This document shows, one piece after another, positions 1 through 64,000 of a DNA stretch of 64,000 nt. Below the pieces are notes generated by a model, which saw only the letters and a list, made by a program, of their open reading frames with translations, did not search any database and was not told the origin of the DNA. This DNA comes from Anniella stebbinsi (lineage: Eukaryota; Chordata; Lepidosauria; Squamata; Anniellidae). Location of the stretch: assembly GCA_029215795.1 (NCBI GenBank), contig JARDYH010000003.1, positions 16,470,001 to 16,534,000 of the forward strand, written 5' to 3'. Numbering within the stretch: position 1 is the first letter of the stretch; each line of letters opens with the position of its first letter. The translations under genes were made by a program, and so were the position numbers.

Positions 1-276
1 AGGATTGCAGCTAAGGGAAGAGGGAAACCCAAGAGGGGTGGCAGATGATATCAGCATTTTTGCTAATAAAATAGTGCTGGCCTTGCATCCCCATGAACCT
101 AGGTTCCACTACATCATAGCGATTGTGGACAGATGGCAAAAACTTCTCTATTTGCAGGCCTTTGTTTCAGTACACTTGGTTTTTCATATTGTTATTTTTA
201 AGGGAAGGTTATTGTGTTTAAAAGTGGTTTTAATAGTTGTAAGCCCCACTGAGTGGTGTATAACCACTAGATGAGT

Positions 277-313
<37 letters not shown>

Positions 314-1703
314 GATACTTGTTTGTAACAAAGGAGCATTTTCAGCAGACAGAACTGGAGAGCTTTTCAAGAGGGGAGTGTAACAGGTAGCACAGCTTTT
401 AAGAAATGTAAGTATGCATCGTTCTGAAGAAGGCAAGCTGTTCCACAGAGTTGATATTTTCACCTTCAGTTTCCTCCTCAGCATCTTTTTCATTCATATG
501 CTAACTTAATGTTCACGAAGCTGGTTTGCTACAAAAGGATAATCGTTCTTTCTGGTCGTTTTGTTTTGTGAGAAATCAAGAGGAAAGGATAGCAATGCCC
601 CTTGGTTTTATTTAAGCAAATGATTGCAAAGGTATAACTCGCTACTCTTCACAATGAATTGGGCTCATGGGGATTTTTCCACCCTATAAAAAACATCAAA
701 CACTTCAAGAGAAAGTCCCAATTTAAATTCTGCATCAAACTTAAAGACACAAATTGGGAGCTAAATCTCAAAGCTTCTGGTAAGGGTCTCTGGCAGGTCA
801 CCCAAATCCAGTCACTCAAACATTTTGTTATTGCTTCCCCTGCACTTACGTAAGTGATGCTGTTTGACACCTCAGAGACAATTTCTCATGTTAGATGGGT
901 TGTAAACGAGCACATGGTCCAGAATAATTAACGGTAACACTTCAGTCCTTTTCTGACAAGAGTTGTGTTTCTCGTATGCCGTACACCGCTCGGTCTCCTT
1001 AACTGCAACCAGCCATGCCTGAAAGACAAGAAAGAATAAGATGGACAAGTGTGTCACTGATAGAACCTCTTTTGCTGTAATTAGAAGTGTACAGGGAATA
1101 AATTATTCACACACTCAATCTGTCCAGCTTGCACTAATAATAACACAACCGAAGAAGCAATCTGTTTATACTGAGGCTGAGCTGAATTTGCAACCAAATG
1201 TTTTCCGCTGCCCGACTAGCTTTCCTTGAGTTTATTAGATAAAAATTGCTCTGTCAATACATTTCAGGATAATAGGACTGCCCTAAAAAAAGGCAATTTG
1301 ATAGATATATTTACTGTAGATCACTAATACTTCACGTAATCTCCCATAAAATCTTTGGACGCAATTCACTACCAGTTCAACTGGGGTGAATGTTACGGCA
1401 TTCAGATGGGATAAATTAAAAGAAATGAGGGAGACACTGCAAAATAAGTCTATTCTAAATGTTCTAAAGAAGAACCAGAGGGTTAAAAACCTTTGCTTTT
1501 TTAAAAAACAAAACCCAGGAGTGCAGAACTGGGTGAGGTGAAATAGCAACTTTCTTTTCCCATTTACTCCATGCATTTACTACACTCTGTGCCTCTGGAA
1601 AGCCTTTGTTTATGTATTTAGGTTACTTTTGGAACATTTTTCAATCCTGGGAGATTCTCAAAAAGGGATGAAATGAAAAACTTTTGACAGTACAAATAAA
1701 ATT
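1..1703. other. No recognisable gene; AT-rich unique-looking sequence
   Basis: Only short open frames occur on either strand and none resembles a known domain. A (GA)n microsatellite lies at about 279-312. I see no splice-bounded exon, RNA gene or clear transposon terminus. Intergenic or intronic sequence is the default reading. Confidence 0.5.
279..312. repeat. (GA)n microsatellite
   Basis: Uninterrupted GA dinucleotide run of about 34 bp. Confidence 0.95.
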
Positions 1704-1909
1704 TAGGGTGGCCATATGAAAAGGAGGACAGGGCTCCTGTAGTTGTATTGAAAAGGGGATTTCAGCAGGTGTCATTTGTATGCATGCAGCACATGGTGAA
1801 ATTCCCTCTTCATCCCAACAGTTAAAGCTGCAGGAGCTCTGCCCTCTTTTGTATCTGGTCACTCTTGTATAGCTCTTGCAGCTTCAACTGTTGGGATGAA
1901 GAGGGATTT
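1704..1909. mobile_element. Palindromic hAT-type MITE (GGTGACCATATG family), truncated
   Basis: Begins TAGGGTGGCCATATG and runs through the family's left arm (GGAGGACAGGG, then GTCATTTGTATGCATGCAGC, then CCCTCTTCATCCCAACAG). It then turns into the start of the right arm and stops at a poly-T stretch. Full copies elsewhere in the window are about 320 bp with 8-bp TSDs; this copy lacks its right terminus. Confidence 0.8.
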
Positions 1910-1924
1910 TTTTTATAGAAACAG

Positions 1925-2035
1925 CTGTGCTAACTGTTGTTCAGATTGATCCTATGCATGTTTATTCAGAAGTCCCCCTGAATTCACTGGGACCTTACTT
2001 CCAGGTAAGAGTGTATAGGATTGCAGCTGCAGAAA
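1925..2035. repeat. Short interspersed repeat (GGATTGCAGC family)
   Basis: Contains GATCCTATGCATGTTTA ... TTCAGAAGT ... CCAGGTAAG ... GTATAGGATTGCAGC. The ends are roughly complementary. Related degenerate copies occur near 12155-12245 and 34125-34410. This is a common amniote interspersed repeat type; I cannot assign its class with certainty. Confidence 0.55.
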
Positions 2036-2248
2036 TGTGTGCACAAAACCCACTGTCCTGAAGACTTGCAAGTATCTGGCATCCAACATAAGTATGCCAG
2101 ATATGTACGGTCTTTTTACCCCATCCTCTTCTTACATTTCCCCACTTTAACTAATCTCTAACCCCTCCTTTGTCACAATATTATGAACCTCTGAAATTTG
2201 TGAAATACTATATCGATGGCGCCTAGGTATGTTAACTGACTAAGGCAG

Positions 2249-2372
2249 GATCTACACTACTGCTTTAAAATGGTTTATAACAGTAGTGACAACTGTTGGG
2301 GCCCAGGACACACTCCATATACAGTTTTCAAACTGTTTTCAAAGTGTCATATCCTGCTTGGTGTAGATCGGG
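2249..2372 (+). repeat. Interspersed repeat with GATCTACAC termini
   Basis: Starts GGATCTACACTACTGC and ends GGTGTAGATC, giving an inverted-repeat end. Other copies: 13620-13705 (reverse) and 42283-42337 joined to 46036-46115, where element B has inserted. It serves as the empty-site reference for that insertion. Confidence 0.7.
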
Positions 2373-3107
2373 CCAGAGATTATTCATAAGCAGAATTGAA
2401 CACACCTAACTGTTCTAAAACTAGTACGTATGTGTGTATGCCTATTCATCCACTATTTCCTTATTTCTTTAATTAATTTATATTCTGGACATATTTCCAA
2501 GCTCACTAGGCAGAAAGATTATGCATTTAAAAATGCAGTTTAAATAATAATAATAATAATAATAATACCGTGACTTATGTACTGACTCAGAATGTCAAGG
2601 ATGTTTGATAACAGGGGCTTGTGTTTGAAGCAGCTTCTTTAGAAAGTTCAGCAGGCCCAGATTAAACTTCATATTCAGCATGCTATGGAACAGAGAGATT
2701 ATCTAAATACAAGGCCCACTCTCTAGCGTGATTACCCATTTATGTCAAGTTGCTTATTCTGCTGTCTGTGCTGTGTGCCTTTCAAGCATTCCACAGCTCA
2801 TAAAACAACAGAAATTCTCTCATCCTATCACAGAGGAATTGCTACTGTATTCCCGTAGTGGTGAAATGTGAACTATTTGCAAAAGTTCACATTTCACTAC
2901 TTTGCATAAGGGATAGAGGTTGTATGAGGGATAGAGGGAGACCCAACATGAGAAAGAGAATTGCTGTGCTTCATTCTCATCCACATGGCATGTAGAAAAA
3001 GCAAGGCATACGAATTAGAAAGGAGATGAGAAGAACAGCATGATTCAGGAAAGAGCCTGCATTTTCTGTACTGGCTTTCAGCATGAAAAAAACCGATACC
3101 TTGGGCT
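2373..3107. other. No recognisable gene
   Basis: Apart from the AAT run this stretch shows no coding signal, RNA gene or repeat family that I recognise. It ends at the TSD of the element beginning at 3116. Confidence 0.4.
2544..2567. repeat. (AAT)n microsatellite
   Basis: Perfect AAT trinucleotide run. Confidence 0.9.
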
Positions 3108-3115
3108 GTTGTAAT

Positions 3116-3716
3116 TAGGGCTGTGCAGCCCCCGGATCCGGATCCGGATCCGGGTGATCCAGATCGGGCCGGTCTGAACCGGATCAGACCTCCCCCAATC
3201 CACTTTGGAACTGGATCTGGAACCGAATCCGGGTCTCCAGATCGAGATCTGGAGACCCTCCTTTTCCCCATAGACTTGCAAGTCTATGGGGTAAAGGACT
3301 CACCACCCTCCCCCACCACTCTCCCTCCTCTCCCCACTCACACGCTGCCGTCCATGCTGCCGTCCGCTGCCATCTGCTGTACTGAGAAACCAGGCCGCGA
3401 GGCCTGGTTATCAGTACAGCAGATGGTGGCGGGTGGGTGGGGAGAAGAGGGAGAATGGGGGGAGGGTGGTAAGTCCAATGGACTCACCGCCAGCCTTACA
3501 GGTCCCTGGGTGCCAGCTGCGCAGCTGGCACCCAGGGACCTGGAAGGCCAATGGGCCCGGATCTCCAGATGGATCCGAATCAATCTGGAATGGGTCTGAT
3601 CCACTTCAGAACGATCTGGACCTCCCCGACCTGGTTCGGAACAGGATCCAGGAGGTCCAGCTTGGTCCGATCCACTCCGGATTCGGGATCTGGATCCGAA
3701 TCTGTTCACAGCCCTA
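3116..3716. mobile_element. Palindromic hAT element D (TAGGGCTGTGCA termini)
   Basis: A 601-bp element flanked by perfect 8-bp duplications GTTGTAAT (3108-3115 and 3717-3724), the TSD size typical of hAT. Left end TAGGGCTGTGCAGCC; right end inverts to TAGGGCTGTGAACAG. Both subterminal zones carry degenerate GGATCCG/GGATCTGG repeats. Inside are a CCCCATAGACTTGCA/TGCAAGTCTATGGGG hairpin (about 3267-3292), a GAGAAACCAGGCC/GGCCTGGTTATC inverted pair (about 3384-3415) and a perfect 40-bp palindrome at 3501-3540. No transposase is present, so it is non-autonomous. Its modules recur in elements B and C. Confidence 0.9.
3501..3540. repeat. Perfect 40-bp palindrome inside element D
   Basis: The left 20 bp GGTCCCTGGGTGCCAGCTGC is followed directly by its exact reverse complement, with no spacer. 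Confidence 0.97.
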
Positions 3717-3828
3717 GTTGTAATGTGCTGTAGGGTGCTCTATATTGGTTCATAGCTCAGTGCCAGAGCATATGATGTTCATGACAAAGGTTCAGTTTCT
3801 GGAATTTCTAGTAAATATGGTCAGGTAA

Positions 3829-3829
<1 letters not shown>

Positions 3830-3867
<38 letters not shown>
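3830..3867. repeat. (TTA)n run, tail of an R4 LINE
   Basis: TTA trinucleotide run adjoining the 3' end of the minus-strand R4-type LINE; on the element's own strand it is a (TAA)n tail, typical of this clade. Confidence 0.8.
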
Positions 3868-4917
3868 CTCTCGCTCGGAAATGACGAGCTTTGCCAAGTC
3901 ATGCTGTCTTTTATTGATTCAGGAATATCCTAATGATTGAGCATGTTTTAATTATGACTGCTTTCTGGATGTTGGTGTGGATGTATTCTGGTAGGCCCAG
4001 TTTCTGGAGGTTTTCTGTATTATTATTTTTTAATGTGATGCTGGTGACTCATGTGACTAATGGAATAATTGTGACCTTTTCCTGTTGCCATAGTGCTTTG
4101 ACTTCCATGGCCAGTCGTGTATATTGTTCTCTCTTCTGTTCTTCCTGTTCAACAACATTTTTGTCATTCGGTATTGCTATGTCGATGAGGCATGTGTGTT
4201 TTTCTTTTTTGTCTATGAACGTTATGTCTGGTCAGTTTCAAGGGATTGTCTTGTCCATATGAATTGTTCTGTCCCATTATATTTTGTGATCTGCATTTTC
4301 CAAGATTGTTTCAGGTGAATATGTATAGTATGGTTTAGCTTGTTCATAATGTTGAATTTAATGGGCAGTTGTTGGTGAATTATTTTTGCAGCTGTATTGT
4401 GTAGTCCATATAGTCCATTCCTGCCAAAATTTTACATCCTCCTATTATATTGTCTATTGTTTCTTGGAATTGATGGCATTTCCTATATAGGTCTGTTGTT
4501 ACACTGTTGTCTTTTATGATGTATTTTTGGTAGTTCTTGGTGGCTATAACTTGATCCTGTATAGCTATTAGGAATCCTTTTGTTTCTGGAAATAGCTCAC
4601 CTTTCCTGAGCCATTCGTACGATTGTTCTTTGTTTATTTGTGGGTTCTGTATTATGTTGTAGTGCTTCCCATGGAGTGCTTTTTGTGCCCATTTTTCTTT
4701 TTTCTCTGCAAGTTTGAGTGGTTGTATTTGATCTTCGTTTTGTAGTGCTAGGTTGAGTGGGGTGTAGTTTTTATCTGCTTTTACTATGGCTTTATGAATG
4801 GGGGTGTTTTTAGTGTGAAAGAATTCTCTGAGTGATTTTACCTGTTTAGCATGCATTGTATTAATGTCTAGCAGACCTCTTTCTCCTTCTTTCCTGCTGA
4901 TTGTTATGCTTTCAATG
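3868..4917 (-). mobile_element. R4/Dong-clade LINE, 3' fragment, degenerate
   Basis: Minus-strand translation gives the C-terminal part of an R4-clade reverse-transcriptase polyprotein. After the RT tail comes a degenerate zinc-knuckle region, then a restriction-like endonuclease stretch reading PDITFIDKKEKHTC and LIDIAIPND before E-rich and Y..LA.E motifs (about 4245-4050). Several in-frame stops break the endonuclease portion. The insertion is bounded by (TTA)n at its 3' side and by an ATT run at 4918-4940. It is a dead, 5'-truncated copy. Confidence 0.85.
4380..4856 (-). pseudogene. R4-type LINE ORF remnant (RT C-terminus and zinc knuckle)
   Basis: A 158-codon open stretch. Near its N-terminus is NLALQNEDQ, then WAQKALHGKHY, SYEWLRKGELFPETKGFL and AIQDQVIATKNY, which I recognise as the R4/Dong polyprotein region after the RT domain. 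The following zinc knuckle reads RKCHQFQETIDNIIGGC: the expected first cysteine is Y and the expected histidine is N, so metal binding is probably lost. The frame ends at a stop after QLQK, while homologous sequence continues with further stops. The first ATG is only where the open stretch happens to start. Confidence 0.8.
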
Positions 4918-4992
4918 CATTATTATTATTATTATTATTATGGATGCATGTGAACTTTGTTCCTGTTTGCAAATGCACATTTGTGCTAATGC

Positions 4993-5971
4993 TAGGGTGA
5001 CCATATGGAAAAGAGGACAGGGAATGAAATACCAAACACGGCAGTGTATAGACACAGACAATACCTGATTGATTTCAGAAGTCAGCAAATAAAATGATTC
5101 AGTAGGATGAGTTGTTTTAGAACTTGCAAATTGTCTGACATATCTATTCAACTTCTAGGCATGCATTCGTGGCTTCTCCCTTCCCTTCCACTACCCTGGC
5201 TTTCTGACTTTATATTACTTTGTTTCACTGGTACTGGAAAAAGTCATAGCCACAAAGCAGATTAGAGTGTTGTTTGACATGGGACTTCCAAAGATTCCTC
5301 CTGCATCTGTTTTGGATTTCATTTTTCCACCCTTGTTTCTCTTAAGTGTTCTTCCGGAAACAATAAATGATGTATAGTGAGAGATAACTCAATAGAGAAA
5401 ATACTGGGATTTTTGGTCCTATCTCTACATATTTAATGTATGAACACATCTGTAAATTGAAAACATATTTATGCATTTGTGTGTCTGTGTGTTTCTGCTG
5501 CCCACAACACCCACCTTAATGTTAGAATAGAGATACTTGTGTCAATCATACACAAGTTTTTTTAAAAAATTGAACTTTAAAAATAAAAAAATCCAGCCAG
5601 CTGGCAGCAAGCTTGCAGCAGAGTGAGGATGCACTCAGAAAAGATATTTGAGGGAAGGGGAGAATATATCACACAGAGTATAGCAACAAAGTACAGCAAA
5701 AGCTACAAAAGTAGGAGTGAGTGAAGTCAATTCCAGATACATTGGATGTCTCACTTGTTATTTCAGTGATTTTAATATTAAGACGTTATGTAGAACAGAT
5801 TTGTCTTAATTATGTGCTGTAAAATCAGACATGGGACCAAGGCTGTGTTCAGGTAGAAACCCCCCCTTGGTGCTGGACACCCCCCCTGGGGTGGACATTT
5901 TGGTGGGGACACCCCCCTTGGGGGCTAACCAGGTTGTCCTCCTTTTTGATTTCCCAAATATGGTCACCCTA
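4993..5971. mobile_element. Possible hAT-type element with GGTGACCATATG termini
   Basis: Left end TAGGGTGACCATATGG followed by AAGAGGACAGGG; right end inverts to TAGGGTGACCATATTTGGG. The termini match the palindromic MITE family elsewhere, but the ~980-bp interior is different and no TSD matches (GCTAATGC versus GACACCAC). It may be a longer relative or two unrelated ends. No transposase frame is visible. Confidence 0.45.
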
Positions 5972-8316
5972 GACACCACGTGTACTGTGTGCTTAGCCTT
6001 TGGGGCAGCTTACTTGTCCGTTGTGATGAGCCATGCCTCCCCTGGCACCTGTATCCTAATGGAGCCCACAACAGTTTCTCAAATGGTCAAATGTATCCAT
6101 GGGCCCAAACAGGTCACTTAGCCCTGTTTAAAGGGGACCTCAGTTTAGCCATAAATCCTGTGGATTGATATTGCCTCTTTACCCTCACCTTGAGTTGACG
6201 GGGCCTAGGTAAGTAAGTGTGATGGAGAACAAGTTGGAGGGGCCTACTGAGAGCATCATCAGACAAGTGTTTTATTGCATGCTCATTAGTGGCCACTCAT
6301 GGTTTTTGGCGGGTCCTTTTGAGGACGACGTCTGTCTCCTGCACATCTCCTGCAACTTTTCTCAGTTTTAGGAGCTTATCAGAGTGATTTAAAAAAAAAA
6401 AAACACCCTTGTTTTAATCCGACTCTTCTGAAGTTGCTCTATAAATTGCCCACTAGGGGGTACTGTCCCCATTGAAATCCATTGAAATGTACAGGTCACG
6501 TGGTCGCTGGTCTCTTCTCTGTGAAAAGTGCTTATTTTGAAAGCGGGAGAGAACCAGCAAGAGAGCCGTGGTAAGGAAATGTGACTTCCTGCTATTCCCC
6601 CTCCCCCCCCCCCCCGTCTGCTAAACCCCTGAGTGTCTCCTTTCTGAGTGCTTAATTCTTCTGTCTGGCCCAAACCCCTGAGAACATCTCCTCTCCTCAA
6701 GAGCTGATCACCCCAACATGGTGGTTTCTTTGTGGGTGCCGAAATTCCTCGCCCTTAAAGGTTTCCCCCATTCACTTCAATTACAGAAAAAGATGCGTTG
6801 CAACGAGCTACTGCCTCAACTGAAGGAGGACCTCCAAGTGGGCAGGAGCTCCATGTAAGCAATGGAGGAATACATGGAGCACCAGTATCTACATATCATT
6901 GTAGTACACTGTAGATCAAGCACAATTCAGACTCCTACCTATTCACAGGACTTTATAAACACTACGGTTTGGATCAGTCTTGGACATTCCATGAATGGGA
7001 AGTTTCCTTCTGTTCATCAAAGGCACCAGAATCCAGTGGAGGCTCCCTGCTGGAGGAACAGGGTGGGGAGCTGATCTTCGCCGAGTCCCCCTTCAGCCCT
7101 TTTCATGCTGGTCCAGAGGGATCAGCGCAGGGATCTACAGGGGGAAGTGAGAACAACAAAGATTGCCCCTCTACCCATGGCCACCATCATGCACCACCAA
7201 GGAGCCACACCCAGCAGGAGCTCACTGTCAAGAGCCCCCTGAAGATGATTGCCTCTTCAGGCAGATTGCAACCTGGTTAGTCACCTGCAGTAGTGAGCAA
7301 TTATTCACCTGCAGTGGGTCACTCTGGCCTAGACCACGGTGGTGGTGGTGGTGGTGGTGGTGGTGGTGGTGGTGAGAAGGAAAAGCAGTAGGTGCCACTA
7401 ATGATTCGCTCAGTGGCTCCTTGCCTGTCAAGTAAGCAAGGTGTAGCAACACTGACAAAGAGGATAGCAGCTGGGGACAATGGTGCTAAGAAGATAGACT
7501 CACCCCTTAGGGTATCTTGCCCAAGGCCCTCAAAAACCTAGAGGTGATACCGTCCACACCCCTTCCCCCATTACAAGCAGAACTCTAAGCGCTTTTCTGG
7601 ATACAGCCCATTATCTTTGGGATCCAACCCAAGCTACATTGGAAGAACTGTGAGGACATCCAGTGGTCACGTAGTTTAATTAATTGCAGCTGAGTTCTTC
7701 AGGATTATGAAGCACCGTTTTTCACCAGTTCCACAAATTGCCATTTGGGTTTTCCATGCGCTTTGTTTGTTCACCTACTCAAGGAATCTCTAAATGGAAC
7801 CTTTTGGACAAGATTGCAGGGCACACATTTCAATTTATAACTCCACCGTAAGGTAGGGAATTGGGAGAAATATAGAGGGAGAGAGTGGAGAAAATAATAG
7901 CTTTCCCCCCCACCCCCCTTTCTTTGTGGCATGTGAAATATGTACAAAATAAAATATCAGGACAGTTGGTAGGTACAAGTTGCTGCCTGCTGGCTCTGTG
8001 ACAGCTTACTCAAAATGAGTCTGGAGTGCTTTAAAAAAACCCTTCCAAATTGGTACTCGTTGGCACATGAAATGATCTGCTCTGATCATACGACAACCTT
8101 TGGAAGCTGACCTCTTTGGTTGATTCTGGTGGGGTGTTTTTTCTTGGGAAGCAGGCAGGGAGTAGTGCCTTATTAGTCTCAGTGATAGATGCATTAGGCA
8201 AGCGAATTTAACAGAACCACTTCTGTCTCGTTTGGAGGACAGAAACAAGATTAGGTCCAGGAACACTGTACGGGTTGCCCGGTGTCTTCTTTTACTGAGG
8301 CTGCAAAGCGCCTCGG
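5972..8316. other. No recognisable gene; microsatellites only
   Basis: Contains a poly-A run (about 6391), a C-rich run (about 6600) and a (GGT)n run (7337-7374). Open frames here are short and largely products of simple repeats. No domain, tRNA or splice-bounded exon is recognised. Confidence 0.4.
7337..7374. repeat. (GGT)n microsatellite
   Basis: About 12 GGT units; it explains the poly-W and poly-H open frames on the two strands. Confidence 0.95.
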
Positions 8317-8402
8317 ATAGCTTCTTTAGAGTGCTGACTCATTCTGACCGAAACCCAGGAGAGATTCACTGCCCCACCGACACTGGAGTCACCAGCCTCC
8401 AC
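8317..8402. mobile_element. Half copy of CAGTGGAGGCTGG hAT-type MITE
   Basis: Matches the right arm of the full copy at 26417-26626: TTAGAGTGCTGACTCATTCTG, a degenerate GAAACCCAGGAGAGATTCAC, then CACCAGCCTCCACTGA. The left arm is absent. Confidence 0.65.
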
Positions 8403-8486
8403 TGAGTCAAGGTTAAAGACAAAGAAGAACCATAAGAAGGAAGTGCAAGTAGGAGCTTTGAAGTTGCCCGTCAAAAAAATGAGCAG

Positions 8487-8913
8487 TAGGGCTGTGCAGA
8501 CCCCACCCCTCCCCCCAATTTGCTTCAGAGGCTGATTCGGAGCTTCCAAATTGGCTCCGATCTGACTCGGGGTGTTTCAGGCATGGGCCGCCCCGCTTCA
8601 GATCCGAATCTGTAGCAAAATCCAAACACCCAACATGGGTAATGTGTTCCAGAAATGGCCCTTTACGCCACCATAGTTTGAGAGCTTAGATCTAGGAAAT
8701 GACAGAGCCCCATATTCATTTAAAATGATGGCTTTCATCAAGGATGGGCAGCTGCTGGACGGCTCAGGTAACTCCATGGGCAGGGGCAGCAGTTCGCCAT
8801 TGCCCTGAGGTGGCCCAAAGCACTTCGGATGACCTCGGCCTGAGCTGGTCCCGAGCTGGAATCGGCCTGCCTTGGTTCGGATTTGGGGTTTGGCCCGAAG
8901 CAGTGCAGTCCTA
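8487..8913. mobile_element. Palindromic hAT element E (TAGGGCTGTGCA termini)
   Basis: A 427-bp element with left end TAGGGCTGTGCAGACC and right end inverting to TAGGACTGCACTGCTTC. Near-perfect TSD: ATGAGCAG (8479-8486) against CTGAGCAG (8914-8921), 7 of 8. Subterminal GATTCGGA/CTTCGGATG-like motifs echo the other members. Non-autonomous; older than A, C and D judging from the mismatches. Confidence 0.75.
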
Positions 8914-8940
8914 CTGAGCAGGCACATCGTTTACCCAGCC

Positions 8941-9123
8941 CCAATCTTCCTGACTATGATGAGATGTATTGTATTTCTATTTAAATTATAGTAATTATTT
9001 CTAAATTTGAATCTATACATATAAATGAGCTTATGCAAATTTTACCCACATTGTTGTCTTCTTTCGTCTTCGTTTTGGGTGTTGCATTTCCTCTTTTTTG
9101 CTGATTCAGAGGTGGCCACCCTA
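8941..9123. repeat. Interspersed repeat ending GGCCACCCTA
   Basis: Shares TTATTTCTAAATTTG, a CATATAAAT-like stretch and the terminus GGTGGCCACCCTA with copies at 18640-18972 (same orientation), 12870-13257 and 31460-32270 (opposite). The GGCCACCCTA end suggests a DNA transposon; the class is unproven. Confidence 0.5.
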
Positions 9124-10384
9124 TTCACACCTCCTGGATTTCCATGGGGGGGGGCAGAGAATTTCACCTGTCTACCCCCATCCCTTTTGCCACTGGGTCT
9201 CGGTCCCACGGCACCGAGATTTTTTACTCTCAAGACATGTCGAAAGCTGTGACGTCACCAGGCCCTGCCACGTGACATCATTACGCCCTGCCTTGGGATG
9301 CTGGAAACCTGGAGAATCTTGCCTGAGGCGCAATCATACATCAATAGCACCATAGGAAATATGGCTGCTTGCACCGGCATCTCTTCCTTTAATTATGCTG
9401 TGTTTCCATCTCACAGAAGTAGCTACTCTTATCAGATATTTCCAAATGACAAAAAACTCACATGTATTTGATTTTCTTCCTGTTTCATTTCCTTCCTGCC
9501 AACAGAAGACTGCAACAACAATCGTGGGTAGCAGATACTGCTAAGATATTGTTCCCCACTTGCGTACGTACAAATACAAACACACACACACACACACACA
9601 CAACAGATCACTCAATTTTTCTTTTGCTTTCCATATCCCCACCCCCACCTCTTGAAGTATAACTTGATTATGCATTCATTATAAAGACGAGGGAAGGCAA
9701 TGATTAAACAAAAACATCCTTGGAATGCAGAGTTCATTTCAACCCATTTGGTTTTGTTACACACAAATTGGATTTGCATTGCAACCTGCACAGCAGGAAT
9801 TCCACTTGAAATCAAAGACAGATGCTTTTATGGGATTAGAAAGAAGTGTCTTGGGGAACGGAGAGAGCACCTTATTTTTGCATGTAATAATGGCACCCAA
9901 ATGAATAGTGATCGTTTTTGTTATTTTATCCACCTGGAGCATTATAACATGCTATTTATTTATTTATTTAGGGTTTTTCTTTTGCAGCAATTAAAAGGAA
10001 TTGAAGGTCCCATTGGTTTCATGGCTTGTTGACAAAGCAAAAAAAAAAAGTATTTAATTTTAGGTTCTTTTCTATAAATAGCTAATGATACCTGAGCCTA
10101 TTTGAATTTTAATTGTAAATGGGTTGGAGGGAAAAAATATTTGTGAAATCATTTCAAGTGGCAATGTGAAATTATTTGCTTGAAAGCAACCATTAACTCC
10201 GACTGTCCCTGCAAAGTTCTGTTCTGTTTTTGGAGGCCCAGATTTAACTCTGTGGAGGCCCTGCTCCAAGAGCATTGAAGCTCTTTCAGTTTGAGGTCCA
10301 GATTCAGTTTCTGAGAAGCTCTTGGGGGGAAGGTTTATTCCAGTGGTGGATGGGGTGGAAGGTAAAACTGGCAGTGCTGAAAAC
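9124..10384. other. No recognisable gene
   Basis: Unique-looking AT-rich sequence with a (CA)n run and an ATTT run near 9955-9970. No coding or RNA signal seen. Confidence 0.4.
9579..9602. repeat. (CA)n microsatellite
   Basis: CA dinucleotide run. Confidence 0.95.
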
Positions 10385-10902
10385 AACAATAGCAAACAAC
10401 AGTCAAGACATGAAAGAGGTATTCAAAATTATGCTTGGTGTGGAGAATGTGGACAGGGAGACATTTTCCTCCCTCTCTCATAATACTAGAACCCAAAGGG
10501 GTCATCCCATGAAGCTGATTGGTGGGAGATTCTGGACAAATAAAAGGAAGGACTTCTTCACACAGTGCATGGTGAAACTATGGAATTCGCTACCACAATA
10601 TGTAGTGATGGCCATCAATTTGGATGGCTTTAAAAGGGGGTTGGATAAATTCCTGGAGGAGAAAGCTATCAATGGCTACTCTCAATGGCTACTAGCCCTG
10701 ATGGTTATGTGCTACCTCCAGTATCTGAGGCAATAAGCCTGTGTGCACCAGTTCTGGGGAACATGGGTGGGAGGGTGCTGTTGCACCATATCCTGCTTTT
10801 ATGGTCCCTGGTTAACAGTTGGTTGGCCACTGTGTGAACAGAGCACTGGACTAGACGGACCCTCGATCTGATCCAGCTTGGCCCTTCTTATGTTATTAAC
10901 AA
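10385..10902 (+). mobile_element. CR1-like LINE 3' end (CTTCTTATGTT-ending family)
   Basis: Reads through GACATGAAAGAGG, AGGAAGGACTTCTTCACACA, GGAATTCGCTACCACA, TTCCTGGAGGAGAAAGCTAT, TGGACTAGACGGACC and ends TCTTATGTT. Parallel copies lie at 24890-25242 and 36235-37178. The long open frame across it is a remnant of the LINE end, not a host gene. 5'-truncated. Confidence 0.8.
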
Positions 10903-10944
10903 CAAAACCAACTCAGAATATTTTAGTTTCGAACTGCCAATAAC

Positions 10945-11349
10945 TAAGCCTTGGATTCAGAAATATGAATCATGGAGGCCATTTCATGACTTTTTTTACC
11001 AGGAATGGGTGGCTTCTGAGGGACGCAGGCACCTCTGGGGTGCCTGCAAAGTGCATGGAGTCACTGGAGTATTCTGGATTGCGGCGGTGGCGGCAGCCAA
11101 TCACGCCAGGGAGCTGCCAATTGTGGCAGCATCAGCAAGGCCACGTGTGCCCACCGTTCCTGGGCCCCGATAAGTGCAGCCTTCCCAAGCACTGCATGCT
11201 GGGAGTCGTAGGCTGTCACTTCCTTACGGAGGCATAGGGTTGTGCAGTGACATGGCAGATTCATCATGAAATGGCACATCTGTCATGAAATGGCCTCCAT
11301 GATTTGGATCCATGATTCGAATCGGAGGCCCGAGGCTTGCACAGCCCTA
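10945..11349. mobile_element. Degenerate TAGGGCTGTGCA-type palindromic element (G)
   Basis: Right end CTTGCACAGCCCTA matches the family terminus, with GGATCC and GATTCGAATCGGAGG nearby. An inverted pair AATCATGGAGGCCATTTCAT (about 10967-10988) and ATGAAATGGCCTCCATGATT (about 11284-11303) marks the arms. A second internal terminus-like TAGGGTTGTGCAG lies at 11236. No TSD is recognised and the left end is eroded. Confidence 0.5.
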
Positions 11350-11529
11350 AGTTCAACCTTGGAGGATGGGGAAAAAAGTGCACAAAAGGCAGGAAACCAC
11401 TGAACGACGGGTGTTTGGGGGCAGGGGGCAGGGCCAGGGGAAGAGGTGGAGCCTTTGAGGGGCATTTTTGGCCCCTAGACCCGAGATTCTGCACCTTTGG
11501 CTGTTTTAAGGGAGATAGAGATATAGATC

Positions 11530-11733
11530 GTGGAGGCTGGTGGCTCTGATTTCATTGGAGTGGTGAATCCACTCTGGGTTTCAATCAGAACCAGTCAGAA
11601 CTCCAAAAGAGCTGTCCAAGGTGCTGAGCCCATGGCCCCTAATAGATTAATCACCTTAGATCGTTCCTTTAGCATTCTGTCTGGTTCTGACTGAAACCCA
11701 GAGCAGATTCACTGCTCCCCTGACGCTGGGATC
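11530..11733. mobile_element. CAGTGGAGGCTGG hAT-type palindromic MITE, degraded
   Basis: Left arm GTGGAGGCTGGTGGCTCTGA through CACTCTGGGTTTCA and TCAGAACCAGTCAGAAC. Right arm inverts it: CTGGTTCTGACTGAAACCCA then ATTCACTGC. Same structure as 26417-26626 and 48943-49128. Confidence 0.7.
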
Positions 11734-12869
11734 CAGATTTATCTGTGTGCAACTTAGTTGGTGGAAGCAGACTTCCTTGTCCCCATGGCTGTCTCCCCAG
11801 CCCCTTCAAAATGTTGCACAGAGGGTTGGGGGGACCCTGCTGAATGGACTTTGGTGTGGTATGGTGGGTAGGGGAGGCTCCCCCCACCAAATTGGGCAGA
11901 AACAGCTTCCGTGAGGAGAGCTCTTCTGCCCACGGAAGGCAGATCCTGGATCCAACCCATATGGGTTGAATGTTTATGGCTGTGTCTTTTTTGTGTCTGT
12001 GTCATGCCTGGATTCCCACTCAGAGCCAACAGCAACTTTGGGGGAGTAATTTAAATTGGGGAAAGAGTTTTCCCCATCATCTGCTGCTTCCCCAGTCAAA
12101 TTAGCAGCCCCTCCCCCCAGGCTTATATATATATTGACATAATGTATGCTTTGGTCCAGGCTGCAATCCTATTCACTTCCTTGAGAGTAATGCCCCACTG
12201 AACTCATTGGACGTACACCTGAGTGAACGCGGTTAGGATCATGCTGCACCAAGAGGCTAGGGGTGATGATGTAGAAGTTAACTGTATTGTTTTGTAGCAC
12301 TGTCATTTTTTAATTACCTTTCATATATATCTTGGAACAAAAAAGAAAAAAAGAAAGGGACGGGATAGGCAAGGAAGGTCATAAATATTTTACACGTTCT
12401 CCTAAAAATAAAAGGAGCAGCTTGGGCCGTTTCATGAATTTATGTGTTTATGCGGCTTAGGATGATTGGGTGTGTTCATGAATGTTGAAATGCAAAGGAA
12501 AGAGTCACAGCGAACAACAGTTTAAAAGGGCTGGAGATGCCAGGACCACTTCTATCCATTTAAAATACACTTGTATTTTTTTAATGTGGAGAAAACAATT
12601 GAGTGGGTTTCTCCAACGGGGGCGGAGAGCATCTTTAGAAGGGGCTGAGGCGAGAGGAACCATTTTGCTTCTTCTATGGATGAAAAGCAAAGGGTGTCAT
12701 ACCTGTATTCCTCAGAGCCAGCTCCAGGGCTGAGAGGCCCTCAGGTATGGTGCCACTGGTAGCCATAGCTGCCCAGAGGCCTCCACAGATGTCAGTAGGC
12801 CCCAAGGATTCCCAGGTGATGATGCTTGGCCTGGTATTCTTGCGTACAAGTCATAGACCCACTGGAGTT
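11734..12869. other. No recognisable gene
   Basis: Contains a degenerate GGATTGCAGC-family repeat near 12155-12245 and otherwise nothing I can name. Confidence 0.4.
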
Positions 12870-13257
12870 GTATGTAGGGTGCGGCCATGTATGAATCACC
12901 CCAAAAGAGGAAATGGTTCGCACACAAAAAGGGTGTGTGTGCTAATTTGCATAAAATTGGCATATGCTAGTTTATATGCATGGATGCAACTTTAGAAAAC
13001 ACTATGATAATTTAAGTAGAAATACAGTACATCTCTACATAATGTGGAAGAGGGTGGCCTTTTGACCTATATGCCTTGTGCAGTTGGCTGCCCAGGTGCT
13101 GCTGATGGACAACCTCAAGGTCCACCTCTTCCTCTTGACAATTCTTTATCTTTAAACCAGACTTAGACAGGACAGCCCTTCAAACAGAGGACAGTCCTCC
13201 TGCAGCCCTTGAAACAGAGGGCTGTACTCTGTAAAAGGGGACTCCTGGCCACCCTAG
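12870..13257. repeat. Interspersed repeat with GGCCACCCTA end
   Basis: Shares GTAGAAATACAGTACATCTC and ATAATGTGGAAGAG with 31990-32270. It ends in ACAGAGGGCTGTACTCTGT and GGCCACCCTAG, with a local CAAACAGAGGACAGTCCTCC foldback. Confidence 0.5.
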
Positions 13258-13619
13258 TTCCCTGACTTTTGCAGCCTCAGAGCATTTTCACACATTCTAA
13301 ATCAGCAGTGGGCAGAAGGTCACAGCGACTTCAGAGCAGTTTGGGAGTCGGTGTGACCTGAACAGCCGTCTGTACGCGCTGCTGGGAACAGCGCTGATTG
13401 GCGGAAGGGAAAGTTGTGCACGGGGGGGGGGGGGGGGAGACCAGAGGACTACCCATGTCTACCCAGAAGTAACTGCAACTGCCCTTTGCCAAGTACAGGA
13501 GAGGAGTCAGGAGAATTCCTTTGTTTTAAATATTCCTCCAGCTGCATACACGATCCTTCCAAGGGAGTGCTACCTCATCCAGAACAGGTTGAAAACTGTA
13601 TGTGGAGTGTGTCCTGAGC

Positions 13620-13705
13620 CCCAACAGTTGTCACTACTGTTATAAACCATTCTAAAGCAGTAGTGTAGATCCTGCCTGTGTCATAGCCTGCTTGGTATAG
13701 ATCTG
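13620..13705 (-). repeat. GATCTACAC-termini repeat, reverse copy
   Basis: Reverse complement of the 2249-2372 repeat: CCCAACAGTTGTCACTACTG, then GCAGTAGTGTAGATCCTGCC. Confidence 0.7.
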
Positions 13706-13886
13706 GTCGTTGGCCTGTCTACTGACTAACTGGACCTCCATAGTGTCTGGTTTGAGCCTCAGTTTATTTGCCCGTATCTGGTCCCTTCCTGCACCCAGAT
13801 ACCAATTCAGGATTTCCAGACTCCTTGCCATCGCCTGAAAAGGAGAAGCAGAGCTGGGTATCATCAGCATTGTAGAGGCACAACCC

Positions 13887-14206
13887 TAGGCTGACCATCT
13901 GAAAAGGAGGACGGGGCTCATATAACTTTAACAGTTGTAGAGAAAAGGGATTTTCAGCCAGTGTCATTTGTATGCAATTAGTTCCTGGTGACATTCCCTC
14001 TTCATCACAACAGTTAAAGGTGCAGGGGCCCTGCCTTCTTTTGTATATGGTCACACTAGTATAGTGCCTGCACCTTTAACCGTTGTGATGAAGAGGGAAT
14101 TTCACCAGGAACTAATTGCATACAAATGACACCGGCTGAAATTCCCTTTTCTCTACAACTGTTAAAGTTATATGAGCCCTGTCCTCCTTTTCAGATGGTC
14201 AGCCTA
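13887..14206. mobile_element. 320-bp palindromic hAT MITE with perfect TSD
   Basis: Termini TAGGCTGACCATCTG and its inverse. Perfect 8-bp TSD CACAACCC at 13879-13886 and 14207-14214. The arms are complementary throughout (GGACGGGGCTCATATAAC against TATATGAGCCCTGTCC) around a centre near 14045. No coding capacity. Confidence 0.93.
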
Positions 14207-17200
14207 CACAACCCCAAAACTCCTGATGATCTCACCCAGCAGCTCCACATATACATTAAACAAAATGGGAGACAGAATACCTGCACGCTTAAGGTAGAAG
14301 CGGAAGCTGGAAAGGAGCATTTGTAATGGCAATGAGCACGTTGGCCACTGTTAAAAATTTGGATTGCACGCCCTACCGAAACGAGGTCAGCTTGCCACAG
14401 ATTGGAAACAAACTAATATGGGGAGAAAGGAATGGATGCTTTTGTCCTCTTGCTTCAGGACTGACCTGTTTGACTTATTTAAACAGCAGAAGTGCATTGT
14501 TGGCAAGTGATGGCATACATCCAGTGGCAAGTGATGGAGAATGAATAAGTGAATCTCTGTCTCTGTATGAGTAAACACACTACTAGCCTGTGGATTGCCT
14601 TTCTGAATGCAGTCCCACAAAAGGGTTTCCGGGGGGGGGAGAAGCCCCCCTCTTGCACCATATAGGGGAGAGATGGTCAATGCTGCCCTCAGTGATCATC
14701 TGTTTGAAGAATGGAAGTATTATTTTACACGCAGAGAGAGAGAATGCACTGGCAATTCAGTGCTTGGAGATACTTTGTTATTTTAATATTCATTTCCCAT
14801 GTTCCTGTCTAGGGACAGCATAATGCTTTGAAACAGATTCTGTGGTGTGTGTGTGTGTGTGAGTGTGTGTGTGTATGGCTATCTATCTCCATAAACTCAT
14901 CCAAATGATGAAGTTTCTATTGTACTATTTCGTGATGGCATTACCTGATGAGATTAAGCCATTTTTGGTCTGAAAAGGAAAAAGCGAGAGCTACTGGTGT
15001 CAACATAAATCGTATTACTCAGTTTCATGCTGAGATCTGGATTCCTAAAGGGAAATCCTTGGGGATGTTTCCTTACTACACAGAAGAACAAGGCTGGGGG
15101 TGGTGGTCTGGAGTGCCGGGGGGGGGCGGGCGTTGAGAGTCGAAGGAAAATATCCTGTTTGAAGAAGAGGGGTTGATCAATTTTGCAACATCGCTTTGAT
15201 TAACATACACAATTTGGGCACCTATCATCATATTTCATTTTAAGAATATTGCCAGTGATCTTTTTTTTAACGCTTAAGGAAAAACAAAAACAAAAAAGGG
15301 GGGGGGAGTGAGGGAGAAGCCATCCTTTCCTTTCCACCTGCACAGAAATGCGTGCACTTACAGAAAGTTTAATGATGCCCTTTTGAGCCGAGAGGGGAAT
15401 TCTTCTCCGGTTCTTTGTCCTTGTGTGCCCTTTTCAGGTAGTATTAAAGACAGAGATTGAATAGGCATGGAGGGGTCAACAGGCTCTGCCCCCTGACCTA
15501 TGCACATTCATTATAATGACTGAAAAGAGCCGGGGCGGAGCCTCCCACTGTGATGCTCCGCCCCCCCAGCAACACACACGCAATTTTCCTAACCGTTCAT
15601 TCACTTGGCATGGCATGACACGGCATTCTATTTACAAAGAAGAATCATGCACTTCGTATTTACAGTATATAGGGTATTTGAAAAGCAGCATCCAATGGAG
15701 ACACTCTGCCTCTGTTGCACATGTGGTTCCCACTGTTTGCCTTTGGCACTTCCAAAAATAACCCTGGAAGTGCACTGGATTCCAGATCGAAATAGGTCAG
15801 AATAGCTCCCAACTGTGCATGGTGCCCCATTCCCAAAACAAGCATTTCTGCTCATTTTTAAAAATTATTTTTAGAAGTGCCAAAGACCCATTGCACAAGC
15901 GGTGGGTCCTATGAGTGCTCAGGCACAATAGGATACTATCCAAAGAGTTCAAAGCTGCTCATGTACAAAACCACCCTGTAATGTAGGCCAATACTATATT
16001 ACCATTCCCATATCGCAAATTGGGGATGGGTGGCAACTGAGACTGATAAGATAGCTTTCTACCTAAGGCCACCCGCTGAACTGCTGGCTGAGGAAAGATT
16101 TGAACTAGATTTCAGTTCCTGTCTTGAAGAGTGGGATATTGGAAAAAAAAATTAAGAAATTATAACATAGACTGCTTTGAACACCTAAGACAGAGACCTC
16201 CATCACACCTAATCCCGCCCCCTGGGTTGCCTCCGTGTTTTTTTTACCTCTAAGGCAAAAGCGCATCAAGTTTATGATCCCTTTCACCTGAATAGCTGCT
16301 CTTTCGCTCCTTCGCTCCTTTGCTCTTCTGCTCCACTCCACCCCTCTTCTTTCTCCCTCCAGTCAGGTCCTGTCCGATGAGCACTTCAATCAGACCGCCA
16401 TTCTCCTGAGCAAAAATGGAACGACCCTTTAGTCTATCTCTTTGGGGGCATTGAGGGAGTGCAATCTTGTCTCTGTAGAGATTCAGGTGTTGTATGATTT
16501 AAAAAAATGCTTTCAAGCTTGGGATGTAAGGTTTGGACTTTATATTGAGGCTTGGAGCGGGCTGCTGGGAGAGACCGCTTTTCCCTGTCAGGACCTGATG
16601 CAATCCATTCAAACTTTCCCAGTTCCATTTAAATTACACGGAGGCTTAGGGCGCATTAAATGCACTTAGGGAAAATAATCCAGACTTTTAACGTTCTAGG
16701 AAAGGCTGGGGAAGAGGCGGGGTGTCAGCAGGATAAACACAGCGTCATGTGAGTACCATGCTACAAATCGACACCCCAGGCATGGCGAGAGAGCACTAAA
16801 TCACTAGTGTGATGGAGCGAAGAGAGTGAGATATAATACAACAGAATACGATATAAACCTAGGGCAACTGACACACAGATCAAACAGTTCTGATTTGTCT
16901 TAGAAGCCCACTGTAGCAAATTTCAGATGTAGCTCTAATGATGTTCCAAATTCCTCTAGCGTATATCTCTTTCCCACCCCACCCCACCCCCTGCAGACGC
17001 CAATTCAAAAGCAATAATAAGCCCTTCCGATGGATAACCATAAGGGTTGCCATTCCCCCAATGGTAGATCATCACCATCATTGTCTGGATGTGTTCACAT
17101 CTGCTTCATTCATGCATCCCTTTTTATTTTCCTTTATCTTTGCTTCCCAACGTCTTGGAGTTTTGTCGTTGCTAGTGCTCTGTTTTGTTTCTACCTTCAT

Positions 17201-17379
17201 TTAAGAACTCCCCCCACCCCCACCTCCAACACACTCACCCCAGAAGGCTCACAAGAAGACATTTTACGTTAGCTGGTTAGTCTGCTCTGGGAGGCCTTTC
17301 TTTTGATAATTATCTCTCCGTTTTTTGGAAACAACTGCATAATATACCTCATTCTTCCATTGCAGATAGATAGATGATG
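14207..17379. other. No gene recognised; low-level repeats
   Basis: An inverted pair TTTGGCACTTCCAAAAATAA (about 15738) and TATTTTTAGAAGTGCCAAAG (about 15867) suggests a small foldback element near 15700-15950. 16190-16400 resembles 19935-20180 (GTTGCCTCC, TTTTTTACC, GCTCTTC.GCTCCACTCC), an unnamed interspersed repeat. No exon or RNA gene seen. Confidence 0.35.
14845..14873. repeat. (GT)n microsatellite
   Basis: GT run interrupted once by GAG. Confidence 0.9.
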
Positions 17380-17624
17380 AGAGAGAGAGAGAGAGAGAGA
17401 GAGGCTCAATTTGGACGACACGATAGTCAATGGTGGGTTGACTAACCCTAACCCTCACACTAACCCTAGAGGGCACTCCCCACACAACATAGTAATAAAT
17501 AATCAACTGTGGTGTGGATGAGGATCAGCGCTGAGTTGACTATGGCAGCATTTGGATGACACAATAGTCAAAACAACTGACGATTGTCCCCCCCCCAGTT
17601 GTTTATTGTGTCGTCTGAATTGAG

Positions 17625-17665
<41 letters not shown>
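17380..17665. repeat. (GA)n microsatellite split by a transposon
   Basis: GA runs at about 17380-17402 and 17627-17665 flank the 224-bp element at 17403-17626, which apparently inserted into a pre-existing GA tract. Confidence 0.8.
17403..17626. mobile_element. 224-bp MITE, TTCAGACGACAC family, in a GA tract
   Basis: Termini GGCTCAATTTGGACGACAC and the inverse of GTGTCGTCTGAATTGAGCC. Exactly the same length as the copy at 35336-35559. An internal second copy of the terminus (GGCAGCATTTGGATGACAC) suggests a composite structure. It carries telomere-like CTAACCCTAACCCT at about 17442-17455. The TSD cannot be resolved within the GA repeat. Confidence 0.8.
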
Positions 17666-17668
<3 letters not shown>

Positions 17669-17754
17669 ATGCAGGATGGAATTGGTCAAACAAGTCTACT
17701 CTCGCCCAATATTATGAAGGAATGTAATATTTATCATAGGTTAGTCACAGAGAA

Positions 17755-17806
17755 GGAGAAGAAGAAGAAGAAGAAGAAGAAGAAGAAGAAGAAGAAGAAG
17801 AAGAAG
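17755..17806. repeat. (GAA)n microsatellite
   Basis: About 17 GAA/AAG units. Confidence 0.95.
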
Positions 17807-18639
17807 GATCTGAGAACATTCCCTTCAGCTGTATTTTGGTTGAGGGGCTCCACACACAGTGGGTGAAAGCTCACTTGCAACATGTGAGGCTGAGAACACC
17901 TGTCCTGCTTACCCACACCAGTCATGTAGATGGGGCAGGAGTGGCGAAATAATGACCCACACAGAACAACCCAGTTTACTCGTCATCTCCACTGCAGCGC
18001 TAAAGAAATGTGTGGGGCAAAGTTTTAATGCAGCTGCTGGCCCACTTCTCACCGCAGTGAACGACACAAACTAGCATTAGAGAAGAAGCCTTATACAATG
18101 ATCAGGCAATGGAGTCTTGTGCATCTGTTCCCAGGACACCCCAATTTAAAAAGTTTCTATTTGTCTACCCAGTTGAGAAGTAATGGGGAAATATGGTCCC
18201 TTCTTGGGTTCACATTCTTTCCCTTCCTCTCCTCTTTGGCAAGGATATTGGAAGCAACCACATCCTCTTTTAAACAAACTACGGTCCCCCATTATGCCTG
18301 AACTTGGAGAACTGTGGTTTGTTTAAACTCTACTTACTGAGGACAGACCAGGATCAAACCATGGCTTCAGATCTTGGCTTGTTTGCTAACTAGTATTATG
18401 CTGTAACTGAGTCTGAACCTGCAATCTGCAGTTACATAGGTGTAAGAGCATAACAGACTGCAGGCAGGAAATACAATTTTTAAATGAAAGTAGCACAGGG
18501 AAAAGGGTCGTAGCCCAGCGCTCTCCTTGCTGTGTGACCCTGGAGGAGTGTTTGTTTGTTTACAGAGGAAAATGTTCAAAAATGAGATTTTTCCCTCTGG
18601 TAGGATGCCCATGTGTCTTCTTTTATGGAGGGCAGTCCT

Positions 18640-18972
18640 CTGTTTGAAGCCCTGCCAGAGGACTGTCTTCTGTTTAGAAGACATCCTCTACCTGTCCAGT
18701 CCAAGTCCGGTATGAAGATAAACCCATCAGAAGGATGCATGAATGAATGCATCACCTGGACAGCAGGCAGAAGAAGGTATACAAGTCACCTGGTCACACT
18801 CTTCCACATAATGTACTTTCTTTCAATGTAAACTATAATTATTATTTCTAAATTTGCAACCATTCCTATAAATTACCATATGCAAAATGTAAGCAAAACA
18901 GCGTCCCCTTTTTGTCCTCGTTTTTGGGGGTGCATTTCCATTTTCGAGGCGATCCATACGCGGCCACCCTAC
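18640..18972. repeat. Interspersed repeat ending GGCCACCCTA
   Basis: Starts near AGTCCTCTGTTTGAAGCCCT, continues with CTATAATTATTATTTCTAAA and ends GCGGCCACCCTAC. Same family as 8941-9123. Confidence 0.5.
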
Positions 18973-20279
18973 ACTCCAGCAGTCTGAAGTACAACAGGTT
19001 GCCCTAGCTCTCTCAAAGGAGTGGGAGACACGGTTTACCTCTTTTCCTGTTACCCAAACCTGGCTCATGTCCCCCTTTCTCAAAGCAGGAATACGCCTGT
19101 GTCAGGGGAAAGATAGTGATTATCTGAGTTGATCGCAGCAAGTGCTAAATAAAGTGGAGAGGCAGAGAAGGGGTTATAAATAACACCGGCATATGCATCA
19201 AGCACCCCCCCCCAAGATATGAGGAGGGGGGGCGATTGTCGCACACACCACCTGTGCTGTGCGCTGATGTGACTTTTCCTTATTCCAGGGAGCAGACGTT
19301 TGTAAAAAACAGCTGTGGATTTAGTGCTAAATAGGGGGTTTACCGACGCCTGTGCGCTCTGTTACTCTACTATACCTTGTCATCAGCTCTCTTCTCTCTT
19401 GCCTTAATTAGATTTGCAAATACATTTTAGGAGTGGAAGTTAAGGCACAGGTGAGCCCGAGAGAGATAAGCCGACTGGCTCACACACTCCACTCAAAAGG
19501 TAGCGAGCGATTGCGATGCTCCTGCCCGGGTCCCATCGATCTCCAGGTTTTACCTCAGAAATGGAGAAGCAAACCCCCTCAGGAACGCCTGCCTTCGCTT
19601 GGATCAGTTGTCTCCACCTGCACCCGAGCGTCAGCCCTTTCTCTGGGTTCCAAAGACATCCGTTCTGCCTTATATTGGTTCCACAGGAGAAGCAACAAGA
19701 CAATAGATTTCATAATGGCAGCGTAATAAGTCAGTCAACACATGAGAGTTTGTATTTAAAATATGTTTTACTTAAAATATAAGGAGATGTATGTTATTAA
19801 TATTCATCAATACTTGGCCCTAAATTCCCTACCTACTCTACCCCTACTAAAATCCTATCCACAAACCCTACTAGCTAGATGTTGCTTCTTCAATCCCTAC
19901 ACCGTATCCATCTGACTAACTAGATCTCCCTTTACATAGGGCTCCATCAAACCTATTTCCCCCCACCCCGGTTTGCCTCCACGTTTTTTACCCGTTTCCT
20001 AAGCATGTCAAGCTAATGGTCCCTTACACGTGGTTTTTCGGTATTGCCCTGCACCGCAAAACCTCCCTTTCGCTTGTTTGCTCTTCCACTCCACTCCGCC
20101 CCGCCCCTTTTCCTACCACCTCCAGTTCATTGGTTGTGGTATGGATCATGACATGGTACTCTGATGAGCATGGGCTCCTCCCCCACCCCCACCCGCTCTG
20201 GCTTTGTTGTCTAGCGATTTACTGATTTCACATTCCATCGGCTGGGGTCTGTTTCTGTGAGGGAAAAGAGCACCAAGGA
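18973..20279. other. No recognisable gene
   Basis: Moderately GC-rich in places (19440-19720), but I see no domain and no convincing exon on either strand. 19935-20180 is similar to 16190-16400. Confidence 0.35.
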
Positions 20280-20449
20280 ACAGAAGCGTCAAGAAGAGAC
20301 AAACTCTGGTGCTTTGAAGAGCTGTGAGGACTTTATTATTGTAAAAGGCTCTTGGATTTTTTTCCTAAAAACTCCAAGAGCTTTTTGCAATACTAAAGTC
20401 TTTACGGCTCTTCAAAGCACCAGAGTTTGTCTCTTCTTGACGCTTCTGT
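20280..20449. repeat. Long hairpin with 43-bp perfect arms
   Basis: 20280-20322 (ACAGAAGCGTCAAGAAGAGA ...) is the exact reverse complement of 20407-20449. Inner sequence continues the pairing imperfectly around CTCTTGGA ... TCCAAGAG. Probably the core of a foldback DNA element whose outer limits I cannot fix. Confidence 0.85.
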
Positions 20450-20589
20450 CCGTTTCTGCGAGCAATGAGGGTGTGGTTGGAGCGATAAAAAGTCCATTCA
20501 ATCGAATAAGCACAACTTCCTTCATTCGGCATGGAGTGCCGACGGAGGACAACTGCCCCGCCTTTCTAATGCCTGGGAAGAAGACCCCC

Positions 20590-20764
20590 TCAACAACTTC
20601 CTACACTTAAAAAGCTATGTGGAAACTCTGTGCCCCCACTCCCCAAGCAGAAAATTCTCTGAAATTCTCACTCTCCCTGCCTCTTTCGCCAGAGTTTCGT
20701 TTTTATCCCACCCACCCCACGAAATGCCGAAAATGGAAGAATCAACATTTTCGGCACAGAGCTA
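20590..20764. mobile_element. Right-end fragment of TAGGGCTGTGC-type element
   Basis: Resembles the right half of the element at 24225-24665: ATTCTCTGAAATTCTCACTC then TTCGGCACAGAGCTA, against ATTCTCTTAAATTCTCACTC then TTTCAGCACAGCCCTA. No left end or TSD found. Confidence 0.5.
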
Positions 20765-21602
20765 ATATAAATGTTGCAGATAAATAAATAATTGCCAAGT
20801 CACCAAAGCTGGGGGATGGGGAGGATGTTCAAAATAGCCCCAAGAGGACCGTGTGTGCTCAGGGCTCTTCAAATGCTGGCTGACTGATGAGAAGGGGGTA
20901 GAATAAAACCAGGGAAGAGGAGAAATGCAATGGAGTGGCTGGAAACCTGAACAAGGACTCTGCATGGCATGGTTTTAGTGCAGGTAACCCACCTGTATAA
21001 ATATATCGCTCTCTGGTGCACAAACAGAAAACCGTTGTGACTGCGAGGAGATCTTTCAAGTTGTACATTTGCGCTGCAAACCTGCAAAGTTGGGTTTTAT
21101 TTTATTTGTGATGGGTGGAGGGTATTATCCTGGTTCCCAAACAAGTGCGTTGAATGGCACCTGAAAACTCAGGAACTAGTCATTCCTTCTCTGGGGTTAA
21201 TGGGCCATTAGTTAGGACTCTGGGCGAATAGTTGGAGTGGGAAGCACAGATTTGAGAAGGGAAGCCTCCCTCCACTAATTGGTCTCTTAAGCGTTCTTCC
21301 TTGCCTCCCTTGTCACCAGATCCACTCACACCTGTGGGAGCACGGAAAAGCTGCCGCCACACACCCATTTAGAGCTTCGTCAGGCCCTCTTAGCGGGCTG
21401 TCAGAGTTTGGAGTGCTTAGCGAAGGTGTTAACCTTTGGAGTACAAACTGTCTTTAATGCAACTACGAGGGAAAGAACAAAGATTCTGGTACCGCCTCTA
21501 GTACGCTGGTGGATGTTATTACCCGGAGACTGGATAATCAGCATCATTGAAGAGGCAGATCCTTTCACAGTCGTAAAAGGGCCCCACTTTGTGAAGAAGA
21601 TG

Positions 21603-21650
21603 AAGGAGGAGGAGGAGGAGGAGGAGGAGGAGGAGGAGGAGGAGGAGGAA
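21603..21650. repeat. (GGA)n microsatellite
   Basis: About 15 GGA units, followed by short GGAT and GATA runs to about 21690. Confidence 0.95.
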
Positions 21651-21820
21651 TGGGTGGATGGATGGATAGATAGATAGATAGATAGGAAGGAAGGATCCTC
21701 ACAGCTAATCTAATCCAGTGGTCTTCGACATTTCCACACCCAGGTGTCATAAGTAATTCCAACTGAGACCCACTTTTAATGTTGTTTTACATATTGTTTT
21801 ACCTTTCTATATGTGCTCTG

Positions 21821-21822
<2 letters not shown>

Positions 21823-21861
<39 letters not shown>
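21823..21861. repeat. (CT)n microsatellite
   Basis: CT run immediately left of the 21862 element. Confidence 0.95.
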
Positions 21862-21863
<2 letters not shown>

Positions 21864-22157
21864 CCCTGTTCAGACAGCACGCTAAGCCGCAGTGGTTAAG
21901 CATTTTGAGCTAAACATTATGGCTTAGCATGTCACGTGAACCAGTCCTAGTCATGGTGGCTATATAACCACAGTTTGAACATGCTCACTAACCATTTGCT
22001 GCAAAAGGGTTAGCGGCCTAACCACGGCTGAGCATGTTGTGTGAACCATTCCTAGCCATGGCGGCTATATAAACATGGTTTAAACAAGCTCACTAACCAT
22101 TTGCTGCAAAAGGGTTAGCATCCTAATCGTGGTTTATTGTGTTGTCTGAACAGACCC
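21862..22157. mobile_element. MITE, GTTCAGACAGCAC family
   Basis: Left end GGCCCTGTTCAGACAGCAC; right end inverts to GGGTCTGTTCAGACAAC. Internal direct repeat of about 120 bp: GTGAACCAGTCCTAGTCATG and GTGAACCATTCCTAGCCATG, each followed by GGCTATATAA. Flanks TCT and ACT leave the 3-bp TSD imperfect. It also sits in a simple-repeat tract. Confidence 0.7.
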
Positions 22158-23103
22158 ACTCTCTCTTTCTCTCCTGCTTAGCTGTGTACCCTCTCTCTTT
22201 TCCTCTACTCTTCTCTGCACTCCTCAGTCCATCTTTCTCCTTTGCTCTCTCTTCAAAAGTTGGCCAACAGCGCTACTGATACATGCGTAAGACGATGACC
22301 CAACAGTGAAGTGGGTGTGACCAATCGCTTAGTACCAACCTGGCCTTCAGACAGAACACAGTATCCCCCAAACAGCCTCTCCGTTCCCTGACCAGCCTTC
22401 CCTTTCTTGGAAAAATCTCTCTTGGAAGATTCCTTCATAGCCCCAACCTGATTTCGATTTGAAGGTTCTGAGGTTGCCCCTCATACACAGACACGTGCAG
22501 ACATACATCGACTCACACAGACGCTGCATGTGCCAAGCCTTGTTCAGATGACAAACAGGGCACACCAAATGAATTGGAAAGGAATTATGATTACGGAAGT
22601 GAGTCCCTATTCCAACTTCCAGGTTTCGCTATCACATGGGGAGCCTGGACACATAGAAAAGGCTCTCCCATTCAGAAAACCACCCTCCGTGTGCAGAAGG
22701 CGGTGGAAATATGCAAGAAGGAGGGCGGGATTAACACAATCCCCTCTCCCCCACCCCAGATGTGGCACACCTGGAGAAGCCCACCATTTCAGGCAATGGA
22801 TTCTCAGTGATATTGTTTAGGGAGAGCTGAGGGATGCATTTCCCCCCTTCCAATGGTCTCCATCCAAAGTTTCAGACCACAGACGACTATTCCTCAGGTG
22901 TACTTATATTTTGGGCCAATTCACTAATTCAACACACTAAAGGATTATGGTGATAAACAATAAAATGGCCCTATATATTGTGTGCGCATGTCAAAGACAC
23001 AAATCTCTTTATTGTGTTCATGGAAGGAAGTGAATGTCAGCACTGCGACAGTTATCATGGGGTCAACAGTGTAACCCAACGCATGCTTTTCAAATGTACG
23101 GAG
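22158..23103. other. No recognisable gene
   Basis: No coding, RNA or repeat family recognised. Confidence 0.35.
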
Positions 23104-23311
23104 CTTCCCAACGGGATATAGGAAGCTGCTTAAAACTGAATGAGACCATTGGTCCATCTAGCTCTATATTGCCTACACTCACTGGCAGCAACTCTCCAGG
23201 GTTTCAAGAGAGGAGTCTTTGCCAGCTCAATCTGAAGGTGCTGAGAATTGAACCTAGAGCTTTGTATATGCAAAGCATTCTGATCTAACACTGAGCTGCA
23301 GTCCTCCATTG
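23104..23311 (-). mobile_element. tRNA-derived SINE, reverse
   Basis: Reverse complement carries GCTCAGTGTTAGATC and TCTAGGTTCAATTCTCAG (A- and B-box-like), then a body ending at ACCAATGGTCTC and AGCTTCCTAT. Same family as 37618-37795 and 31756-31920. Confidence 0.75.
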
Positions 23312-23455
23312 GTCTCTCTAGCTCAGCACTGCCTGTCTCTCTAGGGTTTCAGGAAGGCATCATTCCCAATCTTACCTGGCGATGGCAGGGATTGAACCTG
23401 AGACCTTTTGCATGTGAAGAGTTTGCTCTGCTACTCAGCTACAAATGTTCCACTC
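23312..23455 (-). mobile_element. tRNA-derived SINE, second reverse copy
   Basis: Directly adjacent second copy: GAGCTAGAGAGACCAATGG at its 3' part and, on the minus strand, GTCTCAGGTTCAATCCCTGC as B-box region. 3'-truncated. Confidence 0.7.
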
Positions 23456-23670
23456 ACCATGGTTTAATCTTATTGGCTGATGATTCGGTTCCAGGCGAAT
23501 GTGCCTTAAAAACACACCACACTCCCCGATTTCTCTTCCCACTGCTCTCCAATATCAGCCACTTTTTGCAGGGTAGGTCTCGTCCTTGTTGGATTTTATT
23601 CTCATTTTCCTGCAATGGGCAAAAATGGTATGAGATGACAGGCAATGCAAGTAGACACCTTCCTGAATAT

Positions 23671-24025
23671 GGCTGCCTCTACAAGAGAGGTTTAAAGCTC
23701 TTTCAAGGCGCTTTAAAAAAATTACCTCTACAAGAACGGAGCGCAAATCGGGCGTAGAGGCGCGTTATCCCTCCGATTATGCGCATTATCGAATGCGCGT
23801 TAAACAGCGAGTTTTATTTTGCTCCGGCCGTTAAAGCGCATTTTGACTATGTGAACAAGCGCTTATGCGCATTAACTACTTGTAAAGCACATTTTGGTCA
23901 TCCGTTAATGCACTTCGCTGCTTCTCGCCGCCTCTTGTGCAGAGGTATTAGGTGTAAATGCGCTTCAGCGATTATGCGCATAATCGCCTAACCGGGCGCA
24001 AAAGCGAATCCTTGTAGAGGGGACC
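23671..24025 (+). mobile_element. 355-bp PIF/Harbinger-like MITE, copy 1
   Basis: Termini GGCTGCCTCTACAAG and the inverse GGTCCCCTCTACAAG. Left flank TAT, right flank TAA. The interior is CpG-rich with many GCGCATTA/TAATGCGC blocks. A second copy of identical length lies inverted at 29386-29740, with TTA on both sides. A 70-codon frame (23779-23991) is open in both copies. It shows no domain and may be by-product. Confidence 0.8.
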
Positions 24026-24224
24026 TAAGACTTGATGGCCAGTCCTTTGGTTAGCAATGCTAAAACCTGAAACCACATATTGACATTAACAAAGCAGCAC
24101 ATGATTGCCAAGTAACCTTGCATGTTCTCTCTCTCAAACACACATTTTTCAGGGCTCTATTTTTCTCACTGTTTCAGCGCCACCTAGTGCCCAAGATTGT
24201 CATTTCATCCACTCCTATAAGACT

Positions 24225-24665
24225 TAGTGCTGTGCTGAACCTTGCCCACTACATTCGCAAAATTCTTCACTCCCTCTGAAAGAGGCTTTGTTTTTCCCCC
24301 TGCTTCTTTCACAGGGAGGGGGAGAATTTCAAAGAAATTCCTTATTAGGAAAAGGTTCCATTTATTGTTTAAATGTAGGAGGTGGCCAAGGGGGGGGGGT
24401 CTTCTTTCTCATTGGGTTTTTTTTAAAAAAAACTTTTTTAAAAGCCCTGCATGCTAAAGTGAAAAATAAAACCCCAGGAAGACCCTTCAGCCACCTCCTA
24501 CACTTCAAAGGTAAATAGAAGCCCTGCCCTGTCCTCAGGTAGGAAATTCTCTTAAATTCTCACTCTCCCCAGCTTCTCTCGCTGGGTTATTTCTTTCATC
24601 CCTATTCAGTCCCCTCTCCCAGGAATTGCCAAACTGACAGGCTCAAGAATTTCAGCACAGCCCTA
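24225..24665. mobile_element. hAT element H (TAGTGCTGTGCTGAA termini)
   Basis: 441 bp. Left end TAGTGCTGTGCTGAA; right end inverts to TAGGGCTGTGCTGAA. TSD ATAAGACT (24217-24224) against ATAAGAAT (24666-24673), 7 of 8. Interior arms partly complementary (AGGAGGTGGCC/GCCACCTCCTAC). No coding capacity. Confidence 0.8.
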
Positions 24666-24744
24666 ATAAGAATGCAACCAAAATAAGGTTTGATTGAAAA
24701 TCCTCATCATAGAAACATGAACTTTGGTCCATGTTCCGCAACCT

Positions 24745-24820
24745 TTCCCGCACTGGCTCCAGATGAAAAGAGTTGTAGTCCAACATACTTGGAGGGCACC
24801 AGGTTGGGGAACACGGAGTT
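24745..24820. repeat. Fragment of squamate palindromic repeat (AGTTGTAGTCCAA)
   Basis: Contains GCACTGGCTCCAGATGAAAA, GTTGTAGTCCAACATACTTG and CACCAGGTTGGGGAAC. Same theme as 37934-38032 and 51361-51492. Confidence 0.5.
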
Positions 24821-24889
24821 AAGTCAACCTCATCCACATCAGGGAATTTGTGCAGCTGGAATTTGCAGTGGCAACGGTAAAACAAACAA

Positions 24890-25242
24890 ACCCAACAGTT
24901 TGCCACCACATTTTGGTGGGAAACCACTACAAAGCATAGTTAAACTAGGAGATTCATTTCCACAAGATGTAGTGTGGGCAAACCGTTTGAACAGCTTGAA
25001 ATGGGGATTGGAAAAATTCATGGAGGATATGGCTATCAATGGCTACTAGCCCTGATGGCTTTACGCTACCTTTAATATCAGAGACAGTATGCCTACAGTT
25101 GCTGGGGGACATGGATAGGAAGGTGCTGTTGCAATCATGTCCTGCTTGTGGATCTTCCTCGGACAGTTGTTGGTCATTGGGTGAACAGAATGCAGGACTA
25201 GACGGTCCCATGGTCTGATCCAGCAAAGCTCTTCTTATGTTC
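24890..25242 (+). mobile_element. CR1-like LINE 3' end
   Basis: GATTCATTTCCACAAGATGT, AATTCATGGAGGATATGGCT, AGGACTAGACGGTCC and TCTTATGTTCTTAG match the 10385-10902 copy. 5'-truncated. Confidence 0.75.
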
Positions 25243-25359
25243 TTAGAAGGGTTAAAAGATCAAATTCAGCTTGTTTTAGGGACTCACTGTGTGCACACCA
25301 GCTGCTGCCCCATGCTACCAAATTCAATGGTGGTAAAAGCAAAACAACAAAATGGATTC

Positions 25360-25397
25360 CCACCACCACCACCACCACCACCACCACCACCACCACC
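25360..25397. repeat. (CAC)n microsatellite
   Basis: About 12 CAC units; source of poly-P and poly-W frames. Confidence 0.95.
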
Positions 25398-25820
25398 GAG
25401 AACCTTTATGAGCTGGAATTTTGCTGATTCGCACATTCCTAGCTGCAAGTTCCATCATGCGCCAAGCAATTCCTTCACACCTCTCCCTGACCTTCTCCCT
25501 CCTGAATCTCTCTCTGACGTCCATTCGAGAAGGCAGAGGCGCCCTATAGAGCTCTCGGTCCCATGTTTCCAGCAGTGATGTTTGCCGTGTTTCATATGAT
25601 GAGAAATGCATGAATAATCACGCTCCTTGCAAGAGCATAGCGCACTATGAAAAACTCCTCCTGCTTCAGTCACCAGAAGTATTTGTGGCACGTTATGCCC
25701 TGTGTGACGGATTGAATGAGAAAGCGGCAAGTGAGGCATCCTTTCCCCCATCCACAGCTATGGGGTTCATAGTGTGTGATTATCCCAAACCTTGGCAGCT
25801 GGAGAATCGATCTGTGCCAG

Positions 25821-25845
25821 TATATATATATATATATATATATAT
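25821..25845. repeat. (TA)n microsatellite
   Basis: TA run. Confidence 0.95.
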
Positions 25846-26078
25846 GCCTTCCATTTGAAATTTGTCACTTAACAAGTGTGATTTTAAAGTGTTCTGGTGG
25901 GGATCTGTCCTTGCAGATGTTTTTCCCCCCTTTCACTTACCATTTGTTTTAATTATTCCTGATGTTTTTGCCTATCATATTGCACATTGCAAGCTTCTTC
26001 AAAAGGGAAAAGAGATGATACAATTGTCATAACAACAAAGCTCTTCATTACCATTAGAACTTTTTGACAGCTTTATTT

Positions 26079-26079
<1 letters not shown>

Positions 26080-26116
<37 letters not shown>
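26080..26116. repeat. (GA)n microsatellite
   Basis: GA run. Confidence 0.95.
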
Positions 26117-26120
<4 letters not shown>

Positions 26121-26416
26121 TTTTTATAAAAAATATATATAACTCCCAACCAATTATTTTTTATCAGTCTGATTCATGTTCTTCTTAAATAGATTACAGT
26201 CTTTGCTCCAGAAGTTACAAAGTGAAGGGGAAAATGTATTATGCATATTTATGGTAACACACGCTTTTGGAAAACAACAGCAACAAACAACAACAGAATT
26301 AGCAACTTTATTTTCGTATGGCATTTCTAGCATTTTGTGTTGTCTCTGTTGTTCATGACTTCAGCAGAATGTTAGAGATCTACAGAATATCTACAAAGGT
26401 GAACTGGGCTCAAAAG

Positions 26417-26626
26417 CAGTGGAGGCTGGTGGCTCCGAACGTGGCGGAACTGTGAATCCATTCTAGGTTTCAGTTAGAATGCTAAAAGAGCTATCCAAGG
26501 TTCTGAAACTATTTTGGAGGTAGCATACAATACCTTGCATAGCTCATTTAGCATTCTAGCTGATTCTGACTGAAGCCCAGAATGGATTCACAGACCCATT
26601 GGAATGGGAGCCACCAGCCTCCACTG
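26417..26626. mobile_element. CAGTGGAGGCTGG hAT-type palindromic MITE, full copy
   Basis: 210 bp with perfect ends CAGTGGAGGCTGGTGGCTCC / GGGAGCCACCAGCCTCCACTG (one base shift inside). CAG..G termini suit the hAT superfamily. Flanks CTCAAAAG and TTCAAACA share only a TCAAA core, so the TSD has decayed. Arms complementary around about 26520. Confidence 0.8.
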
Positions 26627-26776
26627 TTCAAACACACCATATAACTCCAGGGTTCACTGGAGAAGTGTCATTGCTCTGACCCTGATCCTTATATAGCCAG
26701 ACAAGAACTGTTCCTGGTTTATGAGACTGCCACCAAGGTCGTTTATTTATTTATTAGTTATTTACAACATTTATAT

Positions 26777-26938
26777 ACCATATTTCACCGGGAATCTAAG
26801 ATGCCATCGATTCTAAGACGCACCTTAATTTTAGGGCCACCGTCAGGAAAAAAAAGCATTGCGTCGATTCTAAGATGCACCCCATTTTCAGACACATAAT
26901 ATTGCGGATAAGTGCATCTTAGAATCGAAGAAATACGG
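26777..26938. mobile_element. MITE with TCGATTCTAAGACGC repeats
   Basis: Left TACCATATTTCACCGGG and GCCATCGATTCTAAGACGCA; right CATCTTAGAATCGAAGAAAT. Internal copies of TCGATTCTAAGA recur. A related copy at 27688-27800 lies on the other side of element F. Confidence 0.7.
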
Positions 26939-27631
26939 TAGGGCTGTGCATGCCCCCCCCCCTCGATCCACCACCCAGGGACCTGCTGGGCTGGGCCGGC
27001 CTGGCATGAGTCCCTCTCCTCCCTTCCCTACTCGCCGCCAGCGCCGCCCCGGTCCTCGCCGCCAACACTGCCCCAGTCCTCGCCGCCAGTGCCGCCCCGG
27101 TCCGCACCGCCAGTGCTGCCCTGGTCCTCACCACCAGTGCCCCCGGTCCTTGCCCCCAGCGCCGCCCTTGTCCTCGCCACCAGCACTGCCCGATCCGCCC
27201 CAGTCCTCGCCGCCAGCGCTGCCCTGTCAGCAGCCTCCCCGGCCTGGAAACACGGCATTACTACAATGTAGGCCACAATTCCGCAAGATGTAGTAACGCC
27301 ACATTTCCAGGCTGGGGAGGCTGCTGCAGGCAGTGCTGGTGGCAAGGACCGGAGTGGCGATGGAGGTGAGTGGGGAAGGCTGTTCCTCGCTGCCACGGCA
27401 GTAGCTCCTTGCTGGCTGTGGCCTCCCCGGTGCTGGTGCTGGCAGACCGGGGTGGTGCGGAGCAGGGCAGCGTGGACCGGGGCAGCGCTGGCGGTGTGGA
27501 CCAGGGCAGCGTGGACCGGGGCGGTGCTGGCGGCGCTGGAGGCCAAGGAGGTCGATGCCAATGGCGCGGAGTGGCAGTGATAGTGGCGAGTGAGGAAGGC
27601 TGAGTTGCTTGGGGGGGCATGCAGAGCCCCT
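26939..27631. mobile_element. GC-rich foldback element F (TAGGGCTGTGCATGCC)
   Basis: Left end TAGGGCTGTGCATGCCC; right end inverts to AGGGGCTCTGCATGCCC. Left arm has repeated CGCCGCCAGCGCTGCCC / CGGTCCTCG motifs. Right arm has the complementary CAGCGCTGGCGG and GACCGGGGCAG motifs. Centre near 27282 (TTACTACAATGTAGGCC...). No TSD found. The long P/A-rich and G-rich frames on both strands follow from the repeats. Confidence 0.65.
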
Positions 27632-27687
27632 TTGTGAAGGCGCTGGGGGTGGGAGGGTGGGGGGGGGGTGTATCTTCAACCCCATTC

Positions 27688-27800
27688 CAACGCTGGAGAA
27701 ATTTGGCAATTCTTAGACGCCATCGATTCTAAGGCACACTCCATTTTTACAGACGTAAATATGGGGGGAGAAATGTGTCTTAGAATCGAGGAAATACAGT
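27688..27800. mobile_element. MITE with TCGATTCTAAG repeats, second copy
   Basis: GACGCCATCGATTCTAAGG and TGTCTTAGAATCGAGGAAAT ending in ACAGTA; partner of 26777-26938. Confidence 0.6.
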
Positions 27801-28189
27801 ATCACTCCACGTCTAGACAGGTTCTGGAGCAGTGAACAACAAAATGTACAAAATAGGATAAAAGAATAAACGAGTGAAACACCATGTTAAAATTATTTCT
27901 ATTTTTAAAAGAAACAGAATTCTGTTAAAACCGTTGCTCAAGGAAGGCTTCCTGAAATAAAGAAGCTTTCAGGAGGCATCAGAAACGGCACAGTGTTGAT
28001 GTCTGCGTGATGTCCAAAGGCAAGGAGTTCCATAGGAAGAGGGCCACCACACTGAAGGCTCTTCTCCAGGTGGACTCTAGCCAGGCCATAGGTTCACGCA
28101 GAACTACCAGGATCATGCCCTCCGATGCCCTCAGTGACTCGAGCAGCCTCCCTCCAAATGTTTTATCATCTATGTAACAGAGCTTCAAA
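27801..28189. repeat. Unclassified interspersed repeat
   Basis: Text such as GGAGTTCCATAGGAAGAGGG and CACACTGAAGGCTCTTCTCC looks like the reverse complement of a LINE 3' region, but I cannot name the family. Confidence 0.35.
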
Positions 28190-29262
28190 TATTTCAAGAT
28201 GGCCATCATATTGCCTCTTAATTGTCTCTTCTCAGCTCCTTCAACCTTTCCTCACAGAACTTGGTTTCTAAGCCCCGCAGCACCTTTGTTGATATCCTTC
28301 TTAAACTTAGGCTGACCATATGAAAAGGAGGACAGGGCTCGTGTAACTTTAACAGTTGTAGAGAAAAGGGGATTTCAGCCAGTGTCATTTGTATGCAATT
28401 AATTCCTGGTGAACTTACCTCTTCACCACAACAGTTAAAGTCTCAGGGGCCCTGCCTTCTTTTGTATATGGTCACTCTAGTATAGTGCCTGCAACTTTAA
28501 CTGTTGCGATGAAGAGGGAATTTCACCAGGGACTCATTGCATACAAATGACACTGGCTGAAATTCCCTTTTCTCTACAACAGTTAAAGTTACATGAGCCC
28601 TGTCCTCCTTTTCATATGGTCAGCCTACTTAAACTACAGTGCCCAGAGCCAGACATATGACTCCAGGTGAGATCTGACTGATGCAGAATAGAATCTTCTT
28701 GCTTTTTGGACACTCTACTTCTATTGAATCAGCATAGAATTGCATTCGCTTTTACAGCTGCCATATCGCACTCGTGGCTTGTGACTTAAAGCCTTTACGC
28801 ATATACCACTGAGAAGTCAGGTGTCACCAATCCTGTTTTTATGCAACTGATTCTTCCCAGCTAAATGAAGGATTTCATATTTATTTCTGTCCAAATTCAT
28901 TTTGTTCACTTTGGCCCTGGTCTTCATCCGGTCAAGATTATTTTGAATCTTGTTTCAGTCTTCTAAGATATTAGTTCCTCCAGCCGGTTCGTTATCATTT
29001 TCACATTTGATGAGCATCAACTCTACTCCATCGCTGAAGCCATTTTAAAAGATTTTAAACAATAATGGGCTCAGGACAGAATCCTGCGATGCTTCTCTCC
29101 AAGATGATGATCAGCCATTCATGAACGCTTCTTGGTTTTGGTCACATTCTATCAACCAGCTACAAATCTACATGTATATAATATTGTCTACCCTCTATAT
29201 GGATAATGTGATTATGTAGTTTAGTCACCAGGTGGCACTGGACTTAGTTGTATCTGAGCAGC
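28190..29262 (-). mobile_element. CR1-like LINE fragment, reverse, interrupted by MITE
   Basis: Minus-strand CR1-type text: ATATTGCCTCTTAATTGTCT, CTTCAACCTTTCCTCACAGA, TACAGTGCCCAGAGCCAGAC, ACTCCAGGTGAGATCTGACT. It continues as degenerate LINE sequence to about 29200. A 320-bp hAT MITE sits at 28308-28627 and its removal restores CCTTCTTAAACTACAGTGCC. Confidence 0.75.
28308..28627. mobile_element. 320-bp palindromic hAT MITE with perfect TSD, inside CR1
   Basis: Termini TAGGCTGACCATATG and inverse. Perfect TSD CTTAAACT at 28300-28307 and 28628-28635. Same length and arms as 13887-14206. Inserted in the reverse CR1 fragment. Confidence 0.93.
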
Positions 29263-29264
29263 TT

Positions 29265-29385
29265 CTTGTTTCCTATTATGTACTTGTTAGAGATATATCT
29301 TGATTTTAGCAAGGTTTTCAACAAGGTCCCCTATGATATCTTGTTGGCAAGCTGATAAAATATGAGCTAGAAGACAGCACTGTTA
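29265..29385 (+). pseudogene. LINE reverse-transcriptase fragment
   Basis: 29293-29352 translates as IYLDFSKVFNKVPYDILLAS, the conserved LINE RT motif (family form YLDFSKAFDTVPHDILL), followed by a stop. Opposite in orientation to the CR1 fragment on its left. Interrupted at 29386 by a Harbinger-like MITE. Too short to assign to CR1 or L2/L3. Confidence 0.75.
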
Positions 29386-29740
29386 GGTTCCCTCTACAAG
29401 GATTCGCTTTTGCGCCTGGTTAGGCGATTATGCGCATAATCACTGAAGTGCATTTACACCTAATACCTCTGCACGAGAGGCAGCGAGAGGTGGCGAAGCT
29501 CATTAACGGATGACCAAAATGCGCTTTACAAGTAGTTAATGCGCATAAGCGCTTGTTCACATAGTCAAAATGCGCTTTAACGGCCGGAGCAAAATAAAAC
29601 TCGCTGTTCAACGCGCATTCAATAATGCGCATAATCGGAGGGATAGCGCGCCTCTACGCCCGATTTGCGCTCTGTTCTTGTAGAGATAATTTTTTTAATG
29701 CACCTTGAAAGAGCTTTAAATGCCTCTTGTAGAGGCAGCC
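29386..29740 (-). mobile_element. 355-bp PIF/Harbinger-like MITE, copy 2
   Basis: Inverted copy of 23671-24025, exactly 355 bp, with perfect 3-bp TSD TTA (29383-29385 and 29741-29743) as in PIF/Harbinger. The 70-codon frame is at 29632-29420, 108 bp from the end as in copy 1, with a few substitutions and no stop. Confidence 0.88.
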
Positions 29741-29743
29741 TTA

Positions 29744-31010
29744 GGTGAACTTCCTTCTGAAATTCTCATGAGCAGAATCGAGGTGGGGGGAAATTACCTT
29801 GGGGCAGGAGGAGGCGGTGGTGGTGGGTGCTCCTAGCCTATGGCCAGGTGCCATTTCATTTCCCACTGAGGACTCGGATTACACATCCCAGAGTCCTTGG
29901 TGGGAAATTGCATCATTTCCACTGAGAAGTTTCCATCTGTTGCTTCTTCCTGCCCCAAGGCAAACTTTGGGAACCTTTAGGCAAAGTGGGGACCTGTCTT
30001 AAGGCGTTGGGTTGGTGATGTCTCCCCATGGTTTTCCTCTCCCAGGGTGGCATCAGGTAATCCTGATGCCGAGGAGGGAGCGTGGGGTTTCTGGCAGCCA
30101 TCTGGGTACTGGAGCCGCCCCCCACCCTCTTCCTGTTGGAAAGCGACCAATTGTCCGTCGCCTTCCACCAGGGGCCACCCCCAGTTTGGCCCCGGAGAAA
30201 CATCAGATGGCTGAAGAACTGTACTGACGTCGCTCCCATTGAAAAAGTTGGGGTTAGTCCCTGACTTTTTCAATGCACAGCTTTTCAGGAAAGCCCTGTA
30301 GTGGCTGCCAAGCTGCGTCTGCGCCGTACAACTGACGCAGAACAGATCCACAGCTACCATGGGGCTTTCCCCGCATGTAGGCAGCCATGAAGGTAGGGGG
30401 AAGAGGAACATTTGGAAAACTCTGACCGATTCGGGAGTGACTGAGGGGGCGATCACCCATCTCTAGTCATGGCCTGATGTTGTGTCATAACTAGACCTTC
30501 CTGTTGCCCTGCAACATTTGTGGCAGGTTGGCCTGCAGTAGCTTCAAAGGACTAATACTGTATTAGCTTGCATGAGTAGAAGCAACACCATATCCAAGAA
30601 GTAATATTATCTTGCCCATCAGCAATACTGGTATGACCCAAGTTGATGGGTTTTCTGGACACTACTGAACATGCTGAATGACATCAAATGTAAAAGGACT
30701 CTGGGGAGAGATGCAAGGATGACAAAAAGCTCTAGACTGTAATGAATATAACAAAAGAAAGTTTAATTTGTGTTAGAGAATGTTCAGTTTAAATGAGGGG
30801 CTTAGCCTATCCAAGCTTGTCTCCTATTGTTTGGCAATTGCTTAATGGGATAAGAGATAGTGATCTGTGATAAATGACCCATGATAGCTTTTTCTGACAT
30901 CCTCGAGTTATCAAGTAATAGTTATAATTTAATTACCACATGGGAAACAGCCTAAATTAGGGGAGAGGGGGCATTTGAGGGTTAGCCAGTGCTGAGGCTT
31001 GGGGTTTAGG
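29744..31010. other. No recognisable gene; GC-rich 29790-30470
   Basis: 29790-30470 is GC-rich and has several overlapping open frames on both strands (up to 159 codons on the minus strand), but no domain. The right boundary GATCACCCATCTCTAG may be a transposon end. 30480-31010 is AT-rich with nothing recognised. Confidence 0.35.
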
Positions 31011-31329
31011 TAGGATGACCATATGGAAAGGAGGACAGGGCTCCTGTACCTTTAACAGTTGTATTGAAAAGGGAATTTCAGCAGGTGTCATTTGTACACA
31101 TGCAGCACCTGGTGAAATTCCCTCTTCACCCCAACAGTTAAAACTGCAGGAGCCTTGCCCTCTTTTGTATCTGGTCAAGAGGGCAGGGCGCCTGCAGCTT
31201 AAACTGTTGGATGAAGAGGGAATTTCAGCAGGTGCTGCATATATACAAATGACACCTGCTGAAATTCCCTTTTCTACACCACAGTTAAAGATACAGGAGC
31301 CCTGTCCTCCTTTCCATATGGTCCCCCTA
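31011..31329. mobile_element. Palindromic hAT MITE, 319 bp
   Basis: TAGGATGACCATATGG at the left and CCATATGGTCCCCCTA at the right. Arms complementary (GGAGGACAGGGCTCCTGTA / TACAGGAGCCCTGTCCTCC). Flanks GGTTTAGG and CCTACCGT do not match, so the TSD is lost. Confidence 0.85.
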
Positions 31330-31553
31330 CCTACCGTGGACACTAGAGACCCTAACAAACTGATCCTGAGGTGAAATTGCTGTATAGCTGCTTCATTTAG
31401 CAGGTATCTTGAGTCCCCCATTCCTTGTTCCTGCGGGGCACTTCCTGACTAGGCTGGCGACTTATGAATGGCTCCAAAAAAGAGGAGATGCATCACCCAA
31501 AAAAATAGGACAGAAAAGGACGCATATTTGCAATAAATCTGCATGTGTTAATG

Positions 31554-32023
31554 CAGGACAGGCAACTTGGAGGCACATTTGAGAAACTGTTTAGGGCACT
31601 ACCACAAAACAGCTGCCAGGGGAGATGTGATTAGTCACAAAGGACAAGTCACTGGCCCCAAAGACTGTCTACAAGGCCAAGGTGGCGGCTGAGCACCAGC
31701 CCACCGAACATCTCCTTTGCACCCACACTTTTCAGAACCAACAGAATTTGCAAGAGGGCTGTGGATTAGTGGTAGAACACCTGCCTTGTGTGTAGGAGGT
31801 ACTAGGTTCAATCCTCGGCTTCTCCAGGTAGAGCAAGGAAAGAATCTTGCCTGAAACCCCAGAAAGACGCAACCAGTCAAGGACCAAGGATCTGATTCAG
31901 TATATTCCAGCTTCCCATGTTCCTAATTTAATTTGTTAATTTTTAAAAAGCGGGAAGGGTGGAGCCTAAGAAAGGGGGCCAGGAGCACATTGGGGCTCAG
32001 AAGCACCACATTACCTACCCCTG
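31554..32023. mobile_element. hAT-type element (CAGGxxxGGCAAC) with TSD, carrying a SINE
   Basis: Left CAGGACAGGCAACTTGG; right end TTACCTACCCCTG. TSD TGTTAATG (31546-31553) against TGCTAATG (32024-32031), 7 of 8. Internal text TTTGAGAAACTG...GGGCACTACCACAAAACAGC matches 47562-47645. A tRNA-derived SINE is inserted at 31756-31920. Confidence 0.75.
31756..31920 (+). mobile_element. tRNA-derived SINE
   Basis: A-box-like GTGGATTAGTGGTAGAACAC and B box GGTTCAATCCT (31805-31815), then CTTCTCCAGGTAGAGC, CTTGCCTGAAACCCC, and the 3' end GATTCAGTATATTCCAGC. Not a functional tRNA: the acceptor and T-arm continue into SINE body. Confidence 0.8.
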
Positions 32024-32282
32024 TGCTAATGTATAGGTCTAGATGCAAATTTAGAAATAACTATGATCATCTATAACAGAAATACGATACATCTCACCAT
32101 AGTGTGGAAGAGTGTGAGCAGGTGACCTGGGTGCTTTGCTCAGTCTGCTGTCCAGGTGCAGTTGATGGGCATCTTCAAGGCCCTTTAGCTCTTCCTTCAG
32201 GATGGTTCTTTATTGTCAAACCAGACCTGGACTGGACAGACGTCCAAATATTAACGCCTTTATAAGAGAGAGCAGATAATTT

Positions 32283-32520
32283 ATTTATTTATTTATTATT
32301 GCATTTATATCTCACCTTTTTTTACTCCAAGGAACCCCAGGTGGCGTGCATAATCCTCTTCCTCTCCACTTAATCCTCACAACAGCAACCCTGTAAGGTA
32401 GGTTGGGCTGAGAGTCTGTGACTGGTCCAAAGTCACCCAGTGGGTTTCCATGGTCAAGTGGGGACTAGAACACGGATCTCCAGATTCCCAGTCCAGCCAC
32501 TACACCACACTGGCTGGCAG
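32283..32520 (-). mobile_element. MIR-like tRNA-derived SINE, reverse
   Basis: Minus-strand reading: CCAGTGTGGTGTAGTGGC, GGGAATCTGGAGATCCGTG, GGGTGACTTTGGACCAGTCA, CCTACCTTACAGGGTTGCTG, ending with AAATAAATAAAT. Matches 41428-41668 and 33541-33745. Confidence 0.8.
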
Positions 32521-33540
32521 CCTTCGACCTAACCGCCAAGAAAGCCAAAGATTCTGCCACTTCCCTACTCAGGACACTAGAAAAAAAAATAACAAACTGA
32601 TCCTGAGCTGAAATTGTGGTGTAGCTGCTTCATTTGGCTGGTCTCCTGACTCCTTGGCCCACCTCTTCTTTTTCCTTGTGGGCCATGTCCTGACGCCAAG
32701 TACTCAAGCTGTTGGGTCTCAAGGTCAACGCTGTAGACTCTACGACTCTACACAGGTTTGGTCAGGAAAATAGGAGCGGAGGGCAAGCAAACTTTGTACC
32801 AAATTCAGCTCTGGTATTTGCGACTATGGAAGTTTGCATTGCATCTTGGATGTGTTTGGCCTCACCCTGATCCTTCAGATTCGGTTTATCAAACAGTTTT
32901 TTTAAAAAAAAAACAGTGGGGGAAGAATGCTTTATTTATGCCTGATGTTTCCTCTATGTGCTAGATTCTTGTGGCACACGCAAGAAGCATTTGGCTCCTC
33001 TCTTTTGAGAAATACGTCCCTGGATCTGTTGTTACATGAGATGGCGTGGGGAACTATTATTTAATTATGATAACTACACACATACAAGACATTGCATTAG
33101 GAAACACACATGCACCATCTGCTAGGTACCATGATTTAGCTGTAGGCGTACAAGAGTGGAGACTCGCGAGCATTAACTCTATTCTGGGAGGCTATAAATG
33201 CAAGTCTCGCCTGCTGAGCATTAGCAAGGGAGGCATTTGGTGGAAGAGCCATGTCTGGCAGCACAGTTATTATTCCAGTGTTGGAAAGATGTTAATTTTG
33301 ATGATAAATAAGCACCATCCACTTCATGGAGGTTGCTTTCAAAAATAAATAGGTCATTTTTATGAGCTAAGGGGAATCGAGGCTGGAGATGTGATTCAAA
33401 GAGAGAAATCTTGCAAGATGTTGTAGATACGTAGCTAGTTTTGCGGGTTTGGATGAGGGTGGACCACTTATTCGGTTCAGGAGATGGCTTTGTAGGAAAA
33501 CTATCATGAGCTCGCTCGAAAGACTGTGAGGTGTATTTAT
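32521..33540. other. No recognisable gene
   Basis: Unique-looking AT-rich sequence with short open frames only. Confidence 0.35.
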
Positions 33541-33745
33541 TACAATTAAATTCACCTCTTTTTGTCCAAGGAACCCAAGGCGGCATACATAATCCTCCTC
33601 CTCTCCATTTTATCCTCACAACAACAACCCTGTGAGGTAGGTCGGGCTGAGAGTCTGCGACTGGCTCAAAGTCACCCGGTGAGCTTTCATGGCGAATCTT
33701 CTGAGTCCCAGTCCAACACTCTAGCCACTGTACCACACTACCCTG
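33541..33745 (-). mobile_element. MIR-like tRNA-derived SINE, reverse
   Basis: TATCCTCACAACAACAACCC, TGTGAGGTAGGTCGGGCTGA, AAAGTCACCCGGTGAGC and AGCCACTGTACCACACT. Second reverse copy. The open frame on its minus strand is incidental. Confidence 0.8.
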
Positions 33746-33899
33746 CCTTATCCCCTAGGAGTTCTAGGCAGTTTACAACCAAATCACAAATGTAACTATT
33801 CAAAACATCCTTCCAATTTTCAATATAGCACAAAACACAAAAACAGCATCAGAAAAAAACAATTCAACAGCAATCCAAATATTTAAAATATTCTCAAAT

Positions 33900-33901
<2 letters not shown>

Positions 33902-33930
<29 letters not shown>

Positions 33931-33949
33931 AAGAAGAAGAAGAAGAAGA
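33902..33949. repeat. (AAG)n microsatellite
   Basis: About 16 AAG units. Confidence 0.95.
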
Positions 33950-34904
33950 GAGGGACCGGTTGAAACTGCACATTAAAATTGCTTACTGAAGACCATTGAC
34001 CAGCTTCTGGAATACGACATTTTGTTGAGAACAATGGAAATGCAAACATTTGTTGGAAGAAAAAATGTTGGCCTCATTCATTTTTCAGCTCATTTGTGGG
34101 TGAATAATTCCCACTATAACCAAAGGAGCAACCCTATGCATATTGTAACATAGTATAGCATACTTAATTATGTCCCATTGTGATCAATGGAGGTGTATGG
34201 GGGGGGGGGGGAAGAGATAAACAGAAGAAAAACAAGGTAGAACCCACCCACTCCCCACTGTCCTGGCTGCAGCATGGAGGAAGAGCTTTGGATGTGACAA
34301 TTGCTCCACAATAGAATTTCAGCCGCCCCACACGCCATAAGGTTGCTCTGCCTCAGCCTTATCATTTGCACGTTTTCTCAGTTGTCCCACTGAGTTCGGT
34401 TGCAGCCTTAGTCACTTACAGGGGTAGGGAGCTGGCACTAAAACCATGGCATTTGCAACCCCCTCTCTCCCACCCTCCAAAAGCCCCTAGTCTGTTTTGA
34501 GAATCGCACCATTCAATCCCCCCTCCACAAAATTTATTTAAATCTGTTCTTTTATTTCAAGTGCTAATTGCCTTTCATAACAAGCAGCCTCTTCGGCTAC
34601 AATTACTGGCATTGCAATAGACAGGCATCCAAGGGGGGGAAAGTGTGGCTTGAGGCAACGACAACAAAAAAGGGTTGCCTTGGTTACCTAGACCCCCTAA
34701 ACGCTTTCGTAGAGCATGCATCTCATGGCTGTGTTTCCTGATACACATGATATAAGAGTATAAAAGTGACGATGTCACTGGTTGGACACCTGTTGAAGGC
34801 CCACACCTCAGCAGCGGCCTCCTGACAGGAACCCCCTGCAATGTGCGCCTTCTCTGCATCATGGCAACCTGCTTGTTCACCTGCCTCTCGCTCTGGCCCA
34901 GACC
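33950..34904. other. No recognisable gene
   Basis: A degenerate GGATTGCAGC-type repeat with a poly-G run lies near 34125-34410. Nothing else identified. Confidence 0.35.
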
Positions 34905-34912
34905 ACAATAGC

Positions 34913-35231
34913 TAGGCTGACCATATGAAAAGGAGGACAGGGCTCATGTAACTTTAACAGTTGTAGAGAAAAGGGAATTTCAGCCGGCATCATTTGTATG
35001 CAATTCGTACCTGGTGAAATTCCCTCTTCATTACGACAGTTAAAGCTGCAGGGCCCTGCCCTCTTGTGTATCTGGTCACTCTAATATAGTGCCTGCAACT
35101 TTAATTGTTGTGATCAAGAGAGGATTTCACCAGGTACGAATTGCATACAAATGAGGCCTGCTGAAATTCCCTCTTCTCTGCAACTGTTAAAGATACAGGA
35201 GCCCTGTCCTCCTTTCCACATGGTCAGCTTA
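34913..35231. mobile_element. 319-bp palindromic hAT MITE with perfect TSD
   Basis: Termini TAGGCTGACCATATG and ...GGTCAGCTTA. Perfect 8-bp TSD ACAATAGC at 34905-34912 and 35232-35239. Arms complementary around about 35075. Confidence 0.93.
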
Positions 35232-35335
35232 ACAATAGCGGTGAAAATGAGAAGCAGTAGATGCCATGGCCTACTTGCTCCCTGGCTCTCTGCTTGTCAA
35301 GCAAGCAACTGCTAACCAAGAGAAGAAAGACAATG

Positions 35336-35559
35336 GCTGCATTCAGACAACACAATAGTCAATGATGGGGTAATAATCAACTTTACAGTTGTTCATCTAG
35401 GGGGTACTCCCCAAACAACATGGTAATAAGTAATCAACCGTGGCCTGGATTAGGATCAGCGCTGAGTTGACTATGGCAGCATTCGGACGACACGATAGTC
35501 AATACAACTGACGATTGTTCCCCCCCCCCAGTTGATTATTGTGTTGTCTGAATGCAGCC
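35336..35559. mobile_element. 224-bp MITE, TTCAGACAACAC family, 3-bp TSD
   Basis: Termini GGCTGCATTCAGACAACAC and inverse, flanked by AAT (35333-35335 and 35560-35562). Same length as 17403-17626, with the same internal second terminus (GGCAGCATTCGGACGACAC). Confidence 0.85.
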
Positions 35560-35767
35560 AATGAGAAGCAAGAGCAGCTAGTGACTATGATGGCGAGAAG
35601 GTAGAGTCACTGATGGAGACCCATTGCCAAGGCCCCACAAAAAACTTGAGCCAACACTGGGTGCATTTCATGATTTGACACACTCCTGTGGTATCTTTTT
35701 ATACTTGGGCAGGGATTTATTTATTGGTGTATTTGTTTGTTTAAGAAAAGTATTAGTGCTTTTCCGT

Positions 35768-36088
35768 TAGGGTGACCAAATGGAAAGGAGGAATGGGGCT
35801 GCTGTATCTTTAACAGTTGAATAGAAAGGGGAATTTCAGCAGGGGTCATTTGTATGCATGCAGCACCTGGAGAAATTCCCTTTTCATCACAACAGTTAAA
35901 GTTGCAGGAGCCCTGCCCTCTTTTGTATCTGGTCACTCTAGTATAGCTCCTGCAGCTTTAACTGTTGTGACGAAGAGGGAATTTCACCAGGTGCTGCATG
36001 CATAACAATGACACCAGCTGAAATTCCCCTTTCTATACAACTGTTAAATATGCAGGAGCCCTGTCCTCCTTTCCATATGGCCACCCTA
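35768..36088. mobile_element. Palindromic hAT MITE, 321 bp
   Basis: TAGGGTGACCAAATGG ... CCATATGGCCACCCTA with complementary arms. The flanks do not match, so no TSD is visible. Confidence 0.85.
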
Positions 36089-36103
36089 GTGTTGTCCGTA
36101 TGT

Positions 36104-36215
36104 TAGAGCAGGGATGGGCAGAAAGGTTTGGACTTCAACTCCTAGTATTCCTGACTGGTGGCTATGCTGACAGGGACTTTTGAAAGTTGACGTCCCAAAC
36201 ATCTGCAGGATCAAC
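36104..36215. repeat. Palindromic CAGGGATGGGCAGAA repeat
   Basis: GCAGGGATGGGCAGAAAGG, GGACTTCAACTCCTAGTATT, GGCTATGCTGACAGGGA; family of 51361-51492. Confidence 0.5.
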
Positions 36216-36234
36216 CTTCTGTGTGGTGTGAAGA

Positions 36235-37178
36235 AAGAAGATAGAAAGACATTTTCTCTCTTTCTCTCATAATACTAAAACCCGAGCTCATCCCATGAAG
36301 CTGATGGGTGGGAGATTCAGGACAGATATAAGGAAGGACTTCTTCACACGGCGCATACCTGAACTGTGGAATTTGCTACCATAAGATGTGGTGATGGCCA
36401 CCAATTTGGATAGCTTGAAAGGGGGAGTAGACAAATTCATGGATGCAAAGGCTATCCATGGCAAGTAATCATGATGGCCATATATGACCTCCAGTGTCGG
36501 AGCTAGTATGCCTTTGAACACCAGTTGCTTGGGAACATGAGCGAGTGGGTGCTATTGCACTCATGGGCTCAGTTCAGACGACACAATAATCAACCGAGGG
36601 GGGAAGCGGCAACCGTCAGTTGTGTTGCTTATTGTGTCGTGTGGGAGGCAACACACAACGCACACACAACTGATGGTATGCTATTTTGGGCAATTACACA
36701 ATGGAGAAAAACAACGGGCTGCTCAGTTGTTTATCCCAAAATCCGTTGCTTAAAGTGTTGTGTGTCGGGAACCCCCCTCTCTCCGTGTACTATTCCACAC
36801 GGTCATAGAGTTCGCTGGCAGGAGCAGCCGACCCCCCCCCGCCACTCCTACACAGCTGGCACAGATTGCGGTGCATAATGGGATACGGCCGGAGGACTGG
36901 GGGAGGGGGGAGGGAGGAGACGCAGCAGCCCAGAAGAACGCAGGGACTTTCAGCCACGTGACGGGGAGGGGCAACATGTCGTGTGGCACACACCGGCAAA
37001 ATAATGCACAATGAGTGTGTTACTAACCCTTCCATTGTCTAAAGTGTCATCCGAACACACCCATGCTCTGCTTTGCTTGTGGATTTCCTGTGGCATCCTG
37101 ATTGGCCACTGTGTGAACAGAATGCTGGACTACATAAACCTTTGGTCTAATCCAGCTTGGCTCTTCTTATGCCCATCC
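36235..37178 (+). mobile_element. CR1-like LINE 3' end, interrupted
   Basis: Two halves (36235-36564 and 37062-37178) match the 10385-10902 repeat: AGGAAGGACTTCTTCACACG, GGTGATGGCCACCAATTTGG, then GATTGGCCACTGTGTGAACA and GGCTCTTCTTATG. A 497-bp MITE sits between them. Confidence 0.8.
36565..37061. mobile_element. 497-bp MITE, TTCAGACGACAC family, TSD CAT
   Basis: Left GGGCTCAGTTCAGACGACAC; right inverts to GGTGTGTTCGGATGACAC. 3-bp TSD CAT (36562-36564 and 37062-37064). Inserted in the CR1 3' end. Longer than the 224-bp relatives, with a GC-rich core. Confidence 0.8.
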
Positions 37179-37617
37179 CTGTGTTAGACCCGATTTTTTA
37201 AATTATTTTTTTTTAAAGAACAGAAAATCAGGCAATCGCAGCCCTGGACAAACCTGTTTGACATTCCATCCAATGGGGCTCTTAAAGAGCCAGGTAGTTC
37301 AGGCTACTTGGGAACTGGTGAAGGTTGCCTTTAGTATGAGCTGGGGCAGTAAAGGTGGATTCTCCTTGAATAGCAATATCATCTCAATTAGGGAACGGGG
37401 GTGGGGTGGGGATAGGATCGTGCTTCTGAAATCGGAGTTTCTTCGTAGATCCAGCTGGCCTGTGTTAAAATTTAACTGTTGCTTAAGATTCCATTTCTTA
37501 ATTAGAGATAAAACTTTAAAACAGCCCAGCTGTCATCAAAGTTCAACAGCTGGTATGGAAGTGAGACGGAGGTGAGGCTAATGCAAAGGGGTCCTTGGGG
37601 GAAGGGCTTTAAGGCAG
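37179..37617. other. No recognisable gene
   Basis: No coding or repeat family recognised. Confidence 0.35.
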
Positions 37618-37795
37618 GGGCCATAGCTCAGGGTGATAGAGCACCTGCTTTGTATGCAGAAGAACGTGGGTTCGATCCCCGGCTTCTCCAGGTGGGGCTT
37701 CTCTAGGTGGGATGAGTGAAAGTATCCTGCCATTGCTGCCAGTCAGTGTCGACAATACTGGGCTAGATGAACCAAGGGCCTGACTCCTATGGAAG
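37618..37795 (+). mobile_element. tRNA-derived SINE
   Basis: Pol III A box region CATAGCTCAGGGTGATAGAG and B box GGTTCGATCCC (37669-37679), then CCGGCTTCTCCAGGTGGGGC, CTGCCAGTCAGTGTCGACAA and TGGGCTAGATGAACCAA. Best-preserved copy in the window. The lack of a paired acceptor stem and the continuing body rule out a tRNA gene. Confidence 0.85.
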
Positions 37796-37933
37796 CAGAA
37801 AAGGGGGAAGCGCTATGGACAGGGCTGAGCGGTTCCCCTGAAGTAGCTAGTTTGCTACACTGTTCTTAAGACATGTTCAGTGCTCTGTTCGTATGCTGGA
37901 TGGAAACAGTCAGGATGAGATATGAGCTGGGTC

Positions 37934-38032
37934 TTCCCCTGGTGCCCTCCTAATGTTTTGGACTACAAACCCCATCATTCCTGACCATAGGCCATGCTGC
38001 TTGGGGCTGATGGGGGTTGAAGTCCAAAACAA
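37934..38032. repeat. Palindromic repeat (GTTTTGGACTACAAAC)
   Basis: TGTTTTGGACTACAAACCCC and its inverse GGGGGTTGAAGTCCAAAACA around GGCCATGCTGCTTGGGGC. Common palindromic hAT-like repeat type. Confidence 0.6.
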
Positions 38033-38158
38033 GGCTAGAGAAGAGCTTGAAAAGACACGCCGCAACAGAAAGGTCCCTACCAAAGGGCACTCTGCAAACC
38101 TGGCACAAAGATATGTTAAAGTGACAGGCTCTGTATACAATTACAGCTCCATCAACAG

Positions 38159-40209
38159 TAGGGATGTGCACTGGATCGGACCCGATCCACGATCCGAGTC
38201 CGGTCCAGTGGGAAATCGGATAAATTATCCGATTTCCGATCCCGCAGCTGGATCGGCCGATCCAATCCGAACCGGTCCGAAAAAGCTCCGAACCGGTTCG
38301 GCGGATCGGCGGATCGGCGGGCGCCCACTGGCGCCCACCGCCGCTTCCATTGGCGGGCGCCAGCGGGCGCCCGCCGATGAAAGTGGACAGCGGGGGGGGG
38401 GGAGGAGGGGGGCACTTACCTTCTCGGCCCGGTGGCTCCCGTCCGGCGCCGGAGCCTACTACTACTAGCAGGCTCCGCGGCCTGCTCTAGGGTGGCGCGC
38501 CGGGTGATGTCATCACCCGGCGCGCTACTCTAGAGCAGGCCGCGGAGCCTGCTGGTAGTAGTAGGCGCCGGCGCCGGACGGGAGCCACCGGGCCGGGAAG
38601 GTAAGGAGGGGGTGCGTGGAGGGGAGGAGGGGGCGCGCGGAGGGGGGAGGGGGGCCCTTACCTTTCCGGCCCGGCGGCTCCCGTCCGGCGCCGGCGCCTA
38701 CTATTCCCAGCAGGCTCCGCGGCCTGCTCTAGGATGGCGCGCCGGGTGATGTCATCACCCGGCGCGCTACTCTAGAGCAGGCCGCGGAGCCTGCTGGAAG
38801 TAGTAGGCGCCGGCGCCGGACGGGAGCCGCCGGGCCGGAAAGGTAAGGAGGGGGTGCGTGGAGGGGAGGAGGGGGCGCGCGGAGGGGGGAGGGGGGCCCT
38901 TACCTTTCCGGCCCGGCGGCTCCCGTCCGGCGCCGGCGCCTACTATTCCCAGCAGGCTCCGCGGCCTGCTCTAGGATGGCGCGCCGGGTGATGTCATCAC
39001 CCGGCGCGCTACTCTAGAGCAGGCCGCGGAGCCTGCTGGAAGTAGTAGGCGCCGGCGCCGGACGGGAGCCACCGGGCCGGAAAGGTAAGGAGGGGGTGCG
39101 TGGAGGGGAGGAGGGGGCGCGCGGAGGGGGGAGGGGGGCCCTTACCTTTCCGGCCCGGCGGCTCCCGTCCGGCGCCGGCGCCTACTACTCCCAGCAGGCT
39201 CCGCGGCCTGCTCTAGGATGGCGCGCCGGGTGATGTCATCACCCGGCGCGCCACTCTAGAGCAGGCCGCGGAGCCTGCTGGAAGTAGTAGGCGCCGGCGC
39301 CGGACGGGAGCCGCCGGGCCGGAAAGGTAAGGAGGGGGTGCGTGGAGGGGAGGAGGGGGCGCGCGGAGGGGGGAGGGGGGCCCTTACCTTTCCGGCCCGG
39401 CGGCTCCCGTCCGGCGCCGGCGCCTACTACTCCCAGCAGGCTCCGCGGCCTGCTCTAGGATGGCGCGCCGGGTGATGTCATCACCCGGCGCGCTACTCTA
39501 GAGCAGGCCGCGGAGCCTGCTGGAAGTAGTAGGCGCCGGCGCCGGACGGGAGCCGCCGGGCCGGAAAGGTAAGGAGGGGGTGCGTGGAGGGGAGGAGGGG
39601 GCGCGCGGAGGGGGGAGGGGGGAGGGGGGCCCTTACCTGCCCGGCCCGGCGGCTCCCGTCCGGCGCCGGCGCCTACTACTACCAGCAGGCTCCGCGGCCT
39701 GCTCCAGGGTGGCGCGCCGGGTGATGTCATCACCCGGCGCGCTACTTGAGAGTAGGCCGCGGAGCCCGCTGGTAGTAGCCGCCGGCGCCGGACGTGCCGA
39801 GAAGGTAAGTGGCGGGGAAGGGGGCTTACCCCCCCCCCGGAGCCGTCCGCTTCTATCCGCTGGCGCCCGCGGGCGCCAGCGGATGGAAGCAGGCGGCCCC
39901 AGGGGGGGTAGGGAGCGCGGGGGAGGGGGTTTACCTGCCGGGGCCGTCCACAGCGGACGGCCCCGGGGGGGGGAGGGAGTTAGGCCCCCCCTTACCCACC
40001 CGCCGCCATTTTTTCCTCATAGACTTGCATTGCAATGCAAGTCTATGGGGAAAAAAATGGCGGCCGATCCAAAAATGTACGATTTTTGGGTCGGGATCGG
40101 ACTCGATCCGGTCCGGGGGGCCTCCGATTTTGTCCGAACCGGTCCGGGACAAAATTGGAGGTCCCGATCCGGGTCCCGATCCGATCCGGGGGGTCCGTGC
40201 ACACCCCTA
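38159..40209. mobile_element. Palindromic hAT element C with six tandem palindromes
   Basis: 2051 bp; left TAGGGATGTGCACTGGATCG, right inverts to TAGGGGTGTGCACGGACC. Perfect 8-bp TSD ATCAACAG at 38151-38158 and 40210-40217. Subterminal GATCGGATCC/CCGATCCG arrays. The middle (about 38400-39830) is six CpG-rich palindromic units centred on TGATGTCATCA at 38505, 38747, 38989, 39231, 39473 and 39722 (period 242, 242, 242, 242, 249). Near the right end is a CATAGACTTGCATTGCAATG hairpin followed by AAAATGGCGGCCG (40010-40068). Non-autonomous; the long frames inside are repeat by-products. Confidence 0.93.
38400..39830. repeat. Tandem array of 242-bp palindromic units
   Basis: Each unit pairs CTCCCGTCCGGCGCCGGCGC and GCAGGCTCCGCGGCCTGCTC with their inverses around GGGTGATGTCATCACCC. 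GGAAAGGTAAGGAGG lies on one side and its inverse on the other, so a GTAAG donor-like motif occurs on both strands of each unit. Units are nearly identical. Confidence 0.9.
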
Positions 40210-41427
40210 ATCAACAGGCACTCACCTGGTTGGTTGCTTGCTTTCCACCCACTCACTTTTCCCAGAGAAAAGTCCCCCGCTATTGGCAGTGCTGGGACAG
40301 CAATTCTGATTGGGGTTATTGGAGTGAGATGGGGGGGGGGCTTTTCTCCAGCACTAGGCGGGGAAATCTGTTCTTATCTCCAACCAGTGATTGGAGAGAT
40401 CTTTTTAAAGGTGTTTAAACTTAAAATAGACTGCTCTTTAAATATCTTTAAAACGTAAAGGCATTTAAAGATCAGGGTATTTAAATCGGCCATGAAATGG
40501 GAGGCTTGCGTTTTAAATGTCCAGGTTTTCCTCTGTATTGTATTCTGTGGTTTTCTTCTGTGTATAGAATGGAGTTGTACTTTGTATGCCAAATTGATCA
40601 GAATTGTATTTGTGCGTGTGCTTGGATGTGCATGTAACATGCCACCTGGACAGGCATGCTTCCTGGAGATGGCACCTGTTAACTTTCTGCCACATTCTTG
40701 ACCAGAGGGAGTTTCCTTGCACCTACATAAAGCAACTGCTAAACTGGACCACAGCAAAGTCATAGTCCCAGCCCCACTGGCAGAGAAACAGATGGTTTGA
40801 GATGTACATTTCCTTTCCTGGAGGTGAAAAAGGGCTCAGGTGAGCTTCACCAGCAAACAAAGATGCAAAAATTCATTGTAGACACTGCGGGCTAAATTAA
40901 AACAAATGGGACTGTGATCTGCTGCAAAATCAGTGCAGGCCAGCAAAGAGAAGCGCACGGTGCAAGCCTTATATTTTCATTTTATTTTCTATTTGACTAT
41001 TTATTTATCCAATTTTTCCTTGCAGGACAATAGGAAGAAGGGTGGAGGAAACCATAGGGGGAGGAATGAAGGTGGTGGGCAGGAGAGAAGGGTTTGCTGC
41101 TTGTATTGGATTAGAAAATGTGAAAAATGTAATAATCTGTTAACATCAACAATAACAAAAACAACAACAACAACAACATGCACGGTACTGCGTTGCACAG
41201 TATAAATCAACACAACCACCAGAATGGCCAAGATAGCGGCTGTGCATCCAAATGATCTGTCTTGCTCAGTCTACACAGGCTGCAAGAGAAACAGTTTCAA
41301 TCCATAACAATACAACAACAACGTTGTTGTGTTGTTATTTTTATTTATTTATTTGTTACATATATATACCGCCCCATAGCCAAAGTTCTCTGGGCAGTTT
41401 ACAAAAATTATGTTCTTGAGAGCCAGT
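40210..41427. other. No recognisable gene
   Basis: Contains an (AAC)n-like run (about 41155-41178) and at 41341-41410 a TATACCGCCCCATAGCC/TGGGCAGTTTACAAAAATTA repeat fragment also seen at 49405-49460. No exon recognised. Confidence 0.35.
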
Positions 41428-41668
41428 GTAGTGTAGTGTAGTGGTTAGTCTTGAACTGTGACTGGGGAGATCTGTGTTCCAGCCCCCTCTTGGCCAAGAA
41501 GTTCACTGTGACACTTTGGGCCACTCACTGACTCTCAGCCTAATCTACCTCACAGGGTTGTTGTGAGGATAAAATGGGGAGAAGAGAGACTATGTAATCC
41601 ACCATGAGTTCCTTGCAAGAGGAAAAAAGGTGGGATATAAATGTATTAAATAAAAAATAAATGAAATC
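41428..41668 (+). mobile_element. MIR-like tRNA-derived SINE
   Basis: GAGCCAGTGTAGTGTAGTG, GTGTTCCAGCCCCCTC, TTTGGGCCACTCACTGACTC, CCTACCTCACAGGG-like AATCTACCTCACAGGGTTGT, TGTGAGGATAAAATGGGGAG and an A/T-rich tail. Confidence 0.8.
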
Positions 41669-41740
41669 CCCCCACTTCTTTTACTAAGTTTGTTAAAGCC
41701 AATCCCCCTAAAATAAATAAAATAAATAATAATAAATATA

Positions 41741-41826
41741 TACAAATGACACCTGCTGAAATCCCCTTTTCTATGCAACTGTTAAAGATACAGGAGCCCT
41801 GTCCTCCTTTTCATATGGTCACCCTA
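41741..41826. mobile_element. Right-end fragment of palindromic hAT MITE
   Basis: ACAAATGACACCTGCTGAAA then ACAGGAGCCCTGTCCTCC and CATATGGTCACCCTA. Confidence 0.8.
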
Positions 41827-42149
41827 CTGGATGGCCAGTTCTGGAATAGACTTCATATTTTGTGGAATGCAGAGTGATGGATTTCTCATATTGTGGAATG
41901 CAGAGCGATGGATTTCTCATATTGTGGAATGCAGAGTGATGGATTTCTTGCATTCTCTGTTCAGTGAGATCACTCAGGGTGGAGTGGTGGTTGTGTCTCT
42001 GCATAGGGTGACCAGACGCCTGGATTTGTCCGGACATGCCTGGGAAATGGGGAGCAAATCCGCATCCGGGCGGAAAAACCGTTTTGGGGGGCCAAATCCG
42101 GAAATTTAGCCCCCCAAAACGGTGACCAGATTAGAAAGGGAGCTAGAGT

Positions 42150-42245
42150 GCAGTGAAGACTGGAGGCTCTGATGTCAGTGACGTGGGGAATCCACTGCAG
42201 GTGTCAGAACCCTAAAGGACCATTTCAAGGTGCTTCTCTCTCATT
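42150..42245. repeat. Left-arm fragment of CAGTGGAGG MITE
   Basis: GACTGGAGGCTCTGATGTCA and GGGAATCCACTGCAGGTGTC with a decayed arm. A related fragment lies at 46260-46360. Confidence 0.5.
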
Positions 42246-42415
42246 CTAAAAGACTGTAATGCCTCCCCTAAGGCTTAGGCAGGATCTACACTACTGCTTT
42301 AAAACGGTTTAAAATGGTTTATAACAGTAGTGACAACTAGGGATGTGTATCTTATTCCTATGTCCGATAACGAACCGATAAGGTCATTATCAGACATCCG
42401 ATTAATGATAATGAT

Positions 42416-45251
42416 TAGGGGTGTGCATCGGATCGGATCCGATCCACGATCCGAATCCGATCCGACCCAAAATCGGGAAAATCCGATCCGATCCGATCCG
42501 ATCCGGCCAACCTCCGATCCGATCCGATCCGATGAGGTCCGATCCGGATCGGACGCCATTTTGAATGCTTTTTCCCATAGCCAAGTATTGTTTTACAAAA
42601 ACGCCTATAACTTTTTCATTTTTAAAGATAGAAGGATGAAACTTGGGCACATTGTAGACTGGTTAGGGGTAGTTATCTGTGAGAAATTTCAGAAAGATTG
42701 GTGCATGCATTTTGTGGCAATTAATTTTTTAATAAATACCCAGGAATGCCTATAACTTTGTCATTTTTAAAGTTACACACATGACACTTTGCCACATTGT
42801 AGGGGGTACCTTGGGACCTATGTGTGTAAAATTTCAGAAACGTAGGTGCTTGTCTTGTGTGGCAATTAATTTTTAGAAAAATGGGTAGTAGTGGGGTAAA
42901 TACAGTTACGCCTCCCATTTTTTTATTTTTGAAGATACAAACAGGAAACTTGGGCACATTACAGGTACCACTTGCCTTGATATGTGTGTGAAATTTCAGA
43001 AACATTGGAGCTTTCCTTGTGTGGCAATTAATTTTTGAAACAATGAGGAAAGAAACACCTATAACTTTGTCATTTTTAAAGTTACACACATGAAACTTTG
43101 CCACATTGTAGGTGGTACCTTGGGACCCATGTGTGTGAAATTTCGGAAACGTAGGTGCTTGCCTTGTGTGGCAATTAATTTTTTAATAAATACCCAGGAA
43201 TGCCTATAACTTTGTCATTTTTAAAGTTATACACATGAAACTTTGCCACATTGTAGGCGGTACCTTGGGACCTATGTGTGTGAAATTTCGGAAACGTAGG
43301 TGCTTGCCTTGTGTGGCAATTAATTTTAGAAAAATGGGTAGTGGTGGGGTAAATACAGTTACGCCTCCCACTTTTTTATTTTTGAAGATACAAACAGGAA
43401 ACATGGGCACATTACAGGTACCACTTGGCTTGATATGTGTGTAAAATTTCAGACAGCTGGGTCCAGGCATGTGGTGGCAAGGTATTTTTGAAACAATGAG
43501 GAAAGAAACGCCTATAACTTTTTTATTTTAAAAGTTAGAAGTCTGAACATTGCTCACTTTGTAGATGGGTTAGGGGTAGATATGTGTCAGAAATTTCAGA
43601 ATTATAGGTCCAGGCATTTGATGGCTATGGAATTTTTAAATTACATGTTTCAAAAAAATTTCTACAGAGGCCAGGTCTTCCCCTCCCGCTTCCCGCGAAG
43701 AAAAGGAAACACTCTCTCGTCTCGATCCCTTTGATCCTTGCTAGTAGTATCCATTACAGGGCTCGTGTTTCCTTTCCTACTTTCACTTTTCAAGCAGAAC
43801 GGCTGAGCCTAGCTGAGTTTTGCAGCCATGCGTGCAAGGAAGGATCACTCTGGTCTCGATCCCTTTGATCCTTGGTAGTATCCATTACAGGGCTCGTGTC
43901 TGCTTTCACTTTGTACTCAAGCAGACACGAGCCCTGTAATGGATACTACCAAGGATCAAAGGGATCGAGACCAGAGTGATCCTTCCTTGCACGCATGGCT
44001 GCAAAACTCAGCTAGGCTCAGCCGTTCTGCTTGAAAAGTGAAAGTAGGAAAGGAAACACGAGCCCTGTAATGGATACTACTAGCAAGGATCAAAGGGATC
44101 GAGACGAGAGAGTGTTTCCTTTTCTTCGCGGGAAGCGGGAGGGGAAGACCTGGCCTCTGTAGAAATTTTTTTGAAACATGTAATTTAAAAATTCCATAGC
44201 CATCAAATGCCTGGACCTATAATTCTGAAATTTCTGACACATATCTACCCCTAACCCATCTACAAAGTGAGCAATGTTCAGACTTCTAACTTTTAAAATA
44301 AAAAAGTTATAGGCGTTTCTTTCCTCATTGTTTCAAAAATACCTTGCCACCACATGCCTGGACCCAGCTGTCTGAAATTTTACACACATATCAAGCCAAG
44401 TGGTACCTGTAATGTGCCCATGTTTCCTGTTTGTATCTTCAAAAATAAAAAAGTGGGAGGCGTAACTGTATTTACCCCACCACTACCCATTTTTCTAAAA
44501 TTAATTGCCACACAAGGCAAGCACCTACGTTTCCGAAATTTCACACACATAGGTCCCAAGGTACCGCCTACAATGTGGCAAAGTTTCATGTGTGTAACTT
44601 TAAAAATGACAAAGTTATAGGTGTTTCTTTCCTCATTGTTTCAAAAATTAATTGCCACATAAGGAAAGCTCCAATGTTTCTGAAATTTCACACACATATC
44701 AAGGCAAGTGGTACCTGTAATGTGCCCAAGTTTCCTGTTTGTATCTTCAAAAATAAAAAAATGGGAGGCGTAACTGTATTTACCCCACTACTACCCATTT
44801 TTCTAAAAATTAATTGCCACACAAGACAAGCACCTACGTTTCTGAAATTTCACACACATAGGTCCCAAGGTACCCCCTACAATGTGGCAAAGTTTCATGT
44901 GTGTAACTTTAAAAATGACAAAGTTATAGGCATTCCTGGGTATTTATTAAAAAATTAATTGCCACAAAATGCATGCACCAATCTTTCTGAAATTTCTCAC
45001 AGATAACTACCCCTAACACGTCTACAATGTACCCAAGTTTCATCCTTCTATCTTTAAAAATGAAAAAGTTATAGGCGTTTTTGTAAAACAATACTTGGCT
45101 ATGGGAAAAAGCATTCAAAATGGCGTCCGATCCGGATCGGACATCTGGTCCGATCCGATCCGACCAGCCTCCGATCCGATCCGATCCGACCCCCCAGGTC
45201 CGATTCCGATCCGCTATCCGATCCGATCCGGGGGGTCAGTGCACATCCCTA
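42416..45251. mobile_element. Element A: 2.8-kb near-perfect foldback hAT element
   Basis: Ends TAGGGGTGTGCATCGG and inverse of TAGGGATGTGCACTGACC. Perfect 8-bp TSD ATAATGAT at 42408-42415 and 45252-45259. Left arm 42416-43905, 13-nt loop 43906-43918, right arm 43919-45251. Arms are nearly identical; the left has one extra ~145-bp repeat unit. From each end inward: GGATCGG/GATCCGATCC array, AAAATGGCG motif, six or seven 144-163-bp units, then a CTTCGCGGGAAGCGGGAGG-type core. No transposase frame. Frames of 127 and 88 codons are mirrored in both arms and are simply the repeat read twice. Confidence 0.96.
42603..43620. repeat. Seven ~145-bp repeat units, left arm of A
   Basis: Units start near 42603, 42749, 42912, 43059, 43203, 43365 and 43511 (spacing 144-163). 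Each begins like CCTATAACTTTGTCATTTTT, then ATGAAACTT.G.CACATTGTA, GTGTGAAATTTC and TTGTGTGGCAATTAATTTTT. The right arm has six of them inverted. Confidence 0.9.
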
Positions 45252-46261
45252 ATAATGATACACATTCCTGGAGGTCCTGTCTGATCGGATCTGAAATCCA
45301 TAACTATCAGACATATCGGATATTCGGACTGCCATTTTAGAGCTGACCCTCCCTCCCCCTCGCGCTCCTTACCTGAGCCTTCTCCGCTGCTCTGGACTAC
45401 TGAGAACTAGGCTTTGCAGCCTAGTTCTCAGTAGAGCGATGAGACGCTGGGTGATGACGTCATGAGGAGCATCGTAGCTCTACTGAGAACTAGGCCGCAA
45501 AGCCTAGTTCTCAGTAGTCTGGAGCAGCGGACGGCAGCAGGGAAGGCCCAGGTAAAGGGGACCCCTCCCTACCTCCCCCCTCGTGCTTCTACCTGGGCCT
45601 TCCCCACTGCCGCCACCGCCGCCTTGTACTACTGCTAAATAGGCTTTCCGGCCTGTTCATCAGTACATAGCCGCGCCGAGTGATGATGACATCACTCGGT
45701 GCTTTTCTGTACTGGTGAACAGGCCAGAAAGCCTGTTTAGCAGTACTACGGGGGGAGGGGCAGGGACGGCAGGGGCAGGTAAGGAGCACAAGTGGGGGGA
45801 GTGAGTGAGTGCCGGCCCAGTGTTTTTCCCCATAGACTTGCATCGGGGGAAAGCTTTCTTCCCCCAATGCAAACCTATGGGGAAAACACTGTTATTGTAT
45901 CGGAACTTCCGATATTTATCGTATTTCGGATCCAATCAAATTCGGGTACCCCCCGATATGATCAGACCCGATTTTTTTATATATTGGAATTTCTGATAAT
46001 GATACGATACAATAATTTCGGACCTGCACATCCCCTGTTGGGGCCCAGGACACACTCCATATACAGTTTTCAAAACGTTTTCAAAGTGTTGTATCCTGCT
46101 TGGTGTAGATCAGTCCTACTGGCAGTAAGAACTTTAAGCTCAACTATGCTGGTATATGGGGGAAGGTGGACCTCAAGATCTTCTCCGAAATGGAATTTGG
46201 TGCTGAGGTTTGAAGAAGTTCAACAGCCTTGTCAGAAATAGTCAAAACAGGCATCCAAAGG

Positions 46262-47561
46262 CAGTGGAAGCTCCAATATCAATGGGACGGGAATCTGTTC
46301 TGGGCTTCAGTCAGAACCGGTCAAACCTCTAAAGGAGCTATCCAAGATGTGAAGCCAAGTAACTATTATTCTAAATATCAAAACTGGCCTATGCATTAGG
46401 GATGCATGCCAAAGGCATAACCCCCCCCCCCTTTTTAAAAAGGGGTGGTGACTTGATAAGACTGTGCTGTAGTTAATGTCATTTAGAGATACTTTTAAAC
46501 ATTTACAACAGATGCTCTTGAAATGCACAACTTTTTTCTAATTCGCAATTTAACCTTGGGTAAATTCAACAGCAGGCCAAGGAATCTTGCTGAATCTCCT
46601 CCTCCCTTCCCCTGAAAATCTTCGCCCCCTAACTAAATGGCACCCTCATGGTGCAATTGTGCAGGACAGAAGCAGATTTATTGGAGGCTGGGGAAGGAAT
46701 CATATCATCATTGGCTGGTATGGATATAACCCTAATGGAAGAGGCCTTTGTTGGTAGCAAAGGCTGAAATCTTTGGGAATTTCAAATGCTATCTGGAAAC
46801 GCTCCTGTTGGTTCATTGTGAAACTTCAGAGCATATGGTGCTTCTGCTGGTAGGTGTTATTTCAAAGTTTTCGACTCACACTAGGAGAAGGGTCCCTCTG
46901 GTGAGCTCTTGGAACACTTAGCAACTGTGAATTGGAAGTGACAGAACAGAGAAAAAGGGACTAAACAAAAAAAAGAGAGAGAGAGAGAGAAGCAGCAAGC
47001 AACCAGATACATTCTGTCTCCCAGACAAGAGTACAAAATAAATCTATAAATTGAGACATCTTTACAAGGGGAAAAATGAGGCCAACACTCCAAAGTGAAA
47101 AGAGATCTAGGTTGTTTTTTGTGTTTTTTTCCTCTCTCCCCGACCCCCTCCTTCAGGAGAAAAACCTGCAAAAGTCATCTAAATTGTTAAAATAAAAATA
47201 TGGTCACTTTCTCATGGTGTCACGGTGCGTTGATGCGGAAATTCAAACAACTGGCAGATAAAATGTGGCGGAGCTTCAGATCTCTCTCTCTCTAGGGTAG
47301 GGCTGAGTGACTTCCAGGGACAATGAAAATACTTGCCTTTCTGTCAGATTTCCAAATGGTCTTCTTTCTTTCTGTTGGGGGGAAAAACTGCTCTTCTCCA
47401 GTAATTTTCCCCTGTCCTGTATTTCTTCCTTCCTTTGCATATCCGAAGATTTTAAATGCAGGAAGAAATATTGGGTTGTATCCAATTTCAGGCTAACTGA
47501 AGTGCCATCCATTTCAATGGTCTACCATAAGTAGAACTAACATTGGTTATAATACTTAAAC
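46262..47561. other. No recognisable gene
   Basis: A CAGTGGAAGCTCC MITE fragment at 46262-46360 is followed by unique-looking sequence with short GA/CT runs. No exon recognised. Confidence 0.35.
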
Positions 47562-48150
47562 CAGGGGTAGGCAGCCTTTTTGGGCTGTGAGTACATTTGG
47601 CAATTTGAGAAACTGCCCTGGGCACCACCACAAAATGGCTGCCATGCCCTCTTGACCAGATACAAAAGAGGACAAGGCTCCTGCCACTTTAACTGTTGTG
47701 ATGAAGAGGGAATTTCACCAGGTGCTGCATACATAACAATGACACCTGCAGAAATGCCTTTTTCAATACAGCTGTTAAAAATATAGGAGCCCTGTCCTTC
47801 TTTCCATATGGGCACACTAGGACTTCCAATTCTAGAAATAAAACATTTTGGTACCTGGGTGAGCCAAGGGACGGAGCCCTGAGCACATTCAGGGGTGTGT
47901 CTGGGGCAGAGCCTTCCTGTGGGTGGAGCTCAGGAAGACCCAATGTCAGAAGTAGATAGAATTGGGCAGTTGCTGAAGCCTCGACCCTCGGGGGGGGGGC
48001 TTCCGGCCCTGCTGCCTACCCAAAATGCCAGTTACACCCACCCAGACTTGATAGCCCTTTTGGCACTGGCGCCTGGATGGTTTTGGTTGGCAGCCACCAT
48101 TTTATTTTCCCCACAATGCCTCTTGGGCCCTGGCATAGTGTTGTGCTGAG
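47562..48150. mobile_element. CAGGGGTAGGCAGCC hAT-like element, interrupted
   Basis: CAGGGGTAGGCAGCCTTTTT and TTTGAGAAACTGCCCTGGGC match 31554-31640. A MITE fragment (47646-47819) interrupts it. The right end is not recognised; 48040-48135 may belong to it. Confidence 0.5.
47646..47819. mobile_element. Half copy of palindromic hAT MITE
   Basis: CCCTCTTGACCAGATACAAA, TTAACTGTTGTGATGAAGAG, ACAATGACACCTGC and CATATGGGCACACTA: centre and right arm only. Confidence 0.8.
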
Positions 48151-48942
48151 AACGCTAGGCCTCAATGGCTGTAGCAAGCATTTGGGGTGGTGGTAGACCT
48201 TCCCAAGGGCTTGGCATGTGATCAACTAGAATGTCATCTGCTGCCGGACCATGTTGACTCTTAACACATCATTTTATCTCTCATCCAGCCCGCTCCTCAA
48301 CACAGTCAGAAAATGGGACAAATATCCCCTTTGCCCAGTGACCTGGCCAGCTCCATCTACAATAGCCATGGCCACAATAAAATCGAATCACTTCAACACT
48401 GGAAGCGTGACTGCATCACAAGGTCAATTGGTGAATTTTCTAGTTATTTCCACCCCCATCACGTTCATGTGGATGGGGTTGTGGTTTGGGACGTGTGAAT
48501 TTCTTTGCTCTAACACTGATAATTCCATGTACCCTTTTTGATAATAAGATGGAGCATTGAGGAATATCTTCTGGAATCAATCAAAGGCAAACTCCACATA
48601 AAACACAAGCTGTTCCCTTTGTGGTTAATTTTCATCCAGCTGCACTTAACTACTGATGGAGCCAGCAGAGAAAACTACTTGGCAACATCTCCTAATTAGG
48701 GGACGTTAATTACTGCTAAATACTATACAATTTCAATGTTATAAGAGTTCATCTCCATCAATGTTATTACAGTACTAAAGGAATTAATAATGATTTCAGG
48801 CTTCGAAACTGTTGCCAAAGTACCCATTAGTTCAGAGTTTTAAAAGTGGCTCAACAATGCAATCTCAATATGTATAGAGCAGAAAAGACTCTGAGCCAAT
48901 GACTCCCTGTGTTTCCATTATGTAGCAAGAGAGACCTGCAGG
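48151..48942. other. No recognisable gene
   Basis: AT-rich, no coding or RNA signal seen. Confidence 0.35.
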
Positions 48943-49128
48943 CAGTACAGGCTGGGGGTTCCATTGTCCGTAGGGCAGTGAATCCATTCCGGGTTTCAGT
49001 CAGAACCAGTCAGAACTCCAAAGGAGTTATCCAAGGTTGGATAGGTCCTTTAGAGTTCTGACTGGTTCTAACTGAAACCCCGAGTGGATTCACTCCCCCA
49101 CTGACATTGGAGCCCCCAACCTCTACTG
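48943..49128. mobile_element. CAGTACAGGCTGG palindromic MITE
   Basis: Left CAGTACAGGCTGGGGG, CAGTGAATCCATTCCGGG; right GGATTCACTCCCCCACTG and CCCCCAACCTCTACTG. TSD-like CCTGCAGG/CCTTCAGC (6 of 8). Family of 26417-26626. Confidence 0.7.
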
Positions 49129-49751
49129 CCTTCAGCCATGGATTTCACTGGTTATTTCAGTTCAACAAAGTCCTCCGAATTCCATTCCGAGGTTCGTTCT
49201 GACTCAAGCCCATATCAGATTGTGAGCTTTGGTTTTTTTTCCCTTTTTGCATGAAAACCCGTGCCTATTTCCCCAAGTGTATGCATCAGTTGTGTGCATC
49301 TTTGAAATGAACGCATTCTTCTCTCATTCATTAAAGCATATCCATGCACATTTTTTCAAAAATATGCATTTTTTCATATTATTGTTATTGTTATTATTAT
49401 TTATTAAATTTTTATACTGCTCCATAGCTGAAACTCTCTGGGCGGTTTACAAAAATTAAAAAAATTACATGCATTTTTCAGATGTGCGCAGGCTGTCGAA
49501 AGCTTTAATTTTTTGGTCTGTGAATTACATTGCAAACTTGGAAATGAACGGACTTTGATCGCAGGCTGCATCTGAATCCATGCTTGGTCTGGAAGGTGCA
49601 AACTGGGCAAAAACTGATGAAAAATGAACTGAAGGAAATTTCTTATACATCCCTACTCTTACACTGCTTTACACCTCTCTTGTATGTCCATTCTCTCTCC
49701 TTTCTCCTAATCCAACTCGTCTCTCTTGTGTTTTCTGCATTCTCTCACTAG

Positions 49752-49870
49752 TAGGGTGGCCATCTGAAAAGGAGGACAGGGTTCCTGTATCTTTAACAGG
49801 TGTATTGAAAAGGGAATTTCAGCAGGTGGTCATTTGTATGCATGCAGCACCTGGTGAAATTCCCTCTTCA
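49752..49870. mobile_element. Left-arm fragment of palindromic hAT MITE
   Basis: TAGGGTGGCCATCTGAAAAG then GGTGAAATTCCCTCTTC; breaks into an A-rich stretch. Confidence 0.8.
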
Positions 49871-50025
49871 AAAAACCAAAAAGAGGAGAGCATCCACTCA
49901 GGGCAAAAAAAAAAAAAAGAAGAAGAAAAGAAAAGCAGTTTCTCAGAATGCTGAGATACAGTGTCGCCTTCCTCTCTTGAGGTCTAGTTGCCTGCATTCT
50001 TTCTCCTACCCACTGCGGTGTTGGT

Positions 50026-50225
50026 CTAGGGTGACCATATGGAAAAGAGGACAGGGCTCCTGTATCTTTAACAGTTGCACAGAAAAGGGAATTTCAGCAG
50101 GTGTCATTTGTAGGCACGCAGCACCTGGTAAAATTCCCTCTTCATCACAACAGTTCAAACTGCAGGAGCCCTGCCCTCTTTTGTGTCTGGTCAATAGGGC
50201 AGGGCTCTTGCAGCTTGAACTGTTG

Positions 50226-50258
<33 letters not shown>

Positions 50259-50596
50259 TTCTTACCTGCCTCTCTATTTGGATCGAGGCGGGGAACAGCA
50301 GTAAATATAAAATATGATAAAATACATAGAACAGATTAAAAACATGGTACACATTATTAAAATAGCAATAAAACATCCTAAAAACATTCTAAAATTCCAC
50401 TGGATATGCCTGCCAGAAGAGACTAGTCTTTATAGCCTTCTTAAATTCTAAAAGACTGTTAAGTTGACGAGTCTCCTCCGGCAGGCCATTCCATGAAGAG
50501 GGAATTTCACCAGGTACTGCATGCATACAAATGACACCTGCTGAAATTCCCTGTTCTATACAGGAGCCCTGTCCTCCTTTTCATATGGTCACCCTA
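50026..50596. mobile_element. Palindromic hAT MITE split by another repeat
   Basis: Left arm 50026-50228, right arm 50492-50596 (GAAGAGGGAATTTCACCAGG ... CATATGGTCACCCTA). The ~263-bp insert begins (AAT)n at 50229 and contains CTTACCTGCCTCTCTATTTG and GTCTCCTCCGGCAGGCCATT, probably a reverse LINE 3' fragment. The two halves rejoin as GTTGTGA+TGAAGAGG without a visible TSD. Confidence 0.8.
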
Positions 50597-50600
50597 CCAA

Positions 50601-51360
50601 TTGATGGATTATAACATCCATCAGCCCTAGCCAGCATAACCAGTGGTGATGGATGATGGGAGCCACAGCCCAGCAACATCTGGAGGGTTACAAGGATTTG
50701 AACCCAGATCTCTTTTGTCCACGCCTAACATTACCTAGATCACCACATTGGCTGTCTAATGAGAAACACTTTCCATTTATGTCCGACGCCAGCGGTCTTG
50801 GCATGCAGACTCCATGATCCAGTTCCAGACCCTCTGCACACCAAGGCTACCCTGATTAGTTCATCTGTTAGAAGGTGGAAGCGGCATTATCTCACACTCC
50901 CTTGGTGCTCTCTGTGTCCCTCTTGTTTTTTCTGCTTTTCTGCTCTTAAGTTAAAGGCCTCCACTGGTGCAGAATCTGGGAGAGTCGTCTTCCATGGATG
51001 ACTTCAGCAAATTTATCTTTGCGCAGCAGTTAATGAGGGATAACATCCCAGGGCGCAGATGTTCTCCTGGTCTTTCAAAAAACCTCAGGCTCTTATTTTC
51101 CAGCAAACCAAATACAACCCAGATGGAGTATTTATCTCCATAGTTGTGAACAAAAGCAACACCAGAGGGAAAAAGCACCACTGTGCAAGGCTGCAAATGA
51201 GGTGTTTTTAGAACATGAAGCACATGAGCGCTTTCTATAAAGCTTTGAAGGATCAGACCACCCGGTCCATGAAGCCTAGCGTATTTCTAACAGTGGCCAA
51301 ACCGGTGCTCTGCAAAACCCACAAACAGTGCGTGGAAGAACACAGAAGATCCATTTAACT
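50601..51360. other. No recognisable gene
   Basis: 50601-50690 resembles the GGGAGTTGTAG/CATCTGGAGGG palindromic repeat family. The rest shows no recognised feature. Confidence 0.35.
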
Positions 51361-51492
51361 CAGGGGTGGGCAACTTGGGGCCCTTCAGATGTTTTGGCCT
51401 CCAACTCCCATCATCCACCCATACTGGCTATCCTGGCTAGGGTTAATGGGAGTTGTAAGCCAAAACTTCTGGAGGGCTACACGTTGCCCCAC
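51361..51492. mobile_element. CAGGGGTGGGCAACTTGG palindromic hAT-like MITE
   Basis: Left CAGGGGTGGGCAACTTGGGG, CTTCAGATGTTTTGGCC; right GGAGTTGTAAGCCAAAAC and ACGTTGCCCCAC. Arms complementary around 51425. Confidence 0.7.
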
Positions 51493-51944
51493 TTGAATTG
51501 ACTATTATGGCTAGCCACTGATACGAGTTCTTTATAATTTTTTTCTAATACCCCTTTAAAGCTATCTAACCTAAGTGGGTCATTAGCTCACCTTGTGCCA
51601 GAGACTTTCTTAGACTATGTGAAGAACAACTGCAGAGCAGAGGAAGGAGGGCCATTCCATCAGCACTGCTGAGACACCAGCTGCCTTTGGCTCCTCCTGT
51701 GCTTGAGCAGTTCCATCCCAGTTTGTTGTTATAAGAGCTATGTAACCTTAAGAATTGATGCCTGAGTTTATTTCCCCCCCACACACCTCCCTCGTGTTGT
51801 GACTTTTAGGGTGCTTCCAACTGGAGGTCTCCTGGGTCTACCAATCAAATGTCACTGTGCAGCTATTTCATCTATTCCTCTATAACAAGATTTTTTTTTC
51901 TGGTGAAAAAAAAGGTGGAAGAATTCGTGGGGTAATACGGGAGA
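51493..51944. other. No recognisable gene
   Basis: Nothing identified. Confidence 0.35.
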
Positions 51945-52480
51945 GTTACAAATGAAAAGTGCTGTCATCTTGAGTATTGCATCCAGTTCTGGGCCCCACA
52001 CCAAAAAGGATGCAGACAAGCTGGAGGGGGTTCAGAGGAGGACAACAAGGATGATCGGGGGTCTGGAAACAAAGCCCTATGAGGAGAGACTGAAAGAACT
52101 GGGCATGTTTAGCCTGGAGAAGACTGAGGGGAGACATGATAGCACTCTTCAAATACTTGAAAGGTTGTCACACAGAGGAGGGCCAGGATCTCTTCGTGAT
52201 CAACCCAGAGTGCAGGACATGGAATAATGGAATAATTCCTCAAGTTATAGGAAGCCAGATTCCGGCTGTGCATCAGGAAAAACTTCCTGATAGAGCAATA
52301 TGACAATGGAACCAATTCCTAGGGAGGTAGTGGGTTCTCCTATACTAGAGGCCTTCAAGATGCAGCTGGACAGCCACCTCTCAGGTATGCTTTAAGGTGG
52401 ATTCCTGCATTGAGCAGGGGGTAGGACTTGATGGCCTTATAGGCCCTTTCCAACTCTACTGTTCTATGATTCCATGATCT
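51945..52480 (+). mobile_element. CR1 LINE 3' end
   Basis: Canonical CR1 text: GAGTATTGCATCCAGTTCTG, AGGGGGTTCAGAGGAGGACA, GGAGAGACTGAAAGAACTGG, TAGCCTGGAGAAGACTGAGG and GGCCCTTTCCAACTCTACTG with the terminal GTTCTATGATTCCATGATC. 5'-truncated as usual. Best-preserved CR1 end in the window. Confidence 0.95.
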
Positions 52481-52553
52481 GAATCCCCTTTAAAATATCA
52501 TGAATGAGGCAGTGCAATTGCACAATAAAAGCCTCATCTGGAAGTACCCATAC

Positions 52554-52720
52554 TAGGGTGACTATATGAAAAGGAGGACTGGGCTCTTGTATGTTTAACA
52601 GTTGTGTAGAAAAGGCAATTTCAGCAGGTGTCATTTGTATGCATGCAGCACCTGGTGAAATGCTCTCCTCATCCCAACAGTTAAAGCTGCAGGAGCCCTG
52701 CCCTCTTTTGTGTCTGGTCC
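52554..52720. mobile_element. Left-arm fragment of palindromic hAT MITE
   Basis: TAGGGTGACTATATGAAAAG through GTCATTTGTATGCATGCAGC to GCCCTCTTTTGTGTCTGGTC; right arm absent. Confidence 0.85.
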
Positions 52721-53774
52721 ATATGTGTAAAGGCAGGGACTCTTTTTATTGCTCTGGGAATCTTTTTGACCAAAGAACTGGATAAAAATACTTTAAAACA
52801 CACACACAAAGAAGCACTTTGAATCTACTGCCAATCCAATTCTTTGGATAAGACCAAGACAGGAGGAAAAAACTCTCTACTCACTTTCTCCACATCATAC
52901 TTACGCTTATAAACCATTCATGCTGGACCACACACACATTAGTGCAGGGTTCTTTAGTGCAAGGCTCAAGGGCCACTGGTGTCTCCCACTCACCTCCAAT
53001 GCATCTTCTGCCTCTCCCCCTTACTCTCAGCAGGGGCTCCCTCACTTTGCCTTGTTGCTTGTTTTCGTGGCATACTGGCAGCTGTGATCTGAGCTACCAG
53101 AGGAGGTTTTGGGGCTGGGTACGGAGCATTCCCTTAAGGTTCTTCTCCACATGGGGCTTTTATTCCCTGATTGAGATTGGTTACTCATGGACGTTTGTGG
53201 GTCCTCAAGCACTCCTTTCAGGGTTTTCAAGCATTTCCGTGGCTTAATTTGAAGTGTAAATAATGAGCTAACAAAAAATCTGCTTTTATTTAGTCTGGCT
53301 TAGTAAATGAAAAGAGGAAGTGGCGCTATATGAGAACAGCACCATCTAGTGGCTGTACAATGAAACATGCAGAACTCACAGATAAAAGGGGAAAAGGTGT
53401 GTGCATTGCAGGGGAGCTCATGTAAAGGACTGCTCTTAATCCTGCAAAGAACCTGGAAGTAGAAGCTCTGGTAAAATCACAGGATAAAAAGCCTCAGTGT
53501 AGAGAAGCCCTTTGTGATGGGAAAAAGATCTATCACAATCCAAGGACCAAGAGAGCCTGTTGGAATTTGCCTGCCTAGTGACTGACTGAGGCTTTGCTTG
53601 GATGGTAGAGTGATGGGGAGGAGAGAGTCCAAAGGTCTCCAGGCGGATCTGGTGCATGGTATTGCCTCTTGACTGAGGGGGAAGATGAGAAGTGTCCCCG
53701 GGGCCTAGCAAGGCCCCCCTAGTGCTCTTGGTAGTGGTGACTAGAGCCAAACTGGCTCCTGCTTGAGAAATAAT
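52721..53774. other. No recognisable gene; left flank of the candidate giant hAT element
   Basis: No domain or exon recognised. The last 8 bp before 53775 are GAAATAAT, the predicted left TSD. Confidence 0.4.
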
Positions 53775-53925
53775 TAGGGATGTGCACTGACCCCCCGGAT
53801 CGGATCGGATAGCGGATCGGAATCGGACCTGGGGGGTCGGATCGGATCGGATCGGATCGTGTGTCGGATCGGATCGGATCCGATTCCGATCCGCGGATCG
53901 GATTTTCCGATCCGGATCGGACGCC
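53775..53925. promoter_or_regulatory. hAT terminus and GGATCGG subterminal array
   Basis: Terminal TAGGGATGTGCAC followed by many overlapping GGATCGGATCGG/CCGATCCG motifs. By analogy with subterminal transposase-binding repeats of Ac-like elements, this is a plausible binding zone. No experimental support is visible from sequence alone. Confidence 0.6.
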
Positions 53926-53969
53926 ATTTTGAATGCTTTTTCCTATAGCAAATTATTGTTTTATAAAAA

Positions 53970-54870
53970 CGCCTATAACTTTTTCATTTTTAAAGACAGA
54001 AGGATGAAACTTGGGCACATTGTACACTGCTTAGGGATAGGTATCTGTGAGAAATTTCAGAAAGATTGGTGCATGCAGTTTGTGGCAATTGATTTTTTAA
54101 TAAATAACATGGAATGCCTATAACTCGGTCATTTTTAAAGTTACACACATGAAACTTTGCCACATTGTAAGTGGAACCGTGGGACCCACGTGTGTGAAAT
54201 CCCAGAACCGTGGGTGCTTGCCTGGTGTGGCAATGAATTTTTGAAAAATGGGTAGTAGTGGGGTAAATGCAGTTATGCCTCCCATGTTTTTATTTTTAAA
54301 GATACAAACAGGACACTTCGGCACATTACAGGGAACACTTCCCTTGATATGTGTGTAAAATTTCAGACAGCTAGCTCCAGGCATGTGTTGGCAATGAATT
54401 GTTGAAAATTGGGTAGCAGTGGGGTAAAATACAGTTTTGCCTCCCATTTTTTTATTTTCAAAGATACAAACGGGAAACTTTGGCACATTGCAGGGAACAC
54501 TTCACTTCAAATGTGTGTGAAATTTCCGGAAGCTAGGTGCAACATTTTAGTGGGAAACGAACGTTTATTCATGGCATTTCACATGGGATTTATGGGTTGG
54601 TTTGAAGAGCTACAAAGCTCTAACTCGCTCACATGGCACAGGACCTATGCCCGCTCAAACGCTGGAAATTTCACAAACTTTGGTGCAATGCTTTAGTGGG
54701 AAAACAAAGGTTTATGCATGGCATTTCACATGGGATTTATGGGTTGGTTTTAAGAGCTACAAAACTCTAACTCGCTCACATGGCACAGGACCTATGCCCG
54801 CTCAAACGCTGGAAATTTCACAAACTTTGGTGCAATGCTTTAGTGGGAAAACAAAGGTTAAACTTTATTA
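53970..54870. repeat. ~145-bp repeat array, single-arm version
   Basis: Units near 53972, 54116, 54282 and 54439 match those of element A. Two further diverged units of 148 bp follow (TTTCACATGGGATTTATGGG at 54573 and 54721; CTCGCTCACATGGCACAGGA in both). No inverted second arm follows, unlike element A. Confidence 0.85.
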
Positions 54871-55223
54871 TTTTAAACCTTCAGGAAGGGGACATTGCCT
54901 GCCTGGTGTGGATTGGTAATGAGGGAAGAAAGTTTCACTTATTCATTTGTAAAATGTAAAGTGATTGTAAATTGCTTTAGGGACCCATACATTTACATGA
55001 CAAGACAGGTGTTGGTTGCAGGAATGCTACCAAATGCACTAGTAGCTAATCCCAGGTAATAGCTATTCAGATCCTAGCTAATAGCTATTATTCAGATCCT
55101 AGCCTGGGAAGGGATCTTGCAGGATAAGTGATTGTTCTTTTCTTGTGTAGTATGTAATTCTAAACCAGAAGGCTGCTTTGATGTAGAGCCAATCCACATG
55201 GTCTCTTGCAGCACCTAGTATTA
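54871..55223. other. No gene; short local duplications
   Basis: TAGCTATT.CAGATCCTAGC occurs twice near 55062-55105. Otherwise nothing recognised. Lies just 3' of the predicted minus-strand transcript end. Confidence 0.4.
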
Positions 55224-55229
55224 TTTATT
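55224..55229 (-). terminator. AATAAA polyadenylation signal
   Basis: TTTATT on the plus strand, AATAAA on the minus strand, overlapping the stop codon of the predicted terminal exon. Confidence 0.45.
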
Positions 55230-58200
55230 TCTCCTTCCACAGCAGAATCTGGAAGGCGGGCAGGCAGGCTGGCATCCAGGGCAAAGTCCAACAGCGGCAT
55301 TGGGGACTGGGTGACATTCTCCTTGAGGGCGAATGCCAAGTCCCATGGCTTGTGCGAGGAGGGCGGCTTGCTCTCTTTGCAGGAAGGATCTGGAAGGCGG
55401 CAGGCGGCATCAGCAGCGGGCGGGCAGGCTGGCATTTAATGGGCAAAGTCCAACAGCGGCGTTGGGGACTGGGTGACATTCTCCTTGAGGGCGAATGCCA
55501 AGTCCCATGGCTTGTGCGAGGAGGGCGGCTTGCTCTCTTTGCAGGAAGGATCTGGAAGGCGGCAGGCGGCATCAGCAGCGGGCGGGCAGGCTGGCATTTA
55601 ATGGGCAAAGTCTCTCCTTTCCCGGGCACTGTGGCAGTGAGAGTGCCATAGGCTGCAAAAGAAGAAGGGGGGGAAAAAAGAATGAATATTAGTTGACCAC
55701 TTCAACACAACCAGCTCCCTTCCACCCAGGATTGCCCTTCCTGAGTGCCCACGCCCCAGCAGGCACACGGGGCTGCCTGCTCACTCGGAAGTTAGCAGGC
55801 AGACAGCCAACCTTCAGTTAGGTGGAAGGTGCCCCCCCCCATTCACAGAACACTTACCGTAGTCCTCCTGAGGGCGTTGTTGATAAGATGCCACTTCCAG
55901 GCGGGCAGTGACGGGCAGGTGGGCAGTCTGCATTACCGTCTCTCCTGGGCACTGTGGCAAAGAGTTCCATAGGCTGCAAAAGAAGAAGGGGGGGGGGGGA
56001 AGAATATGAGAAAAATGATACTTTTCCACCACTGGCTCCCTCCCACCCAAGACTGGCATGTGCCCGGTCCTGAGTGCCCACGCCCCAGCAGGCACACGGG
56101 GCTGCCTGCTTGCTTACTCGTGGGTAAGCTGTCTGACAGGCTCTTACCAGAGTCGTGCGGGCGACGTGAATCGATGGGCCACCTCCATGCGGCCGTGGCT
56201 GGGGCAGATGGGCAGTCTGGATTCACGGGTGCGCTTTGCGCAGTGGCGAAGAGTTCCATAGGCTGCAAAAGAAGGAGGGGGGGGGAAAGAATGAATATTA
56301 GTTGACCACTTTAACACAACCAGCTCCCTTCCACCCAGGATTGCCCTTCCTGAGTGCCCACGCCCCAGCAGGCACACGGGGCTGCCTGCTCACTCGGAAG
56401 TTAGCAGGCAGACAGCCAACCTTCAGTTAGGTGGAAGGTGCCCCCCCCCATTCACAGAACACTTACCATAGTCCTGAGGGCGTTGAGGACTCGGTGAGAT
56501 TCTCCTGGAGGACCCCTAGTCCCATGGCTTGTGCAAGGAAGGCGGCTGGCCCGCCTCGCAGGAACGATCTGGAAGGCGGCAGGTGGCATCAGCAGCGGGC
56601 GGGCAGGCTGGCATGTAATGGGCAAAGTCTCTCCTTTCCCGGGCACTGTGGCAGTGAGAGTGCCATAGGCTGCAAAAGAAGGAGGGGGGGGGGGAAAGAA
56701 TGAATATTAGTTGACCACTTTAACACAACCAGCTCCCTTCCACCCAGGATTGCCCTTCCTGAGTGCCCACGCCCCAGCAGGCACACAGGGCTGCCTGCTC
56801 ACTCGGAAGTTAGCAGGCAGACAGCCAACCTTCAGTTAGGTGGAAGGTGCCCCCCCCCATTCACAGAACACTTACCGTAGTCCTCCTGAGGGCGTTGTTG
56901 ATAAGATGCCACTTCCAGGCGGGCAGTGACGGGCAGGTGGGCAGTCTGCATTACCGTCTCTCCTGGGCACTGTGGCAAAGAGTTCCATAGGCTGCAAAAG
57001 AAGAAGGGGGGGGGGGAAGAATATGAGAAAAATGATACTTTTCCACCACTGGCTCCCTCCCACCCAAGACTGGCATGTGCCCGGTCCTGAGTGCCCACGC
57101 CCCAGCAGGCACACGGGGCTGCCTGCTTGCTTACTCGTGGGTAAGCTCTCTGACAGGCTCTTACCAGAGTCGTGCGGGCGACGTGAATCGATGGGCCACC
57201 TCCATGCGGCCGTGGCTGGGGCAGATGGGCAGTCTGGATTCACGGGTGCGCTTTGCGCAGTGGCGAAGAGTTCCATAGGCTGCAAAAGAAGGAGGGGGGG
57301 GGAAAAATGAATATTAGTTGACCACTTTAACACAACCACCTCCCTTCCACCCAGGATTGCCCTTCCTGAGTGCCCACGCCAAAGCAGGCACACGGGGCTG
57401 CCTGCTCACTCGGAAGTTAGCAGGCAGACAGCCAACCTTTAGTGAGGTGGAAGGTGCCCCCCCCATTCACAGAACACTTACCGTAGTCCTGAGGGCGTTG
57501 AGGACTCGGTGAGATTCTCCTGGAGGACCCCTAGTCCCATGGCTTGTGCAAGGAAGGCGGCTGGCCCGCCTCGCAGGAACGATCTGGAAGGCGGCAGGCG
57601 GCATCAGCAGCGGGCGGGCAGGCTGGCATTTAATGGGCAAAGTCTCTCCTTTCCCGGGCACTGTGGCAGTGAGAGTGCCATAGGCTGCAAAAGAAGAGGA
57701 GGGGGATAATGAATATTACATAAATACTTTTATACTGCAAAAGAAGAAAGGAAAATAAATAAAGATTTGTATTAATTAATACATGCAAGTCCTAGTAACT
57801 AGTCTCCCACCGGCACACTTCTCTTGTTTGTGATGCAATCCTCTTTCTCCTGCTGCACCCCTCCCTTTCTAAATCACTCTTCTGAGCCCATTGTTAGAGG
57901 GATTGGCTATCCTTTTGTGTCTGGCAGGACACAGCTTACCGGATCATTAGAGAATCACCATTTCTTTTGTCCTTGGGTTATTCATTCACTCCTAATAGCA
58001 CCCTACGTTAGGCTGACCAGATCAAATCCAGGTCAGGGTTCCTAACTTCAGCAGTTGTAGAGAAAAGGGAATTTCTGCCAGTGTCATTTGTATGGAATTA
58101 GTTCCTGCTGAGATTCCCTCTTCATCACAACAGTTAAAGGTGCAGGGGCCCTGCCTTCTTTTCTATATGGCCACTCTGCCTGCACTCTTACCTGAGTCGT

Positions 58201-58570
58201 AGGGGTGACGTGAATCGAGGGGCCACCTCCATGTGGCCGTGGCTGGGGCAGATGGGCAGTCTGGAATCACGGGTGCGCTTTGCGCAGTGGCGAAGAGTTC
58301 CATAGGCTGCAAAAGAAGGAGGGGGGGGAAAAGAATTAACATGAGATAAATCATACTTTTCCACCATTGGCTCCCTCTCACCCAGGACTGGCATCTGCCC
58401 GGTCCTGAGTGCCCACGCCCCAGTAGGCACACGGGGCTGCCTGCTTGCTTACTCGGAAGTAAGATCTCAGACTGCCCCACTTCTGGACACTCTCAGGTGT
58501 CCCTGCGTTGACTGCACACACTTACCTTATTCGTGCGGCCGCTGTGGATCGGAGGACTCCAGTGGCACAT
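55224..58570 (-). CDS. Hypothetical multi-exon gene built from duplicated 115- and 203-bp exons
   Basis: Minus-strand splice signals define small exons: acceptors read CTTCTTTTGCAG|CCTATGG and donors read G|GTAAG. Model: start ATG 58570-58568 in an exon ending 58526; 58306-58192 (115 bp); 57684-57482 (203); 57279-57165 (115); 56669-56467 (203); 56262-56148 (115); terminal 55652-55225, stop TAA, with AATAAA overlapping at 55229-55224. 115-bp exons enter at phase 0 and leave one base; 203-bp exons take two bases and return to phase 0, so the whole model is open for 407 codons. The terminal exon holds a 162-bp internal duplication. The product is rich in P, R, S and A, with no domain I know. The start has a weak context and the real first exon may be elsewhere. 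Two 116-bp exons would break the frame and are left out. Could equally be a non-coding spliced RNA. Confidence 0.35.
55265..55614. repeat. 162-bp tandem duplication
   Basis: GGACTGGGTGACATTCTCCT ... GGCTGGCATTTAATGGGCAA occurs twice, offset 162 bp (54 codons). This preserves the reading frame of the predicted terminal exon. Confidence 0.9.
55858..55973 (-). other. Frame-breaking 116-bp exon candidate, copy 1
   Basis: Acceptor CTTCTTTTGCAG|CCTATGGAAC at 55973 and donor GACTACG|GTAAGTG at 55858. Inserted after a 115-bp exon it reads to a TAA within 16 codons. It may be skipped, a stop-containing alternative exon or a relic. Confidence 0.45.
56876..56991 (-). other. Frame-breaking 116-bp exon candidate, copy 2
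   Basis: Same sequence and splice signals as 55858-55973, one cassette upstream on the minus strand. Confidence 0.45.
58009..58176. mobile_element. Left-arm fragment of palindromic hAT MITE in an intron
   Basis: TAGGCTGACCAGATCAAATC, GTCATTTGTATGGAATTAG and GTTAAAGGTGCAGGGGCCCT. It lies in the enlarged (507-bp) intron between the 58192 and 57684 exons. Confidence 0.8.
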
Positions 58571-59574
58571 AGGCTCCTCCAGGCAAAGTCACATTGGCAT
58601 AGGCTCCTCCAGGCAAAGTCACATTGGCATAGGCTCCTCCAGGCAAAGTCACATTGGCATAGGCTCCTCCAGGCAAAGTCCCAGTGGCACATAGGCTCCT
58701 CCAGGCAAAGTCACATTGGCACAGGCTCCTCCAGGCAAAGTCACATTGGCACAGGCTCCTCCAGGCAAAGTCACAGTGGCACATAGGCTCCTCCAGGCAA
58801 AGTCACAGTGGCATAGGCTCCTCCAGGCAAAGTCACGTTGGCATAGGCTCCTCCAGGCAAAGTCACAGTGGCACATAGGCTCCTCCAGGCAAAGTCACAT
58901 TGGCACAGGCTCCTCCAGGCAAAGTCACAGTTTGGCACAGCTCCCTCCAGGCAAAGTCCCAGTGGCAGAGGCAAAGTCCCAGTGGCACAGGCTCCTCCAG
59001 GCAAAGTCACAGTTTGGCACAGCTCCCTCCAGGCAAAGTCCCAGTGGCACAGGCTCCTCCAGGCAAAGTCACATTGGCACAGGCTCCTCCAGGCAAAGTC
59101 ACAGTTTGGCACAGCTCCCTCCAGGCAAAGTCCCAGTGGCAGAGGCAAAGTCCCAGTGGCAGAGGCAAAGTCCCACTGGCAGAGGCAAAGTCACAGCTGC
59201 ATGGGCCCCTCCAGGCAAAGTCCCAGTGGCAGAGGCAAAGTCCCAGTGGCAGAGGCAAAGTCCCACTGGCAGAGGCAAAGTCACAGCTGCATGGGCCCCT
59301 CCAGGCAAAGTCCCAGTGGCAGAGGCAAAGTCCCAGTGGCAGAGGCAAAGTCCCACTGGCAGAGGCAAAGTCACAGCTGCATGGGCCCCTCCAGGCAAAG
59401 TCCCAGTGGCAGAGGCAAAGTCCCAGTGGCAGAGGCAAAGTCCCACTGGCAGAGGCAAAGTCACAGCTGCATGGGCCCCTCCAGGCAAAGTCCCAGTGGC
59501 AGAGGCAAAGTCCCAGTGGCAGAGGCAAAGTCCCACTGGCAGAGGCAAAGTCACAGCTGCATGGGCACCTCCAG
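58556..59574. repeat. 30-bp and 20-bp tandem array with 90-bp higher-order repeat
   Basis: Left part: units like GGCTCCTCCAGGCAAAGTCA of 30-36 bp. Right part: 20-bp AGAGGCAAAGTCCCAGTGGC units arranged in a 90-bp superunit marked by GCTGCATGGGCCCCTCC at about 59196, 59286, 59376, 59466 and 59556. Because 90 (and the 30-bp units) are multiples of three, several frames stay open on both strands, including 355 codons at 58716-59783. These are not evidence of a gene. Confidence 0.9.
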
Positions 59575-59576
59575 GC

Positions 59577-60275
59577 AGGCAGGCGGGCAGAGGCAGAGGC
59601 AGAGGCGGGCATGATGCCAGGCGCTTGCGCATTGCACAAGTAAGCAATAGAACCGTGAGACCAGCCAACGCATTCCGGCTACTTCACAATGGCGGCAACC
59701 TAGCAGGCGGGCAGGCAGGCAGGCAGGCAGGGGCAGAGGCAGAGGCGGGCATGATGCCAGGCGCTTGCGCATTGCACAAGTAAGCAATAGAACCGTGAGA
59801 CCAGCCCACGCATTCCGGCTACTTCACAATGGCGGCAACCTAGCAGGCGGGCAGGCAGGCAGGCAGGCAGGGGCAGAGGCAGAGGCGGGCATGATGCCAG
59901 GCGCTTGCGCATTGCACAAGTAAGCAATAGAACCGTGAGACCAGCCCACGCATTCCGGCTACTTCACAATGGCGGCAACCTAGCAGGTGGGCAGGCGGGC
60001 AGGCAGGCAGGCAGGCAGAGGCAGAGGCGGGCATGATGCCAGGCGCTTGCGCATTGCACAAGTAAGCAATAGAACCGTGAGACCAGCCCACGCATTCCGG
60101 CTACTTCACAATGGCGGCAACCTAGCAGGCGGGCAGGCGGGCAGGCAGGCAGGCAGGCAGAGGCAGAGGCGGGCATGATGCCAGGCGCTTGCGCATTGCA
60201 CAAGTAAGCAATAGAACCGTGAGACCAGCCCACGCATTCTGGCTACTTCACAATGGCGGCAACCTAGCAGGCGGG

Positions 60276-60310
<35 letters not shown>

Positions 60311-60885
60311 AGGCAGAGGCAGAGGCGGGCATGATGCCAGGCGCTTGCGCATTGCACAAGTAAGCAATAGAACCGTGAGACCAGCCCACGCATTCCGGCT
60401 ACTTCACAATGGCGGCAACCTAGCAGGCGGGCAGGCGGGCAGGCAGGCAGGCAGGCAGAGGCAGAGGCGGGCATGATGCCAGGTGCTTGCGCATTGCACA
60501 AGTAAGCAATAGAACCGTGAGACCAGCCCACGCATTCCGGCTACTTCACAATGGCGGCAACCTAGCAGGCGGGCAGGCAGGCAGGCAGGCAGGGGCAGAG
60601 GCAGAGGCGGGCATGATGCCAGGCGCTTGCGCATTGCACAAGTAAGCAATAGAACCGTGAGACCAGCCCACGCATTCCGGCTACTTCACAATGGCGGCAA
60701 CCTAGCAGGCGGGCAGGCGGGCAGGCAGGCAGGCAGGCAGAGGCAGAGGCAGAGGCGGGCATGATGCCAGGCGCTTGCGCATTGCACAAGTAAGCAATAG
60801 AACCGTGAGACCAGCCCACGCATTCCGGCTACTTCACAATGGCGGCAACCTAGCAGGTGGGCAGGCGGGCAGGCAGTTTTTTAAA
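59577..60885. repeat. Nine ~142-bp promoter-like monomers
   Basis: CATGATGCC marks nine units at 59610, 59750, 59890, 60032, 60174, 60330, 60472, 60612 and 60760. Each has a constant ~110-bp core with GGCGCTTGCGCATTGCAC (NRF1-like) and CACAATGGCGGCAACC (close to the YY1 consensus), then a variable (GGCA)n linker. The core also holds GCACAAGTAAGCAATAG, a donor-like site on the plus strand. Resembles tandem promoter monomers of some retrotransposons in layout only. Lies between the transposase (downstream side) and the predicted exon cluster (upstream side). Confidence 0.85.
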
Positions 60886-61456
60886 TCATATAGCCAAAAT
60901 AAACACAACACACAGTGACAGCCCTGCAAGGCTGCCACATAAGTCCAAAAGACACAGTCAGAAACAGTGTGGGATGCTGCTTGTCATCCACTCAATGTAG
61001 GAGCCTGGAAGAGGAATCCTATCGCGTCCTTCGTTCATAGTCAGAGAGGTGCATGCGTTCCTTGGCGATAAAATTAAGCCTTCTTCTTATCCAAAGTTCT
61101 CATGAGCCTCTGACGTGGTCTTACAAGAAGAAACGCCCATGGAAGTGTGGGACCTTACAGAAGGCCTGGAGGGAGCCATCGGAGTCCAATTTCAGAGGCA
61201 CACGTGCAAGCACATTGGTTCAAGTCAAACAACATAGAATGTGTGAGATGCTTGTGCATCCCCTCAATGTAAGAGGCTAGGAGAAGAAACTAGATCCCTT
61301 CGGGATCCATCGTTCAGAGTTGAGTTACTGAGCTGTAAACAACACAGCCAGTAAATTAAAGTAAAGAAAATTAATTAACCGAAAATAAGAATTAAAAAAT
61401 CAAGGGCCTGCCGGTGCCTGCCCAAAGGTGTGGGATGGATGGGGGGTGCCTGCCAA
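60886..61456. other. Spacer with an imperfect ~80-bp direct duplication
   Basis: 60967-61045 (GTGTGGGATGCTGCTTGTCA, CCACTCAATGTAGGAGCCTG) is repeated at 61239-61325 (GTGTGAGATGCTTGTGCATC, CCCTCAATGTAAGAGGCTAG). Holds the 3' flank of the transposase; I see no clear AATAAA on the minus strand here. Confidence 0.6.
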
Positions 61457-63985
61457 TTACTCCCCCGCGGGCATGAGGGTGGGGTATCCCAGCAGGGGCA
61501 GATTGACCTTGAGGAAGACCAGCTGCTCCACAATCTCAGCGTCCAAGCGAGAGCGGTGGGGTGTGACCACGTCGCCCGCCATGGAAAACACCCGCTCGCT
61601 TGGAACGCTGGACGGTGGGCAGCTGATTCTGTCCATGGCCACCCGCGCCAGATCAGGCCACATCTGGCGCCGAGATGACCAGTAGGCCAGGGGTTCGATG
61701 GAGCCGTCCTCCATCTGCTCCGCCAGGTAACGCTGCACTGCTGCTGCAGCGTCATCCTGGCGGCGGCTGGGTTGAGTGCCTCTATGCCCAACCGCAGCCT
61801 GCAAAGCCTTGTCCCAAAACCCCTGGCCTGTCCCCCTGCTGGGTGTGGTGGTGCTGGTGCCGCCGCTGCTGGTGGTGCTCAGCGGACTTAGCGCCTGGGC
61901 TTCGGTGGGCTCCTCCTCTGCCTGCCCAATCCTGGCATCCCGGGCCGCCCGAACGTCCGTCACCAGCATTTCCACCCAACCTGCCCGGGAAGTCTGCCCA
62001 CATAACCCATCCTTGATGCGCGGGTCGCACATGGTGGCCAACATGTACTGCCTCTCGTTGTAGAGAGGCTGGACCCGGCGGGATAGGCTTTCCCTCAGCC
62101 TCGTCACCACTTCCCGCACCTCTGGCAGGAAGCGCCTGCCGGTGACGGCATCCCCGGCCTCCAGAAACTCGCCCATCTGATTCTGGAGATGCCTGGCCAC
62201 GGGGAGCACCTGGCTGAGAAGGGCAGTGCTGCTGCTCAGGGTCTCGGTGGCCTCAAGGAACGGCTTGAGGACCACCAGAAGCTGGGACATGGCCTCCCAC
62301 TGCTGCCTGGACAGTGGGGCCTGGATGCCAATGTCCCCGACCCTGAACATCTCGTGGACAACACGCTGTTGCTCCACCATACGCTCGAGCATGTGGTAGG
62401 TGGAGTTCCAACGTGTTGCCACGTCCTGCACTAGCCGGTGCTGCGGAAGTCCCAGCTCCTGCTGCTTCTCCCGCAGCAACCGACTGCCCTTCACGCTGTG
62501 GTGGAAATGCCCAGCCACCTTCCTGCAGCTCTCTAGGAGATTACGGATTTGGGGAGGGAGAGGGGCCTTGCTGCCTCCAAGGCCATCCCTGACGACCAGG
62601 TTGAAGACGTGCGCGATGCAGCGGATGCCCTCAAATCCGCCATCGCGCACCGCCTTCAGCATATTGGCTCCCCCGTCCGTGACCATGTAACCGCGGGTGT
62701 GCTGGTGCCCGCCCAGCCACCCTGCCACCATGCGGTTCATGGCCTCCGTAATCTCCTCCGCCGTGTGGGACTGGTCCATGACTGCGGTATGAAGGAGGGC
62801 CCAGCGGCAGCCCTCCTTCCCAGTCCCAGAAGTCCTGGGTGCTTCCTGCCCTGAGGCTCCCCACCAGTGAGCCGTCAGGGACAGGTAAGCGTGCACTCCT
62901 CCTTCGCTGGACCAGATGTCCGAAGTGAAGTGCACCTTCTGTGCCTCTGCCTGGCACAGACGACCCAGAACTAACTCCCTGCATGCCTGGTACAGGGAGG
63001 GCACCACACGCCTGCTCAGGGTGGTGCGACACGGCGGCTTGTAGTATGGAACCACAAGAGCCATCAGCCTCTTGAAGCCTGCGTTCTCGACGAGGCTGAA
63101 TGGCTGGTCATCCAACGCCACCATCTCACCGATGCAATTGGTGATCTGGTTGGGCGCTGGAAAACGCCACCTTGTGGCTCCATACTTCCCCCACCCCATC
63201 TCTTCCATGGTGGCCTGGCGAAGCCTCTTGGGGATGGGAGGTCGAGAGCTGGCAGAAGTTGCAGGAGCCTTTTGCTTGCCCTTGCCGCTAGCACCAGTCT
63301 GCTGCGAGGTGCCCGCCTCGGTCCCAAGCAAAACAGACTGGTGGTGCCTCTGCATGTGGCGGGTGAGGTTCGTGGTGGTGAAGTGGCCTGGCATTTTTCC
63401 CCTGCTCACTGACATCTTGCAGTAGCGACAGACAGCAAAGCGGGAATCCACTGCCACCTCAAAGTGGTCCCACACCTTGCTTGCCTGTCGCTTCTGGGGT
63501 GACACAGACGGCCTGCCGGCGCCTTTGCTCTGTGGTGTCACCTCAGGAGCAAGGGAATGAGTGGAAGAGAGGACGGATTGTGGAGAGTAAGTCTCTGGTG
63601 CTGCCTGCTCTTCCTCTTGCCCCACATCAGAGTCCTCCTCCTCACTCTGAACCTCGCTGACTTCCACAAGATCTGGGAAAAGATCAGTCAGCGGGTTCAC
63701 AGGCTCACCCACCAAAGAAGGAGCTGGATATAGTGCTCCTTCTTCATGCCCACTGCTGCTCCCAGCACCTGCCTCATGTTGCTGAAAGAGTGCCCTGCAG
63801 GCACTACTTTGAGTTGCCTCTGCCTGCTTCTGCTGCCCCAGTGGAGAACGCCTCAGTTTAACTGGGGGTGTGGAAGTAGGCTGCCTGCTGCTGGTCCCAG
63901 CAGCAGCAGCAGCAGCGCCATGCCCAGAGCGGCCTCTCCCAAATGCTGCCTTGGGAGCACCCCCCCTTTGAGTGCCACGCTTCAT
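61457..63985 (-). CDS. hAT-superfamily transposase with BED zinc finger, intact
   Basis: 842 codons, ATG at 63985-63983, TAA at 61459-61457. Order: basic/alanine-rich N-terminus; acidic stretch about 111-128; BED zinc finger about 168-216 with C186, C189, H210 and H214/H215; RNase H-like core with D356 (HFTSDIWSS) and D437 (YMVTDGGANM); CIAHVFNLVV at 456-465; ATRWNSTYHML with W526; the large inserted helical region; E797 in PSSVPSERVFS; and the C-terminal dimerisation region to about 830 (RSRLDAEIVEQLVFLKVNL). All three DDE residues are present and there is no frameshift or stop. It would cut and join DNA at hAT termini, in the nucleus, as a multimer. Alternative: a domesticated ZBED-type host gene. 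The flanking tandem arrays and nearby hAT terminus favour a transposon. The start is near the window edge, so an upstream exon cannot be excluded. Confidence 0.93.
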   Translation of the reverse strand: MKRGTQRGGAPKAAFGRGRSGHGAAAAAAGTSSRQPTSTPPVKLRRSPLGQQKQAEATQSSACRALFQQHEAGAGSSSGHEEGALYPAPSLVGEPVNPLTDLFPDLVEVSEVQSEEEDSDVGQEEEQAAPETYSPQSVLSSTHSLAPEVTPQSKGAGRPSVSPQKRQASKVWDHFEVAVDSRFAVCRYCKMSVSRGKMPGHFTTTNLTRHMQRHHQSVLLGTEAGTSQQTGASGKGKQKAPATSASSRPPIPKRLRQATMEEMGWGKYGATRWRFPAPNQITNCIGEMVALDDQPFSLVENAGFKRLMALVVPYYKPPCRTTLSRRVVPSLYQACRELVLGRLCQAEAQKVHFTSDIWSSEGGVHAYLSLTAHWWGASGQEAPRTSGTGKEGCRWALLHTAVMDQSHTAEEITEAMNRMVAGWLGGHQHTRGYMVTDGGANMLKAVRDGGFEGIRCIAHVFNLVVRDGLGGSKAPLPPQIRNLLESCRKVAGHFHHSVKGSRLLREKQQELGLPQHRLVQDVATRWNSTYHMLERMVEQQRVVHEMFRVGDIGIQAPLSRQQWEAMSQLLVVLKPFLEATETLSSSTALLSQVLPVARHLQNQMGEFLEAGDAVTGRRFLPEVREVVTRLRESLSRRVQPLYNERQYMLATMCDPRIKDGLCGQTSRAGWVEMLVTDVRAARDARIGQAEEEPTEAQALSPLSTTSSGGTSTTTPSRGTGQGFWDKALQAAVGHRGTQPSRRQDDAAAAVQRYLAEQMEDGSIEPLAYWSSRRQMWPDLARVAMDRISCPPSSVPSERVFSMAGDVVTPHRSRLDAEIVEQLVFLKVNLPLLGYPTLMPAGE

Positions 63986-64000
63986 TTTATTTTTATTATT

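Follow-up and report, generated by a model that had tools for sequence, protein, structure and literature searches.

An 11,944-bp hAT transposon of Anniella stebbinsi, probably autonomous, with a predicted 3′ exon array

The window, a stretch of 64,000 nucleotides from Anniella stebbinsi (contig JARDYH010000003.1, positions 16,470,001–16,534,000), carries at its right side a hAT transposon of 11,944 bp, which extends from position 53775 to 1,718 bases beyond the window edge (Table 1) and is more than twice the size usually quoted for hAT elements. A first-pass annotation had suggested that a hAT-type terminus with GGATCGG repeats at 53775 and an intact transposase frame at 63985–61457 belong to a single unit of more than 10 kb. 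Both features are present: the terminus TAGGGATGTGCAC is found at 53775, GGATCGGATCGGATC has 16 matches in the window at up to one mismatch compared with 0.00 expected, and the minus-strand frame encodes 842 amino acids that include the catalytic motifs. A terminus search at up to two mismatches finds only 53775 within the stretch from there to the transposase, and thus no opposite end lies between the two, as had been noted. The inverted end followed by GAAATAAT, which the annotation proposed to seek to the right of the window, is found there. Terminus and transposase are parts of one transposon. Its terminal inverted repeats are of the TAGGG/CAGGG type, TAGGG(A/G)TGTGCA, with 11 of 12 bases common to both ends; the distal arm of the internal inverted repeat contains direct duplications of 162 bp and 147 bp.

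Table 1. Features of the giant element and a palindromic relative (window coordinates; exons are predicted)
Feature	Position	Strand	Basis or remarks
Palindromic nonautonomous relative, 2.8 kb	42416..45251		Target duplication ATAATGAT; ends as in giant element
Left target-site duplication GAAATAAT	53767..53774		Right copy directly after window-equivalent 65718
Transposase-distal terminus TAGGGATGTGCA	53775..53786	+	Terminus search and comparison with right end
Subterminal GGATCGG-type repeats	53796..53914		Repeat search
Distal arm of internal inverted repeat	53837..54892	+	Arms ~1.06 kb, 95.7% identical
AATAAA	55224..55229	-	Sole one on this strand between transposase ATG and distal inverted repeat
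Predicted terminal exon, up to poly(A) signal	55230..55652	-	Built on 162-bp unit
Seven predicted cassette exons	55858..58306	-	Splice-site search; three related types of 115, 203 and 116 nt
Predicted cassette exons 1–4	58306-58192, 57684-57482, 57279-57165, 56991-56876	-	
Predicted cassette exons 5–7	56669-56467, 56262-56148, 55973-55858	-	
Interspersed-repeat copy	58008..58177		In second predicted intron; more copies elsewhere in window
30/90-bp tandem array (58571-59577) and short following stretch	58526..59577	-	Repeat and splice-site search
140-bp tandem array	59572..60876	-	9 units in window copy
hAT transposase, 842 aa, single open frame	61457..63985	-	ORF and domain search
Transposase-proximal end, TAGGGGTGTGCA inverted	Window-equivalent 65707-65718 (C3:16535707-16535718)		Outside window

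The genome contains 608 exact transposase starts, and a reversed-pattern control gives none; the count demands an exact 27-mer and is therefore biased to young copies. Four copies are known in their whole length, the other three being 11,120, 11,368 and 12,737 bp, also with perfect duplications. Another 13 copies were read at their two ends, and the 8-bp target-site duplications are perfect in 17 of 17 copies. The target sites have T at position 2 in 15 and A at position 7 in 13 of these copies, which fits the pattern nTnnnnAn preferred by the Ac branch of hAT. Linkage of starts to left ends was tested on C1. All 13 starts in its first 30.15 Mb have an exact distal end 8.7–11.2 kb away, one having a second at 15.7 kb, and other transposase copies thus have the same left end ~9–11 kb away, a linkage that the annotation had proposed to look for. 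An exact left mark is present for 80 of the 100 C1 starts listed, and all 80 marks are in register with the transposase start. The linked units have a median length of 11.6 kb (range 7.7–13.6 kb), as estimated from the offsets of the window copy.

The transposase has a BED finger at residues 169–216 (PF02892, E 2e-10) and a hAT dimerisation domain at residues 752–828 (PF05699, E 1.8e-15). By motif, D356, D437, C456xxH459, W526 and E797 are what we take to be the hAT D, D, E, CxxH and W positions, assigned from the known motifs and not by superposition on Hermes. The predicted fold is Hermes-like and of the RNase H type, and all 12 PDB matches at E <= 0.001 (Foldseek) are Hermes. Hermes (PDB 4d1q, 2bw3, 8sjd) has the same motifs, but identity is only 17–18%, and the Anniella protein differs in having ~165 low-confidence residues ahead of the BED finger. 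The closest named proteins are ZBED4-like hAT proteins of Crocodylus, Anolis, caecilians and Hemicordylus, 38–52% identical and with the same domains; several of these, unlike the Anniella transposase, are without the catalytic residues. The frame is intact in 10 of 12 copies sampled non-randomly along the C1 list (places 2, 6, 10, 14, 20, 30, 40, 50, 60, 70, 80 and 91) and lost in two, and the best 54 of 2,327 candidate matches are all full length with no stops. Sampled copies differ by less than 1%, with 0–17 substitutions over ~2,530 nt from a subfamily consensus, which for the 842-aa group takes in the 20 best loci of the genome search. Copies of 843 aa occur beside the 842-aa group. Judged by these sequences, the transposase is probably functional.

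The palindromic TAGGG(A/G)TGTGCA elements of the window had been regarded as offspring of the giant element. The ends of the one at 42416–45251 are indeed identical to those of the giant element (70/70 bases and the first 49 bases), but its arms are 83–91% alike, whereas transposase copies are less than 1% apart, and therefore it likely derives from an older relative and not from present giant copies. The palindrome at 38159–40209 shares its ends only in part and appears to be a more distant cousin.

The tail of the element, between the transposase and the distal inverted repeat, contains several arrays. Three had been described, and all are present (59572–60876, 58571–59577 and the exon array, scored as tandem at 55458–57705); a fourth, of 162 bp, lies inside the terminal exon at 55256–55612. 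Beyond the window copy, the whole copies have 6, 10 and 11 units of the 140-bp array. At 58526, a strong donor, AAG|GTAAGT, is the predicted end of an upstream exon (exon 1), and every predicted cassette exon of the window copy has a TTTTGCAG acceptor and a GTAAG donor. Between 3 and 8 cassette exons are predicted in each copy, followed by a terminal exon, with splice sites that fit the consensus. In 14 copies the consensus is found in 81/81 detected acceptors and 68/68 detected internal-exon donors, the acceptor search being blind to sites with more than two substitutions. Losses do occur: the exon-1 donor is GTAATT in L028, and the first cassette acceptor is deleted in L029. The 13 copies covered show 10 different exon series, and in all 13 a 116-nt exon directly precedes the terminal exon. 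An interspersed repeat in the second predicted intron is present in all four whole copies.

As a genomic mark, the exon-1 donor has limits. In the C1 span, 38 of 38 such marks lie downstream of a transposase start on the same strand, one of them (C1:227.84 Mb) 21 kb from its start, a point against the reading favoured below. The exact pattern occurs at 228 places vs 608 starts and is absent at 62 of the 100 C1 starts listed. Eight of eight donor-negative starts whose tail was fetched (L028, L029, L070, L072, L074–L077) carry the exon array, so that 228 is a lower bound, and the pattern was dropped as a mark for the array. The only Rfam match, HOTTIP_3, scores 20.6 bits where the gathering score is 50, and is taken as chance.

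The annotation had read the tail as a second spliced minus-strand transcription unit. The tail does have strong donors and acceptors and a poly(A) signal, but separateness is doubtful. In all four whole copies, AATAAA is absent from the transposase ATG to where the last exon ends, and none of 12 poly(A) signal variants was found in the 610 nt after the transposase stop. The absence of an AATAAA between the two makes it more likely that the supposed unit belongs to the transposase transcript as its 3′ part. It should be pointed out that ATTAAA is found inside most 203-nt exons and the terminal exon, and may thus provide an internal poly(A) site.

Other readings can be considered. The long distance and the several unlike arrays in between might suggest that terminus and transposase are different insertions in a nested composite; matching duplications around the whole unit in all 17 copies and the constant linkage on C1 refute this, and its probability is negligible. 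The idea that the arrays are passive satellite DNA in a normal hAT, functionless whether transcribed or not, is a serious contender, to which we give somewhat less than an even chance. Unit numbers vary widely between copies at near-zero sequence divergence, and tandem duplication by itself can copy splice motifs. Against this, the four whole copies all show one order (140-bp array, 30/90-bp array, cassette exons, a 116-nt exon, then the terminal exon with AATAAA), and nine more copies covered to the end show the exon part of it. In addition, the three exon types have the same donors and acceptors in spite of many substitutions between them. Splice-site conservation in copies this young is weak evidence for selection.

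The tail might also be a separate gene, started in the 140-bp array and encoding a repeat-built accessory protein. That array could hold the promoter of a separate unit, its CpG ratio being ~0.4–0.6 vs 0.35 in window positions 1–38000, but parts of the transposase frame have a similar ratio. Of 13 copies, 12 keep one frame of the terminal exon open as far as a TAA at the poly(A) signal, however many 162-bp units they have. The longest spliced frames in the four whole copies (256, 167, 256 and 194 aa) exceed most shuffles, 1, 9, 4 and 7 of 200 reaching these lengths, but repeats inflate open frames more than shuffles model. Skipping the 116-nt exons leaves 407 codons open from exon 1 in the window copy, but only 179, 146 and 210 in the others. 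Exon lengths of 115, 116 and 203 shift the frame and exon order varies between copies, and therefore no full protein is common to them. Moreover, 8 of 9 variant sites of the 162-bp unit alter a residue in the open frame. No homologue of the terminal-exon frame was found at E <= 0.001 among 571 candidates, and a Pfam scan of three tail frames gave five matches, all under curated cut-offs, the best being a bacterial leader peptide (E 0.00021). Thus in-silico splicing, shuffles, variant counts and both searches give no support to a conserved protein, and a second gene is improbable.

We favour a single transposase transcript with a reshuffling 3′ exon array that is probably noncoding. The mRNA would start near a TATA-like site at window-equivalent 64462, lack a poly(A) signal of its own behind the transposase, continue through the 140-bp and 30/90-bp arrays, be spliced across the exon array and end at the AATAAA at 55229. 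The stop codon would then lie far upstream of several exon junctions, which would leave the message open to nonsense-mediated decay if the downstream part is not skipped, and a decay-prone message would damp transposase dose. Array length is probably altered by slippage or by gap repair after excision. We hold it very probable that this is a complete and likely autonomous hAT with an intact frame of Hermes-like fold, likely moved by cut-and-paste, and with a reshuffling same-strand array of predicted 3′ exons that would likely limit its transposase. Damping of transposase dose as the specific role of the tail is a tentative assignment, and we regard it as doubtful. The wider proposal, that a giant animal hAT meters its own transposase via a downstream exon array whose 3–8 cassette exons are dealt differently to each copy, is speculative and rather unlikely.

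The element resembles the hAT superfamily in its 8-bp duplications, short terminal repeats, single transposase with a hAT dimerisation domain, and nonautonomous relatives with the same ends. Maize Ac makes 8-bp duplications and has the target pattern nTnnnnAn, both shared with the giant element. Ac is much smaller, 4.6 kb (PMC3260210). hAT elements are described as 2.5–5 kb long, with terminal inverted repeats of 10–25 bp and 8-bp duplications (PMC3942097); that length is typical and does not define the superfamily. By that description the giant element differs in its length of 11–13 kb (11,120–12,737 bp in the four whole copies, large for an animal hAT as had been remarked), in the ~1 kb internal inverted repeat at each end, and in its tandem arrays and predicted 3′ exon array. 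ToxhAT is likewise large and hAT-named, but this 14-kb transposon is fungal and moves a cargo gene (PMC12506042), and the opening of its abstract makes no mention of exon arrays. No giant animal hAT is among the titles and abstract openings listed in the literature; Repbase and most subscription papers lie outside that search, and an earlier entry is possible.

A typical cut-and-paste transposon is a few kb long and is represented by many short derivatives but only a few intact autonomous copies. In this genome, the transposase of a ~12-kb unit is present in hundreds of copies, and most of those sampled are intact and differ very little. How large hAT elements can grow, how their copy number is controlled and how their arrays turn over thus become directly testable. 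At least one long palindrome in the window has its cognate in the giant element, and the transposase, complete and probably functional, is at hand for assay with both ends. If the metering proposal were true, insertions would carry different splicing ‘resistors’, whereby hundreds of autonomous copies could accumulate without killing the host.

The giant transposon that the first-pass annotation proposed to run from window 53775 beyond the right edge is a single element of 11,944 bp. The window lies at C3:16470001-16534000 (C3 is a contig of the 1.89-Gb genome assembly), and the inverted terminus found to its right is directly followed by GAAATAAT, the same 8 bases that stand before 53775. The left terminus, the intact transposase reading toward it and the three kinds of tandem array are all present as annotated, and a search allowing up to two mismatches found no opposite terminus between 53775 and the transposase.

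Features of the giant element and of related sequences in the window
Feature	Window position	Remarks
hAT-type terminus TAGGGATGTGCAC with GGATCGG repeats	53775	seen in window sequence; distal from transposase
Transposase frame, open	63985-61457	minus strand; 842 aa
Tandem array, 30/90-bp	58571-59577	
Tandem array, 140-bp	59572-60876	
Array of predicted exons	55458-57705	
Strong donor	58526	just past 30/90-bp array
Inverted right terminus	65718 (window-equivalent)	ends C3:16535718
Interspersed repeat inside giant element	58008-58177	also at 1741, 13923, 28307, 34913 and others
2.0-kb palindrome	38159-40209	duplication ATCAACAG
Another hAT-like end, TAGGGATGTGTATC	42338-42415	immediately left of 2.8-kb palindrome
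2.8-kb palindrome	42416-45251	target duplication ATAATGAT

The outer 12-mers of the two ends are alike at 11 positions. An inverted repeat of ~1.06 kb (1.36 kb in the C10 copy) begins at about base 65 inward from each end, and its arms are 95.7-97.2% identical in four whole copies. The three whole copies besides that of the window measure 11,120, 11,368 and 12,737 bp, each with perfect 8-bp duplications. Both ends were fetched for 13 further copies, the first 13 transposase starts in the list for contig C1, and all 13 have perfect duplications. In these 17 copies the second base of the duplication is T in 15 and the seventh is A in 13, which fits the target pattern nTnnnnAn and makes the element Ac-like in this respect.

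The genome has 608 exact matches to a 27-mer at the transposase start (reversed control, 0), and a 30-mer close to the left end is present 464 times. Across the part of C1 that the start list covers, 80/80 left marks are in register with a start, which gives estimated lengths of 7,670-13,608 bp (median 11,558); the exact left mark is absent for 20 of the 100 listed starts. The annotation had suggested examining whether other transposase copies are linked to the same left end, and within the initial 30.15 Mb of C1 each of the 13 starts is paired with a properly placed distal end. A distal-end 29-mer occurs 5,050 times in the genome. None of the other 87 among the 100 distal ends listed is nearest partner to one of these 13 exact starts, and shorter nonautonomous relatives probably account for most of the 87.

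The proposal that the giant element is the parent of the palindromic elements in the window holds only in part. The 2.8-kb palindrome has the same two ends (70/70 bases at one, the first 49 at the other) and is a cognate that likely derives from an older version of the giant element, as its arms are just 83-91% alike. The ends of the 2.0-kb palindrome are 73-87% alike over short stretches only; judged by sequence, it is a cousin family, with ends related to those of the giant element but not the same. In this hAT-like palindrome there are also 242-bp tandem units; they have a TGATGTCATCA palindrome and, on either strand, donor motifs of the GTAAG type. The 2.8-kb palindrome seems to have inserted into the element marked by the end at its left.

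The transposase has a BED finger and a hAT dimerisation domain. Residues D356, D437, C456xxH459, W526 and E797 are all present, read at what we take to be the hAT motif positions. The AlphaFold2 model has a mean pLDDT of 66 (72-94 in most core blocks, below 50 in the first 167 residues), and its structure matches at E <= 0.001 are to Hermes only (12 rows). Fifteen aligned relatives, of 27 found, are 25-52% identical and include ZBED4-like proteins of Crocodylus, Anolis, caecilians and Hemicordylus.

Copies of the element are young. Full length was seen in 54/54 scored transposase matches, which are the best of 2,327 first-look candidates. A stepwise C1 sample of 12 copies shows the frame kept in 10 (842 aa, or 843 aa where one Tyr is added) and lost in two, with 0-17 substitutions relative to the copy's own subfamily consensus in about 2,530 nt. 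Each of the four whole copies is 6-15 substitutions away from their majority over about 9.6 kb, arrays (58560-60885) left out. Among 32 transposase copies, 66 variant sites comprise 40 replacement and 26 silent changes and no stop; the expected replacement share is 71%, and purifying selection would be weak at most. The extra Tyr is at residue 86 (copies L030, L031, L036, L037, L038 and L041) and, with a few substitutions, sets apart two subfamilies. The exact exon-1 donor pattern was found in 0/6 sampled 843-aa copies.

On the transposase strand, the 140-bp array is followed by the 30/90-bp array, then by a run of 3-8 predicted cassette exons, and last by a predicted terminal exon with AATAAA at its end. 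Counting detected sites in 14 copies (those more than two substitutions off escape detection), acceptors read TTTTGCAGCCTATGG in 81/81 cases, internal exons have a GTAAG donor in 68/68, and the exon-1 donor is GTAAGT in 13/14 copies; one copy, L029, has lost its first cassette acceptor through deletion. This conservation counts for little because the copies are so young. The 116-nt class is the last internal exon in 13/13 copies covered, which display 10 different exon series, and the terminal exon lengthens by a 162-bp unit. A common protein is unlikely, as exon lengths shift the frame and exon order varies from copy to copy; the frame in the terminal exon that is open in 12/13 copies still gives this rival reading some weight.

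The annotation saw here a second spliced minus-strand unit. Its consensus donors and acceptors and its AATAAA are borne out; its separateness is doubtful. In four whole copies the stretch from the transposase ATG to the terminal-exon end is free of AATAAA, and a scan of the 610 nt past the stop found none of 12 poly(A) signal variants, although ATTAAA is present within exons. This suggests, short of proof, that the transposase transcript extends to the AATAAA, with the exons as its 3' part.

In one case (L042 and L043, C1:227837277-227860300) the exon-1 donor is 21 kb downstream of the transposase start, compared with a spacing of 4.0-7.8 kb for the 37 others; either the nesting of one insertion in another or an array of very great length would give this distance. 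Exon-array matches at C4:20534402-20543875 are scattered across about 9.4 kb, so individual elements may in some cases be nearly 20 kb long.

By its sequence, then, the family is a giant, young, autonomous-looking hAT. All hAT features tested were found save the usual length: an excerpt of PMC3942097 gives 2.5-5 kb for the superfamily, with TIRs of 10-25 bp, whereas the window copy reaches 11,944 bp. No giant animal hAT was among the literature matches listed (Repbase was outside the scope).
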